Positions 1 to 49,527 of a stretch of DNA of 49,527 nt are shown here, piece by piece. How positions within the stretch are numbered: position 1 is the stretch's first letter; every line of letters begins with the position of its first letter. Position numbers and translations under genes: made by a program. Where the stretch lies: contig JAETNY010000004.1 in the NCBI GenBank assembly GCA_021771915.1, positions 144,945 to 194,471 on the forward strand, read 5' to 3'. Source of the stretch: Bacillota bacterium. Its GTDB lineage: Bacteria > Bacillota > Dehalobacteriia > UBA4068 > UBA4997. A model generated the notes under the pieces. It was not told the DNA's origin, did not search any database, and saw nothing but the letters and a program-made list of their open reading frames with translations.

Positions 1-473
1 AGTGCTGCGGCACACACGGCACAACAGCAGCATTAGCCTTGTTAAATGACGCCGTAAAAAAGGGCGGCGTTATGGCCAGTTCTTATGTGGGTGGTCTTTC
101 CGGAGCTTTTATTCCGGTCAGTGAGGACGCAGGCATGATTGCTGCCGCTGCTTCTGGTGTTTTAACATTGGATAAACTGGAGGCTATGACATGTGTTTGT
201 TCAGTTGGCTTGGACATGATTGTGGTTCCTGGCGATACTCCAGCCGCGACAATTTCGGCAATTATTGCCGATGAAGCAGCGATTGGCATGATTAATCAAA
301 AAACTACTGCTGTACGTATTATTCCGGCACCTGGCAAAAAGGTGGGCGATGTTGTGGAATTTGGCGGTCTGCTTGGTTCAGGTCCGGTGCAGCCTGTACA
401 CCCGGAAAGCAGCGCAGAGTTTGTGCAGCGTGGTGGACGTATTCCAGCGCCAATTCATAGTCTGCGTAACTAA
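1..473 (+). CDS. UPF0210 (DUF711, PFL-type) family protein, C-terminal part
   Basis: Partial gene cut by the left edge. The frame is open from base 3 (it reads CCGTHGTTA before the TTG at 39), so that TTG is internal and not the start. The visible 157 residues are glycine- and alanine-rich and end in [13 protein letters not shown], the typical end of UPF0210/DUF711 proteins. Family members are about 450 residues, so roughly the last third is present. Members of this family are related by structure to glycyl-radical pyruvate-formate-lyase-like folds, but their reaction is not established. The next gene starts 30 bases downstream without a clear terminator, so the two may share a transcript. 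The family call is from remembered motifs, not a search. Confidence 0.8.
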
Positions 474-503
474 TTTTTATAAAATTATAAAAGGGGATTT
501 TAT

Positions 504-809
504 ATGCCCAAAACAGCATGGATTTTTTCATATAAGCTTAAAAAAAATGTTAGCGCGGAACAATTTACTGCATTGACCAAACAATTGCATGATGAAGTTA
601 TTTCTAAGGCAAGTGGCTTTATTTCCTGGGAGCATTACCTGCAAACCAGTAATAAAATGTGGACCGATTTTGTGCTTTGGGAAACAGAAGAAGACGCCCA
701 AAATGCAATGACGGTAGGGCAGGGTAAAGAAATAACAGAGCAGTTTTATGCCTGTATTCAAATGAATACCTGTCGGACTTTGGTTTCACAATTTGTAAAA
801 AAATATTAA
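504..809 (+). CDS. ABM-fold (antibiotic biosynthesis monooxygenase-like) small protein
   Basis: A 101-residue protein starting at ATG 504 after an AAAGGGG ribosome binding site (492-498). The pattern of a short beta strand (AWIFSYKL), an amphipathic helix (FTALTKQLHDEVI), then GFISWEHYLQ and WTDFVLWETEEDAQNAM fits the ferredoxin-like dimeric alpha/beta barrel of ABM-domain proteins. Such proteins range from cofactor-free quinol monooxygenases to heme-degrading enzymes and stand-alone proteins of unknown role. No residue visible here settles which. It follows the UPF0210 gene closely and is ended by a strong hairpin. Predicted soluble, no signal peptide. Function is inferred from fold resemblance only. 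Confidence 0.6.
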   Translation: MPKTAWIFSYKLKKNVSAEQFTALTKQLHDEVISKASGFISWEHYLQTSNKMWTDFVLWETEEDAQNAMTVGQGKEITEQFYACIQMNTCRTLVSQFVKKY

Positions 810-828
810 TTATTTTATTTATAAAAAC

Positions 829-865
829 AACCGTGCTTTGCCATTTTTATATGGCATGCACGGTT
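829..865. terminator. Bidirectional terminator between ABM-fold gene and EamA gene
   Basis: Inverted repeat AACCGTGC (829-836) / GCACGGTT (858-865), with further inner pairing of TTTGCCAT and ATGGCA. It lies between two convergent genes, with A-rich sequence on the left and T-rich sequence on the right, so it can act for both strands. Confidence 0.75.
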
Positions 866-874
866 ACTTTATTA

Positions 875-1798
875 TCAAGAATGTCTTTTGTTAATAAATG
901 GTATCTTATCTTTCAGACACCAATCGGGCAATTCAGAAATCAACAAACCAGCTAAGGCCAGTATCACCCCACAAGTCATTGGAGTTGTTAACTGCTCATG
1001 CAGAATAATAATTGAACCACATAGGGTTATAACCGGGTTTAGATAAATATAAATACTAGTTTTAACAGCGCCAAGCAGCTTAACCGCAAAGTTCCAGGTC
1101 ACAAAGCAAAGCGCAGAAGCACCCAAACCAAGAAAAAGCAGGTTTAATAGGTATGTAAAGTCACGTAATGGAAGTAAAGAAATTTGCTTGTCCGTTAGCA
1201 TTAGGATAGGCAAAATAAACATTAAACCATAAAAAAAGATACGTCTGGTTGTTAAAATCAAATTAAAGCCGAAGCTGTCAATCTTTTTTACAAGCTGTGA
1301 ATAAAGGGCCCAGACAAATGCAGCAGCTAAAGCCAAAAAATCGCCTAATGGGTTTAAATGCAAAGTGGAACCGCTGGCACTTAATAATGCAATTCCCAGC
1401 ATCGCAACCACAAAACCAAGCAGAAAATTAAAGCGGATATGTCCATCGTCCTGCCTCAGCCAATGACTGACCAGCAGTGTAAAAAAGGGCGCGGCTGAAA
1501 TAATCACGCTTACGTTAGCGGCTTGAGTATAGGTTAAAGCAACATTTTCCAGCAGATAATAAAGTGTAATGCCACAAATTCCGGCTGTCATAAATGTCAA
1601 TTCTTGCCGCCAGGTAGTATTATGTAACATTTGCGGTTTAATCAACCAAAGTGCTATAAAGCCGATAACAAAACGTAGAAATAAAATAATAACCGGTGGC
1701 CAGACTTGCAACAATATCTTGGTTGAAATAAAAGTCATACCCCAGAGAAAAATAGTAAATATAGCTGTTAAATGACCGTTTAAGCTGCTATTTTGCAA
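875..1798 (-). CDS. EamA-family (drug/metabolite transporter superfamily) permease
   Basis: A 307-residue, strongly hydrophobic protein with about ten predicted membrane segments in two homologous halves, the architecture of EamA/RhaT-type carriers. Early residues GMTFISTKILL and later FLGLGASALCFVTWNFAVKLLGA (two EamA repeats) are typical. These proteins export or import small metabolites, often amino acids. The substrate cannot be read from sequence. The likely start is TTG at 1798, preceded on the minus strand by a GAAAGAAG purine stretch. The next ATG, 19 codons in, would remove half of the first membrane segment. It is transcribed towards the ABM-fold gene and ends at the shared terminator. 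Confidence 0.85.
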   Translation of the reverse strand: MQNSSLNGHLTAIFTIFLWGMTFISTKILLQVWPPVIILFLRFVIGFIALWLIKPQMLHNTTWRQELTFMTAGICGITLYYLLENVALTYTQAANVSVIISAAPFFTLLVSHWLRQDDGHIRFNFLLGFVVAMLGIALLSASGSTLHLNPLGDFLALAAAFVWALYSQLVKKIDSFGFNLILTTRRIFFYGLMFILPILMLTDKQISLLPLRDFTYLLNLLFLGLGASALCFVTWNFAVKLLGAVKTSIYIYLNPVITLCGSIIILHEQLTTPMTCGVILALAGLLISELPDWCLKDKIPFINKRHS

Positions 1799-1989
1799 TT
1801 AATTCACTTCTTTCAATATAAATTTCATTTGCTTTATTAGCTTTTTTGTGCTATACTTAAAATATTATAACACATTTTTCATTTTATGGCTTGTAAAATA
1901 TCTTTATAATTTAATTGTATATTGTGAACTTGATTTAAGATTTTCATTAATTTTCTGGTTAAGCTATACCAAGAAAGGAGCGATAAAAA

Positions 1990-2310
1990 ATGTCGGTTAT
2001 TACAATAAATCAAAGTAATTTTAATCAGCAGGTGGAGCAAAGCGACCAAACGGTACTGCTGGATTTTTGGGCACCATGGTGTGGTTATTGCCACATGTTA
2101 GCGCCGGTTTTGGAGGAATTGGAGGCTGATTGGCAGGCCGCAGGCCGTCAACTGGTCATCGGCAAAATTAATACTGATGAGGAACCAGAATTGGCCGAAG
2201 CTTTTGAAATTGACGGACTGCCAACGCTTATTGTATTTAAGCAGGGCAAACTTTATCAGCGAGCCAGCGGCTTCAGACCAAAGGCTGCTGTGGAAGCTTT
2301 ATTGGATTAA
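1990..2310 (+). CDS. Thioredoxin with CGYC active site
   Basis: A 106-residue cytosolic thioredoxin. The active site is WAPWCGYCHML with cysteines at 31 and 34. The buried Asp of the family is in LLDFWAPW, and the cis-proline loop appears as DGLPTLIVFKQG near residue 76. The family normally has CGPC. Tyr in place of Pro changes the dipeptide that tunes redox potential, so the reduction potential may differ from that of the housekeeping thioredoxin. Start ATG 1990 follows a good AAAGGAG site (1974-1980). No reductase gene is adjacent. It is a single-gene unit ended by a strong hairpin shared with the convergent methyltransferase gene. The generic thioredoxin call is secure; its partner is unknown. 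Confidence 0.88.
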   Translation: MSVITINQSNFNQQVEQSDQTVLLDFWAPWCGYCHMLAPVLEELEADWQAAGRQLVIGKINTDEEPELAEAFEIDGLPTLIVFKQGKLYQRASGFRPKAAVEALLD

Positions 2311-2337
2311 AAAATTATAAATCTAAAGGTTAAAACA

Positions 2338-2370
2338 AACGCAGACTGATTTTATTTTTCAGTCTGCGTT
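2338..2370. terminator. Bidirectional terminator after thioredoxin and rlmA-like gene
   Basis: Perfect 12-bp stem AACGCAGACTGA / TCAGTCTGCGTT with a 9-base T-rich loop, flanked by A-rich and T-rich sequence. The stop codon of the minus-strand gene (2352-2354) lies in the loop, so the two convergent genes share this structure. Confidence 0.85.
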
Positions 2371-3251
2371 TTAACATATGCCGTTAAAATTTTTAAGTCG
2401 ATGGTAATTTTAGTAAAAAGTTTATTATCATTCGCTTGTGTAAGCGGTGAATGATTAAAGGAAAGGGGACTCATCTGCAAAAAAGCAGCGGCTAAATCCG
2501 GAGTAATCATTTGCTGATAGGTTACAGAGGTTTCCTGTGCTTGCGGAAATGTCTGTTGCCAAAGTTTGGCTGCCTGCTGTTCCTCCAACGCCGCCTGAGC
2601 AGGAATATTAAGATAATCGCGTACTTCTGCCAGATACTGGGAACCAGGTATCACCTTGATTAGCAAACCACCTGGCTTTAATACGCGCTTAAATTCATGA
2701 TAGTTGGCAGGAGATAGCAAATTTAAAATAACGTCCATACTGTCATCAGGCAGAGGTAAATTAGCCAAATCAGCTATTAAACAATATAGGCCTGATTGCC
2801 GATAAGTTTTGGCGGCCATTTGTAAGGCGCTTCTGGCCAAATCCAGCGCCAGAACTTCCGCTGATTGTATTTGTTGCTGTAAATTAGCTGCAAAATAACC
2901 CTCACCGCAACCAGCATCTAAAATTGAAAGCGTTCTTTCTGCAGACATGGTATGCTGATAATCGGTGCAGATATTCAACAATTTTTGCAGTAACGGTGAA
3001 TATAAACCGGCGGCAAAAACCTGTCGGCGCGCATTAAAAAGCGCTGCATTGTATTTGTTGGTTATCTGGTTCCTCTGCGGCGCTAAATTAAGATAGTTTT
3101 GAGCAGATAAATCAAAACAATGTCCCAACACGCATTTAAAGCTGTTAGCTGTTAATTGCAGGGGTTGGTGACAGATAGGGCAGATTAATTTGTTATGCAG
3201 TGCTGCAAAGTGATTATGTACTGCTGCAATTTTGCCAGCTGCTGCACTCAT
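2352..3251 (-). CDS. rlmA: RlmA-type 23S rRNA (guanine-N1) methyltransferase
   Basis: A SAM-dependent methyltransferase of about 299 residues. The N-terminus holds a zinc finger, CPICHQPL followed by KCVLGHCFDL, which in RlmA enzymes binds the rRNA hairpin. Next comes QNYLNLAPQRN, a family signature. The Rossmann-fold motif I is ILDAGCGEGYF, and the motif IV region reads NLLSPANYHEFKRVLKPGGLLIKVIPG. Known RlmA enzymes methylate G745 or G748 of 23S rRNA. The RlmA-II type affects macrolide resistance, but the specificity cannot be told here. I chose ATG 3251 because it overlaps the upstream stop codon as ATGA, suggesting translational coupling to the HD-domain gene. An in-frame TTG at 3260 is the alternative. 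Confidence 0.85.
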   Translation of the reverse strand: MSAAAGKIAAVHNHFAALHNKLICPICHQPLQLTANSFKCVLGHCFDLSAQNYLNLAPQRNQITNKYNAALFNARRQVFAAGLYSPLLQKLLNICTDYQHTMSAERTLSILDAGCGEGYFAANLQQQIQSAEVLALDLARSALQMAAKTYRQSGLYCLIADLANLPLPDDSMDVILNLLSPANYHEFKRVLKPGGLLIKVIPGSQYLAEVRDYLNIPAQAALEEQQAAKLWQQTFPQAQETSVTYQQMITPDLAAAFLQMSPLSFNHSPLTQANDNKLFTKITIDLKILTAYVKTQTEK

Positions 3252-3796
3252 GACAAGCAATTCAGCAGCATTTTAACCGCGTGTTTGCCAAGCTTCTTGC
3301 TGCAATTAACAGCAACTGTGCATAGTTCAAGCAAACAACAATATTTGTCAATCATGGAAACAAGATATGTTTCTTTATAGTGTGTATGGTGTTGCGGACA
3401 CATTGGCCACATATGATTAAGAATAATATCCTCCTCTTTAGGGCTTAAATCCGTTAGCTGGCGTGCATTTTCCAGCGCCTGCTGGGGGTGTTCATAAATA
3501 TGCTCATTTTTGGTATATTCAGCATCACGAAAATTATAATAAAACAGGTCATGCAGCAGACCAGAACGAGCCACGGCAGCGGCGTCCAGCCGGAAAAGCT
3601 TTGCCAAACGAAATGCATACCAGGATACATTAAAAGAATGTTGCTGACGGTTCATTTTATGATGACGATAACTGGCCAGTGCGGCAAATTCTGATGAATA
3701 CAGCAACTGTTCAATTAATGAAAGATATTCAACAGCAACGCGTCTTTCTGAATGTCTGATATCAACTCTAGAAGCTGTGGCTTTGGTTATTGGCAT
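3248..3796 (-). CDS. HD-domain phosphohydrolase-like protein
   Basis: A 182-residue soluble protein with an HD superfamily core: H in QQHSFNVSWYAFRLA (near residue 53), the HD pair in LLHDLFYY, a further His in LNHMWPM, and D in VSMIDKYCCLLE. These match the metal-ligand spacing H...HD...D of HD-domain hydrolases. Such proteins usually hydrolyse phosphate esters or nucleotides. The substrate is unknown. It is the first gene of a two-gene unit with the rlmA-like gene (ATGA overlap). The start ATG 3796 follows an AGGAGAG site on the minus strand. The C-terminal stretch after residue 150 is cysteine-rich and not obviously part of the domain. Confidence 0.75.
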   Translation of the reverse strand: MPITKATASRVDIRHSERRVAVEYLSLIEQLLYSSEFAALASYRHHKMNRQQHSFNVSWYAFRLAKLFRLDAAAVARSGLLHDLFYYNFRDAEYTKNEHIYEHPQQALENARQLTDLSPKEEDIILNHMWPMCPQHHTHYKETYLVSMIDKYCCLLELCTVAVNCSKKLGKHAVKMLLNCLS

Positions 3797-3883
3797 ATTA
3801 TAATCTCTCCTATACTTATTTTATGTTGCAAAAAACTCAGTTGCAGGAATTGGCATATATGTGTTTATCTAATTTTACTTGGT

Positions 3884-3903
3884 CTTTATAGTATAATATA
3901 AAG
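3884..3903 (+). promoter_or_regulatory. Candidate promoter -10 with overlapping inverted repeat upstream of the double-HTH gene
   Basis: A TATAAT hexamer (3892-3897) is nested in a 7-bp inverted repeat CTTTATA (3884-3890) / TATAAAG (3897-3903). A DNA-binding protein on this site would block the promoter. The downstream gene encodes a DNA-binding protein, so autoregulation is possible. The -35 is weak and the repeat is AT-rich, so chance is not excluded. Confidence 0.35.
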
Positions 3904-3988
3904 TTATAAAAAAAGCAATCAGAAAAGTCTAAAAAACAACTTGTTTTCATAAAGTTTAATATAAAAAATCAGCTTGGGGGCAATTCAA

Positions 3989-4372
3989 ATGGCAAATAAT
4001 AACATTAGCAAGCAACAGACAAAGCAAAACAACAATAAAGAATTTTTATCAGTCAGAGAAGTGGCCGCGATGAGCGGTTATAGTTACGGCACAGTAAAGC
4101 GCGCGATTGAGCAGGGCAAATTGAGTGCATATCGTATTGGACGCAAATTCTTTATTGACGTGGAAACTGCCGAGGCATACTGCCAGAATTTTCATAAACA
4201 AAAAGCCATAAATGGTTATACAATTCGTGAATTGATGAACAAACTTTCTTTAAGTTATGCCTTTGTGAGTGAGTTGATTAAAAGTGGGGAACTTAAAAGC
4301 AACAAAATTGGCAGACAATATATAGTCAGTGAAAATGATTTTCAGGATTTTATGCAAAAAAAACGTCTTTAA
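3989..4372 (+). CDS. Double helix-turn-helix (excisionase/MerR-like) DNA-binding protein
   Basis: A 127-residue protein with two tandem excisionase-type winged HTH units. The first is FLSVREVAAMSGYSYGTVKRAIEQGKLSAYRIGRKFFI. The second is YTIRELMNKLSLSYAFVSELIKSGELKSNKIGRQYIV. Both carry the hallmark pattern of a helix, a 'G+L' turn and 'IGR+' wing. Single-domain relatives are phage excisionases or small regulators. The duplicated form could bind two half-sites. I chose ATG 3989 because GGGGGC lies 8 bases upstream; the TTG at 3974 has no site. No integrase is adjacent, so a mobile-element role is not supported. The target genes are unknown. Confidence 0.7.
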   Translation: MANNNISKQQTKQNNNKEFLSVREVAAMSGYSYGTVKRAIEQGKLSAYRIGRKFFIDVETAEAYCQNFHKQKAINGYTIRELMNKLSLSYAFVSELIKSGELKSNKIGRQYIVSENDFQDFMQKKRL

Positions 4373-4465
4373 TATTACATATAAATAATAGCATGAAGCA
4401 GCAGGAAAATAGGCATATTCTGGCGAAATATTGGTCTGATATTAAATTATGTGAGGGGTGAGCCT

Positions 4466-5440
4466 GTGCTTTTAGATGCATTTGAAAGAGAGCAACACAT
4501 TCTGGTACCGGAAGCTGCGCATGCCCAAAACAGTTTAGGGCGTATTGTACCAGAGCAGGAATTTCCTGTGCGCACCTGTTTTCAGCGTGACCGTGACCGG
4601 ATTATTCACTGCAAAAGCTTTCGACGCCTGAAAGATAAGACACAGGTTTTTATCGCTCCTGATGATGACCATTATCGTACAAGATTAACGCACACCTTGG
4701 AGGTTATGCAAATTGCACGCACCATATCTCGAGCGCTGGGCTTAAATGAGGATTTAACTGAAGCAATTGCTTTGGGACATGATTTGGGCCATACGCCGTT
4801 TGGTCATGCCGGTGAGCGTGCTTTGGATAAAATTTTTGGTGGCTTCCATCATAATGAACAAAGTTTGCGCGTGGTTGATGTGTTGGAAAAAGACGGCCGT
4901 GGTTTAAACTTAACAATGGAAGTGCGCGATGGTATATTAAATCATAGCGGCCGCCGCAAAACTATAACTTTAGAAGCGGAAGTTGTGCAACTGGCTGACC
5001 GTATGGCTTATGTAAATCATGATATTGACGATGCACTACGCGCTGGTTTGATTACCAATGCCCAACTGCCGCAAATGCCAGTAGCCGTTTTGGGCGCTAC
5101 AATCAGTAAACGCATTAACGCCATGATATTTTCGGTTTTAGAAGCCTCGCAGGATTTGCGTGGTATTCGTATGAACCAACGAGAATGGCAGGCAATGGAC
5201 GAGTTGCGTAATTTTTTGTTTGAAAAAGTTTATCGTACACCAGCAACTATCCAACAGGAAAACAAAATTACCGAACAGCTTAAATTAACATTTGATTATC
5301 TGTTAAATCACCCGGATATATTGCCGTCTGGTTTGCGTCAGCAAAACAAATCTTCTTCTTTGAGTCGGGCTGTTTGCGATTATATTGCTGGTATGACGGA
5401 TTATTTTGCTCTTAGACTGTTTAATCAGCTTGGATTTTAA
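4466..5440 (+). CDS. dgt: dGTPase-like deoxynucleoside triphosphate triphosphohydrolase
   Basis: A protein of about 324 residues of the short dGTPase family, which splits dNTPs into deoxynucleosides and tripolyphosphate. Signature residues: RDRDRIIHCKSFRRLKDKTQV, then YRTRLTHTLEVMQIARTI, then the HD metal site in ALGHDLGHTPFGHAGE, and D in VVQLADRMAYVNHDIDDA. It is shorter than the enterobacterial enzyme (about 500) but normal for Firmicutes. The preferred start is GTG 4466 with GAGGGG (4453-4458) 7 bases upstream; GTG 4451 lacks a site. It precedes dnaG and rpoD, an order I recall from Clostridia and Negativicutes, which would link nucleotide-pool control to replication priming. Confidence 0.88.
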   Translation: MLLDAFEREQHILVPEAAHAQNSLGRIVPEQEFPVRTCFQRDRDRIIHCKSFRRLKDKTQVFIAPDDDHYRTRLTHTLEVMQIARTISRALGLNEDLTEAIALGHDLGHTPFGHAGERALDKIFGGFHHNEQSLRVVDVLEKDGRGLNLTMEVRDGILNHSGRRKTITLEAEVVQLADRMAYVNHDIDDALRAGLITNAQLPQMPVAVLGATISKRINAMIFSVLEASQDLRGIRMNQREWQAMDELRNFLFEKVYRTPATIQQENKITEQLKLTFDYLLNHPDILPSGLRQQNKSSSLSRAVCDYIAGMTDYFALRLFNQLGF

Positions 5441-5626
5441 TCTTTGGTATATTTTTCCGCCGTAGTGGGCATATTTTAAGCAGATTATAAGTTGATTGCT
5501 GTCAAAAAAAGGGAATTTCCTTTCTTTGGCGAATATTTTTTAGACAAATAAATTTATTTTATAATATATTATTTTCAATAATTTGTAGAAGTGAATTTTT
5601 TCATGCTTGTTTTGAGGTAGATAGTC

Positions 5627-7444
5627 GTGGCAAGAATGATTCCGGAGGATTTTGTTGCAGAGGTCAGCCGTCGCCTTGACATTGTTGATGTGGTGGGGGC
5701 TTATGTTACTTTGCGTAAACAAGGGCGAAATTTAATAGGACTTTGTCCTTTTCATAATGAAAAAACGCCCTCCTTTAGTGTTTCTCCAGAAAAACAGATT
5801 TTTTATTGCTTCGGCTGTCATAAAGGAGGTAACGCCTTAAAATTTTTAATGGCGATTGACGGGCTTAGTTTTCCGGAGGCAATTGCTAAAGCTGCCGCTA
5901 TGGTAGGTTTGGAAATGCCACAGGAGCAACTTTCTCCTCAGGATAACGAGGCTATGCAACATCGCCGACAATATTTTAAGTTGATGTCAGATGCTGCAGA
6001 ATGGTATCAAAAACGGCTGTGGCAGTCTGGCACTAATAATGCCAAAGCGTATCTACAAAAACGCGGCTTAAGACCTGAATTGGCTCAACAGTTTAAATTG
6101 GGTTTTGCTGATAACTGGGACGGAGTAGCGCATTACCTGCTTAAAACAGGTTATAGTCTGACTGATATTCAGGAGGCCGGTCTGGCATCATCAGGCAGCA
6201 AAAACGGCTATTTTGATAAGTTTCATCATCGCCTGATTTTTCCTATTTTGGATTACCGCGGTCAGGTTATAGCTTTTGGCGGCCGAATTCTGGGAGAGGG
6301 TCAGCCCAAATATTTAAATTCTCAAGAAACAAAATATTTTCATAAATCACAAAATCTCTATGGCTTATTTCAGGCCGCAGCCAGTATTCGTAGAAATGAT
6401 GAAGTTGTTTTGATGGAAGGCTATATGGACGTGTTAACGGCGCACCAATTTGGCGTGGACAATGCCGTGGCATCATTGGGTACAGCTTTTAATATAGAGC
6501 ATGCACGTCTTTTAAAGCGTTATACCACCAAAATTTTGTTGGTCTATGACGGAGATGCGGCTGGTTTGAATGCTGCGGATAAAGCGATTGATATTCTTCA
6601 CGAAAATGGTTTTGCTGTGCGTTTGTTGGTTTTGCCGGAAGAAATGGATCCAGATGATTTTCTCAAGCGTTTTGGCAAGCCTGGTTGGGACAAGCTTGTA
6701 ACAGAACAGGCTGCTGATTTTTGGCAATATCGCTTAAACAAAGCTTTGCGTGAGCATAATCCTGGCGCAGTGAACGGCAAGGTGGCTGTTATGCAGAATT
6801 TGAAGCCTTATTTGAATAACTGTGATGATGCAGTGGAGTTAGAAAGCGTGATTAATCTTCTTAGCAAAGCTATTGGTGTAGCGCCAGAAACAATTTATAG
6901 TGAGTTACGGCCTAAAACCACTGTTAACAACCTAAGGCGACGTCCGGCCAGTTCAACAGCCCGGCAGCCGTCCATAATTACGGCCAATGTTATTGACCGC
7001 AAGCAAGCTAATTTGCTACTGTTCATGTTATATGATAAAAAAATTTTTGAACATGTTCTAACGGAATTAGGAGAAAATTTTGTAGAAAGTTCACCTTTGC
7101 AGGAATTATTGAGTTTGGTACAGAATATAAAAGACAAATATGATTGGCAACCAGCCAGCTTGTTTTCATATTTACAGGAGGGTGAAGCTTATCAGCTGCT
7201 TCTGCGTATGGTACAGGTTAATTTGGACAAGGAACGTCTATCCGGTTTGGCAGCTGGTTGCATTAATGCAATAAAAATAGAGCATCTGCAAAAGCAGATT
7301 AACGATAAAAAAGAGCAACTAAAAAATATAAGTACTTTGCAAAGTTCTTCCGGAGCTGCGCAAGGACATAAGGACACTATCAATTTATTGGCAGAAGTCG
7401 CCGATTTGGAAAAACAAATCAGAATTTTGCGAAGCGACAATTAA
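5627..7444 (+). CDS. dnaG: DNA primase DnaG
   Basis: A 605-residue replicative primase that makes RNA primers for lagging-strand synthesis. The N-terminal CHC2 zinc domain has C40, H43, C61 and C64 (CPFHNEKTPSF ... YCFGC). The catalytic TOPRIM core follows with EGYMDVL (264-270) and DGDAAG (308-313), the acidic metal ligands. The C-terminal 150 residues, ending in a charged coiled coil, correspond to the helicase-binding domain and are less conserved. The start is GTG 5627 (GTGGCAAGAATG) with GAGGTAG just upstream. Length is typical. It lies between dgt and rpoD, as in the classic macromolecular-synthesis arrangement. Confidence 0.97.
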   Translation: MARMIPEDFVAEVSRRLDIVDVVGAYVTLRKQGRNLIGLCPFHNEKTPSFSVSPEKQIFYCFGCHKGGNALKFLMAIDGLSFPEAIAKAAAMVGLEMPQEQLSPQDNEAMQHRRQYFKLMSDAAEWYQKRLWQSGTNNAKAYLQKRGLRPELAQQFKLGFADNWDGVAHYLLKTGYSLTDIQEAGLASSGSKNGYFDKFHHRLIFPILDYRGQVIAFGGRILGEGQPKYLNSQETKYFHKSQNLYGLFQAAASIRRNDEVVLMEGYMDVLTAHQFGVDNAVASLGTAFNIEHARLLKRYTTKILLVYDGDAAGLNAADKAIDILHENGFAVRLLVLPEEMDPDDFLKRFGKPGWDKLVTEQAADFWQYRLNKALREHNPGAVNGKVAVMQNLKPYLNNCDDAVELESVINLLSKAIGVAPETIYSELRPKTTVNNLRRRPASSTARQPSIITANVIDRKQANLLLFMLYDKKIFEHVLTELGENFVESSPLQELLSLVQNIKDKYDWQPASLFSYLQEGEAYQLLLRMVQVNLDKERLSGLAAGCINAIKIEHLQKQINDKKEQLKNISTLQSSSGAAQGHKDTINLLAEVADLEKQIRILRSDN

Positions 7445-7521
7445 AATTTTTTTGGTTATTATTTTGGATTTTAGATATTTAGTAGGACTTGTTTTACGAA
7501 TTTGGAAAAGGGGTTTAGCCA

Positions 7522-8700
7522 TTGACAGCAACTAATAAAACCAAGCTGACCAGTCAGATGGAACAGCAAAAATCTGATACGGCAACGATTAAGTCAAATA
7601 AAAAAGAGCTTGCCCGGAAATTGGGGGAACTCTTAAAAAATCGTGCAGAAATATCCTATGGAGAACTTTTATCAGTTTTTGCTGATTCGGAGCTTTCTGT
7701 CCAGGATATGGAGGATATTTACGATATTCTGGCTCAACATGGTATTGAGTTGACTAATGAAACAGAGCTTGATGATGAAGAACCTAACGACGAGCAGATT
7801 AAAGAGCTGGAACGCGAGCAGGAACAAGAGGACAATTTGGCCGATTTAGATTTCTCCGTGCCTGATGGCGTGGCTATTGATGACCCTGTACGTATGTATC
7901 TGAAAGAAATTGGTCGGGTACCCTTGCTCTCTGCGCAGGACGAGGTGGATTTGGCTCGCTGTATGGAGGAGGGCAATGAAACTGCCAAGCGCAACTTAAT
8001 TGAGTCAAACCTGCGTTTGGTTGTAAGCATTGCAAAGCGTTATGTTGGACGCGGTATGTTGTTTTTGGACTTAATCCAAGAGGGTAATTTGGGTTTGATT
8101 AAGGCCGTAGAAAAATTTGATTATCGCAAAGGTTATAAATTTAGTACGTATGCAACATGGTGGATTAGGCAGGCTATAACCAGGGCGATTGCAGACCAGG
8201 CCAGAACCATTCGTATCCCTGTTCATATGGTGGAAACCATCAATCGTTTGAACCGTGTGCAGCGTGCATTAATTCAGGAATTGGGTCGGGACCCTCTGCC
8301 GGAAGAAATTGCCCGGCGCATGGGTGTTAGCGTGGAACGTGTGCGCGAGATTTCCAAAATATCTCAGGAACCAGTTTCTCTGGAAACGCCTATTGGTGAA
8401 GAAGAAGACAGCCATTTGGGAGATTTTATTGAGGACGAGGAAGCTTTGGCGCCTGCCGAGGCCGCGTCTTTCTTCCTGTTGCGTGAACAGCTGGACGAAG
8501 TTTTGGACACCCTGACGCCGCGTGAAAAGAAAGTTTTACAGTTGCGCTTTGGTTTGAACGACGGCCGTTCTCGCACATTGGAAGAAGTAGGCAACGTTTT
8601 TGGTGTTACTCGTGAACGTATTCGCCAGATTGAAGCTAAGGCTTTGCGCAAACTGCGCCACCCAAGCCGCAGCAAAAAACTTAAAGATTATTTAGACTAA
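7522..8700 (+). CDS. rpoD: Primary sigma factor RpoD (SigA)
   Basis: A 392-residue housekeeping sigma factor. An acidic region 1.1 (residues about 20-110, with [16 protein letters not shown]) is followed by region 1.2 ([17 protein letters not shown]). Region 2 comes next ([53 protein letters not shown]), which contacts the -10 element and melts DNA. Region 3 follows, and region 4 ends the protein with the -35-binding HTH ([18 protein letters not shown]). The start is TTG 7522 with AAAAGGGG 8 bases upstream; the first ATG (7558) has no site. The consensus TTGACA-N17-TATAAT promoters elsewhere in the window are what this factor would read. Confidence 0.97.
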
Positions 8701-8808
8701 TCAATGGTTTTTTGCGGTTGTGTTTCTGTGTTTTGGAAAAAAATTTCTATGCATGTGTGGATTAGAGTATGTCTGCGCGCGCATTTTTGTTGTCTTGGCG
8801 GCTGAAAG

Positions 8809-8842
8809 GCCATAGGAGCGATTCATTTGCCGCTCCTATGGC
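8809..8842 (+). terminator. Likely rpoD terminator hairpin
   Basis: Perfect 12-bp stem GCCATAGGAGCG (8809-8820) / CGCTCCTATGGC (8831-8842) with a 10-base loop, 108 bases after the rpoD stop. There is no good T-tract after it, so termination strength is uncertain. Confidence 0.5.
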
Positions 8843-9012
8843 TTGATGGCCGTCGGTGCTTTATAATGTTAAAGAAAAGCCAAACCGCCACTCGGTAAAA
8901 GTGACGATTTTTTGTTAAAATAGAACATTAAATTTAGCACGCAGTTTATCAGCAACTCCTTTTTTATTATACAACCGGCTTTGATTTCTATCAAGCACAA
9001 TAAAACCACAAA

Positions 9013-9048
9013 AAAACAAGCCCCAGCCATTAGGCCAGGGCTTGTTTT
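9013..9048 (-). terminator. Terminator of the succinate CoA-transferase gene
   Basis: An 11-bp stem AAAACAAGCCC / GGGCTTGTTTT with partial inner pairing of CAGCC and GGCC. A T-run follows on the minus strand (the A-run at 9006-9016). It lies about 30 bases past the stop codon at 9076. Confidence 0.85.
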
Positions 9049-9075
9049 TTTGCACAATCAAACGATTAAGTTCGA

Positions 9076-10596
9076 TTATTTCTCCAATTTCATGGAACCG
9101 GTCTTGTTGAAACGAACGTGCCAGGACAAAGCTTCTTCCAGAATATGAGGAGTATGAGCCTTGCCGTCCGGACAAGCTTCCAAAGCGCGATTGTAGTAAT
9201 CCAACAGCATCGGCTTGTAGTCCGGGTGAGCGCAGTTGTTGATGATAGCCAAAGCGCGTTCTCTGGGAGCCAGGTTGCGCAGGTCAGCAACGCCCTGCTC
9301 GGTAACGATAACATTAACATCATGCTCAGTGTGGTCAATATGAGAGCACATCGGCACGATGCTGGAAATGTCGCCGCCCTTAGCAGTAGAAGCAGTCATG
9401 AAGATGGAGATATAAGCAGCGCGAGTGAAGTCGCCAGAGCCACCGATACCGTTCATCATTCTGGTGCCCATGATATGGGTGGAGTTTACATGACCATAGA
9501 TGTCAACCTCGATAGCAGTGTTCATGGAGATAACACCGATACGACGAGCAACCTCGGGGTTGTTGGAGATTTCCTGCGGACGCAGAACGATAGTCTTCTT
9601 ATAACGCTCAACATCAGCTTTGAAGCGTTTCAGACCATCATCGGAGGGGGTCAGAGAGGTGCCGGATACTGCAACAAATTTGCCGCAGTCAATCAAATCC
9701 AGAGCGCCGTCCTGAATAACTTCAGAATAGAAAGTCAGGCCCTCCAAATCGGATTTAGCAAAGCCAGCCAAAACAGCGTTAGCAACACCGCCTACACCAG
9801 ACTGCAAGGGCAGCAGGTTCTTCGGCAAACGGCCAGCAGCAACTTCCTGGTCAAAGAATTTTACGATATTGTCAGCCATAGCCTGCTCAGTTTCAGTAAC
9901 TGCCGGCAGAGGACGAACTTTATCAGTAATATCTGTAACCACGATAGCGTCGATACGGTCAGCGCCGCATTCAATGTAGGTTGTGCCGATTCTGTCACCG
10001 GTGCTGTAAATCGGAATTTCTTTTCTGTCCGGCGGATCCAGCGGAATGTAGATATCATGCATGCCTTCCATTTCTTCCGGCTGGGAAGTGTTCAACTCAA
10101 CAATAACCTTTTTAGCTACCTTAACAAAGGTGGGAGCGGAACCAACAGAAGTTGTAGGCACGATATGGCCTTCTTCAGTGATTGCGCAGGCTTCAACCAA
10201 AGCGATGTCGATATCGCCCAGGAAACCATAACGAGCATACTGAGTGGCCAGGGAAAGGTGCTGGTCGTTGTAAAGAACGCCATTTTCACCCTTAGTGTTC
10301 AAGGCATTGCGCATATCATTGTTGGTCTGATACGGGCTTCTGGCTTTGATAGCGCCAACAGCGGCCAAACCGTCCAACTCAGGGCCAACAGAAGCGCCAG
10401 TCAGAATGTTTACCTTGATTTTCTCACCAGCTTTAACTCTTTCTGCCAAAGCCAGGGGAACTGCCTTCGGATAACCAGAGGGAGTAAAACCGGAACAACC
10501 AATGGTATCGCCGTCCTTAATCAATTTTGCTGCTTCCTCAGCTGTAACCACTTTATCCAAAAGTGCTTTACATCTGATTCTGTGTTCATAGCTCAT
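9076..10596 (-). CDS. Succinate CoA-transferase (acetyl-CoA hydrolase/transferase family)
   Basis: A 506-residue class I CoA-transferase of the succinate/propionate/acetate type (Scpc, Cat1, AarC relatives). It moves CoA between propionyl- or acetyl-CoA and succinate, feeding succinyl-CoA to methylmalonyl-CoA mutase. Seen: DTIGCSGFTPSGYPKAVP near the N-terminus, FYSEVIQDG containing the likely catalytic Glu, and the family-specific MNGIGGSGDFTRAA and VTEQGVADLRNL. I chose ATG 10596 because GGAGGT sits 7 bases upstream on the minus strand; an in-frame ATG at 10647 lacks a site. The codon choice looks biased towards a small preferred set, leaving a 498-codon antisense open frame, consistent with very high expression. 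Preference for succinate over acetate is inferred from the presence of the mut genes. Confidence 0.92.
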   Translation of the reverse strand: MSYEHRIRCKALLDKVVTAEEAAKLIKDGDTIGCSGFTPSGYPKAVPLALAERVKAGEKIKVNILTGASVGPELDGLAAVGAIKARSPYQTNNDMRNALNTKGENGVLYNDQHLSLATQYARYGFLGDIDIALVEACAITEEGHIVPTTSVGSAPTFVKVAKKVIVELNTSQPEEMEGMHDIYIPLDPPDRKEIPIYSTGDRIGTTYIECGADRIDAIVVTDITDKVRPLPAVTETEQAMADNIVKFFDQEVAAGRLPKNLLPLQSGVGGVANAVLAGFAKSDLEGLTFYSEVIQDGALDLIDCGKFVAVSGTSLTPSDDGLKRFKADVERYKKTIVLRPQEISNNPEVARRIGVISMNTAIEVDIYGHVNSTHIMGTRMMNGIGGSGDFTRAAYISIFMTASTAKGGDISSIVPMCSHIDHTEHDVNVIVTEQGVADLRNLAPRERALAIINNCAHPDYKPMLLDYYNRALEACPDGKAHTPHILEEALSWHVRFNKTGSMKLEK

Positions 10597-10774
10597 AACA
10601 CATACCTCCATTAAATAAAATAAATAAGTTTTACAGTGCAACAGCAAGTTTTTGCTGCACCATATTACATCAATTATAATTATACATTATACGTTTGGAA
10701 AAATAAAGCCTTTTTAACAAAAATATAATAAAAATATTATCTACAAAAAATCTCTGGTATTATTCGTCTGAATG

Positions 10775-10783
10775 TGCTATAAT
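10775..10783 (+). promoter_or_regulatory. Extended -10 promoter of the dihydroorotase-family gene
   Basis: TGCTATAAT (10775-10783), an extended -10 element, lies about 60 bases before ATG 10843. No good -35 is visible at the expected distance, which the TG extension can offset. Confidence 0.5.
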
Positions 10784-10842
10784 AAATTATTATTCCTAAA
10801 ATATAGTATTATAATGATAAAAAATACAATGGAGCAACGATT

Positions 10843-12264
10843 ATGAATGAAAATATTCAACCAAATCAACAAATTTTTCTGAAAAATGCTTCTTATTACA
10901 CACCAGATGGCTTTAAGTCGGGGAATATTCTGGTAGAAAATGGAAAAATTACTGAAATCTATACCGAGATGCCCGATTTGACCGGTATTGACCAGCCCGT
11001 GCTGCTTTATGATGTAAAAGATAAAAAAGTTTTACCAGGAGCGATTGACACACATGTACATGTACGTGAGCCAGGCTGGCCCGAGCGTGAAGACTTTTTC
11101 TCTGGTACGGCGGCGGCGTTGGCTGGTGGAATAACCACCATTTGTCAAATGCCAAATACTCAGCCCACGCCTCATGATTTGTCCAGTCTAGCAGAAATGC
11201 AGCAGGCCGCCAAACCAAAGCTTTTATGCGATATGGCTGTTTATGCCGCAGCCGGTTATGATAATCGAGAACAGCTGGCCGCTTTAGCGCAAGAAGGTAT
11301 TTGCGGTTTTAAAACTTTCCTGCAATTCAGTAACAGCAACATCAAAGCACCAAAGTATATTACCGTACACAATCGACAGGAACTGGAAGAACTTTTAGCA
11401 GCCTCTGCCAAAACCGGACTGCGCCACTTCTTTCACTGTGAAGATTATGACCTTATTACTCGTCTGGAAGCCGCGGCTCACCAATGCGGCGCGGAGGGTT
11501 ATGCTTTTCATTATCAAACCAGACCAGACTCCACAGAACTAAAAGCTGTACAACAGGTTTTACATGCAGCTCGCAAAACTGGAGCCAAGGTAGGTATTGC
11601 TCATGTTTCCACGGTGGCCGCCGCCGAAGCAATTCGTCAGGCTAAAGCCAATGGTCTGGACGTTACCTGTGAAGTTTGTTTTCATCATCTGTTTTTTGAT
11701 GATAGCTGGCTTGACCGCTTTGGACCTTGGGCAAAGTGTAATCCGCCCCTGCGTTCGACCGCTAATGTAGCCGGGCTTTGGCCTTATCTGTCAGACGGAA
11801 CCGTAGATTATATCGGCAGCGACCATGCACCCCACCTAACAGAAGCTAAAGAACAGGGTAAAGAGCAGATTTGGCTAGCTCCCTCCGGTATTGCACATAT
11901 TGAATTGTTATTGCCAATGTTGCTTAATGCCGTAAATGAGCAAAAAATCACTTTAGAGCGCATGACGGAACTTTGCTGTGTTAATGGTTATAAGCAAATG
12001 GGTTTGTATCCGCAAAAAGGTCAGATTGCTATTGGTGCTGACGCTGATTTTACAATAATTGATTTAACCAAAGAATGGCAATTCTCAGCTGATAAACTGC
12101 AAACCAAAGCACGCCAGAATGCTCATTTATTTGATGGTTTACAGTTGCATGGCGCAGTGGAAGCAACAATTGTCCGTGGTCAGCTGCAATATGCGGCTGG
12201 GCGAGTAGATTATCAAACCGTAGGCTATGGACAGATATTGAACTGCCACCAAAAGTGGGAGTAG
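10843..12264 (+). CDS. Dihydroorotase-family cyclic amidohydrolase
   Basis: A 473-residue TIM-barrel amidohydrolase. The binuclear metal site is complete: HVHVREPG (H71, H73), the lysine to be carbamylated in GFKTFLQFS (K157), H198 in FFHCED, H254 in IAHVST and D327 in GSDHAPH. The CNPPLR segment is typical of dihydroorotase, the third step of pyrimidine synthesis (carbamoyl-aspartate to dihydroorotate). Allantoinase and hydantoinase share the fold, so substrate is not certain. Other pyr genes are absent nearby; pyrE lies about 15 kb away. The C-terminus past residue 430 is the usual small beta domain. It has a GGAGC site before ATG 10843 and is followed after 28 bases by a DUF4261 gene. Confidence 0.8.
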   Translation: MNENIQPNQQIFLKNASYYTPDGFKSGNILVENGKITEIYTEMPDLTGIDQPVLLYDVKDKKVLPGAIDTHVHVREPGWPEREDFFSGTAAALAGGITTICQMPNTQPTPHDLSSLAEMQQAAKPKLLCDMAVYAAAGYDNREQLAALAQEGICGFKTFLQFSNSNIKAPKYITVHNRQELEELLAASAKTGLRHFFHCEDYDLITRLEAAAHQCGAEGYAFHYQTRPDSTELKAVQQVLHAARKTGAKVGIAHVSTVAAAEAIRQAKANGLDVTCEVCFHHLFFDDSWLDRFGPWAKCNPPLRSTANVAGLWPYLSDGTVDYIGSDHAPHLTEAKEQGKEQIWLAPSGIAHIELLLPMLLNAVNEQKITLERMTELCCVNGYKQMGLYPQKGQIAIGADADFTIIDLTKEWQFSADKLQTKARQNAHLFDGLQLHGAVEATIVRGQLQYAAGRVDYQTVGYGQILNCHQKWE

Positions 12265-12292
12265 GAATAACTTATAGAAAGGAAGTTATAAA

Positions 12293-13402
12293 ATGAACCA
12301 GGTGCAAATGAATGCGGCCAAGGAGGAAATGCTTAATTGGCTGGCGCACCCACAAGAGCTTGGCGCAGAACCAGCTGAACTGGAATGCGCTGGTGAATTT
12401 GATTTGCATGATTTGCATTATTACATATTCAAATACAAAAAAAGCGTGTCAGACAAATGGCTGTTAGGCGTATGTGGCGGTTATGCTGGAAATGAACTGG
12501 AGCATTGTGGTCACGTATTTAGTGAAATGGAAGAATATAATACCGATACCGCTGAACAACAGGCCATAGATTTAGTAGAAACTATCCGTAATTACTGGAT
12601 TGAACAGGCCAAACAAGTTGAAGAACATAAGAAAAAAGCTGGAAACTTTGTCAGCTTTGTTTTGCTGGAAAAACCGGAATGGGATAAGGCTGCTTTGCAG
12701 CAAATCCTGCAAGATGAATGGGGAATTATTGACGCTGAACCAGAGTCTGCTGAAAATGATGATGAAAATTCTTTAATTATTAATTATCAGGGGGCAATGC
12801 TGAATATAGCCCTGATGCCAGGGCCAATACCTGGTAATGAAGCAACCGAAGCCGCAGCCGAAAATTATATGTGGCAAGCCGCTGTGCAGCAAACCAGCCA
12901 GCATACAGGGCATTTGCTGGTGGCCGTGTTGGGAATTGGTCAATCGATTATTGAAAACGGTGAAATGTTAGTAAAACTGACCGCAGCCGCATGTAAACAA
13001 CCTGGAGCACTGGGCGTTTATGCTAACGGTGTTGTTTATCCGCCGGACTATTACCAGCATTTTGCCGGCATGCTAAAGGAAAATTTGTTTCCTATCTATA
13101 ATCTGGTCTGGTTTGGACTTTATAAAAGTAAAAAAGGTTTTTGCGCCTATACTAACGGTCTGCAAAACTTTGGTTTTGATGAAATTGAAGTGCTGGACAG
13201 CAGTGCCAATCCGAATGAATTGCACGATTTTTTATCAGATATTGCCAATTACGTGATTACGCAAAATGTTTTGCTACAAGATGGTGAAACAATCGGCTTT
13301 TCAGACGAAGAAAAGTTGCCAATCAGCAAAAATCGTGGTGTAGCAGTGCCAGGAGAAAGTTTAAAAATTGCCTTTAAACCGTGTGTCAGAAAAAGCAATT
13401 AA
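12293..13402 (+). CDS. DUF4261 domain-containing protein
   Basis: A 369-residue soluble protein. The first 110 residues (ending in LVETIRNYWIEQAKQVEEHKKK) are acidic with no recognised domain. The part from about residue 110 on matches my memory of DUF4261: a conserved FVLLEKP start, NYMWQAAVQQTSQHTGHLLVAVLG, PIYNLVWFGLYKSKKGF and the closing DGETIGFSDEEKLPISKNRGVAVPG (given here as landmarks). The function of DUF4261 is not known; proteins with it occur in many bacteria. The ribosome binding site is GAAAGGAAG before ATG 12293. It directly follows the amidohydrolase gene and may be co-transcribed, but nothing visible ties it to that reaction. Confidence 0.7.
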   Translation: MNQVQMNAAKEEMLNWLAHPQELGAEPAELECAGEFDLHDLHYYIFKYKKSVSDKWLLGVCGGYAGNELEHCGHVFSEMEEYNTDTAEQQAIDLVETIRNYWIEQAKQVEEHKKKAGNFVSFVLLEKPEWDKAALQQILQDEWGIIDAEPESAENDDENSLIINYQGAMLNIALMPGPIPGNEATEAAAENYMWQAAVQQTSQHTGHLLVAVLGIGQSIIENGEMLVKLTAAACKQPGALGVYANGVVYPPDYYQHFAGMLKENLFPIYNLVWFGLYKSKKGFCAYTNGLQNFGFDEIEVLDSSANPNELHDFLSDIANYVITQNVLLQDGETIGFSDEEKLPISKNRGVAVPGESLKIAFKPCVRKSN

Positions 13403-13494
13403 GCAATAAATTCAAACGATTGTATAAGAAATAGCAAAAATCTGAATATAATATAAATTAAGAAGAATTATTTTATGCAGGAGGAAATAGAACA

Positions 13495-16152
13495 ATGTGT
13501 GATTTACCCAAAACCTACGACCACCATGAGGTGGAGCAAAAATGGTATGCTTTCTGGGAACAGAATGGTTTTTTTAGCCATAAGCGTAACGCTGGTGAAA
13601 ATTCGGAATGTTTTTCTGTGGTTATGCCGCCGCCAAATGTAACTGGTCAGCTGCATTTAGGCCATGCCATGGATAACACCATGCAGGATATTCTGACACG
13701 CTGGCATCGCATGCAGGGACATCAAACACTTTGGGTGCCTGGCTGCGACCACGCTGGCATTGCCACGCAGGCCAAGGTGGAGGAGCATTTGGCCAAAGAC
13801 GGCGTCAGCAAATATGATTTAGGGCGAGACGCTTTTGTCGATAAGGTCTGGGAATGGAAACATCAATATCATGAGCGCATTGTAAAACAGCTGAAAATGC
13901 TGGGCTCCTCCTGTGATTGGGAACAAGAACGTTTTACTCTGGACGAAGGCTGTAATGATGCTGTAAATGAGGTTTTTGTTCGCCTTTATAATGAGGGTCT
14001 AATTTATCGTGGAACTTACATTATTAATTGGTGTCCGCATTGCCATACGACAATCTCTGATATTGAGGTGGAACACAATGAGCATGCCGGTCATCTATGG
14101 CATTTTCGCTATCCGCTGACCGATGGCTCCGGCTATATTACCATAGCTACTACACGACCGGAAACTATGCTGGGCGATACGGCTGTGGCCGTACACCCGG
14201 AAGATGAGCGCTATACCAATCTTGTCGGCAAAACCATAATGCTGCCGCTGGTTAATCGGGAAATTCCAATTATTGCTGACTCTTATGTTGATAAGGAATA
14301 TGGTACGGGCGCTGTAAAAATTACGCCAGCCCATGACCCGAATGATTTTGAAATGGGATTGCGTCATAATCTTCCGCAAATTACAGTAATTGGCAAAGAC
14401 GCAAAAATGAATGAGCAAGCCGGAGAATATGTCGGCATGGACCGTTATGAGTGTCGCAAAGCTGTGGTTGACGCCATGAATAAGCTGGGACTTTTAGAAA
14501 AAATTGAAGATATCACCCATGCAGTGGGCGAATGTTACCGTTGCGGCAGTATTATTGAACCTTTGATTTCACCGCAATGGTTTGTAAAAATGGAGCCTTT
14601 GGCCAAACCAGCGATTGAAGCGGTAAAAACCGGAGATATTCGTTTTGTGCCGGCACGTTTTGCCAAAATTTATCTGGGCTGGCTGGAAAATATTCGCGAT
14701 TGGTGTATTTCCCGACAGCTTTGGTGGGGACACCGTATACCGGTTTGGTATTGTGATGACTGTGGTGAGATTATCTGCCAAAAGGACGAGCCGCATACTT
14801 GTCCTAAATGTAATAGTGAGCATCTGCACCGTGATGAGGACGTTTTAGATACCTGGTTTTCCTCTGGCCTTTGGCCATTTGAAACTCTGGGCTGGCCGGA
14901 TATGCAGAAAATGGAACCTCTTAAAAAATTCTATCCAACTTCAGTACTGGTTACAGGTCGGGATATTATCTTCTTCTGGGTTGCACGTATGATATTCACC
15001 GGTTTGCATTTTATGGGAGAAAAGCCCTTTAGCGACGTTTTCATTCATGGTCTGATTTTGGACGCTCAGGGACGTAAAATGAGCAAATCATTGGGTAATG
15101 GTATCGATCCGATTGAAATTATCGAAAAATATGGCGCGGACCCTCTACGTTTTATGTTGGTTACCGGCAACACACCTGGTAATGATTTGCGTTTTCAAAT
15201 GGAGCGTTTAGAGGCCAGCCGCAACTTTGTTAATAAAATCTGGAATGCCAGCCGCTTTGTATTGATGAACCTGGAAGATTATCAGGACAATGCTGCTGAA
15301 CTGCGTTATTCTCTGGCTGATAAATGGATTTTGTCCGAATTAAAACAGGCTGTGGCCGGTGTATCTGCCAACCTTGGCAAATATGAACTAGGCGAGGCCG
15401 CCAGACAAATTTATGACTTTACCTGGGATTGCTTCTGTGATTGGTATATTGAGATGTCAAAACCGCGCCTTTATGGCACTGACCCTGTGGAGCGACACAC
15501 AGCCCAAACAGTGCTGGTGCAGGTTCTTAAGAGCATTTTGCAGCTTCTGCACCCTTTTATGCCATTTATCACTGAAGAAATTTGGCAGGCATTGCCACAT
15601 GAAAGTGAAAGTATTATGGTATCGGCCTGGCCGCAAGCAGATAAAATGCCGGAATATCCGGAAGAGGCTTCTGTGCTGGCACTGGATATGGAGGCGGTTA
15701 GGGCAATCCGTAATATTCGAGCAGAAATGAATGTACCGTTGGGCAAAAAAATTGAGTTGATTTTTGCCGCTGACACAGCTGCCGACGGTTTGCGTCAGGG
15801 AGAAATTTATATTAAAGCGCTTTGCGGCGCGGACAAGTTCAGTGTCTTGCCACCAAACAGTCCTGAATTAGCTGATGTGCAAGCACAGGCAGCTGTTGCA
15901 CATGTACGTGGCATAGATATCTATTTACCATTAAAAGGTTTGATTGACCTGGCCAAAGAAACAACACGTCTGCAAAAAGAGGTTGCCAATATGGATAAGG
16001 AAATTAAACGCCTGGAAGGCAAGCTGAACAATCAAGGATTTTTAAGCAAGGCACCGGCCGATGTTGTTGAAGGCGAGCGAGTTAAGCTGACTGATTACAG
16101 TGAGAAAAAGGCCAGTCTTTTAGAACGCCTAAAACAGCTGGAAAATATTTAA
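13495..16152 (+). CDS. valS: Valyl-tRNA synthetase
   Basis: An 885-residue class I aminoacyl-tRNA synthetase that charges tRNA-Val. HIGH motif as HLGH (54-57) in PPPNVTGQLHLGHAMDNT; KMSKS at 528-532. The editing domain includes TTRPETMLGDTAVAVHP, and the active site has WCISRQLWWGHRIPVWYC. A zinc-type knuckle CDDCGEIIC ... CPKC is present. The C-terminal 65 residues form the usual tRNA-binding coiled coil (LQKEVANMDKEIKRLEGKL). The length matches Firmicutes ValRS. ATG 13495 follows AGGAGGAAA. The 92 bases upstream are too short and lack the GGTGGNACCGC motif, so no T-box controls it directly. Confidence 0.97.
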   Translation: MCDLPKTYDHHEVEQKWYAFWEQNGFFSHKRNAGENSECFSVVMPPPNVTGQLHLGHAMDNTMQDILTRWHRMQGHQTLWVPGCDHAGIATQAKVEEHLAKDGVSKYDLGRDAFVDKVWEWKHQYHERIVKQLKMLGSSCDWEQERFTLDEGCNDAVNEVFVRLYNEGLIYRGTYIINWCPHCHTTISDIEVEHNEHAGHLWHFRYPLTDGSGYITIATTRPETMLGDTAVAVHPEDERYTNLVGKTIMLPLVNREIPIIADSYVDKEYGTGAVKITPAHDPNDFEMGLRHNLPQITVIGKDAKMNEQAGEYVGMDRYECRKAVVDAMNKLGLLEKIEDITHAVGECYRCGSIIEPLISPQWFVKMEPLAKPAIEAVKTGDIRFVPARFAKIYLGWLENIRDWCISRQLWWGHRIPVWYCDDCGEIICQKDEPHTCPKCNSEHLHRDEDVLDTWFSSGLWPFETLGWPDMQKMEPLKKFYPTSVLVTGRDIIFFWVARMIFTGLHFMGEKPFSDVFIHGLILDAQGRKMSKSLGNGIDPIEIIEKYGADPLRFMLVTGNTPGNDLRFQMERLEASRNFVNKIWNASRFVLMNLEDYQDNAAELRYSLADKWILSELKQAVAGVSANLGKYELGEAARQIYDFTWDCFCDWYIEMSKPRLYGTDPVERHTAQTVLVQVLKSILQLLHPFMPFITEEIWQALPHESESIMVSAWPQADKMPEYPEEASVLALDMEAVRAIRNIRAEMNVPLGKKIELIFAADTAADGLRQGEIYIKALCGADKFSVLPPNSPELADVQAQAAVAHVRGIDIYLPLKGLIDLAKETTRLQKEVANMDKEIKRLEGKLNNQGFLSKAPADVVEGERVKLTDYSEKKASLLERLKQLENI

Positions 16153-16188
16153 TTGAAAATATAATAGCATAACTGATAATCTTTTGGT

Positions 16189-16226
16189 ATAAATAAGCTT
16201 CTAAGCAATAAAAGAAGCTTATTTAT
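16189..16226 (+). terminator. Hairpin after valS
   Basis: A 14-bp perfect inverted repeat ATAAATAAGCTTCT (16189-16202) / AGAAGCTTATTTAT (16213-16226), 37 bases past the valS stop. The stem is AT-rich and the T-tract is part of the stem arm itself. Confidence 0.6.
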
Positions 16227-16367
16227 GCCGGTTTATGCCAAAAAATAGTTTTTTATCTGCTAAAAAGCACTTTTTTGCTACTAAAAGCAGGGAAATGAAT
16301 ACTATTGTCGAATAAAAAAATATCTATGATTATACATATTGGTGTGTGTTTGGGCGGTGATGTTTAA

Positions 16368-17045
16368 ATGATTGATATGGCTAATGTGTTTAAAACATAT
16401 GACCGAGGAAATTTGGCTCTGAAAGATATTACCTTACATGTTGATAATGGTGAATTTGTTTATTTAACCGGCCAGAGTGGTGCTGGTAAAAGTACGCTGA
16501 TTAAACTTTTGTTCAGAGAGGTTTTGCCGGATTCTGGGCAAATTTTTATTGCCGGACGTAGTATTATTCGTTTAAATAACCGGGAAACTGTTAAGCTGCG
16601 TCGTAACACTGGCGTGGTCTTTCAGGATTTTCGTCTAATGGAGAACAAAACTGTATTTGAAAATGTGGCATTTGCACTTAAGGTTCTGGAATATCCTTGG
16701 AATGAGGTTAAAGAGATTGTCCCCAAGGTTTTGGAGCGCTTAAAAATTGCGGACAAGGCAACAGCTTTTCCGCGTCAGCTTTCCGGCGGCGAACAGCAGC
16801 GTGTAGCTTTTGCGCGCGCGGTTATCAATAATCCGCCGATTATTCTGGCCGACGAGCCGACCGGTAATCTGGACCCTGACACATCTGATGAGTTAATGGG
16901 TTTGTTCCAGGAATTTAATAACGAGGGCGCAACTGTGATTATGGCAACACACGATAAACGCATTGTTAATGATACGCATAAAAGAGTTATCGCCTTGCGC
17001 AAGGGTGAAATTATAGGGGACCATATAGGGGGGTGGCTGCTTTGA
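16368..17045 (+). CDS. ftsE: Cell division ATP-binding protein FtsE
   Basis: A 225-residue ABC ATPase that pairs with FtsX to activate peptidoglycan hydrolases at the septum or side wall. Walker A is GQSGAGKST (35-43), the signature is [14 protein letters not shown], Walker B is [13 protein letters not shown], and the switch His is in [10 protein letters not shown]. Opening residues [14 protein letters not shown] are typical for FtsE. A GGGCGGTG purine stretch precedes ATG 16368. It overlaps ftsX by 4 bases if ftsX starts at TTG 17042, so the two are translationally coupled. Downstream come an M23 hydrolase and CtpA, an arrangement that fits FtsEX-driven wall hydrolysis. Confidence 0.95.
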
Positions 17046-17926
17046 AGCTTACTGGTTTGCGTTATATTCTGCCGGAACCTTTTATTTCGTTACGGCGCAA
17101 TGTTGGCATGACGGTAGCTGCGGTTATGACCGTTATTTTAACGCTTTACCTGTGCGGTATTTTTGCCTTGCTGGTTTCTAATATTAATCGCAATGCTGAA
17201 GTTATGGAAGCAGCAGTAGAGATTAAGGTTTTTATTGAAGATGGTATTAATCAGGAACAAATGGACCATCTTTCAGCGCAGGTTCGTTCTCTTGACGGAG
17301 TTGCCAGCATTAAATTTGTCAGTCGTGCCGAGGGTTTGGAGCAAATGTCGTCCAAATTTGGCAACAGCGAAGAGATTTTGGCTGCCATTGACACCAATCC
17401 TCTGCCAAACTCTTATACGCTTAAAGCAGCATCACCAGAACTGGTAACCAGCATTGCCGAGAAGGTAGAGAAACTGCCCAATGTTTTGGCGGTACGTTAT
17501 GGCCAGGGTTCCATTGAAAAAATGTTTATTTTCATGAATTGGATACGAACATTAGGCATTGGCTTAATGGTTTTGTTGGGTTTTTCTGCTATTATTCTGA
17601 TTTCAATGAATATTCGTCTTTCAGTAGAAGCGCGCAAAGAAGAAATTCAGGTAATGAAATATGTGGGCGCCAGCAACTCATTTATTATCTGGCCATTCAT
17701 TCTTGAGGGTATGTTGCTGGGGCTTTTAGGCGGCGGTTTGGCCTGCATACTGGTGTTACTTTCTTATAATGCCGTATTGAATTTGATTTTGAACAGCCTG
17801 AACTTCCTTACTTTTGTTTCTCTGGGCGAAATTGCATTTTTACTGACCAGCGGTATGCTGTTGATAGGTCTGTTATTGGGCGCGGTTGGTTCGGCTATTG
17901 CCGTTCGTAAACACGTCAATGTATAA
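17042..17926 (+). CDS. ftsX: Cell division permease-like protein FtsX
   Basis: A 294-residue membrane protein, partner of FtsE. It has a cytoplasmic N-terminus, TM1 ([21 protein letters not shown]), and an extracellular domain of about 110 residues holding [16 protein letters not shown]. Three more membrane segments follow, one close to [22 protein letters not shown], the FtsX/MacB coupling region. It transmits ATP hydrolysis to an outside murein hydrolase. I prefer TTG 17042: its stop-start overlap with ftsE is TTGA, AGGGGGG (17027-17033) lies 8 bases upstream, and the protein would begin MKLTGLRY, like other FtsX. GTG 17033 is the longer alternative. Confidence 0.93.
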
Positions 17927-18026
17927 ATGCATATAATTATTACAATAAAGAATATAATACAAATTTTGTTATATAATTATTGGGGAAAATTGTTGATAAA
18001 CTAGTTGTAAACAAGGGGTTTTGTCT

Positions 18027-19184
18027 ATGCTGAAAAAATGTAAATTTCAAATTGTTTTAGCATTATTTCTGGCTTTTACCATAATTGGGCAAAGTATTTA
18101 TGCGGAGCCGCCGCGGAAAGTGGAGGCTGACGCGTTAAGCGATTATCAAGCGCAGCAGCGTGAAATTCAAAATGAAATTTCTGCTTTGCGCAACGAATTG
18201 GCTGGCGCCAAATCAGAATTAAATAAGTTCCAATCAGAGCTGGCAGCTGTTGACGCTCAGGTTCAGGAAAATGAACGCTTGTTGGCCGCCCTGCAAAAAC
18301 AGCTGTCCGCAGCAGAAAAAGAGTTGGATAAAGCTAATAAAGAGTTGGAAGAATCCCAGGAAACACTGGCTATTCAGCTGGACGGTTTCAAAACCAGACT
18401 GCGTGAAAATTATATTAATGGTGACGTTAGCTTGATGGACGTAATCTTTGATGCCACCAGCATGGAAGATTTTATTTCCCGTTCCTATTACATGGAGCGT
18501 ATTTTGATTTATGACAGCAATATGATTGACACGATTAATCAACAAATTGAGGTTATTCAGGAAAAAAGAGAATTACAGCAGCAGAAGGTGGCTAATCTGG
18601 ATACCATGACCGCTGACCAAAAAGCGCTAGTGGCCAAGCTTGAAGCCGCTCAGGAAGAAAAAGAAAAGTTGGTGGCTGCAGCTAAAGATAGCGTTGATGA
18701 TGTAAATTCAGCGATTGCCACCCGGCAGAAAGAGTCGGCTGCGCTGACTAAATTAATTCAATCTATGCAAACTTCTGGCGGTGGAACCGGCACTGGTGTT
18801 ATGGCCTGGCCGTTACGAGGTTACAGCAGCGTAAGTTCCAATTATGGTTATCGTACACTGCGCGGCAAAAGCAATTTACATACAGGTATTGATTTGCCGG
18901 CTCCCTCAGGAACCCCGATTTATGCCGCAGACAGCGGTAAGGTTATTCTGGCCAGATATTACGGTAGTTATGGCAACTGCGTAATTATTGACCATGGCAA
19001 TAACATCGCCACTTTATATGCACATCAGTCACGCCTTGGCACCAGTGTTGGCACCAGCGTGAGCAAGGGAGATGTAATCGGGTATGTTGGTACAACCGGT
19101 AATTCAACCGGCAACCATTTACATTTTGAAGTGCGTAAAAACGGTAGTCATGTTTCACCCTGGAATTATGTATCTAAACCGTAA
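18027..19184 (+). CDS. Exported M23 murein hydrolase with coiled coil (EnvC/PcsB-like)
   Basis: A 385-residue secreted protein. A signal peptide (MLKKCKFQIVLALFLAFTIIG) is followed by a long coiled coil (about residues 35-240, with ALRNELAGAKSELNKFQSEL and KELEESQETL). The C-terminal LytM/M23 domain has a complete zinc site: HTGID (His near 285, Asp near 289) and HLHFEV (His near 364). EnvC of E. coli has lost these residues, so this protein should cleave peptidoglycan itself. Its place right after ftsEX suggests that FtsX activates it through the coiled coil. ATG 18027 is preferred because AAGGGG (18013-18018) is 8 bases upstream; TTG 18021 is too close. Confidence 0.92.
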   Translation: MLKKCKFQIVLALFLAFTIIGQSIYAEPPRKVEADALSDYQAQQREIQNEISALRNELAGAKSELNKFQSELAAVDAQVQENERLLAALQKQLSAAEKELDKANKELEESQETLAIQLDGFKTRLRENYINGDVSLMDVIFDATSMEDFISRSYYMERILIYDSNMIDTINQQIEVIQEKRELQQQKVANLDTMTADQKALVAKLEAAQEEKEKLVAAAKDSVDDVNSAIATRQKESAALTKLIQSMQTSGGGTGTGVMAWPLRGYSSVSSNYGYRTLRGKSNLHTGIDLPAPSGTPIYAADSGKVILARYYGSYGNCVIIDHGNNIATLYAHQSRLGTSVGTSVSKGDVIGYVGTTGNSTGNHLHFEVRKNGSHVSPWNYVSKP

Positions 19185-19267
19185 TATTTTTACAACTTTT
19201 GCTATATATTAAAAAGACTGTATTTTACCAAAATACAAATTACGATATAAGAGGTAATTTTTGCTAA

Positions 19268-20545
19268 ATGAAGCTAAATTTTATTAACATCTTTCTTGGT
19301 ATTTTATCGGCATTAACGCTGGTAGTAGTTTTGGCGCTGTTTGGTTTTTTGCCAAGCCCAGCATCAAAACCGTTAAATTTACCCAGCGCATCAACCGCTG
19401 GTTCTGTTGACGCCGCAGCTGGTGCTGGTCTGGCTTTGGCTGCCGTGCAAAATCAACGGGAAATTCAGCATGATAATTATGCCATATATTATACCCAAGA
19501 GGAATATGATAAATTATATCGTTCCGTTACAGGTTCATATAGCGGTATTGGTATTTATATTTACCCTGATAATGAAACCGGGCGCGCCCTGGTTTATGGC
19601 GTAATGCGCAATGGCCCGGCTTATAAGGCCGGCATACTGCCCGGAGATGTCTTTCTGCAACTGAATGACACTGATTTAACCACCATGGATTACTCCGAAG
19701 TGGCTGATTTGTTGGTGGCAAATCCTGTTGGAACTCGGCTTAAACTGCTTTTGGAGCGTCAAACTGCTGACGGCCAGACAAAAAATGTTACCATTAATGT
19801 TGAAACAGCAAAAGTTGATATTCCCACATTGGATTATGACATGCTCACAGAAACGATTGGTTTAATTAAAATTGAAAGCTTCAATATGACAACGGGTGAC
19901 CAATTTGCTGAAGCTTTTACAGAATTGCAGGGAAAGGGCATGCAGGGGTTAATTTTAGATTTACGGAACAATGGCGGCGGTGAAATTGGTGCGGCTTTGA
20001 AAGTTTGCGATTATTTTGTTCCGAAAGCTGAACCGTTAATGTATATGACTGATTCCAGCGGTATATATTGCTATTCTGCTGAAAAGGATAATGTGGATTT
20101 ACCCTTGGTGATTTTGCAAAATACTCATTCCGCCAGTGCTTCCGAGATATTGATTGGTGCAGTGCATGATAATGAAACCGGTATTACCATTGGTGAAACT
20201 TCTTATGGCAAAGGTATTGTGCAGGACTTAAAACGCCTAAACAGCGGCGCTGGCCTGCGTTTTACATCAGCTAAATATAGTACATCTCATCAAAACGATA
20301 TTCATGAACAGGGGATTGCGCCAGATATTTATTTCCCCTTACCTGAAGACGTCAATCCTTTACTAACTTACACCATGAACGCCGAGCAAGACCCACAGCT
20401 GGCCAAAGCGCTTGAAGTAATGCGCGAGCAGCTGGGGGAGGATTTAACAAGTGATAAGGAATTGAACAACAGCGAAAACGACAGCAACAATTCAGAAAAC
20501 AGTGATACAGAAAATGGTATGGAAAATGAAAAGATAAACCAGTAG
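19268..20545 (+). CDS. ctpA: S41-family C-terminal processing peptidase (CtpA)
   Basis: A 425-residue exported serine protease. The N-terminal hydrophobic segment (about residues 7-28) is a signal or anchor. A PDZ domain follows (GIGIYIYPDNETGRALVYGV, AGILPGDVFLQLND), then the S41 catalytic core: LRNNGGGEIGAALKVCDYF, the nucleophile Ser within NTHSASASEILIGA and the Lys in SYGKGIVQ. These enzymes trim exported proteins and in several bacteria control murein hydrolases, which fits its place after the M23 gene. The last 40 residues are low-complexity Asn/Ser/Glu, probably disordered. ATG 19268 follows AGAGGTAA. The neighbouring lipoprotein gene starts within 35 bases. Confidence 0.93.
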   Translation: MKLNFINIFLGILSALTLVVVLALFGFLPSPASKPLNLPSASTAGSVDAAAGAGLALAAVQNQREIQHDNYAIYYTQEEYDKLYRSVTGSYSGIGIYIYPDNETGRALVYGVMRNGPAYKAGILPGDVFLQLNDTDLTTMDYSEVADLLVANPVGTRLKLLLERQTADGQTKNVTINVETAKVDIPTLDYDMLTETIGLIKIESFNMTTGDQFAEAFTELQGKGMQGLILDLRNNGGGEIGAALKVCDYFVPKAEPLMYMTDSSGIYCYSAEKDNVDLPLVILQNTHSASASEILIGAVHDNETGITIGETSYGKGIVQDLKRLNSGAGLRFTSAKYSTSHQNDIHEQGIAPDIYFPLPEDVNPLLTYTMNAEQDPQLAKALEVMREQLGEDLTSDKELNNSENDSNNSENSDTENGMENEKINQ

Positions 20546-20579
20546 CGTGTTTTGGTTTATGAAACGGAGGCAGCTTGTG

Positions 20580-21050
20580 ATGAAAAAATTTTTTCTATCT
20601 CTGCTCACATTGTGCCTGCTAACTGCTTTGGCAGCCTGCGCCGCACCAGAAAATAACGAAGCGCTTTTAGAACTTAATGAAACAAGCGATTTTGGTGGTA
20701 TAAAAATTGGTATGACTGCAACAGCCATGCAGGAGAAGCTGGGCGAAGCTGATGCTGTTAACCCCACCAATTCTGGTACAGAATATACCTATCATGAACT
20801 GGATTTATCTCTTGTTGTGGACGATGAGCAATTAATTCGCCGTTTAGCCAGTAAAAATGCTGACTTAAATATTCACTCTATCAAAGTTGGTGATGAATTA
20901 ACAGCGGCCAGCCAAATTTTAATTGATAATGGCTATACACGCGATGCGGCTTCTGGCTGGCGTTATAATAATAATGAAATTCAAATAATACTATTGACTA
21001 TTGATGACCAAACCGTAGTTGGTTTTTCTGCGGAGTGGCTGACAAATTAA
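20580..21050 (+). CDS. Small lipoprotein, BamE/SmpA-like fold possible
   Basis: A 156-residue lipoprotein of unknown role. The signal peptide MKKFFLSLLTLCLLTALAAC ends in a lipobox (LAAC). The mature part carries FGGIKIGMTATAMQEKLGEAD, a pattern like the first repeat of BamE/SmpA-type domains (a 'GM+...+ LG' helix). A later stretch, SIKVGDELTAASQILIDNGY, looks like a second copy. GGAGG (20566-20570) lies 9 bases before ATG 20580, so I use that start rather than the ATG at 20547. It sits 34 bases after ctpA and probably shares its transcript, so it may be part of the envelope machinery. The fold call is weak. Confidence 0.65.
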   Translation: MKKFFLSLLTLCLLTALAACAAPENNEALLELNETSDFGGIKIGMTATAMQEKLGEADAVNPTNSGTEYTYHELDLSLVVDDEQLIRRLASKNADLNIHSIKVGDELTAASQILIDNGYTRDAASGWRYNNNEIQIILLTIDDQTVVGFSAEWLTN

Positions 21051-21058
21051 CATTAAAA

Positions 21059-21087
21059 CGCCGTCATTTTCCAAGAGAATGACGGCG
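21059..21087. terminator. Terminator between lipoprotein and CapA genes
   Basis: A 10-bp perfect stem CGCCGTCATT / AATGACGGCG with a 9-base loop between convergent genes. A TTTT tract follows on the minus strand. Nearly the same sequence recurs at 25471-25500. Confidence 0.75.
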
Positions 21088-21111
21088 CGCTTGTGTAATT
21101 GGATAGTTTTA

Positions 21112-22359
21112 TTAATAAATTTGAAATTCCAGTGGTATTCGTTCCGTAAATATTTTTTGTAAATATTCCAAAGAAAAATTGCTATAACTGCGGTGTACAC
21201 CATGTGCCTTGGCCTGCTCCGGCGTATATGCGCTCAATGGATAAACTGTTATATTTTTATAAGAACCCGTATAATCGGTAACCAGAGGTATAACGCCAAT
21301 TTCTTTAAAGCTTATGCTTTTATCTAATAAGTCATAACTCATTTCAATTTTAGCCATACCGCCCAGCATGGTGTCAGGCCGGTTTTGAGCGGAAATAAAA
21401 TTACCCAGAGAATAAAACACCGGAACCTGCCTGCTATTTTGTTCACTGGCATTAACCGTAAGCATTTCCACACCCTGCAAAACATGAGGGTGAGAACCAA
21501 TAATTATATCTGCACCATTATCCGCCAGCAGTTGGGCTATGCGCTTTTGCTCCGTATTAGCATTTGCCTGATATTCCTGTCCCCAGTGAATACTAACAAT
21601 AACAATATCCGCTGCCGCTTTGGCTTCCGCCAACTCTTGCTTCATCAAATCATCATTGATATACTTAACAATGCCGCTGCTTGAAGATGGCAACTTAAGA
21701 CCATTTGTACCATAGGTATAAGCCAACAAAGCTACTTTCAGGTTTTTAACTTCCAGAATTTGCAGCTGGTCATCAGATTCATCAGCTGCAATCCCAGCCA
21801 TAATTACCGGCTTTTGCAAACTGCGTGAACGCCAAAACTCTATGGTATTAAAAAATCCCTGTTGCCGAGCATCTAAAACATGATTGTTGGCATGACTAAT
21901 CATATTAAATCCCAGTTCGATAAGCTGGTCGCCCAACTCCTGCGGTGAATTAAACATTGGATAAGATGACAGGCCCAGCTGCGTTCCGCCAAGAGGCGTT
22001 TCCTGATTAATCAGCGCCAGGTCTGCCTGTTCCAGATAGGGAATCATATACTGATAGGCTGGCCGAAAATCAAAACTGCCGTCGGTTGTGCGTTCACGTG
22101 CCTGCCGATATATGGGACCATGAATTAAATTATCTCCAACGGCAATCAGGTTCAACTGAATAGCGGTATCATTAGCCAAATCATCAGATATTGGCTGAAG
22201 TGGAATAGCGTTAGCATTCACTGATTGACAAGCACCCAAACTTAACATTATGACAACAGCCAACATCATCTGAATAAGTCGGATAATAAGTTTATAAGGC
22301 GAAGCAATAATGTGTTGCCTTTCTTGGGCAAAGAAACAGCGCTTATTTTGTGGTTTCAT
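21112..22359 (-). CDS. CapA-family (poly-gamma-glutamate capsule-type) lipoprotein
   Basis: A 415-residue predicted lipoprotein. A long charged N-tail precedes a hydrophobic stretch (LIIRLIQMMLAVVIMLSLGAC) with lipobox LGAC near residue 44. The PGA_cap metallophosphatase-like domain follows: LIAVGDNLIHGPIY, QADLALINQETPLGG, NMISHANNHVLD, VIVSIHWGQEY and IIGSHPHVLQGVE. These carry the Asp/Asn/His ligands of the calcineurin-like fold. CapA of Bacillus takes part in poly-gamma-glutamate export. Many homologues occur without capsule genes, and none of capB, capC or capE is here, so the substrate is open. GAGGTA precedes ATG 22359. The promoter is at 22395-22423. Confidence 0.85.
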   Translation of the reverse strand: MKPQNKRCFFAQERQHIIASPYKLIIRLIQMMLAVVIMLSLGACQSVNANAIPLQPISDDLANDTAIQLNLIAVGDNLIHGPIYRQARERTTDGSFDFRPAYQYMIPYLEQADLALINQETPLGGTQLGLSSYPMFNSPQELGDQLIELGFNMISHANNHVLDARQQGFFNTIEFWRSRSLQKPVIMAGIAADESDDQLQILEVKNLKVALLAYTYGTNGLKLPSSSSGIVKYINDDLMKQELAEAKAAADIVIVSIHWGQEYQANANTEQKRIAQLLADNGADIIIGSHPHVLQGVEMLTVNASEQNSRQVPVFYSLGNFISAQNRPDTMLGGMAKIEMSYDLLDKSISFKEIGVIPLVTDYTGSYKNITVYPLSAYTPEQAKAHGVHRSYSNFSLEYLQKIFTERIPLEFQIY

Positions 22360-22394
22360 AATTCAAATACCTCTTTTATTTTAACTTAAATTAT

Positions 22395-22423
22395 ATTATA
22401 ACACTATTTTGGCTTAATCACAA
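22395..22423 (-). promoter_or_regulatory. Promoter of the CapA-family gene
   Basis: On the minus strand, TTGTGA (22423-22418), a 17-base spacer, then TATAAT (22400-22395), about 36 bases upstream of the start codon. Confidence 0.65.
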
Positions 22424-22525
22424 CCATATAATTATGCCGTTTTGATGCCAAATTAATAGATAATAAAGAAAGGGGAGTTATTCAAAACTCATTAAGCGTT
22501 GGGATTGAATTAAGGGGGAATTATT

Positions 22526-23185
22526 ATGATTAAGGTTTTGATTGTTGAAGATGAAAAAGCGATTTCTAATTTAATTCGCCTGAGTCTGAGCAAGGAAGGC
22601 TATGTCTGCACCTGCGCTTTTGACGGTTTAACTGCTGTGGATTTATTGGAAAGCAATATCTATGATTTAATTTTGCTGGACGTTATGCTGCCTCATGTTG
22701 ATGGTTTTGAACTTATTGAATATATTCGGCCGCTGGAAATACCGGTTATTTTTATTACCGCCAAGGATTCGGTATTAGATAGAGTTAAGGGGCTGCGTTT
22801 AGGAGCTGAAGATTACATTATCAAGCCTTTTGAAATTATAGAATTACTGGCCAGAATAGATGTGGTAATGCGTCGTTATCAAAAATGTGATATGGTTTTG
22901 CAAATTGACGGCTTGAAGATTGACACACGCTCCATGCAGGTTTGGCGCGATGGCAGGGAAATAAATCTGACTAAAACAGAATATGAAATGCTGCTTTTAT
23001 TTGCACGCAATCCACGCCGCGCCATGTACCGCGAAACTATTTATGAGCGCGTGTGGGGTGGGGAGTATCCATTTGGTAGCAAGGTGGTGGATTTACATGT
23101 GCAGCGTATGCGCAAAAAAGTGGGTTGGGAACAAATCTTAAAAGCGGTCAATAAAGTTGGCTACCGCCTGGAAGTTCCCGAGTAA
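22526..23185 (+). CDS. OmpR/PhoB-family response regulator
   Basis: A 219-residue two-component regulator. The receiver domain has the acidic pair in VEDEK, the phospho-acceptor D52 in LILLDVMLPHVDG, the Thr/Ser region in VIFITAKDS and K100 in YIIKPFE. The winged-helix DNA-binding domain (about 125-219) includes LTKTEYEMLLLFARNPRRAM and VVDLHVQRMRKKVG. It lies 5 bases upstream of a histidine kinase gene, its obvious partner. AAGGGGGAA precedes ATG 22526. The signal and regulon are unknown. The co-transcribed exported protein after the kinase is a candidate target or accessory sensor. Confidence 0.93.
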   Translation: MIKVLIVEDEKAISNLIRLSLSKEGYVCTCAFDGLTAVDLLESNIYDLILLDVMLPHVDGFELIEYIRPLEIPVIFITAKDSVLDRVKGLRLGAEDYIIKPFEIIELLARIDVVMRRYQKCDMVLQIDGLKIDTRSMQVWRDGREINLTKTEYEMLLLFARNPRRAMYRETIYERVWGGEYPFGSKVVDLHVQRMRKKVGWEQILKAVNKVGYRLEVPE

Positions 23186-23190
23186 TCGTC

Positions 23191-24591
23191 ATGAAATTTC
23201 GCTTTAAAATAACTCTTTGTATGTTAGCGCTATTATCCATATCATTTGGCACAGGCGCCAGTCTGATAATTTATGAGTCATTTCAGGACTCACTTGAGCG
23301 CGAACAGGAAACGGCTTTTAGTGTTTATCGTATGGTATGGAGTACATTGCAAATAGTAAATGACTTAAATCCGTATCTGGACCAGAATACAATTAATCAA
23401 ACTCTGGAACAGTTGGGTAAACAAAAACGAACCGCCTGGACAGCTCTGCGCCTAAGCACAGAAAAAGAGGTTATTTATCAATCCGCAGATTTTGATTTTC
23501 CTATGCTTTCTACACCTGAACCAGCCCCAGGTGACTGTCAGTTCTTTACGGCATTGGGTTTAGACGGCACCCATTATTTAATACTGTATGGAGCTGCCAA
23601 CAGTAACGATACAGTTTTATATTTATATATGGTACAGGATATTTCCAATCTATATACCATGCGCCAAATCCAGCAAAATACTTATTTGCAGATATTTATA
23701 ATTCTGTTAATGCTTTGCGCTGTGTTAGCTTACACGGTTTCCCGGCTCTTAACCGCACCTTTGCAAAAATTATCAATGGTTTCCCGTAAAATTGCTTCTG
23801 GCAAACTCTCCAGCCGTGTTAATATAGCTTCTAATGATGAGGTTGGGGCAGTAGCTGAAGATTTTAACGCCATGGCTCAACAAATGGAGGAAACAATCAG
23901 CGAATTAAACAATGCCATTGCCAGTCAGGAGCGTTTTGTAGGTAGCTTTGCGCATGAAATGAAAACGCCAATGACCTCATTGATTGGTTATGCCGAACTT
24001 CTGCGCAGCGGCGTTCTGACGCCAGACGAACAGGCCGAAGCCGCTTATTATATATACGCCGAAGGCAAACGCTTAGAAAATCTATCACGCAAGCTGCTTG
24101 ATTTGCTGGTATTAAAACACAAGAACTTGCCGCTGATTAAAATTCGGCCTGCTGATTTAATCGAAGGACTGATTGAGAGATTACAGCCAATTTGTACCAG
24201 AAGAAATATCAGTTTGTCCTGTGACTGCCAGAAAGGCACATGCTATTTAGAGCCGGATTTAGTTTGGTCGTTATTATTAAATCTGGCTGATAATGCACAA
24301 AAAGCCATGCCCCAGGGTGGGCATATTCATTTGCGCCTGCAAATGTTGCCAGATGGCTGCCGTATCTATGTTTTTGATAATGGACAGGGTATTCCGGAAA
24401 CAGCGCTGGCACATTTAACAGAAGCATTTTATCGCGCTGACAAGGCTCGTTCTCGCGAACAGGGCGGTTTTGGTCTGGGTCTGGCTTTATGTCAAGAAAT
24501 TGTGGCGCTGCATAACGGCCAGCTTAAATTTACTAACAGACCAGAGGGCGGAGCCTGTGTTATTGCAGAATTAAGAGGAGGGCGGCCATGA
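23191..24591 (+). CDS. Membrane sensor histidine kinase
   Basis: A 466-residue kinase. TM1 spans about residues 7-27 and TM2 about 165-185, enclosing an extracellular sensing domain of about 135 residues with no recognised fold. HAMP follows TM2 (TAPLQKLSMVSRKIASGKL). The HisKA box is VGSFAHEMKTPMTSLIGYAE with phospho-His 255. ATP lid motifs: N box LLNLADNAQKAM, G1 VFDNGQGIP, and G2 GGFGLGLALC. All catalytic elements are intact. It starts 5 bases after the response regulator and overlaps the next gene as ATGA, so all three are one operon. Confidence 0.93.
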   Translation: MKFRFKITLCMLALLSISFGTGASLIIYESFQDSLEREQETAFSVYRMVWSTLQIVNDLNPYLDQNTINQTLEQLGKQKRTAWTALRLSTEKEVIYQSADFDFPMLSTPEPAPGDCQFFTALGLDGTHYLILYGAANSNDTVLYLYMVQDISNLYTMRQIQQNTYLQIFIILLMLCAVLAYTVSRLLTAPLQKLSMVSRKIASGKLSSRVNIASNDEVGAVAEDFNAMAQQMEETISELNNAIASQERFVGSFAHEMKTPMTSLIGYAELLRSGVLTPDEQAEAAYYIYAEGKRLENLSRKLLDLLVLKHKNLPLIKIRPADLIEGLIERLQPICTRRNISLSCDCQKGTCYLEPDLVWSLLLNLADNAQKAMPQGGHIHLRLQMLPDGCRIYVFDNGQGIPETALAHLTEAFYRADKARSREQGGFGLGLALCQEIVALHNGQLKFTNRPEGGACVIAELRGGRP

Positions 24592-25463
24592 ACCAAAATA
24601 AAAATTTAAGAACAATGCTGCTGCCTTTTTTGACTTTGCTGCTAATTATCAGCGGTGCGACAATGCCATTTGCCGTTGCTCGCTTGCAGGACTTACAGAC
24701 CGAAAAAATAACTGATATTCGGCAATTCAGCTCGGTTAATCTCACTTTACAGCAAAATTCAGCCATTAGCCACGTTTTACAGTTAATTAATAGCGCTGAC
24801 TATTCCTGGTTAGATTACAGAGGTTCCACCAGGTTAACTTCAGACGAGGTGACGTCTATTTTACAAACCGAAATGCTTGAAATGTCTGCCAACGGACTGA
24901 TAAATAATATTGACTATTCAGATGCCGACCTGCAACCGCGCCTTGCTCTAATTACCATGGCTGAAAACTCGGCCATAATCTGGGTGTGCAATTTTTATTA
25001 TAATGAGAACAGAAATTATTTTGCCATAATTGACGATACCAGCGCTAAAATTGTTATGCTTTGGACTGATAGCCCAAGCATAAGCATTGAACCAATGGAG
25101 TCAAAGAAACTTTTTATAGTAACAAAAAGCATGAACGGGCAGGACGACACCTTTATGCTGGTTGATGAAAATATAGATTACCAGCAAAAGGTTTTAGTTA
25201 TAGACGACAAACAAATAGCATATGAATATGCTGAACCAGAGGAAAGCATATATGAAACTGAAAATCTTACAGAAGATAAATTTCCGCTGTTGATTAAGTG
25301 GCGCAGCTTTTGTGAGGATTATTATAATATTAAGATTGAGGAAGTAGAAAAAAATTATTCCAGAGATTATATTCAATATGTAATGAAATATCGGCTTGAT
25401 GAGCAAGATGTATGGTATGAACTGCCAATTACCATTTATCCTGATTACACAATTTTAAATTAA
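24588..25463 (+). CDS. Exported protein of unknown function in a two-component operon
   Basis: A 291-residue protein that I do not recognise. A hydrophobic N-terminal segment (TMLLPFLTLLLIISGATMPFAV) is a signal peptide or membrane anchor. The rest is acidic and polar with no cysteine pair and no lipobox. It starts inside the kinase stop codon (ATGA overlap), so it is translationally coupled to the kinase. Such tight coupling suggests it modulates the kinase from outside the membrane or is itself part of the output. The second half has alternating acidic/aromatic stretches (FCEDYYNIKIEEVEKNY), possibly a small beta-rich domain. No function is assigned. Confidence 0.6.
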   Translation: MNQNKNLRTMLLPFLTLLLIISGATMPFAVARLQDLQTEKITDIRQFSSVNLTLQQNSAISHVLQLINSADYSWLDYRGSTRLTSDEVTSILQTEMLEMSANGLINNIDYSDADLQPRLALITMAENSAIIWVCNFYYNENRNYFAIIDDTSAKIVMLWTDSPSISIEPMESKKLFIVTKSMNGQDDTFMLVDENIDYQQKVLVIDDKQIAYEYAEPEESIYETENLTEDKFPLLIKWRSFCEDYYNIKIEEVEKNYSRDYIQYVMKYRLDEQDVWYELPITIYPDYTILN

Positions 25464-25507
25464 ATACAAGCGCCGTCATTTTCAAGATAAATGATGGCGC
25501 TTGTATT
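25463..25507. terminator. Bidirectional terminator, long stem
   Basis: A 19-bp stem (25463-25481 with 25489-25507, one G-U pair) around a short loop between convergent genes. Its core CGCCGTCATTTTC...GGCG matches the hairpin at 21059-21087. Confidence 0.7.
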
Positions 25508-25523
25508 GCTTGGTTTAAGCTTT

Positions 25524-26636
25524 TTACATATCAGCCTTAACCGTAGAGGTTTCTGTTTCAAATTCTTTATCCCAAAGAATATTTTCTGTGGGCAAATCAA
25601 TTTGCAGATTGTTGACTGCCTTGGTAGTTTTTTTAATGGAAAATAAAACATCACTAGGCTCACCGTAATATTCTTCATTAAAAACAATGCTTATTTTCTC
25701 ATCTAAGGTATAGCTGTCTGCCGAAGTTTTAGCCAAATGATAATTTATCAGAAAATCCATCGGGCACTCAACAGTTAATTCAGTTCTAACAGTTTCTAAA
25801 ACGGCTAAACGCTCCTGCATGGAAATTTCCTTAACAGCCACAATCAATTCCTGAGCAAGTTCAGTTGCTTCAGCTCGTTCATTTTCAGAAAAGAAATCGC
25901 TGCTGTTGATATAATACAGAAAAGCCTGAGCAATTTGTTCAAAATTATCCAAAGTATAGACGATAAATTCATTAATCAAATCGGCCAAACCGGCATTATC
26001 CAGTTCCAGTTTAAAACTGTTGCCTTTGGCTTCCATGGCTTTAATTGAAAATCCAGAATAGGCCTGGCCAACCGTATCGCGAAATTTTTCAACCTCTTTA
26101 AAAAACATTTGCAATTCCGCATCAGACCAGTCACCATAAATCGTAAATCTGGAAAAATCAGCACCCATATCATCATCTAAAGAACAAGCCAGCCAATCAT
26201 ACCCATCAAGTTTGGCCTTGACCTCATCATAATTATTTTCCTCAAAAATCTGACATAATGTGAGAAAATCCTCTGCTTTAACATAAAAATTATCATTACC
26301 AAGATAAAATGTAAGGTATAATGGCTCTTCATAGCAGGAAAAATCGAACTCCAAATGTATGCCATACACGTTGGTTTCACTATTACTGTCAATGTGATAT
26401 TTTATGGTAGCGTCCTGCAACAAATCCACCGGCAAACCTTCCTGCTCAAAATCTTCTTCCATAGGCCGGTCATGAATACTGATATAAACTTCGCCATCGG
26501 ATGTCCATTTGGACAAACTGTTAATTTCCAACAATAAATCAGTAAGCGTTTGTGTTTGCTGAGCACAGGCTGCCGTTAAGGTCAGCGCTATTATCACAAG
26601 CAAAACGCCGGCAATCTGCCAAAATCTTTTCTTCAT
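25524..26636 (-). CDS. Lipoprotein of unknown function
   Basis: A 370-residue lipoprotein. The signal peptide (MKKRFWQIAGVLLVIIALTLT) ends in the lipobox TAAC. The mature protein is acidic, rich in Glu/Asp and aromatic residues, and contains repeated short amphipathic strands (FEFDFSCYEEPLYLTFYLG landmark). This is reminiscent of LolA-like or DUF6583-like surface proteins, but I do not recognise a family. I chose ATG 26636 over TTG 26639 because AGGAGGGG lies 7 bases upstream. It is a single gene with its own spacer, converging on the two-component operon. No partner is evident. Confidence 0.6.
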   Translation of the reverse strand: MKKRFWQIAGVLLVIIALTLTAACAQQTQTLTDLLLEINSLSKWTSDGEVYISIHDRPMEEDFEQEGLPVDLLQDATIKYHIDSNSETNVYGIHLEFDFSCYEEPLYLTFYLGNDNFYVKAEDFLTLCQIFEENNYDEVKAKLDGYDWLACSLDDDMGADFSRFTIYGDWSDAELQMFFKEVEKFRDTVGQAYSGFSIKAMEAKGNSFKLELDNAGLADLINEFIVYTLDNFEQIAQAFLYYINSSDFFSENERAEATELAQELIVAVKEISMQERLAVLETVRTELTVECPMDFLINYHLAKTSADSYTLDEKISIVFNEEYYGEPSDVLFSIKKTTKAVNNLQIDLPTENILWDKEFETETSTVKADM

Positions 26637-26768
26637 CAACTATCCCCTCCTCAAAAATAAATAAATTTTTTATATAATTTCAACATATAATATTGAAATC
26701 CTTTATTGTTTACGATAAAATTAGATTATAAATAGTAATTTTAACCAAAATACAAGGAGGAAAAAAAT

Positions 26769-27344
26769 ATGTTTACTCAAGAACAGGTTTTAGAAATTTT
26801 TGCACGTACTGGCGTGCTTCTGGAAGGACATTTTCGTCTGACCTCTGGCCTGCATGCCGCCAAATATCTGCAATGCGCTCAACTGCTGCAATATCCGCAT
26901 GAGGCTGGCCCACTTTGTGAGCAGTTGGCCAGTTATTTCAAAGACGCTGGCGCCACTGTGGTGGCAGGGCCAGCCACAGGCGGTATCATCTTGGCTTATG
27001 AAGTGGCCAAGGCTTTGGGTGTTAAAAACATCTTTGGTGAACGTGAAAACGGAGTAATGACTTTCCGTCGTGGGTTTAAAGTTGAGCCAACTGATAAGGT
27101 TCTGGTGCTGGAGGACGTTGTAACCACAGGCGGTTCTGTTAAAGAGTTAATTGCCTGCGTTAAAGAAGCTGGGGCAGAGGTTGTTGGTGTTGCCTCTCTG
27201 GTGAACCGTAGCGGTGGCCGGGTTGATTTTGGCGTTCCATTTAAATCTCTGGTTAATCTGGATATTACCACCTATCAGCCAGAAGACTGTCCGATGTGCA
27301 AAGAGGGTAGTGTGGCCTATAAACCTGGCTCAAGACAGGTTTAA
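26769..27344 (+). CDS. pyrE: Orotate phosphoribosyltransferase
   Basis: A 191-residue enzyme that joins orotate to PRPP, giving orotidine 5'-phosphate, the fifth step of pyrimidine synthesis. The PRPP-binding motif is VLVLEDVVTTGGSV. The catalytic loop contains GERENGVMTFRRGF. The start MFTQEQVLEIFARTGVLLEGHFRLTSGLH is typical of the family that ends with CPMCKEG-type residues. Length is normal. AAGGAGG precedes ATG 26769. It is alone here, with a terminator downstream, so the pyrimidine pathway is scattered in this genome. Confidence 0.94.
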   Translation: MFTQEQVLEIFARTGVLLEGHFRLTSGLHAAKYLQCAQLLQYPHEAGPLCEQLASYFKDAGATVVAGPATGGIILAYEVAKALGVKNIFGERENGVMTFRRGFKVEPTDKVLVLEDVVTTGGSVKELIACVKEAGAEVVGVASLVNRSGGRVDFGVPFKSLVNLDITTYQPEDCPMCKEGSVAYKPGSRQV

Positions 27345-27359
27345 ACTATAATTAAGCAA

Positions 27360-27397
27360 AATCCACCGCTGTTTTTATATCAAAATGGCGGTGGATT
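27360..27397. terminator. Terminator after pyrE
   Basis: A 10-bp stem AATCCACCGC (27360-27369) / GCGGTGGATT (27388-27397) followed by TGTTTTATT. It lies between pyrE and the convergent membrane-protein gene and may serve both. Confidence 0.8.
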
Positions 27398-27418
27398 GTT
27401 TTATTAAATCTTGGTTAC

Positions 27419-28018
27419 TTAAATCAACTGGTCAGCGCTCAACATTGCAAAACTATACACCAGTAAAACGGGCATTTTGCCAATCAGGATACACAATAAA
27501 AATTGCAGCCAGGTTATATTGGCAATACCAGCCAGCATACATAAAGCGTCATCAGGCGCAAAAGGCAGCAGAATGGCAATCGCAAAAAAACGAGGGAAGA
27601 TTTTGCCATTATCCAGCCAGCGAAAATATTTATGCCAAACCTCTTGGCTTACTTTGGAACGTACAAACGCCTGACCATAATGTCTGGCCAATGCAAAGCT
27701 GGTGATTGAACCAATGGCAATGCCAATATAATTAAGCCAAAAACCCGGCCAGGGACCAAAACAAACCACACCAGCCGTTTGTACAACGCCGCCAGGAATA
27801 AACGGAATGATGATTTGCAGAAAATGCAGCGAAATAAAAGCCAATGGCCCCAGAAAGCCAGCTTTCTCAATATAAGAACGCAATGTCGCAATATCCTTAA
27901 AGATACCGCACTTCCAACCATATATGCAAAGCACGACAACGATAATTAAACCCAGCAGCACCAGCATATTAATTTGTTTTTTGGATATTTTGTGTTTAAT
28001 TTTTATTTTACTTTTCAT
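27419..28018 (-). CDS. TVP38/TMEM64 (DedA-like, VTT domain) membrane protein
   Basis: A 199-residue integral membrane protein. One N-terminal membrane segment follows a Lys-rich start. The VTT/SNARE-associated core then includes ISLHFLQIIIPFIPGGVVQTAG, the conserved re-entrant loop region, and YIGIAIGSITSFALARHYG. A second re-entrant region is RFFAIAILLPFAPDDALCMLAG. DedA-superfamily members act as lipid-carrier flippases or proton-coupled transporters; this subfamily is poorly defined. AGAGGT precedes ATG 28018. It is separated from the recombinase gene by 96 AT-rich bases. Confidence 0.85.
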   Translation of the reverse strand: MKSKIKIKHKISKKQINMLVLLGLIIVVVLCIYGWKCGIFKDIATLRSYIEKAGFLGPLAFISLHFLQIIIPFIPGGVVQTAGVVCFGPWPGFWLNYIGIAIGSITSFALARHYGQAFVRSKVSQEVWHKYFRWLDNGKIFPRFFAIAILLPFAPDDALCMLAGIANITWLQFLLCILIGKMPVLLVYSFAMLSADQLI

Positions 28019-28114
28019 ACAACCTCTTTTTATAAAACAAAAACTTGAACTATACGAATATATTATACAAATTTATTTTATACTATATTTAAACGAATTT
28101 GTCTATTAGCAGCC

Positions 28115-29158
28115 TTATTTTTTTTCAGAAGTCGTTTCTGTTGTTTCACCCATAATTTGCGCCAGAGAACTGTTTAAAAAAGCTTCCTTTAAGCTGGCAT
28201 TGGAAACATGCGTATAAATTTGTGTAGTCTGTAAGCTTTCATGACCCAAAGCCTGTTGAATTACACGAATATCAACATTAGCATTTAACATATTAGTAGC
28301 CGCTGTATGACGCAATTTATGCGGCGTTAAACGGCTGGCGTCCAAATTGGCCTTGACGAAATATTTTTTTACCATTCTTTCAATAGCCCGATGAGAAAGT
28401 CGCTGACCTTTTTGGCTGATAAACAGGGCTTTTTCCTGTTCGTCCTTGGGTTTTAAGCGCTGTTCCAGATAGTCGTGATAGGCCTGCACACAAATTTCAG
28501 GCAGATAAATCGTGCGCTGTTTATTGCCTTTACCGGTCACCACTAAAATTAAATTTTCCTGTTCATATTCAATATTTTTACGAATATCAGTCAGATTGAT
28601 ACCAACCAACTCATCAATACGTAAACCACAACACATAAACAAAGCAACAATCAGATAATCACGCGCAGCATTTTTATCATTTGTTTGCTTAATCGTTGAT
28701 AAAAGTTCCACACATTCAGTTTCTGTTAAAAAAACCGGTAGTTTGCGCTTAAAAACCGGCGATTCTACCATTTCACAGGGGTTGTCCTCTAAACGAAATG
28801 TTTTGTAGCACATGTAATCAAAATAGGCTCTGACAGCAGATAATTTACGTGCACGAGTTGGAGCAGATAAACCTTTATTGCTCAAAAAATAAAGATAATC
28901 AGCAATATTGATGCGGTCAATATCACGTACATCATTGATATTCAGCTGCATATAAGCTTGGAGTTCTGCCTCGGTAAAAGCGTTAGTTTCTGATTTTTTC
29001 CTGTTTTTGCTGTTCAGATAAAAAATGAAAAAACCGCGCAAGTCCACTGAATATTCATATGTTGTGTTACGTGACTTATTTTTTATACCAATCATATAAC
29101 TTAAAAATTCCTGTACAACTGGCGGCGCTTCAACTGGCTGCTTATGATAATTGGTCAT
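28115..29158 (-). CDS. Tyrosine recombinase, XerC/XerD-like
   Basis: A 347-residue site-specific recombinase. The N-terminal SAM-like core-binding domain (about 10-125, with SRNTTYEYSVDLRGF) is followed by the catalytic domain. The catalytic set is complete: R180 in CCGLRIDEL, K210 in TGKGNKQR, H280 and R283 in HKLRHTAAT, H306 in LGHESLQTT and the nucleophile Y315 in IYTHV. A housekeeping Xer role in chromosome-dimer resolution is plausible because there are no phage or element genes beside it, but an integron- or phage-type role is not excluded. I chose ATG 29158, since GGAGG lies 11 bases upstream; ATG 29200 has no site. Confidence 0.83.
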   Translation of the reverse strand: MTNYHKQPVEAPPVVQEFLSYMIGIKNKSRNTTYEYSVDLRGFFIFYLNSKNRKKSETNAFTEAELQAYMQLNINDVRDIDRINIADYLYFLSNKGLSAPTRARKLSAVRAYFDYMCYKTFRLEDNPCEMVESPVFKRKLPVFLTETECVELLSTIKQTNDKNAARDYLIVALFMCCGLRIDELVGINLTDIRKNIEYEQENLILVVTGKGNKQRTIYLPEICVQAYHDYLEQRLKPKDEQEKALFISQKGQRLSHRAIERMVKKYFVKANLDASRLTPHKLRHTAATNMLNANVDIRVIQQALGHESLQTTQIYTHVSNASLKEAFLNSSLAQIMGETTETTSEKK

Positions 29159-29273
29159 ACCAAAAAAAACCTCCAAATGTTTATTAGTTTGATTTTTCAT
29201 AAAACTTTTGCTTAATTTCTTAAACCTATATATAATTCACATAACATTATATACCTATACCGCAAAAATGTCA

Positions 29274-29307
29274 ATAACGCCGCAAAATATTCATTTTGCG
29301 GCGTTAT
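29274..29307 (-). terminator. Strong terminator hairpin after the padR/yjdF-like operon
   Basis: A perfect 15-bp stem ATAACGCCGCAAAAT / ATTTTGCGGCGTTAT with a 4-base loop (29289-29292). It lies 22 bases beyond the minus-strand stop at 29329. A short T-rich run follows on that strand. Confidence 0.8.
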
Positions 29308-29328
29308 ATATATGGCTTTATTCAGGCA

Positions 29329-29748
29329 TTATTTTCCCCTATGTTTGGCTTTTTTCTTAGCTTGTCGCAAAATAAATTTATGTTCTTGTTCTGCAGCAAG
29401 CATTTGCTTAGTTTTAATTTGACGCTCTTTTTTATTTTCATCATGTTGCTGCTGCAAAGCTTGTTGAGCCTTGGTGCTGATAGTTTTAACTTGCAGCTGT
29501 TTTTGAATATCACGCTGAATTCTTTTAGGATTTTGACGCTTAACATCGGTAATCGACAAATTATCAGCAACCGCAAAACACAAATTAGACCAATTATGCA
29601 GCAAAAAGTTATAAACCTCGGTTTCTTTAGGTTCCGCACCAAAAGTTATTTTACAAACCTCATACTGATTAGCAAAGCTGCGCTCATATAAACCAATCCA
29701 AAACGGCGGCTCAAATAAGACTGTTAAAGTGCTTTGTACTAACATCAT
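29329..29748 (-). CDS. YjdF-family protein (DUF2992)
   Basis: A 139-residue basic protein. The start TLTVLFEPPFWIGLYER, the middle KITFGAEPKETEVYNFLL, and NPKRIQRDIQKQL followed by STKAQQALQQQHDENKKER match DUF2992/YjdF of Bacillus. The C-terminal third is a Lys/Gln-rich helix ending in KKKAKHRGK, which could bind RNA or nucleic acid. In Bacillus and relatives yjdF is controlled by a riboswitch that binds azaaromatic compounds, and the protein's job is unknown. Here I see no such RNA. Instead the gene overlaps a PadR regulator gene as ATGA, so control has moved to a protein repressor. This is the last gene of the unit, ended by a strong hairpin. Confidence 0.8.
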   Translation of the reverse strand: MMLVQSTLTVLFEPPFWIGLYERSFANQYEVCKITFGAEPKETEVYNFLLHNWSNLCFAVADNLSITDVKRQNPKRIQRDIQKQLQVKTISTKAQQALQQQHDENKKERQIKTKQMLAAEQEHKFILRQAKKKAKHRGK

Positions 29749-30269
29749 TCAACCTCAAAATCTGTGATAAACTGTGTTAACCAAACGAGCAAAGATTTAT
29801 ATAACTGCTGCTGTTGCTGGAAAATTGCCAGGCCAGCCATAGGAATATCCGGATATTCGGCAGCAGTTTTTTTATTCATATCAGCCGAATTAATAATATT
29901 TTGCTGCAATTTATTCAATAAAAGCCTGGCATCTGTTTGCGATATTTTATCCAAATTTGTTATAACAATATTAAAATCAAACAAAAATGCAATTTGTTGC
30001 TCAACGTATTGTGTCATCAATTGCATAAAATAACCGCGCCCCTGGTCTGTAATACTATAAACTGGCCGTTCAACTCCTTTTTCCCCCAACAGCTGCTCAC
30101 TTTGCAAATAACCCTTATTCTCCAGTCTATGTACATTTTGATAAATCGTCGGCGTGGCAATTTTACTCCAACGAGAAAATTGATGATATTGCACATCTTT
30201 TTGCAATTCATATGCACTGCGCGGCTGCTCGATAATCATACCTAATATCGCCAAATCTATTGCAGACAT
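29745..30269 (-). CDS. PadR-family transcriptional regulator
   Basis: A 174-residue regulator. The N-terminal winged helix (residues 1-85: LAILGMIIEQPRSAYELQK, TIYQNVHRLENKGYL, PVYSITDQGRGYF) is diagnostic for PadR. The C-terminal half is helical, as in the dimerisation and effector domain of the long PadR subfamily. Such proteins repress detoxification or efflux genes until a small aromatic or drug binds. It is coupled to the YjdF-like gene and divergent from a GyrI-like/MATE operon. GAAAGGGGG lies upstream of ATG 30269. Its own promoter (30306-30334) is embedded in a palindrome, suggesting autoregulation. Confidence 0.9.
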   Translation of the reverse strand: MSAIDLAILGMIIEQPRSAYELQKDVQYHQFSRWSKIATPTIYQNVHRLENKGYLQSEQLLGEKGVERPVYSITDQGRGYFMQLMTQYVEQQIAFLFDFNIVITNLDKISQTDARLLLNKLQQNIINSADMNKKTAAEYPDIPMAGLAIFQQQQQLYKSLLVWLTQFITDFEVE

Positions 30270-30291
30270 TATTAAAAAAACCCCCTTTCAT

Positions 30292-30334
30292 TTTTACTAT
30301 GATACATAATACTATGCCCTATAGTAAAAGTCAA
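30292..30334 (-). promoter_or_regulatory. padR promoter embedded in a palindromic operator
   Basis: Minus strand: TTGACT (30334-30329), 17-base spacer, TATTAT (30311-30306). An inverted repeat TTTTACTAT (30292-30300) / ATAGTAAAA (30321-30329) has one arm touching the -35 and the other just past the -10, so a bound dimer would cover the promoter. Confidence 0.65.
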
Positions 30335-30371
30335 GTGCTTTTTATGAAAACGAATATATGTTTGGAAAAAC

Positions 30372-30400
30372 TTGACGTTTTCTTCTAAATAATATATAAT
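30372..30400 (+). promoter_or_regulatory. Promoter of the GyrI-like/kinase-like/MATE operon
   Basis: TTGACG (30372-30377), a 17-base spacer, TATAAT (30395-30400), about 40 bases before ATG 30440. Its -35 lies 38 bases from that of the divergent padR promoter, close enough for shared regulation. Confidence 0.75.
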
Positions 30401-30439
30401 TATAAATAGATAAAAAAAATTTTCAGGAGGAATAAAACC

Positions 30440-30907
30440 ATGGCATATGCCTTACAGTCAGTGACTATTCGTACTAATAATACCCCAGATGGTATGCGTA
30501 AAATTACAGAAATATGGCAGGATGTTACCAGTGGTAAACTGCCGATTTTATTTGATAGTGAGCATAATTTTCAAACCGGTATTTCCCCTGTTTCATGTTA
30601 TAGTAATTATGCTGCTGATGAAAATGGTGATTATGATTTAAGCATATTAGGCGTTATGCCTGATTTTTTTTCACAAATGGAAGACAAAGTCTGCCAAGGG
30701 TTATATAAAAAATATGATATAACTCTACCTGGTGCTACTTTGGAAACATGTACGCAAAAAGCATGGGAAACTGTTTGGAATGAGCAGGCCAATGCTAAGA
30801 TTAATCGTGCATTTACCCAGGATTTCGAAAGCAGCGTGCCAGCTAAATACACCAAGGACCAGCAGCCTCATTGTTATCTGTATATTGCCGTAAAACAGGA
30901 GGGTTAA
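30440..30907 (+). CDS. GyrI-like/AraC effector-binding-domain protein
   Basis: A 155-residue soluble protein resembling the stand-alone effector-binding domain of AraC-type regulators (GyrI-like/SOUL-like small-molecule-binding fold). Features: opening strand YALQSVTIRTN, helix MRKITEIWQDVTSG, CYSNYAADENGDYDLSILGVM, a helix QKAWETVWNE, RAFTQDFES and the closing strand CYLYIAVKQ. There is no DNA-binding domain. Such proteins bind or neutralise toxic compounds. It lies next to a kinase-like gene and a MATE exporter, and opposite a PadR regulator. AGGAGG precedes ATG 30440. The assignment rests on the pattern, not on a search. Confidence 0.65.
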   Translation: MAYALQSVTIRTNNTPDGMRKITEIWQDVTSGKLPILFDSEHNFQTGISPVSCYSNYAADENGDYDLSILGVMPDFFSQMEDKVCQGLYKKYDITLPGATLETCTQKAWETVWNEQANAKINRAFTQDFESSVPAKYTKDQQPHCYLYIAVKQEG

Positions 30908-30908
30908 C

Positions 30909-31532
30909 ATGGCTAACAATTTGATTATCACTATTGCACGAGAATACGGTTCCGGTGGCCGCTTGATTGGCCAGAAGCTGGCGGAACTTTTGGATATACC
31001 CTTTTACGACAAAGAAATTATTTCTCTGGCCGCAGAACAAAGCGGCCTGAGTGAGGAGTTTATGCATCAGCATGACCAGAAAAAAAAGCCATTGAGTTTT
31101 ATGCACAATATCTACCTTAACAATAAATCCCTGCCGATAAATGAACAGGTTTTTCAGGCACAATGCCAGGTAATTCGTGATGTAGCGAAAAAAGGTTCCT
31201 GCGTTATTGTTGGACGCTGTGCCGACCATGTTCTGTCAGAAAATCCCCTTTGTATCAAGGTCTTTATTCAGGCGCCGGAAGCTGAAAAAAACAGGCGTAT
31301 TATGGAGAAATATCAGGAAACAACTGATACCCCATCTGCCTATGCTGCCAAGATTGATAAAGAACGCGCTGCTCATTATAATTTTTTCACTCTGGAAAAA
31401 TGGGGTGACCGCCGAAACTATCATTTAATTGTCAACAGCACGATTGGTATTGACGCCTCTGCCTTGTTGATTAAACAATATGCTGAAGGTTTTATGCAAC
31501 AATATCTAGCTAAATTTTCTAATTCAAAATAA
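30909..31532 (+). CDS. Cytidylate kinase-like family protein
   Basis: A 207-residue P-loop-type nucleotide-kinase relative. The N-terminus IITIAREYGSGGRLIGQKLAELL has the degenerate Walker A of the cytidylate-kinase-like family (often GSGG+.IG). The next segment, PFYDKEIISLAAEQSGLSEE, is also typical. VIVGRCADHVL and a lid-like VFIQAPEAEKNRRIMEK follow. These proteins are widespread in Firmicutes and Negativicutes, and their substrate is unknown; they are not the essential Cmk. AGGAGGG precedes ATG 30909 and overlaps the stop of the previous gene, so translation is likely coupled. Confidence 0.8.
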   Translation: MANNLIITIAREYGSGGRLIGQKLAELLDIPFYDKEIISLAAEQSGLSEEFMHQHDQKKKPLSFMHNIYLNNKSLPINEQVFQAQCQVIRDVAKKGSCVIVGRCADHVLSENPLCIKVFIQAPEAEKNRRIMEKYQETTDTPSAYAAKIDKERAAHYNFFTLEKWGDRRNYHLIVNSTIGIDASALLIKQYAEGFMQQYLAKFSNSK

Positions 31533-31551
31533 AAGGTTCTGAAATAATAAA

Positions 31552-32979
31552 ATGAGTACTATAAATAACTTACCTGAAAATAATGTTGGACTAAACACCA
31601 ACTCACCATCACAAAAGACCAAGAATAATAATGAAAATAAAATGGGAAACATGCCCGTAAATCGTCTGTTATTGAGCATGGCCATTCCGATGATTATTTC
31701 CATGATGGTACAAGCACTATATAATATTATTGACAGTATCTGGGTTTCAAATATTAATCAGGACGCTTTAACGGCTATCAGCCTGGCGTTTCCTATGCAA
31801 AATTTAATGATTTCAATTGGCGTTGGCACTGGTGTTGGTGTTAATGCCCTGCTTTCTAAAAGCCTGGGTGAAAAAAATCATAAAATGGTTAACCAAACCA
31901 TGGGGAATGGTCTTTTTTTGTCAGTACTTAGCGGCGTGTTTTGCATGCTGATTGCCTTGGTGGCCAGCCGTACCTTTTTTACTGTGCAAACGGATATTGT
32001 ACCTATTATTGATTATGGCTCTGAATATTTGTTTATCTGTATGTTTTTTTGTATTCCTGCATTTGGCCAAATCTTCTTTGAGCGCCTTTTGGTTTCCACT
32101 GGCAAGACCTTATACAGCATGATAACCCAGATGTCTGGCGCCGTACTAAATATTGTTTTAGACCCAATTTTAATTTTTGGTTATGGCCCTGCGCCAGAAT
32201 TAGGTATGAAAGGCGCGGCTATTGCAACGGTTACAGCACAATTTTGCGCCATGCTACTGGCTATCTTCTTCAATCTAAAATATAACCATGAAATTCATTT
32301 CTCTTCTCTGCACAATTTTCACCCCAACTGGAATATTATCAAAAGAATTTACATGGTCGCATTACCCTCTATCATTATGATGTCAATTACTTCCATAATG
32401 ATTTTTGGCTTCAACAAGATATTAATGGGCTTTACAGATGCAGCAGCCACCGTACTTGGCATTTACTTTAAGCTACAAAGCTTTGTTTTCATGCCAATTT
32501 TTGGCCTGAACAATGGTATGGTACCAATTATCGCTTACAATTATGGCGCCAGAAAGCCAGAACGCATGGTGAGAACAATTCGACTAAGCATAGTATATGC
32601 CATTGGTATCATGATAGTTGGTATGAGTATTTTTAATATCTTCCCCAAAGAATTATTGCTTATTTTTAATGCAACTGAAGAAGTTTTAGAAATTGGCATA
32701 CCGGCCCTCCGCATAATTTCATTAAGCTTTTTACTGGCTGGTTTCTGTATAGTCGTTGGTTCGGTTTTTCAGGCTTTGGAAAACGGCCTGCTCAGTATGC
32801 TTATCTCCGTTTGTCGCCAACTACTGGTTTTACTGCCCTGCGCTTATCTGCTGGCTCAAATCGGCAACCTGAATATTGTCTGGTTCGCTTTCCCGATTGC
32901 CGAGATTATCTCGTTGCTGCTTAGTTCCATTGGCATGCTCTATATCTATCGTTTAAAAATCAAACCATTAAAAAAATAA
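31552..32979 (+). CDS. MATE-family multidrug efflux transporter
   Basis: A 475-residue protein with 12 predicted membrane helices in two halves. The first half begins with MPVNRLLLSMAIPMIISMMVQALYN, the usual MATE opening, and IDSIWVSNINQDALTAISLAFP. The second half has FKLQSFVFMPIFGLNNGMVPIIAYNYGA, a family hallmark. These carriers export cationic drugs or metabolites using sodium or protons. The first 30 residues are polar and Asn-rich. ATG 31552 is preceded only by AAAGGTT. It is the third gene of the GyrI-like operon, next to PadR, suggesting a drug-response unit. No terminator is seen; the Trp T-box promoter starts 29 bases later. Confidence 0.92.
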   Translation: MSTINNLPENNVGLNTNSPSQKTKNNNENKMGNMPVNRLLLSMAIPMIISMMVQALYNIIDSIWVSNINQDALTAISLAFPMQNLMISIGVGTGVGVNALLSKSLGEKNHKMVNQTMGNGLFLSVLSGVFCMLIALVASRTFFTVQTDIVPIIDYGSEYLFICMFFCIPAFGQIFFERLLVSTGKTLYSMITQMSGAVLNIVLDPILIFGYGPAPELGMKGAAIATVTAQFCAMLLAIFFNLKYNHEIHFSSLHNFHPNWNIIKRIYMVALPSIIMMSITSIMIFGFNKILMGFTDAAATVLGIYFKLQSFVFMPIFGLNNGMVPIIAYNYGARKPERMVRTIRLSIVYAIGIMIVGMSIFNIFPKELLLIFNATEEVLEIGIPALRIISLSFLLAGFCIVVGSVFQALENGLLSMLISVCRQLLVLLPCAYLLAQIGNLNIVWFAFPIAEIISLLLSSIGMLYIYRLKIKPLKK

Positions 32980-33007
32980 TTTTTTTCTACAAAAATGAAA
33001 AAAACTA

Positions 33008-33036
33008 TTGACAAATTTCATAAATCGTGTTTTAAT
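33008..33036 (+). promoter_or_regulatory. Promoter of the T-box/ABC importer operon
   Basis: TTGACA (33008-33013), a 17-base spacer, TTTAAT (33031-33036), followed by AT-rich DNA and the T-box leader. Confidence 0.7.
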
Positions 33037-33049
33037 ATAATTTATAAAT

Positions 33050-33315
33050 AAACCGATGATACGGAGATAAAACTAATAGCGCACTCACAGAGAGTCATCG
33101 TTGCTGAGAGTATGGCAGAAAGCGGATTAGACAAATGGACCGTGGAGGGACTGATGAACTGCCCTTTGGCAAAGTAGTCCAGTACGGGCGCTCCCGTTAC
33201 AGAGCAAGGGGTTTGTTGGAACCCTTATTAAGCTGGTCAGGCAATGCCTGGCAATTAAGGTGGCACCGCAGGTAATGACCTGTCCTTAAATTTTATTTTA
33301 AGGATAGGTCTTTTT
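33050..33315 (+). promoter_or_regulatory. T-box riboswitch leader, tryptophan-type
   Basis: The T-box core AAGGTGGCACCGCAGG lies at 33257-33272. It is followed by a terminator (33277-33290 with 33297-33310, one G-U) and a T-run (33311-33315). Stem I is seen as ACGG/CCGT (33061-33064 with 33140-33143), CTAAT/ATTAG (33073-33077 with 33126-33130) and CGC/GCG, with an AGAGAG distal motif at 33089-33094. In the specifier loop AAATGGACC the codon is TGG (33136-33138), that is Trp. The acceptor-pairing bases are UGGC, whose C pairs with discriminator G73, as in bacterial tRNA-Trp. Uncharged tRNA-Trp would pair here and stop termination, so the operon is turned on by tryptophan shortage. Confidence 0.93.
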
Positions 33316-33357
33316 ATATTATCTGATTATTTTAATAAATTATGAAAAGAGGTAACA

Positions 33358-34344
33358 ATGATGAAAAAACTATTTTCCCTATTAACTGCTTTAATGCTTT
33401 TAACAGTGTTAGCAGCCTGTGGTAACGACACAACTCAATCCGGCAACAACGGAACCAACAACAATGATGAACAAAAAACAACCTATACTGTTGGTTTATT
33501 GCAACAGGTTGAGCACCCCTCTCTGGACGAAATTCGTACGGCAATCGTTGACGAAATTGCTGCTCGTGGCTATGCCGATGTAATTAAAATTGATTATGTA
33601 AACGGTCAAAATGATGCCAGCAACATGAATACCATTGTTCAAAAATTTATTGCTAATAAAGTTGATGCTATCATTCCGATTGCAACCAACGCAGCACAAA
33701 GCACAGCCAGCGCCACATCAGAAATTCCGATTATCTTCTCTGCGGTCACTGACCCGGTAGCGGCCGGTCTGGTTAACGATTTGAACAAACCAGATGGCAA
33801 TATCACTGGCGTATCTGATTATATTGATGTTAGCGCTATTTTTACTCTGGCTGAGGAGTTAACACCAGAAGTACAGTCTTATGGTTTGCTTTACAATATG
33901 GGCGAAGTAAATTCGGTTTCTGTAATCAATGAAGTTAAAGAATATTTAGAAGCCAAAGGTATTCCTTTTGAAGAAGCCTTTGTTACCAACATCGGCGAGG
34001 TAACCACGGCAGTACAGTCTTTGGTCGGCAAGGTTGACGCTTTATTTATCCCCATCGATAACACCGTAGCCGCGGCTATGAGCAATGTAGCTGAAATTGC
34101 TAACGCCAATCAAATACCGATTTATGTTGCCGCCGATTCATTGGTGCATGACGGCGGTCTGGCCACAGCAGGTATTAACTATACCCAGCTGGGCAAACAA
34201 ACTGCTGATATGCTGATTAGAATTTTAATTGACGGCGAAGCTATTGCCGATAATCCGGTAGAGGTTATGGAAGAATGTGCAGTTACCGTAAATCAGGAAA
34301 CTGCTGTTGCTATCGGCGTTGATGTAAGTAAATATACTGAATAA
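33358..34344 (+). CDS. ABC importer substrate-binding lipoprotein (TrpX-like)
   Basis: A 328-residue lipoprotein. The signal peptide has lipobox LAAC (Cys 21), then an Asn/Thr-rich linker. The rest is the two-lobe ABC_sub_bind fold: YTVGLLQQVEHPSLDEIRTAI, KFIANKVDAIIPIATNAAQS, IPIIFSAVTDPVAAGLV, LGKQTADMLIRIL. In Firmicutes this family under a Trp T-box has been called TrpX, with a proposed role in tryptophan uptake; the T-box here supports that. A cytoplasmic purine or other ligand cannot be ruled out by sequence. AAGAGGT precedes ATG 33358; ATG 33361 is the alternative. Permease and ATPase genes follow directly. Confidence 0.88.
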   Translation: MMKKLFSLLTALMLLTVLAACGNDTTQSGNNGTNNNDEQKTTYTVGLLQQVEHPSLDEIRTAIVDEIAARGYADVIKIDYVNGQNDASNMNTIVQKFIANKVDAIIPIATNAAQSTASATSEIPIIFSAVTDPVAAGLVNDLNKPDGNITGVSDYIDVSAIFTLAEELTPEVQSYGLLYNMGEVNSVSVINEVKEYLEAKGIPFEEAFVTNIGEVTTAVQSLVGKVDALFIPIDNTVAAAMSNVAEIANANQIPIYVAADSLVHDGGLATAGINYTQLGKQTADMLIRILIDGEAIADNPVEVMEECAVTVNQETAVAIGVDVSKYTE

Positions 34345-34365
34345 TTATGAAATAAGGTTTTTAAT

Positions 34366-35268
34366 ATGAGTTTAACACTTTTACAAGGCACATTGGAACA
34401 GGGTTTAATATATAGCCTGGTAGCATTAGGACTGTTTCTCTCTTTCCGCATTTTGAATATTGCAGATTTAACAGTTGACGGCGGCTTTACTCTGGGCTGC
34501 GCAACCGGTGCTGTTGCCACATTAGCCGGCCACCCATTTCTGGGCTTATGGCTGGCCCTGGGCGCCGGCGCTTTAGCCGGTTTGGTAACCGCTTTGTTGC
34601 AAACCAAACTTAAAGTTCAGCCAATTTTGGCTGGTATTATTACCATGACAGCCCTCTACTCTATCAATTTAATGATTATGGGTAATCGTGCTAACTTGCC
34701 GCTTTTAAAATGTGAAACTATTTATACCCTGCTCGCCCCCTATTTGCCAGCTAGTTATGACAAATTGATTGTTATAGGCTGCATTGTGGCAGTCGTGGTA
34801 ATCCTGCTTTACGTTTTTTTGAAAAGCGGCACAGGTCTGGCTGTACGCGCAACTGGCGACAATCCTGATTTGGTACGTTCTTCATCTATCAATCCTAGTT
34901 TCACCATCACAATCGGTCTTTGTCTGGCCAATGCCATGGTTGCACTTTCCGGCGCAATGCTGGCGCAATATCAACTTTTTTCAGACATCACCAATGGTAC
35001 TGGTATGGTAGTAATTGGTCTGGCTTCTCTGATTATGGGCGAAGCAATTATCGGTCGCGGCAGCATGCAGCGTTGTCTGTTTAGTACACTAATTGGCTCT
35101 ATTATTTATCGGCTGATTATTGCTGTGGCTATTACTTCCTCTCTGGCCGCCTCCAACTTAAAATTAATCTCAGCGGTTATTGTGGCAATTTCTATTTCCT
35201 GGCCGGCAATTAAAGAGAAAATAGAGTTTTTTAAACTAAAACAGGCCAGCAAAAAACAAATGCCTTAA
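34366..35268 (+). CDS. ABC importer permease (TrpY-like, BPD_transp_2 family)
   Basis: A 300-residue, very hydrophobic protein with about eight membrane segments. The opening TLEQGLIYSLVALGLFLSFRILNIADLTVDGGFTLG, and GNNPDLVRSS-type residues read here as GDNPDLVRSSSINPS, match the permease family used with ABC_sub_bind proteins. It forms the channel of the importer encoded by its neighbours and ends in a Lys-rich tail. It begins 21 bases after the binding-protein gene and ends 15 bases before the ATPase start. Weak ribosome binding site AAGG at 34354. Confidence 0.88.
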   Translation: MSLTLLQGTLEQGLIYSLVALGLFLSFRILNIADLTVDGGFTLGCATGAVATLAGHPFLGLWLALGAGALAGLVTALLQTKLKVQPILAGIITMTALYSINLMIMGNRANLPLLKCETIYTLLAPYLPASYDKLIVIGCIVAVVVILLYVFLKSGTGLAVRATGDNPDLVRSSSINPSFTITIGLCLANAMVALSGAMLAQYQLFSDITNGTGMVVIGLASLIMGEAIIGRGSMQRCLFSTLIGSIIYRLIIAVAITSSLAASNLKLISAVIVAISISWPAIKEKIEFFKLKQASKKQMP

Positions 35269-35283
35269 AAGGAAGTGTTAAAA

Positions 35284-36078
35284 ATGCTTGAACTGCAAAA
35301 TATCAATAAAACATTTAATAAAGGAACACCCAATGCCAAACAGGCCTTAAACAATCTTTCAATTCATTTATATCCGGGCGATTTTGTCAGCGTTATTGGT
35401 AGTAATGGCGCCGGTAAAAGTACGGTTTTTAACGCTATTGGCGGCAGTTTTCTATTGGACTCCGGTCATATCCTGCTGGAAAAAAAGGACATAACCTTTT
35501 TGCCAGAACATAAAAGAGCCCAACAAATTGGTCGTTTGTTTCAAGACCCCTTGCGCGGCACTGCTCCAAATATGACTATCGAGGAAAACCTGGCTTTGGT
35601 ATACCTGCGCGCTAATAAACACCGTACAATTTTTGGTATAACCAATAAGGAAAGAGATTTTTTTCGCAGTAAATTGGCTGAATTAAACCTGGGACTTGAA
35701 GACAGACTCAAAATCAAGGTGGGTTTGCTTTCCGGCGGTCAGCGGCAGGCTCTAACCCTATTAATGGCTACAATGATTACGCCTAAGCTTTTGCTTTTAG
35801 ATGAACACACCGCGGCTTTGGACCCAGCAACAGCGGATAAGGTTTTGGAACTTACAGCTAAAATTGTTGCTGCTGGCAATATAACCACTATGATGATTAC
35901 TCACAACATCGCTTCGTCGCTTAATTTGGGTAATCGCACAATAATGATGAATAATGGTCAAATCATTTTAGATATCAGCGGCGAGCAACGTAAACAAATC
36001 ACAGTACCACAGCTTTTGGAACTTTTTAAGGAAAAAAGCCAAACCGTTTTGGACGACGACCGCATTTTGCTGGCTTAA
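35284..36078 (+). CDS. ABC importer ATP-binding protein (TrpZ-like)
   Basis: A 264-residue ABC ATPase. Walker A is GSNGAGKST, the Q-loop is GRLFQDPLRG, the signature is LSGGQRQALTLLMA, Walker B is LLLLDEHTAALDP and the switch His is in MITHNIAS. All catalytic residues are present. Immediately downstream of the permease, it completes a three-gene importer behind the Trp T-box. ATG 35284 is preferred since AGGA (35270-35273) lies 10 bases upstream; GTG 35275 would be too near. The gene ends 32 bases before thiM, with no terminator between. Confidence 0.93.
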   Translation: MLELQNINKTFNKGTPNAKQALNNLSIHLYPGDFVSVIGSNGAGKSTVFNAIGGSFLLDSGHILLEKKDITFLPEHKRAQQIGRLFQDPLRGTAPNMTIEENLALVYLRANKHRTIFGITNKERDFFRSKLAELNLGLEDRLKIKVGLLSGGQRQALTLLMATMITPKLLLLDEHTAALDPATADKVLELTAKIVAAGNITTMMITHNIASSLNLGNRTIMMNNGQIILDISGEQRKQITVPQLLELFKEKSQTVLDDDRILLA

Positions 36079-36110
36079 ACCAGCCGAACCAATCATAAGG
36101 AGGTATTATT

Positions 36111-36923
36111 ATGCTGACTAAATGTATGGAAAATGTACGCACAACAACACCATTAATTCATGCAATTACCAACTATGTAACAGTAAATGATTGTGCTAAC
36201 GCCCTTTTAGCTTGTGGCGCTTCGCCTATTATGGCCGACGACCAGGCAGAAGTGGAAGAAATTACAGCCTTATGCGCCGCCACTGTTATTAATATTGGCA
36301 CATTAAATCAACGTACTATCTCGGCAATGCAGCTGGCGGCAGCCAAAGCTAACCAGCTAAACCATTGCCTGGTTCTAGACCCGGTTGGCGTTGGCGCTTC
36401 CCGACTGCGTACACAAACAGCTCAACAGCTGCTGGCAAACAATCATTTTACAGCAATTCGCGGTAATGTTTCAGAAATAAAAAGTTTGGCTTTAGGTACA
36501 GGCAGCACTCAAGGTGTTGACGCCAACATTGCAGATGCAATTACAGAAACCAATTTGCCGGAAGCCATTAATTTTATTCGTGCTTTCAGCAAACGCACTG
36601 GCGCTATTATCATAGTAAGTGGCGCTTGGGATATTGTTTCTGACGCCGAAAACAGTTATATCATCAAAAATGGCAATCCACTTATGAGTAAAATCACTGG
36701 CAGCGGTTGTATGTCAACCTGTATAATTGCCGCCTATTTGGCGGCTAATCCACAAAACATGCTGCAAGCAACTATTACCGCCGTTAGTTTAATGGGTTTG
36801 GCTGGTGAAAAAGCAGCTGCCATCAGTTCAGGTACTGGCAGTTTACGCAATAATATTTTAGATGGTTTGAGTTCTATAGACACTGAACAGCTGAAGGTTG
36901 GTGCTCAAATTGACAAATTCTAA
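36111..36923 (+). CDS. thiM: Hydroxyethylthiazole kinase
   Basis: A 270-residue ribokinase-fold enzyme that phosphorylates 4-methyl-5-(2-hydroxyethyl)thiazole for thiamine salvage. The start TTPLIHAITNYVTVNDCANALLACGASPIMADD is the family hallmark. The catalytic Cys/Gly loop is MSKITGSGCMSTCIIAAYLA, and the ATP-site region contains LDPVGVGASRLR. AAGGAGG precedes ATG 36111. It overlaps thiE by about 14 bases, depending on the thiE start. It follows the ABC importer closely, so it probably lies under the Trp T-box; no separate thiamine (TPP) riboswitch is visible. Confidence 0.95.
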   Translation: MLTKCMENVRTTTPLIHAITNYVTVNDCANALLACGASPIMADDQAEVEEITALCAATVINIGTLNQRTISAMQLAAAKANQLNHCLVLDPVGVGASRLRTQTAQQLLANNHFTAIRGNVSEIKSLALGTGSTQGVDANIADAITETNLPEAINFIRAFSKRTGAIIIVSGAWDIVSDAENSYIIKNGNPLMSKITGSGCMSTCIIAAYLAANPQNMLQATITAVSLMGLAGEKAAAISSGTGSLRNNILDGLSSIDTEQLKVGAQIDKF

Positions 36924-37548
36924 ACTTAAACAACAACTGCGTCTATATGCTGTTACAGATAATAGATGGACTGGCCGACAAACTTTAATGCAACAGATTG
37001 AAGCAGCGCTTCAGGGTGGTATAACCATGTTACAGCTGCGCGAAAAGCAAATGAACTCGTTAGACTTTCTGGCTGAAGCCAAGCTTGTCAAAAATTTATC
37101 TGATATATATAATGTACCCCTGATAATTAATGATAATTTAGATGTGGCATGCCAAAGTGACGCAGCTGGTTTACATATCGGCCAAGATGACGGCTCAATC
37201 GCAGTTGCACGCCAAAAGTTGGGTGATAATAAAATTTTAGGTGTTTCCGCCCAAACAGTTGAACAGGCACAAGCAGCTGAAGCTGCCGGCGCCGATTATT
37301 TGGGAGTTGGTGCAATCTTTACAACCAATACCAAAGATGATGCCCTGACACTTAATCTGGAAACACTTAAAGCAATCTGTCAGGCAGTTAAAATACCTGT
37401 TGTTGCTATTGGCGGCATTACTGCACAAAATATTCATATTCTGTTAGACTCCGGCATTGTAGGGGTTGCCGTTGTTTCAGCTATTTTTGCCCAGGCTGAT
37501 ATAACCACTGCCTGCCAAACTCTTTTGCATATATTGGAAAAAATATGA
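36910..37548 (+). CDS. thiE: Thiamine-phosphate synthase
   Basis: A 212-residue TIM-barrel enzyme that joins hydroxyethylthiazole phosphate and HMP pyrophosphate into thiamine phosphate. Motifs: LREKQMNSLDFL, PLIINDNLDVA, GLHIGQDDGS, LGVSAQTVEQ, YLGVGAIFTTNTKDDA and PVVAIGGITAQN. It overlaps the 3' end of thiM. Start codons TTG 36910 (giving MTNSKLKQQ), GTG 36901 and TTG 36898 are all possible. GAAGG (36893-36897) best suits the 36910 start, with a long spacing, so this end is uncertain. A terminator follows. Confidence 0.93.
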   Translation: MTNSKLKQQLRLYAVTDNRWTGRQTLMQQIEAALQGGITMLQLREKQMNSLDFLAEAKLVKNLSDIYNVPLIINDNLDVACQSDAAGLHIGQDDGSIAVARQKLGDNKILGVSAQTVEQAQAAEAAGADYLGVGAIFTTNTKDDALTLNLETLKAICQAVKIPVVAIGGITAQNIHILLDSGIVGVAVVSAIFAQADITTACQTLLHILEKI

Positions 37549-37567
37549 TTTACTAATTTATCCATAG

Positions 37568-37605
37568 CAAAAGCGCACCGCTCAATTGGAAGCAGTGCGC
37601 TTTTG
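37568..37605. terminator. Terminator after thiE (and copA end)
   Basis: Stem CAAAAGCGCAC (37568-37578) / GTGCGCTTTTG (37595-37605), with extra pairing around the loop, 19 bases past the thiE stop. It lies before the converging copA gene. Confidence 0.85.
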
Positions 37606-37672
37606 TTATGGTGTGAACCATTTTGACCTGTCGCACCCTTTGGTAATGACTGGCCAATTTAGTTAATAAAAA

Positions 37673-37879
37673 TTATTCAATATTAACAACTTCATATCCG
37701 GCATCTTCAACAGCCTGACGCAAAACGCTATCCTCAACAGCTTTAGCCAGCTGCACATTGGCTGTTTTGTTAGCCAAATCTACTATGGCCGTTACACCGT
37801 CAATTTGATTTAAAGCCTGCTCCACACGCCCTGAGCAATGACTGCAAGACATACCTTCAATATGCATAGTTTTTACCAT
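37673..37879 (-). CDS. copZ: Possible free CopZ-like copper chaperone from internal start in copA
   Basis: A 68-residue HMA protein in the same frame as the end of copA, starting at ATG 37879. It is preceded by GGAGGTG (37891-37885), giving GGAGG then 7 bases to ATG, an ideal bacterial ribosome binding site. The product [20 protein letters not shown] has the Cu(I)-binding CSHC and the length of known CopZ (about 69). Inside a continuous ORF such a site is not needed unless it is used. Separate translation would give a soluble chaperone besides the fused form. This is inference; only the site is seen. Confidence 0.5.
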
Positions 37880-40222
37880 TTTTTCACCTCCAATCAATGC
37901 ATGAACACCTATTTGTACATTTACAGCATTAGCTGGTAAAATATCAGCTTTAGTTTTCGTATGCTCTGTAAAACCTGGCTTAAAATTGCGCAGGCGCAGT
38001 GCATTTGTTACCACACACAAAGAACTGCAACTCATAGCCGCTGCCGCAAACATAGGATTGAGTTTCCAGCCCAAAACCGAAATGAAAACGCCGGCCGCCA
38101 AAGGAATACCAATACAATTATAAATAAATGCCCAGAAAAGATTTTCTTTAATATTAAGCACTACCCTCTTGCTTAACTGAAAAGCTGTTACAACATCAAG
38201 CAAAGAATTTTTCATCAAAACAACATCAGCTGCTTCAATCGCAATATCACTGCCTGCACCAATCGCAATACCAACATCAGCCGCCGCCAAAGCCGGAGCA
38301 TCATTAATACCATCGCCCACCATTGCTACTCTGGCCGAATGGCTTTGCAGCTGCCGCACAGCCAATTCCTTTTCTGCCGGCAAAACCTCTGCAATTACTT
38401 CTTTAATACCCACCTGTCTGGCAATTGATTTTGCGGTAATAGCATTATCACCAGTTAATAAGCAAACATCTACACCAAGCTTATTCTGTAATTCCCAAAT
38501 AGCCTGCTGACTTTGCGGTTTTACTACGTCAGCCACTGTCAAAATGCCCAAAAGCTGACCGGCACTGCCAAAATATAAATTAGTTTTACCCAAAGCGGCC
38601 AGGTTATCTACAGTTTGCTGCCAATCACCAAGAGAAATATTTTGTTCCTGCAACATATGATAATTACCTACAAAATAAGTCTGGCCTGCAATTTCACCAA
38701 TTATACCGCCGCCAGGTACCGCTCGATAATTATCAACTGACTGAAACTCAATCTGTCTGGCAACACATTCGGTAACGATTGCATAAGCCAAAGGGTGTTC
38801 ACTTTGTTTTTCCAGAGAACCAGCTAACTGCAAAAGCTCAGTTTCCCCAATGGCACAGGTTATAATATCTGTCACCACAGGTTTACCCTCGGTTACGGTG
38901 CCGGTTTTATCCAGCAAAATTTTATTTACATTTTGTAATGCTTCCAAAGACTCAGCTGATTTTAACAAAATACCATATTCTGCCCCTTTGCCTGTACCAA
39001 CCATAATAGCAGTTGGTGTGGCCAAACCCAAAGCACATGGACAGGAAATTACCAAAACGGCAATGCCGGTAGAAATAGCAAAGCCTAAACTGGCATCAAG
39101 CAACAACCAAATTATAGCTGTACACAAGGCAATAGAAATTACAACTGGCACAAACACACCAGCAATTTTATCAGCCAGTTTGGAAATATGCGCTTTAGAA
39201 GAATTTGCTTCTTCCACCAGATTAATTATTTGCGCTAAGGTTGTATCTCGACCTATTTTTTCGGCTTGCATTTTAAAATAACCAGCTCGGTTAATTGTAG
39301 CACCAATAACTTTAGAGCGAACGGTTTTCTCAACGGGTAAACTTTCACCAGTCAACATACTTTCATCAACTGAACCATGACCATCAATAATCACACCATC
39401 AACAGGAATAGCTGCACCAGCCTTTACAATCAAAATATCACCAATCTGCAAATCAGCAACCGGAACTTCCAACTCCTGACCATCTTTTTCCAACAAAGCA
39501 TTTTGCGGAGTCAGTTTCATCAGCTTTGTTATTGCGTCCGAAGTTTTATACTTTGAATGATTTTCCAGATATTTTCCCACTGTAACCAAGGTTAATATCA
39601 TTGCCGCGGACTCAAAATATAAATCCATTGCTAAATCCTGTAATAAAATCTGATTATCAGCTAAATAGGCCAAAACAATCTGCCCAATCACAAATAATCC
39701 ATACACCATTGCAGCACCGGAACCAATCCCAATCAATGAATCCATGTTAGGACTGCCATGTTGTAAAGCAGAAAAACCATTAGTAAAATATTTATAATTA
39801 AAGCAAATTACTGGTATAGTAAGTAACAATTCGATGATAGCCAAATACAGCGTGTTATGCAAAAAGCTGGGTAATGGCCAACCAAACATATGCCCCATAG
39901 CAATATAAAACAATGGCAGCGTAAACAAAAGAGAAAAAAGCAAACGCGATTTTGTTTTTTGCGCTTCAACACTATATTGATTTTTATTAACAAAATCATT
40001 CTCAGCCTGCAAAGCAGCAGCATACCCGGCCTTTTCAACTACCTGACAAATTTGCTCAGGATTGGTATTTTTAGTTTCATAAGTCACTGCCATGTTGTTT
40101 TGCAGCAAATTAACATTAACCGTCAAAACGCCATTTTGCGCCTTCACAGCTTTTTCAATATGAGCCGAGCAGGCAGAACAGGACATACCTAAAACATCAA
40201 ATTTTGCTTTTACAACTGACAT
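37673..40222 (-). CDS. copA: Copper-exporting P1B-ATPase CopA with C-terminal CopZ-like domain
   Basis: An 849-residue copper-pumping ATPase. The N-terminal HMA domain has [10 protein letters not shown] (C15, C18). Membrane helices follow, then the metal-site motif SCPCALG (C394, C396), the phosphorylation motif DKTGT (D438), the HP motif SEHPLA and GDGINDAPA. After the last membrane helix (about residue 745) comes a linker and a second HMA domain with [10 protein letters not shown] (residues 790-799) up to the end, the size of free CopZ. A C-terminal HMA on CopA is unusual. The internal start described separately could yield free CopZ. SD for ATG 40222 is GAAAGGAC on the minus strand. It should expel cytosolic Cu(I). 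Confidence 0.95.
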
Positions 40223-40272
40223 ATTATTTGTCCTTTCTAAAATAACTCAATTATTAATATGTTACTTTTGCC

Positions 40273-40366
40273 TAAACTTATGCAGTTTAAGACATTTATC
40301 AACATATCATATGAGTTCTCATTCATTTGTTGGTAATATCATACACTTTTCCTAGGTATTTGTCAA
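40273..40366 (-). promoter_or_regulatory. copA promoter with nearby inverted repeats
   Basis: Minus strand: TTGACA (40366-40361), a 17-base spacer, TATGAT (40343-40338). Two inverted repeats lie at or past the start point: ATGAG-TT-CTCAT (40311-40322) and TAAACT-TATGC-AGTTTA (40273-40289). Either could be an operator for a copper regulator. No csoR or copY gene is in the window. Confidence 0.55.
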
Positions 40367-40481
40367 TAGATATTGGAAAAATTTTACAGGCAATATCAAA
40401 GCATATATTGATATTATTAAGATTAAATGATATAATAAATAAACACAAACAGGCTAATTATTTTGAAGGAGTAAAACATAA

Positions 40482-40853
40482 ATGAAAAAAATAAGTCTAA
40501 TTTTTATATTAATGTTAATGTTTATTGTTTCTGGTTGCAGTAATTCAGATAATAATGTTAAACATCAAGCAAGCAATTTAATTATTACAAATTATTCAAC
40601 CTATGAAATTTCTACCATAACTATAAGCCATTCAGACAAAGTTGTTGCGGTATCAACAGAACCGATTAAGGATACGCAATTATGCTATTTTAACTTAGAA
40701 AAAAATGACGAATATGAGTACAATATCTCCTTTGTAGACAACAACAATGAAGAACATTCTCAAGAATTTAAAGATGACTTTACCGGCGAGAACCCAATTT
40801 TAATCGCTATAAAGTATGAAAATGAACAATGGCTAATTGATTATGACAACTAA
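40482..40853 (+). CDS. Small lipoprotein of unknown function
   Basis: A 123-residue protein. The signal peptide MKKISLIFILMLMFIVSGC has lipobox VSGC (Cys 19). The mature part is Asn/Asp/Glu-rich and strand-forming (ASNLIITNYSTYEISTITIS, YNISFVDNNNEE), with no cysteine. I do not recognise a family. Its strong AT bias sets it apart from its neighbours and may hint at recent gain. GAAGGAG precedes ATG 40482. It is a single gene, ended by a hairpin. Confidence 0.65.
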   Translation: MKKISLIFILMLMFIVSGCSNSDNNVKHQASNLIITNYSTYEISTITISHSDKVVAVSTEPIKDTQLCYFNLEKNDEYEYNISFVDNNNEEHSQEFKDDFTGENPILIAIKYENEQWLIDYDN

Positions 40854-40870
40854 ACTAGCACATAAAATAA

Positions 40871-40900
40871 AAAATCCTGGTAAAATATATCCAGGATTTT
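40871..40900. terminator. Bidirectional terminator between lipoprotein and meaB
   Basis: A perfect 10-bp stem AAAATCCTGG (40871-40880) / CCAGGATTTT (40891-40900) with a 10-base loop and T-run on both sides (as read on each strand). Confidence 0.85.
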
Positions 40901-40908
40901 TTATTTTT

Positions 40909-42045
40909 TTATTCAACAGGTTTTTTCAGTTCAAATTCAATCTTATCAATAAGCTTTTGTGCAGCCATGGTTGCCGAAATCTGGTCAGCTCGGATAAGCT
41001 TTTCAGTTTCGTTCATTGCCTCAATCACATTAAGATTATTAAATACCAGATTATGAACATGTTCTTCAGTCATATGGTTAACCCATTCAAGGGTCTGGTC
41101 TTTGCGACGTTTTTCCAAACGACCAGAATCAACCATCATCTTATTGAACTCCTCAATAACCTGCCACATTTCCATAACGCCCTCGCCTGTATAAGCAGAA
41201 CAAGTATAAGCTTTAGTAACCCAGCCTTCTGTTGCCGGGCGCAAATAATGTAAAAACTGTTAATAATCAGCACGAGCCACAAGAGACTTAGGTTTGTTAT
41301 CACCATCAGCTTTGTTTACCAGAATAGCGTCAGCAATTTCCATAATGCCTTTTTTAATGCCCTGCAAATCATCACCGGCACCAGTCAAAGCCACCATCAA
41401 GAAGAAATCAACCATTGAACGAACAGTGGTTTCACTCTGCCCTACACCAACAGTTTCTACAAGAATTGTATCATAACCAAACGCCTCGCAAAGCAACATT
41501 GTTTCACGACTTTTTCTGGTTACACCACCCAATGTACCGCCGGAAGGAGATGGACGAATAAAAGCATTCGGCTGTTTAGATAAGGTTTCCATTCTGGTCT
41601 TATCACCCAAAATACTACCTTTAGTTATAGAACTACTGGGGTCAACTGCCAAAACAGCAACATTTTTGCCTTGTTCACACAATCTGGAACCTAAAGCTTC
41701 AATAAAGGTACTTTTGCCGGCGCCTGGCACACCTGTGATGCCAACACGGATAGATTTACCCGTGTACGGAAGAATGCCCTTAATAATTTCCTGACCAATT
41801 TCAAAATGCTTGGGAGCATTACTTTCAATAATCGTAATTGCCTTAGAAAGCAACATACGGTTCTTGTTAATAATACCATCAATAAGTTCTTCAGCCGTAT
41901 AATTTTTAGGTTTATGAATAGGTGCTTTAGGTTTGGCATCCTTAGCATTTACGCCAGTCATAACAAAGCCGGGATATTGCTCTTTTGAGCCACCCTCAGG
42001 AATCCACTCTGGTTTGTAGACATCATAGTTGTTTTCATTAGCCAT
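40909..42045 (-). pseudogene. meaB: meaB (ArgK-type GTPase), interrupted by in-frame TAA
   Basis: MeaB is a G3E GTPase that loads and protects methylmalonyl-CoA mutase. ATG 42045 follows AAGGAGGGTA. The P-loop is GVPGAGKST (105-113). [32 protein letters not shown] and VNKADGDN are all intact. At codon 262 (41262-41260) a TAA stop follows LVARADY. The same frame then continues without shift as QFLHYL and RPATEGWVTKAYTCSAYTGEG through the C-terminal dimerisation helices to 40909. So there is no indel, only a nonsense codon, perhaps from CAA or another sense codon. The first 261 residues contain the GTPase core; the lost 116 include the dimerisation arm. A sequencing or assembly error or readthrough is possible. 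Confidence 0.85.
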
Positions 42046-42160
42046 ATAAGTACCCTCCTTTATTTTTATATTTATACCAGAACAGGATTGAGCAAAGCCC
42101 AATCCTATCCCAGTATAGTTAAGAGAATTTAGTAAAACTAATCAGCTGATAAAACTAAAA

Positions 42161-44296
42161 TTAGCCATCCAATCTCTCATTCAATTTAATCAAAATCTCT
42201 CTAGCGCAAGCCGGAATCTCAGAGCCAGGGCCAAAGATAGCAGCAGCACCAGCGTCATACAGGAACTGATAATCCTGAGCCGGGATAACGCCACCAGCAA
42301 TAACCATGATATCGCCACGGCCACGTTTCTCCAACTCTTCAATCAACTGCGGCAACAAAGTCTTGTGACCAGCAGCCAAAGAGGACATACCAACAACATG
42401 AACATCGTTGTCAACAGCGTCCTGAGCAGATTCAGCAGGAGTCTGGAACAAGGGACCCATGTCAACGTCAAAGCCCATATCTGCGTAAGCAGTAGCAACA
42501 ACTTTGGCACCACGGTCATGGCCGTCCTGACCCATCTTAGCGATGAAGATACGAGGACGACGGCCATGTTTCTTCTCGAACTCATCAGCCATTTCCTGAA
42601 CTTCTTTGATAACGTCAGCGTCGCTGTATTCAGAGCTATATACACCAGAAATAGTGCGGATAATAGCTTTATGACGACCGCAAACTTTCTCAACAGCGTC
42701 AGAAATTTCGCCTAAAGAAGCACGTACACGTGCAGCATTCAGAGCCAACTCCAGCAGGTTGCCTTCGCCAGTTTCCATAGAATTGGTGATAGCTTCCAAA
42801 GCCTGGTCAACATCAGCCTGGTTGCGGTTAGCACGCAGTTTTTCCAAACGAGCAATCTGAGCAGCACGTACTGCGCTGTTATCAACGTCCAGAACATCCA
42901 ACGGATCCTCATGGTCCAGTTTGTATTCGTTCAAACCAATAATCTTTTCATTGCCGGAGTCGATACGAGCCTGACGGCGAGCAGCGGCTTCTTCAATTCT
43001 CATCTTCGGCAGACCAGTTTCGATAGCTTTTGCCATGCCACCCAACTCCTCAACTTCCTGAATATGAGCCCAACCACGACGAATCAACTGCTGAGTCAAA
43101 GCTTCTACATAGTAGGAGCCGCCCCACGGATCGATAACTTTGCAAACTTTAGTTTCGTCCTGAATGTACAGCTGAGTGTTACGAGCAATACGAGCAGAGA
43201 AATCAGTCGGCAAAGCAATAGCTTCGTCCAAAGCATTGGTATGCAAGGACTGAGTATGACCCAAAGCAGCACCCATAGCTTCAACACAAGTACGAGCTAC
43301 GTTGTTGAAAGGATCCTGTTCGGTCAAAGACCAACCAGACGTCTGGCTATGAGTACGCAGAGCCAAAGACTTCGGATTTTTCGGGCCAAATGTGTTAACA
43401 ATCTTAGCCCACAAAGTACGAGCAGCACGCATTTTAGCTACTTCCATGAAGTAGTTCTTGCCAATCGCCCAGAAGAAAGACAGACGAGGAGCAAATGCGT
43501 CAACGGTCAAACCAGCATTAATACCAGTACGGATATAATCCCAGCCGTCAGCCAGAGTGTAAGCCATTTCAATATCGTTGGTAGCACCAGCTTCCTGCAT
43601 ATGATAGCCGGAAATTGAAATGCTGTTGAACTTAGGCATATTCTGGGAAGTGAAAGCGAAGATATCGCCAATAATTCTCATAGAAGGCGCCGGCGGATAA
43701 ATATAGGTGTTACGAACCATGAACTCTTTCAAAATATCATTCTGGATAGTACCAGCCAATACTTTCTGCGGAACACCCTGCTCCTCAGCAGCCAAGATAT
43801 AGAAAGCCAGAACAGGCAAAACAGCACCGTTCATGGTCATAGATACAGACATCTGATCCAACGGAATACCGGAGAACAGAATTTCCATATCCAAAATAGA
43901 GTCTACCGCTACGCCAGCTTTGCCAACGTCACCTACAACACGCTCGTTGTCGGAGTCATAACCGCGGTGAGTTGCCAAGTCAAATGCGATTGACAAACCT
44001 TTCTGACCAGCGGCCAAGTTACGACGATAGAAAGCGTTGGATTCCTCAGCAGTAGAGAAGCCAGCGTACTGACGAACTGTCCAAGGACGAACAACATACA
44101 TTGTGGGATAGGGGCCACGCAGGTTCGGAGCGATACCAGCCATAAATTCAATCTGGTTGCAGTCTGCGTAATCCTCTTTGGTGTACAAGGGTTTTACATC
44201 AATTTGTTCCATTGTGCGGTTGCACAATTCCTCAACAGTTTTGCCTGTCTGTGCTTCAATCTGCTTTTTCCAAGCATCATAACTTGCAGTGGACAT
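42161..44296 (-). CDS. mutB: Methylmalonyl-CoA mutase, large (catalytic) subunit
   Basis: A 711-residue adenosylcobalamin-dependent mutase that interconverts succinyl-CoA and (R)-methylmalonyl-CoA. The TIM-barrel part has [18 protein letters not shown] and [14 protein letters not shown]. The C-terminal B12 domain carries DGHDRG (D591, H593 as lower axial ligand), with [13 protein letters not shown] downstream. It is catalytically complete. ATG 44296 overlaps the mutA stop as TAATG, and AAAGGGGG lies upstream; the TTG at 44302 is less likely. It forms one operon with mutA and probably meaB. The gap of 115 bases before meaB holds no obvious terminator. Codons are highly biased, as for an abundant enzyme. 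Confidence 0.96.
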
Positions 44297-46275
44297 TAGC
44301 AAATCCCCCTTTCTTCTTGGATACCTTTCAAGATCTCATAGCAATTTGCGCCAACATGAACATACATGTCAACACCAGCAGCATCAAAAGCGTCTTTGTT
44401 CTCACCAGGAGCACCAGCCACAGCAACCTTCATTTCAGGTTTTGCAGCTTTGATAGCTTTAGCGATAGCAGGAACGATTTCCGGATATACATCGTCAGTG
44501 CCGCAGATAATAGCAACATCAGCGCCGGACTCAATAGCAGCTTTAGCAGCTTCATCAGCAGTCGGGAAACCATCATTGCCAATTACGTTGAAGTTAGCAA
44601 CTTCAAAGAAACCTCTGCTGAAATCTGCACGAGCTTTATGCTTCGGAATCGGGCCATAGTTGGTCAGGAATACCTTAACCTCTTTGCCCTCAGCAGCAGC
44701 TTTCTCAGTAGCCATACGCATAGCTTCAAACTGTTCAACCCAGCGATGTTTGCCTATAACCGGAGCGGTAACAGCCTCACCTTTGTTCAATGCAGCACGA
44801 GCATCAGCCAGAGCGGTCTTGCCAGCAGCTTCAGCAGCAGCTTTAGCAGCATTCTGAGCAGTCAAATCTTTCTCAATCAATTTCTCGATGGTGTTAGCAT
44901 ACATGTTGTTACCAACAGCAACGTCTTTTCTAACCTGCAAATTCTTAAAGCGTTCCTGCAGAACAGCCTCAACCGCAGCCTGAACCTTGCCAGCTTTAAC
45001 AGCCTCAACAATGCCCTCAGCAGTAACTTCTGCATACAAAGCTTTAACAGCATCAATAACCTGTGCAGTCAAAGTTTCTACATAGAAAGAACCGCCAGCC
45101 GGGTCGATAGTAGCAGTGATGTTAAATTCTTCTTTGAACAACAGCTGCTGATTGCGTGCAAAACGCAAAGACTGAGTATCAGCAGGCCCAATAGGTTCAT
45201 CGAAAGGAGCAATCTGCAAACCGTCGATACCGCCAACAACAGCAGAGAAAGCCTCAGTTGTGGTACGCAACAAGTTTACATAAGGATCATATACAGTCTT
45301 AGTGAAAGCAGAAGTACGAGCAAAGATATCAATCTTCTGAGATTCTTCATTGCCGCCCAACTCTTTAACAATCTGAGCCCACGCAACTTTAGCAGCACGC
45401 AGTCTTGCGATTTCCATAAAGAAGTTGGAGCCAATAGCAAATGTGAAACGAACCTGCTGCGCAGCAGTATCAACAGCAATGCCTCTTTCCTGCAAAGCTT
45501 TGATATAGTAAGCAGCAGTGGCAAAAGCGTAAGCAGTTTCCTGAACTGCACTTGCGCCGCCATTACCATACACAGTGCCGTCAATGTTTATAACTTTCAA
45601 ACCGGGAGTAGCAGCCTTAACGGTTTCAGCCATTTCATCCAACAGCTGTTCCAAAGAGCAAGGCAGTTTACCGTCAGTCAGCAGAGCAGCCAGTGGATCA
45701 GCGCCAACACAGCCAGTGGGCTGCAAGCCTGCTGCTTTGAACAAATCCAACAGGGGTTTGGCGGAAGCACCAGCAGCAACCTGCACAGGAACGGAAGCCA
45801 AATCAATGCCTGCGAATGCAGCTTTCAAATCCTCCGCATCCTGAATGGCCAAGCCGCAGCATTCATCAGCAGCTTTATAAGCAACGCCTTGTCTAGTAGC
45901 TTTTGCCAATTTAACAGTCAGGCCAGTGCAGCCTTTTTCCAGTTCAAATTTAGCAAGAGTATTGAACTCAGCCGGAGCAACCGCATCCAAACCTTGAGAA
46001 ATCTTCCAGGGATTGGTGAGATAACCTCCAACTTTGGTGCCTCTGAGGTAATCAGCAGTGCCAGGCATTGTTTGAGCCTGAGCATTATTTTCTACATCTG
46101 CCAGAGTGTAGATAGGCTGCAGAGTGATACCTTCATAGGTTTTGGTGTACATTTTTTTGTCGAAAGGCGCACCTTTTAAAGCAGCGATTGCAGCTTCTTT
46201 CCATTCTTCATAAGTAGGAATTTTGAATTCATCAAAAGAAACCGCAGGCAATGTTGTGTTTTTTTCGTTTTCCAT
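44296..46275 (-). CDS. mutA: Methylmalonyl-CoA mutase, small subunit
   Basis: A 659-residue non-catalytic partner of MutB. It has the mutase fold ([34 protein letters not shown]) and a degenerate C-terminal domain ([17 protein letters not shown]), where the DxHxxG cobalamin motif of the large subunit is missing. This is normal for the small subunit. An Ala/Lys-rich stretch ([21 protein letters not shown]) is a flexible helix. AAAGGAAG precedes ATG 46275. It is the first gene after a strong promoter and a leader of about 300 bases. A 655-codon antisense open frame opposite it is a by-product of codon bias. Confidence 0.95.
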
Positions 46276-46580
46276 GTTTAACTTCCTTTCTGTAAAATTA
46301 GTTCATATACCATCTGCGTGATAGCTTGACCAAACTCCTTCCAATCTAAGAGTCTGAACAATGCAAACAAAACACTGTATGCAGAGAACCATACAAACAG
46401 CAACCATTCACAGGCTGCTTCTTCGGCCCTATGTCGGCATCATAATGACCAAATTTTTCCCGATAACAGAAACCATGCCGATTGCGCTTTGCATAACCCA
46501 TCTGCCCCAGCACCTGTTATCACACAGATTGTAATCAAATTAATTTAAGCATTTTTAATGCTTGCAATTATTATTGCCTG
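46276..46580 (-). promoter_or_regulatory. Long structured 5' leader of the mut operon
   Basis: About 300 bases between the likely start site and mutA. Helices visible on the minus strand: GCAAT/ATTGC (46577-46564), AAGCATT/AATGCTT (46563-46547), GATAACAG/CTGTTATC (46521-46514 with 46469-46462), AGCAGCC/GGTTGCT (46419-46413 with 46405-46399), TGTATG/CATACA (46395-46390 with 46381-46376) and CAGACTC/GAGTTTG (46356-46350 with 46337-46331). TCGGCAT (46481-46475), in the loop of the third helix, can pair with ATGCCGA (46440-46434), forming a pseudoknot. I find no cobalamin-riboswitch box and cannot assign a class. Confidence 0.5.
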
Positions 46581-46585
46581 ATTTA

Positions 46586-46614
46586 ATTATATAACACATA
46601 AGAGTAATTGTCAA
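46586..46614 (-). promoter_or_regulatory. Consensus promoter of the mut operon
   Basis: Minus strand: TTGACA (46614-46609), exactly 17 bases, TATAAT (46591-46586). Both hexamers are perfect sigma-70 consensus, matching the expected very high expression. A small hairpin (46577-46564) lies at the likely 5' end of the mRNA. Confidence 0.9.
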
Positions 46615-46640
46615 TAAATGCCTGCTATTGATAATTTGTA

Positions 46641-46701
46641 AAAAACGCTTTGTTTATGCGGTTTTTCTTGCAAAAACCCTAAAAAAATTTTTTAGGGTTT
46701 T
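46641..46701. repeat. Tandem palindromes between divergent promoters
   Basis: First: AAAAACGC (46641-46648) / GCGGTTTTT (46658-46666), a bulged hairpin. Second: a near-perfect 29-base palindrome (46673-46701) with arms AAAACCCTAAAAAA and TTTTTTAGGGTTTT around one base. Both look like terminators, but no gene ends here. Confidence 0.55.
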
Positions 46702-47018
46702 GTTTAATCAAGAATTACCTTTCAGCAAGCAATCCATTAAGCAAAAACCATGATTACTAACAAAAAAATGATTCTATCCAAAAATATGCTTTTTTTCCAA
46801 CAAATCTCTTTATTATTTATTATAATACAACAAAAGAAAATAGTCCAGTAAAATTTCAAAATTTTTTAGCTTTTATTTTTCTTTTTTGTTTGATGATATT
46901 ATTCTTCATTAAATATAGCTTTTCCTGCAAAATTTGCTAAATTATATTTTTTTCTAATGCAAATATTAGCATATATGGATATTTTTCATATATTTTATGC
47001 AAAAAACAGATTTATATC

Positions 47019-47047
47019 TTGCAAAAAACTCATTGATGTTATATAAT
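47019..47047 (+). promoter_or_regulatory. putP promoter
   Basis: TTGCAA (47019-47024), a 17-base spacer, TATAAT (47042-47047), about 48 bases before ATG 47095. Confidence 0.65.
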
Positions 47048-47094
47048 AATAAAATAAAGCATTATTTTAATAAGTTTTTTATGGAGGCGTATTT

Positions 47095-48561
47095 ATGGAT
47101 TTTGTTGTTCTAATTTGTTTTGTCCTATATCTGGCGCTGCTTTTAGCCGTGGGTGTGTATTCTTACACGCGTTCTTCAACCTTTTCAGAATACATTCTGG
47201 GTGACCGTGGACTTGGCAAATGGACCACTGCCCTATCCGCTCAAGCTTCAGATATGAGCGGCTGGCTGCTCATGGGTTTACCAGGCGCACTTTATTTAAG
47301 TGGTCTTTGTGAAGCCTGGATTGCAATTGGTCTTGGTATTGGTACTTATCTGAATTGGCGTTTTATTGCATATAGATTGCGAGTTTTTTCGGAATCAATG
47401 AATAACGCACTGACCATGCCAGAATATTTGAGTAATCGTTTTAATGATAAAAAGAATGTTTTAAAAACCGTTACAGCTATCTTTATCACAATTTTCTTTC
47501 TATTATATACAGCCTCGGCAATTGTAGCAGGCGCCAAGTTGTTTTCCACCGTTTTTAACTTTACATACTTGCAGGCATTGCTGGTTGGCTGGGCGCTGAT
47601 TATGTTTTACACATTAATTGGCGGTTTCTTTGCTGTTTGTTGGACAGACTTTATTCAGGGTTCTTTAATGTTTTTGGCACTGCTTGTTGTTCCAGCCACA
47701 ATGTTTGTCATGCTTGGCAACTGGAGCGATATCAGCACGCTTTTAGCCGATGCAGGCCCCTCTTATTTGAAATTCAGCGGTCGCGAATCCGGTTTTGATA
47801 TCAAATCTATTGCTTCTAATCTGGCTTGGGGGTTGGGTTATTTTGGTATGCCGCATATTGTGGTTCGCTTTATGGCAATTAAAAACCCTCGTGAACTAAA
47901 ACAATCCAGAATTATTGCTACGATTTGGGTAGCGGTAACTTTAACCGCCGCAATTTTTGTTGGTATTTTGGGTCATGCCTTTGTGAACAAATACGGTCTG
48001 GACTTTTCAACTGGTGACGCCGAGTCTATTTTCCTCGTAGTTATTGATTACATTTTCCCGTCTGCTATTGCCGGCTTTTTATTGGCCGCCGTACTTTCAG
48101 CTACCATGTCAACAGCCGATAGCCAGCTGTTAGTAAGCGCATCTTCCATCTCTAACGATTTGATTAAGAGTTTTAATAAAAATGTTTCTGAAAAATCTCT
48201 GCTTTGGATAAGTCGTTTATCCGTTCTGGCTATCGCTTTGCTTGCGCTGGTCATTGCCTTAGACCCCAATAATAGCGTAATGAATTTGGTATCCAACGGC
48301 TGGGCCGGTTTGGGTGGTGCCTTCTCTGCAATTATGATTTTCTCGCTGTTTTGGCGCAAAACCAGTTTTAAAGGCGCAGTAAGCGGCATTATTGTTGGCG
48401 GCGGTACTGTAATTCTTTGGTTGATTTTTGGTGCAAACACCGGCATTTATGCCTTATTGCCTGGTTTTATCCTTTCATCTCTGACCATTATTGCAGTTAG
48501 TCTGCTGATGCCTGATAAAGAAGCAGAAAAAATATTCGATAATGCCATTAAAAATTTATAA
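47095..48561 (+). CDS. putP: Sodium/proline symporter PutP
   Basis: A 488-residue sodium:solute symporter with about 13 membrane helices. SSTFSEYILGDRGLGKWTTALSAQASDMSGWLLMGLPG is the typical PutP start, with the sodium-site region in ASDMSGW. TDFIQGSLMF and the C-terminal region STADSQLLVSASSISNDL (sodium ligands) are well conserved. It takes up proline with sodium at the cytoplasmic membrane. TGGAGG precedes ATG 47095. It is a single gene with its own promoter and terminator, divergent from the mut operon. A close relative with another substrate (for example pantothenate) is less likely. Confidence 0.93.
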   Translation: MDFVVLICFVLYLALLLAVGVYSYTRSSTFSEYILGDRGLGKWTTALSAQASDMSGWLLMGLPGALYLSGLCEAWIAIGLGIGTYLNWRFIAYRLRVFSESMNNALTMPEYLSNRFNDKKNVLKTVTAIFITIFFLLYTASAIVAGAKLFSTVFNFTYLQALLVGWALIMFYTLIGGFFAVCWTDFIQGSLMFLALLVVPATMFVMLGNWSDISTLLADAGPSYLKFSGRESGFDIKSIASNLAWGLGYFGMPHIVVRFMAIKNPRELKQSRIIATIWVAVTLTAAIFVGILGHAFVNKYGLDFSTGDAESIFLVVIDYIFPSAIAGFLLAAVLSATMSTADSQLLVSASSISNDLIKSFNKNVSEKSLLWISRLSVLAIALLALVIALDPNNSVMNLVSNGWAGLGGAFSAIMIFSLFWRKTSFKGAVSGIIVGGGTVILWLIFGANTGIYALLPGFILSSLTIIAVSLLMPDKEAEKIFDNAIKNL

Positions 48562-48583
48562 TACCCTAAAAACTTCATATATT

Positions 48584-48622
48584 AACAAGGAACAGTTATC
48601 AATTCGATAGCTGTTCCTTGTT
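48584..48622. terminator. Terminator after putP
   Basis: A 17-bp stem AACAAGGAACAGTTATC (48584-48600) / GATAGCTGTTCCTTGTT (48606-48622), one G-U pair, 5-base loop. It stands between putP and the convergent permease gene. Confidence 0.85.
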
Positions 48623-48653
48623 ATTGTACAAACTTAACGGTCTACAAAGTTCT

Positions 48654-49527
48654 TTAATGACACAATGCAACAACAGGCTCCATTTTGGCTGCCTGATTAG
48701 CTGGATAAGTACCAGATATAATACCCAAAGCAACAGAAACCAGCAATGAAACCAAAATCGGGCCTAAAGGCACACCGACCAAATTAACTGGCAGTTGGAT
48801 TAAATTACAAACCAGATAACTTGAAATCAAACCCAAGAAAATTCCCAACAGGCCACCAATAATTCCAGTGCAGCCACTTTCCAGCAAAAACTGCCGGCGG
48901 ATATCCTTATTATTTGCTCCAAATGTCTTGCGAATAGCAATCTCCTTTGTACGCGAACTAACAACTGCTAGCATCATATTCATAATCCCCACACAACCTA
49001 TCAATAAGACAATAACAACAAAAAGCAATGATTGACTCAAAGTCATATAAATACCAGCAACAGAGTTCTCCTGCTCTCGGCTTAAAGCATGCACATAGGT
49101 AATCTGATTATCACCATAAGCCTTTTCAAGATTATCCCAGATAGACTGACGCAGTAACTTTACATTCTCCATAGAACTGGCTTTTATATAATAATCACTT
49201 TTATAATAATTGCCGCTGGAATAACTCACAAAACCACTACCTGCTAATTTACGCGCATTGGTAAAAGGAATATAGGCAACCTTATTCCAGTCCTCGCCCA
49301 CCACAGGAACCGCCTGAAGCACGCCAATTACGGTATAATTTTCACCACGTATCTTAATCTTACTACCCAAAGCATTATTATCCAGCACTTTTTCAGCTAC
49401 ATAATTGCCCACCACACAAACTTTCTGTTCCCGTTCAATATCCATAGTTTGCAAAAAACGGCCTTCAGCCAACTGCAATACCGGCATCGTTGCCAAATAT
49501 TCATCGCTTACACCAATAATACCAGTT
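48654..49527 (-). CDS. MacB/FtsX-type ABC transporter permease, C-terminal part
   Basis: Partial gene running off the right edge. The frame is open to the last bases (GVSDEYLATMP precedes the TTG at 49496), so the true start lies outside. The visible 291 residues contain the end of the periplasmic MacB_PCD-like domain (GRFLQTMDIEREQKVCVVG, IRGENYTVIGVLQ). Three FtsX-type membrane helices follow, with the coupling segment SSRTKEIAIRKTFGANNKDIRRQFLLES and the closing GTYPANQAAKMEPVVAL, as in MacB. Such permeases export antibiotics, toxins or lipoproteins with a MacA-like adaptor. The ATPase and adaptor, if present, are beyond the window. Confidence 0.85.
   Translation of the reverse strand, partial: TGIIGVSDEYLATMPVLQLAEGRFLQTMDIEREQKVCVVGNYVAEKVLDNNALGSKIKIRGENYTVIGVLQAVPVVGEDWNKVAYIPFTNARKLAGSGFVSYSSGNYYKSDYYIKASSMENVKLLRQSIWDNLEKAYGDNQITYVHALSREQENSVAGIYMTLSQSLLFVVIVLLIGCVGIMNMMLAVVSSRTKEIAIRKTFGANNKDIRRQFLLESGCTGIIGGLLGIFLGLISSYLVCNLIQLPVNLVGVPLGPILVSLLVSVALGIISGTYPANQAAKMEPVVALCH

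Follow-up and report, generated by a model that had tools for sequence, protein, structure and literature searches.

The copper ATPase gene copA of the window analyzed here (the whole 49,527-nucleotide stretch of contig JAETNY010000004.1, assembly GCA_021771915.1, Bacillota bacterium) very likely gives rise to two proteins from one mRNA, a CopA-CopZ fusion and, by internal initiation, a predicted free CopZ. The gene ends in a CopZ-like domain joined in frame to the pump, the start site inside it is strong, and that site is conserved at the nucleotide level across a deep clade. Ribosomes loading at the 5′ start would make an 849-aa Cu(+) pump with the CopZ domain on its C-terminal tail, and ribosomes starting independently at the internal GGAGG/ATG would make a free 68-aa CopZ, which may bind Cu(I) in the cytosol and deliver it to the pump; the fused copy could serve as a tethered chaperone or as a regulatory metal-binding domain. 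Initiation at the internal ATG, the ratio of the two products and the chaperone role of each form are what we infer from these sequence data. Dual-product copA is probably conserved across Clostridia and some other phyla, providing free CopZ and a self-chaperoned pump; after a separate gene and frameshifting, this would be the third route to both forms, with lineages switching between fused and separate arrangements. No report on internal initiation in copA, CopA-CopZ fusions or C-terminal metal-binding domains (MBDs) in Clostridia was found in the open-licence literature. The features of the locus are as follows.

37673-40222, minus strand: copA, copper P1B-type ATPase with a C-terminally fused CopZ domain (long product), 849 aa; open frame, TIGR01511.
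40022-40201, minus strand: N-terminal HMA domain, residues 8-67, with CSAC (Pfam).
37880-37972, minus strand: linker, residues 751-781, following the last membrane segment; both its length and its sequence differ between relatives.
37887-37891, minus strand: internal Shine-Dalgarno sequence (SD) GGAGG, inside GGAGGTG (37885-37891), 7 nt before the ATG, -13.6 kcal/mol.
37877-37879 (complement), minus strand: internal start codon ATG, Met782 of the long form; conserved in relatives.
37676-37879 (37673-37879 including the shared stop), minus strand: nested copZ, a predicted 68-aa free copper chaperone with a CSHC metal site; CopZ models.

The copA product scored 578.5 bits against TIGR01511 (copper-translocating ATPase; curated cut-off of 397) and contains the features of a CopA, namely a CPC motif in a membrane helix, DKTGT and an N-terminal HMA with CSAC. 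A first-pass annotation of this DNA had described the copA frame as continuing through a linker into a CopZ-like HMA domain, with ATG 37879 at the domain start and GGAGG 7 nt upstream, and both descriptions hold: the frame is open over 849 aa, Pfam assigned it two HMA stretches, E1-E2_ATPase and Hydrolase, and NCBIfam CopZ models matched residues 784-846, corresponding to the second HMA (about 784-846), which follows the last membrane segment after a linker of about 30 residues. This C-terminal HMA carries the metal site MxCxHC as GMSCSHC. The minus-strand DNA around the internal SD/ATG reads ATTGGAGGTGAAAAAATG, and the mRNA at the linker end reads ATTGGAGGTGAAAAAATGGTAAAAACT, ATG 37879 being codon 1 of the 68-aa protein. 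The residue encoded just before this ATG is K, so that trypsin cleavage there would imitate an internal start. Since the 68-aa form remains below the curated NCBIfam CopZ cut-offs (58.7 against 85, 58.0 against 91 and 54.6 against 62 bits), though clearly related to solved CopZ structures (6ff2, E = 1.2e-12; 1k0v, E = 1.9e-9; 1cpz, E = 3.1e-7), we refer to it as CopZ-like.

To one side of copA, positions 33358-37548 encode a TrpXYZ-like ABC transporter (substrate-binding lipoprotein, permease and ATPase) and, after it, thiM-like and thiE-like genes, which are overlapping open reading frames (ORFs); by reading of the translations, this is probably an operon for uptake and salvage of thiamine precursors. 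An Rfam scan of the window returned no RNA family and no riboswitch reaching threshold.

The window itself served as the chance test for the strength of the internal SD/ATG. When the window's 31 long ORFs were scanned, the copA site had the best SD of all 290 in-frame ATGs inside them (-13.6 kcal/mol; runner-up, -9.3), and of 1,700 ATGs on both strands of the window, ATG 37879 alone was at or below this value, although SD strength inside a translated ORF is no proof of initiation because elongating ribosomes compete for the site. The 3′ end of the host 16S was sought to verify the anti-SD; as 16S is absent from this assembly, energies were computed against the standard anti-SD CACCUCCUUU. This choice is upheld by the strong SDs (down to -12.5) that also precede other ORF starts in the window.

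To establish the distribution of the arrangement, an HMA-free query (the ATPase core) was run against 291 genomes of the class of G078 (Schaedlerella), yielding strong CopA matches in 241. The 110 loci read from this unbiased sample comprised 43 copA genes fused to a C-terminal HMA, 66 unfused and 1 cut. An earlier locus set was biased, its query having contained the internal Met, and the main claims rest on the HMA-free sample instead. Together with relatives and species genomes, the HMA-free sample gave 129 fused loci, mainly from Clostridia, with others labeled Bacilli, Coriobacteriaceae, Treponema and Elusimicrobiales. Fused arrangements with an internal start were seen in L043, L077, L115 and L111, from records labeled Elusimicrobiales, Treponema and Coriobacteriaceae, pointing to horizontal transfer or to a range extending beyond Clostridia. 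Cultured carriers of the arrangement include Acetobacterium tundrae, Schaedlerella arabinosiphila, Hornefia butyriciproducens and Butyrivibrio.

In 123 of the 129 fused loci, the first C-terminal HMA has an in-frame start codon (ATG in 119, GTG in 4) 9-15 codons ahead of its CxxC; in 99 of these 123 the distance is exactly 11 codons, the point at which free CopZ proteins begin. The first-pass annotation had named absence of the site from relatives sharing the fusion as the observation that would speak against internal initiation; instead, the start is retained almost throughout, and the comparison of fused and separate loci that it proposed clearly favors internal initiation. An SD of ≤-8 kcal/mol precedes 107 of the 123 internal starts (87%), against 2.1% of the 2,759 control ATGs, which lie in frame elsewhere in the ATPase cores of the same genes (Mann-Whitney on SD energy, P = 2e-73). 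The result withstood thinning to 60% core identity (internal start in 30/30 fusions, SD ≤-8 in 29), and in the HMA-free sample 42 of 43 fused loci have the start on the first C-terminal HMA, the remaining one (L200) having it on the second and final HMA. The median SD energy is -9.3 at internal starts, and likewise at separate copZ genes that follow an unfused copA and at copA's own start. As a negative control, non-first N-terminal HMAs have an ATG in 5 of 66 cases and a strong SD in 0 of 66. The great majority of C-terminal HMAs bear the CxHC chaperone signature, and most N-terminal HMAs bear CxAC. In the genus-mate L007, the internal site is kept despite a diverged linker.

Conservation of the site is seen in the nucleotides rather than in the encoded residues. 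The internal SD occupies two codon phases and encodes KE, GE, EE, TE, GG and other residues, and base preference upstream of the internal ATG is near background except for a peak at -13 to -9. When codons were redrawn synonymously from each gene's own usage (500 runs), SDs of ≤-8 arose in a mean of 35% and a maximum of 48% of cases, compared with the 87% observed; this null is conservative, because the linker residues themselves appear chosen to permit AAGGAG. The start region of the mRNA likewise had less structure than its synonymous controls (mean z = +0.94). The distance from the ATPase core to the site ranges from 9 to 73 codons across fused loci, and the intervening sequence varies too, while spacing from SD to ATG is tightly fixed. 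These spacings bear on whether the SD-like motif might be a translational pause element, delaying synthesis of the tail so that the last membrane helices can insert or fold first. Pausing at SD-like sequences has been suggested for bacteria, and the motif does follow the core, at 9-73 codons. A pause, though, would work without a fixed distance to an ATG and without a Met opening the domain, and the distance held constant is that to the ATG, not to the core, leaving this explanation scarcely credible.

Sixty-nine rows of a tree built from CopA cores form a clade with a support of 99; 67 of them are fused loci (62 with the site). Over the whole tree, the locus switches between the fused and the unfused state at least 13 times; this was a quick reconstruction in which placement of long branches is unsure. 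Pairwise core identity among all fused loci has a median of about 56%, with long branches. The arrangement is ancient and of wide occurrence rather than a peculiarity of the genome studied here. This matters for the reading that a copA and its downstream copZ were recently fused by loss of the copA stop, with the old copZ start signal persisting unused. A fusion of this kind is plausible, given how often unfused loci in the class (45 of 65) pair copA with a neighboring copZ that has the same SD and start. However, the depth and support of the fused clade make a recent relic unlikely, SD and ATG have persisted amid a randomized linker, and SD conservation exceeds the synonymous null; we regard a relic as highly improbable. 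Start signals without a use would have decayed over such a span, as the remainder of the linker has.

The fate of the separate copZ gene points the same way at the level of the locus. An adjacent copZ accompanies 45 of 65 unfused copA loci in the unbiased sample, versus 0 of 40 fused loci (Fisher P = 3e-14). Six fused loci lack the standard internal start (L089, L095, L114, L086, L066 and L200). L089 and L095 have lost it, and in each the copA stop is followed directly by a separate HMA gene, after 50 nt in L089 and after 13 nt in L095; L114 and L086 have neither an internal start nor an adjacent copZ, with an HMA ORF only elsewhere in the genome; and L066 has an in-frame ATG with a strong SD slightly farther upstream than the standard site. 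Tandem pairs of C-terminal HMAs occur in copA of L200, L073 and L066, and in L200 and L073 a strong SD and ATG lie on the last HMA, as if the terminal domain alone were meant for release.

Copper ATPases with C-terminal metal-binding domains are known, Archaeoglobus CopA being one, and the C-terminal HMA could accordingly work solely within the pump as a regulatory or delivery domain, any internal initiation being minor and functionless. That account leaves unexplained both the conservation of an ATG at the exact CopZ N terminus and an SD in two codon phases, nor does it explain why fused genes have no separate copZ beside them, or why one returns on loss of the internal start. We therefore consider it improbable and retain internal initiation as the preferred reading.

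In the host genome (98.6% complete), four HMA domains score above cut-off, two in copA and two in another large ATPase-type ORF; with all of them located in ATPases, the host has no stand-alone copZ. The latter two (G000:C21:112609-113001) are in tandem, within the 898-aa ORF that encodes a second metal ATPase. Across 42 genomes with a fused copA, 24 have another small HMA ORF and 18 have none at the threshold used, so the free product is not the sole possible chaperone everywhere. A strict genome-wide rule that an internal start implies no other copZ is ruled out by these 24 of 42; locally, beside copA, the internal start does replace a separate copZ, and the genome-wide pattern is softer.

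If the proposed dual output is real, annotation that shows one long copA only has hidden copper chaperones across a large group of gut-dwelling and anaerobic bacteria. The locus would also represent a deeply conserved nested in-frame gene and a convergent counterpart of the E. coli frameshift, suggesting strong selection for obtaining chaperone and pump from one transcript, and its study could settle the role of the C-terminal metal-binding domain in its fused and free forms.

Separate copA-copZ operons are found in many Clostridia, in Bacillus subtilis and in Enterococcus. They share with fused copA the same two domains, their order, the SD strength and the start position; the difference is a stop between the genes, without which a fused pump-chaperone is predicted to be made as well. 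Archaeoglobus fulgidus CopA is a copper ATPase that, like this copA, has an HMA at both ends, its C-terminal MBD being thought to be a regulatory or delivery domain. AfCopZ is a separate protein, and to our knowledge no nested chaperone has been reported in A. fulgidus CopA. With two MBDs, AfCopA is active without them (PMC11970713).

In E. coli, programmed -1 frameshifting lets copA encode, besides the pump, a CopZ-like chaperone of roughly 70 aa (PMC5009743). There, likewise, one copA gene supplies a pump and a small chaperone, but E. coli CopA(Z) is the N-terminal part, made by a frameshift and an early stop, whereas here the C-terminal domain would be made from a new start. After the N-terminal HMA (codons 50-130), all slippery heptamers of the form X XXY YYZ are in the wrong phase, leaving no sign of E. 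coli-type frameshifting in this copA.

In-frame internal starts are an established class, mapped by Ribo-RET in infB, clpB, mrcB and other genes and including cases conserved between E. coli and Salmonella (PMC11005335). Such genes yield an N-terminally truncated product from the internal start, as predicted for copA, which has the conserved internal start and well-spaced SD that mark the class. The nearest analogue among them is the C-terminal domain of ArcB, a soluble domain of a membrane protein. The open-licence papers searched name no copper pump among such genes. In contrast to the E. coli and Salmonella cases, the copA site is conserved across a class and reaches other phyla.
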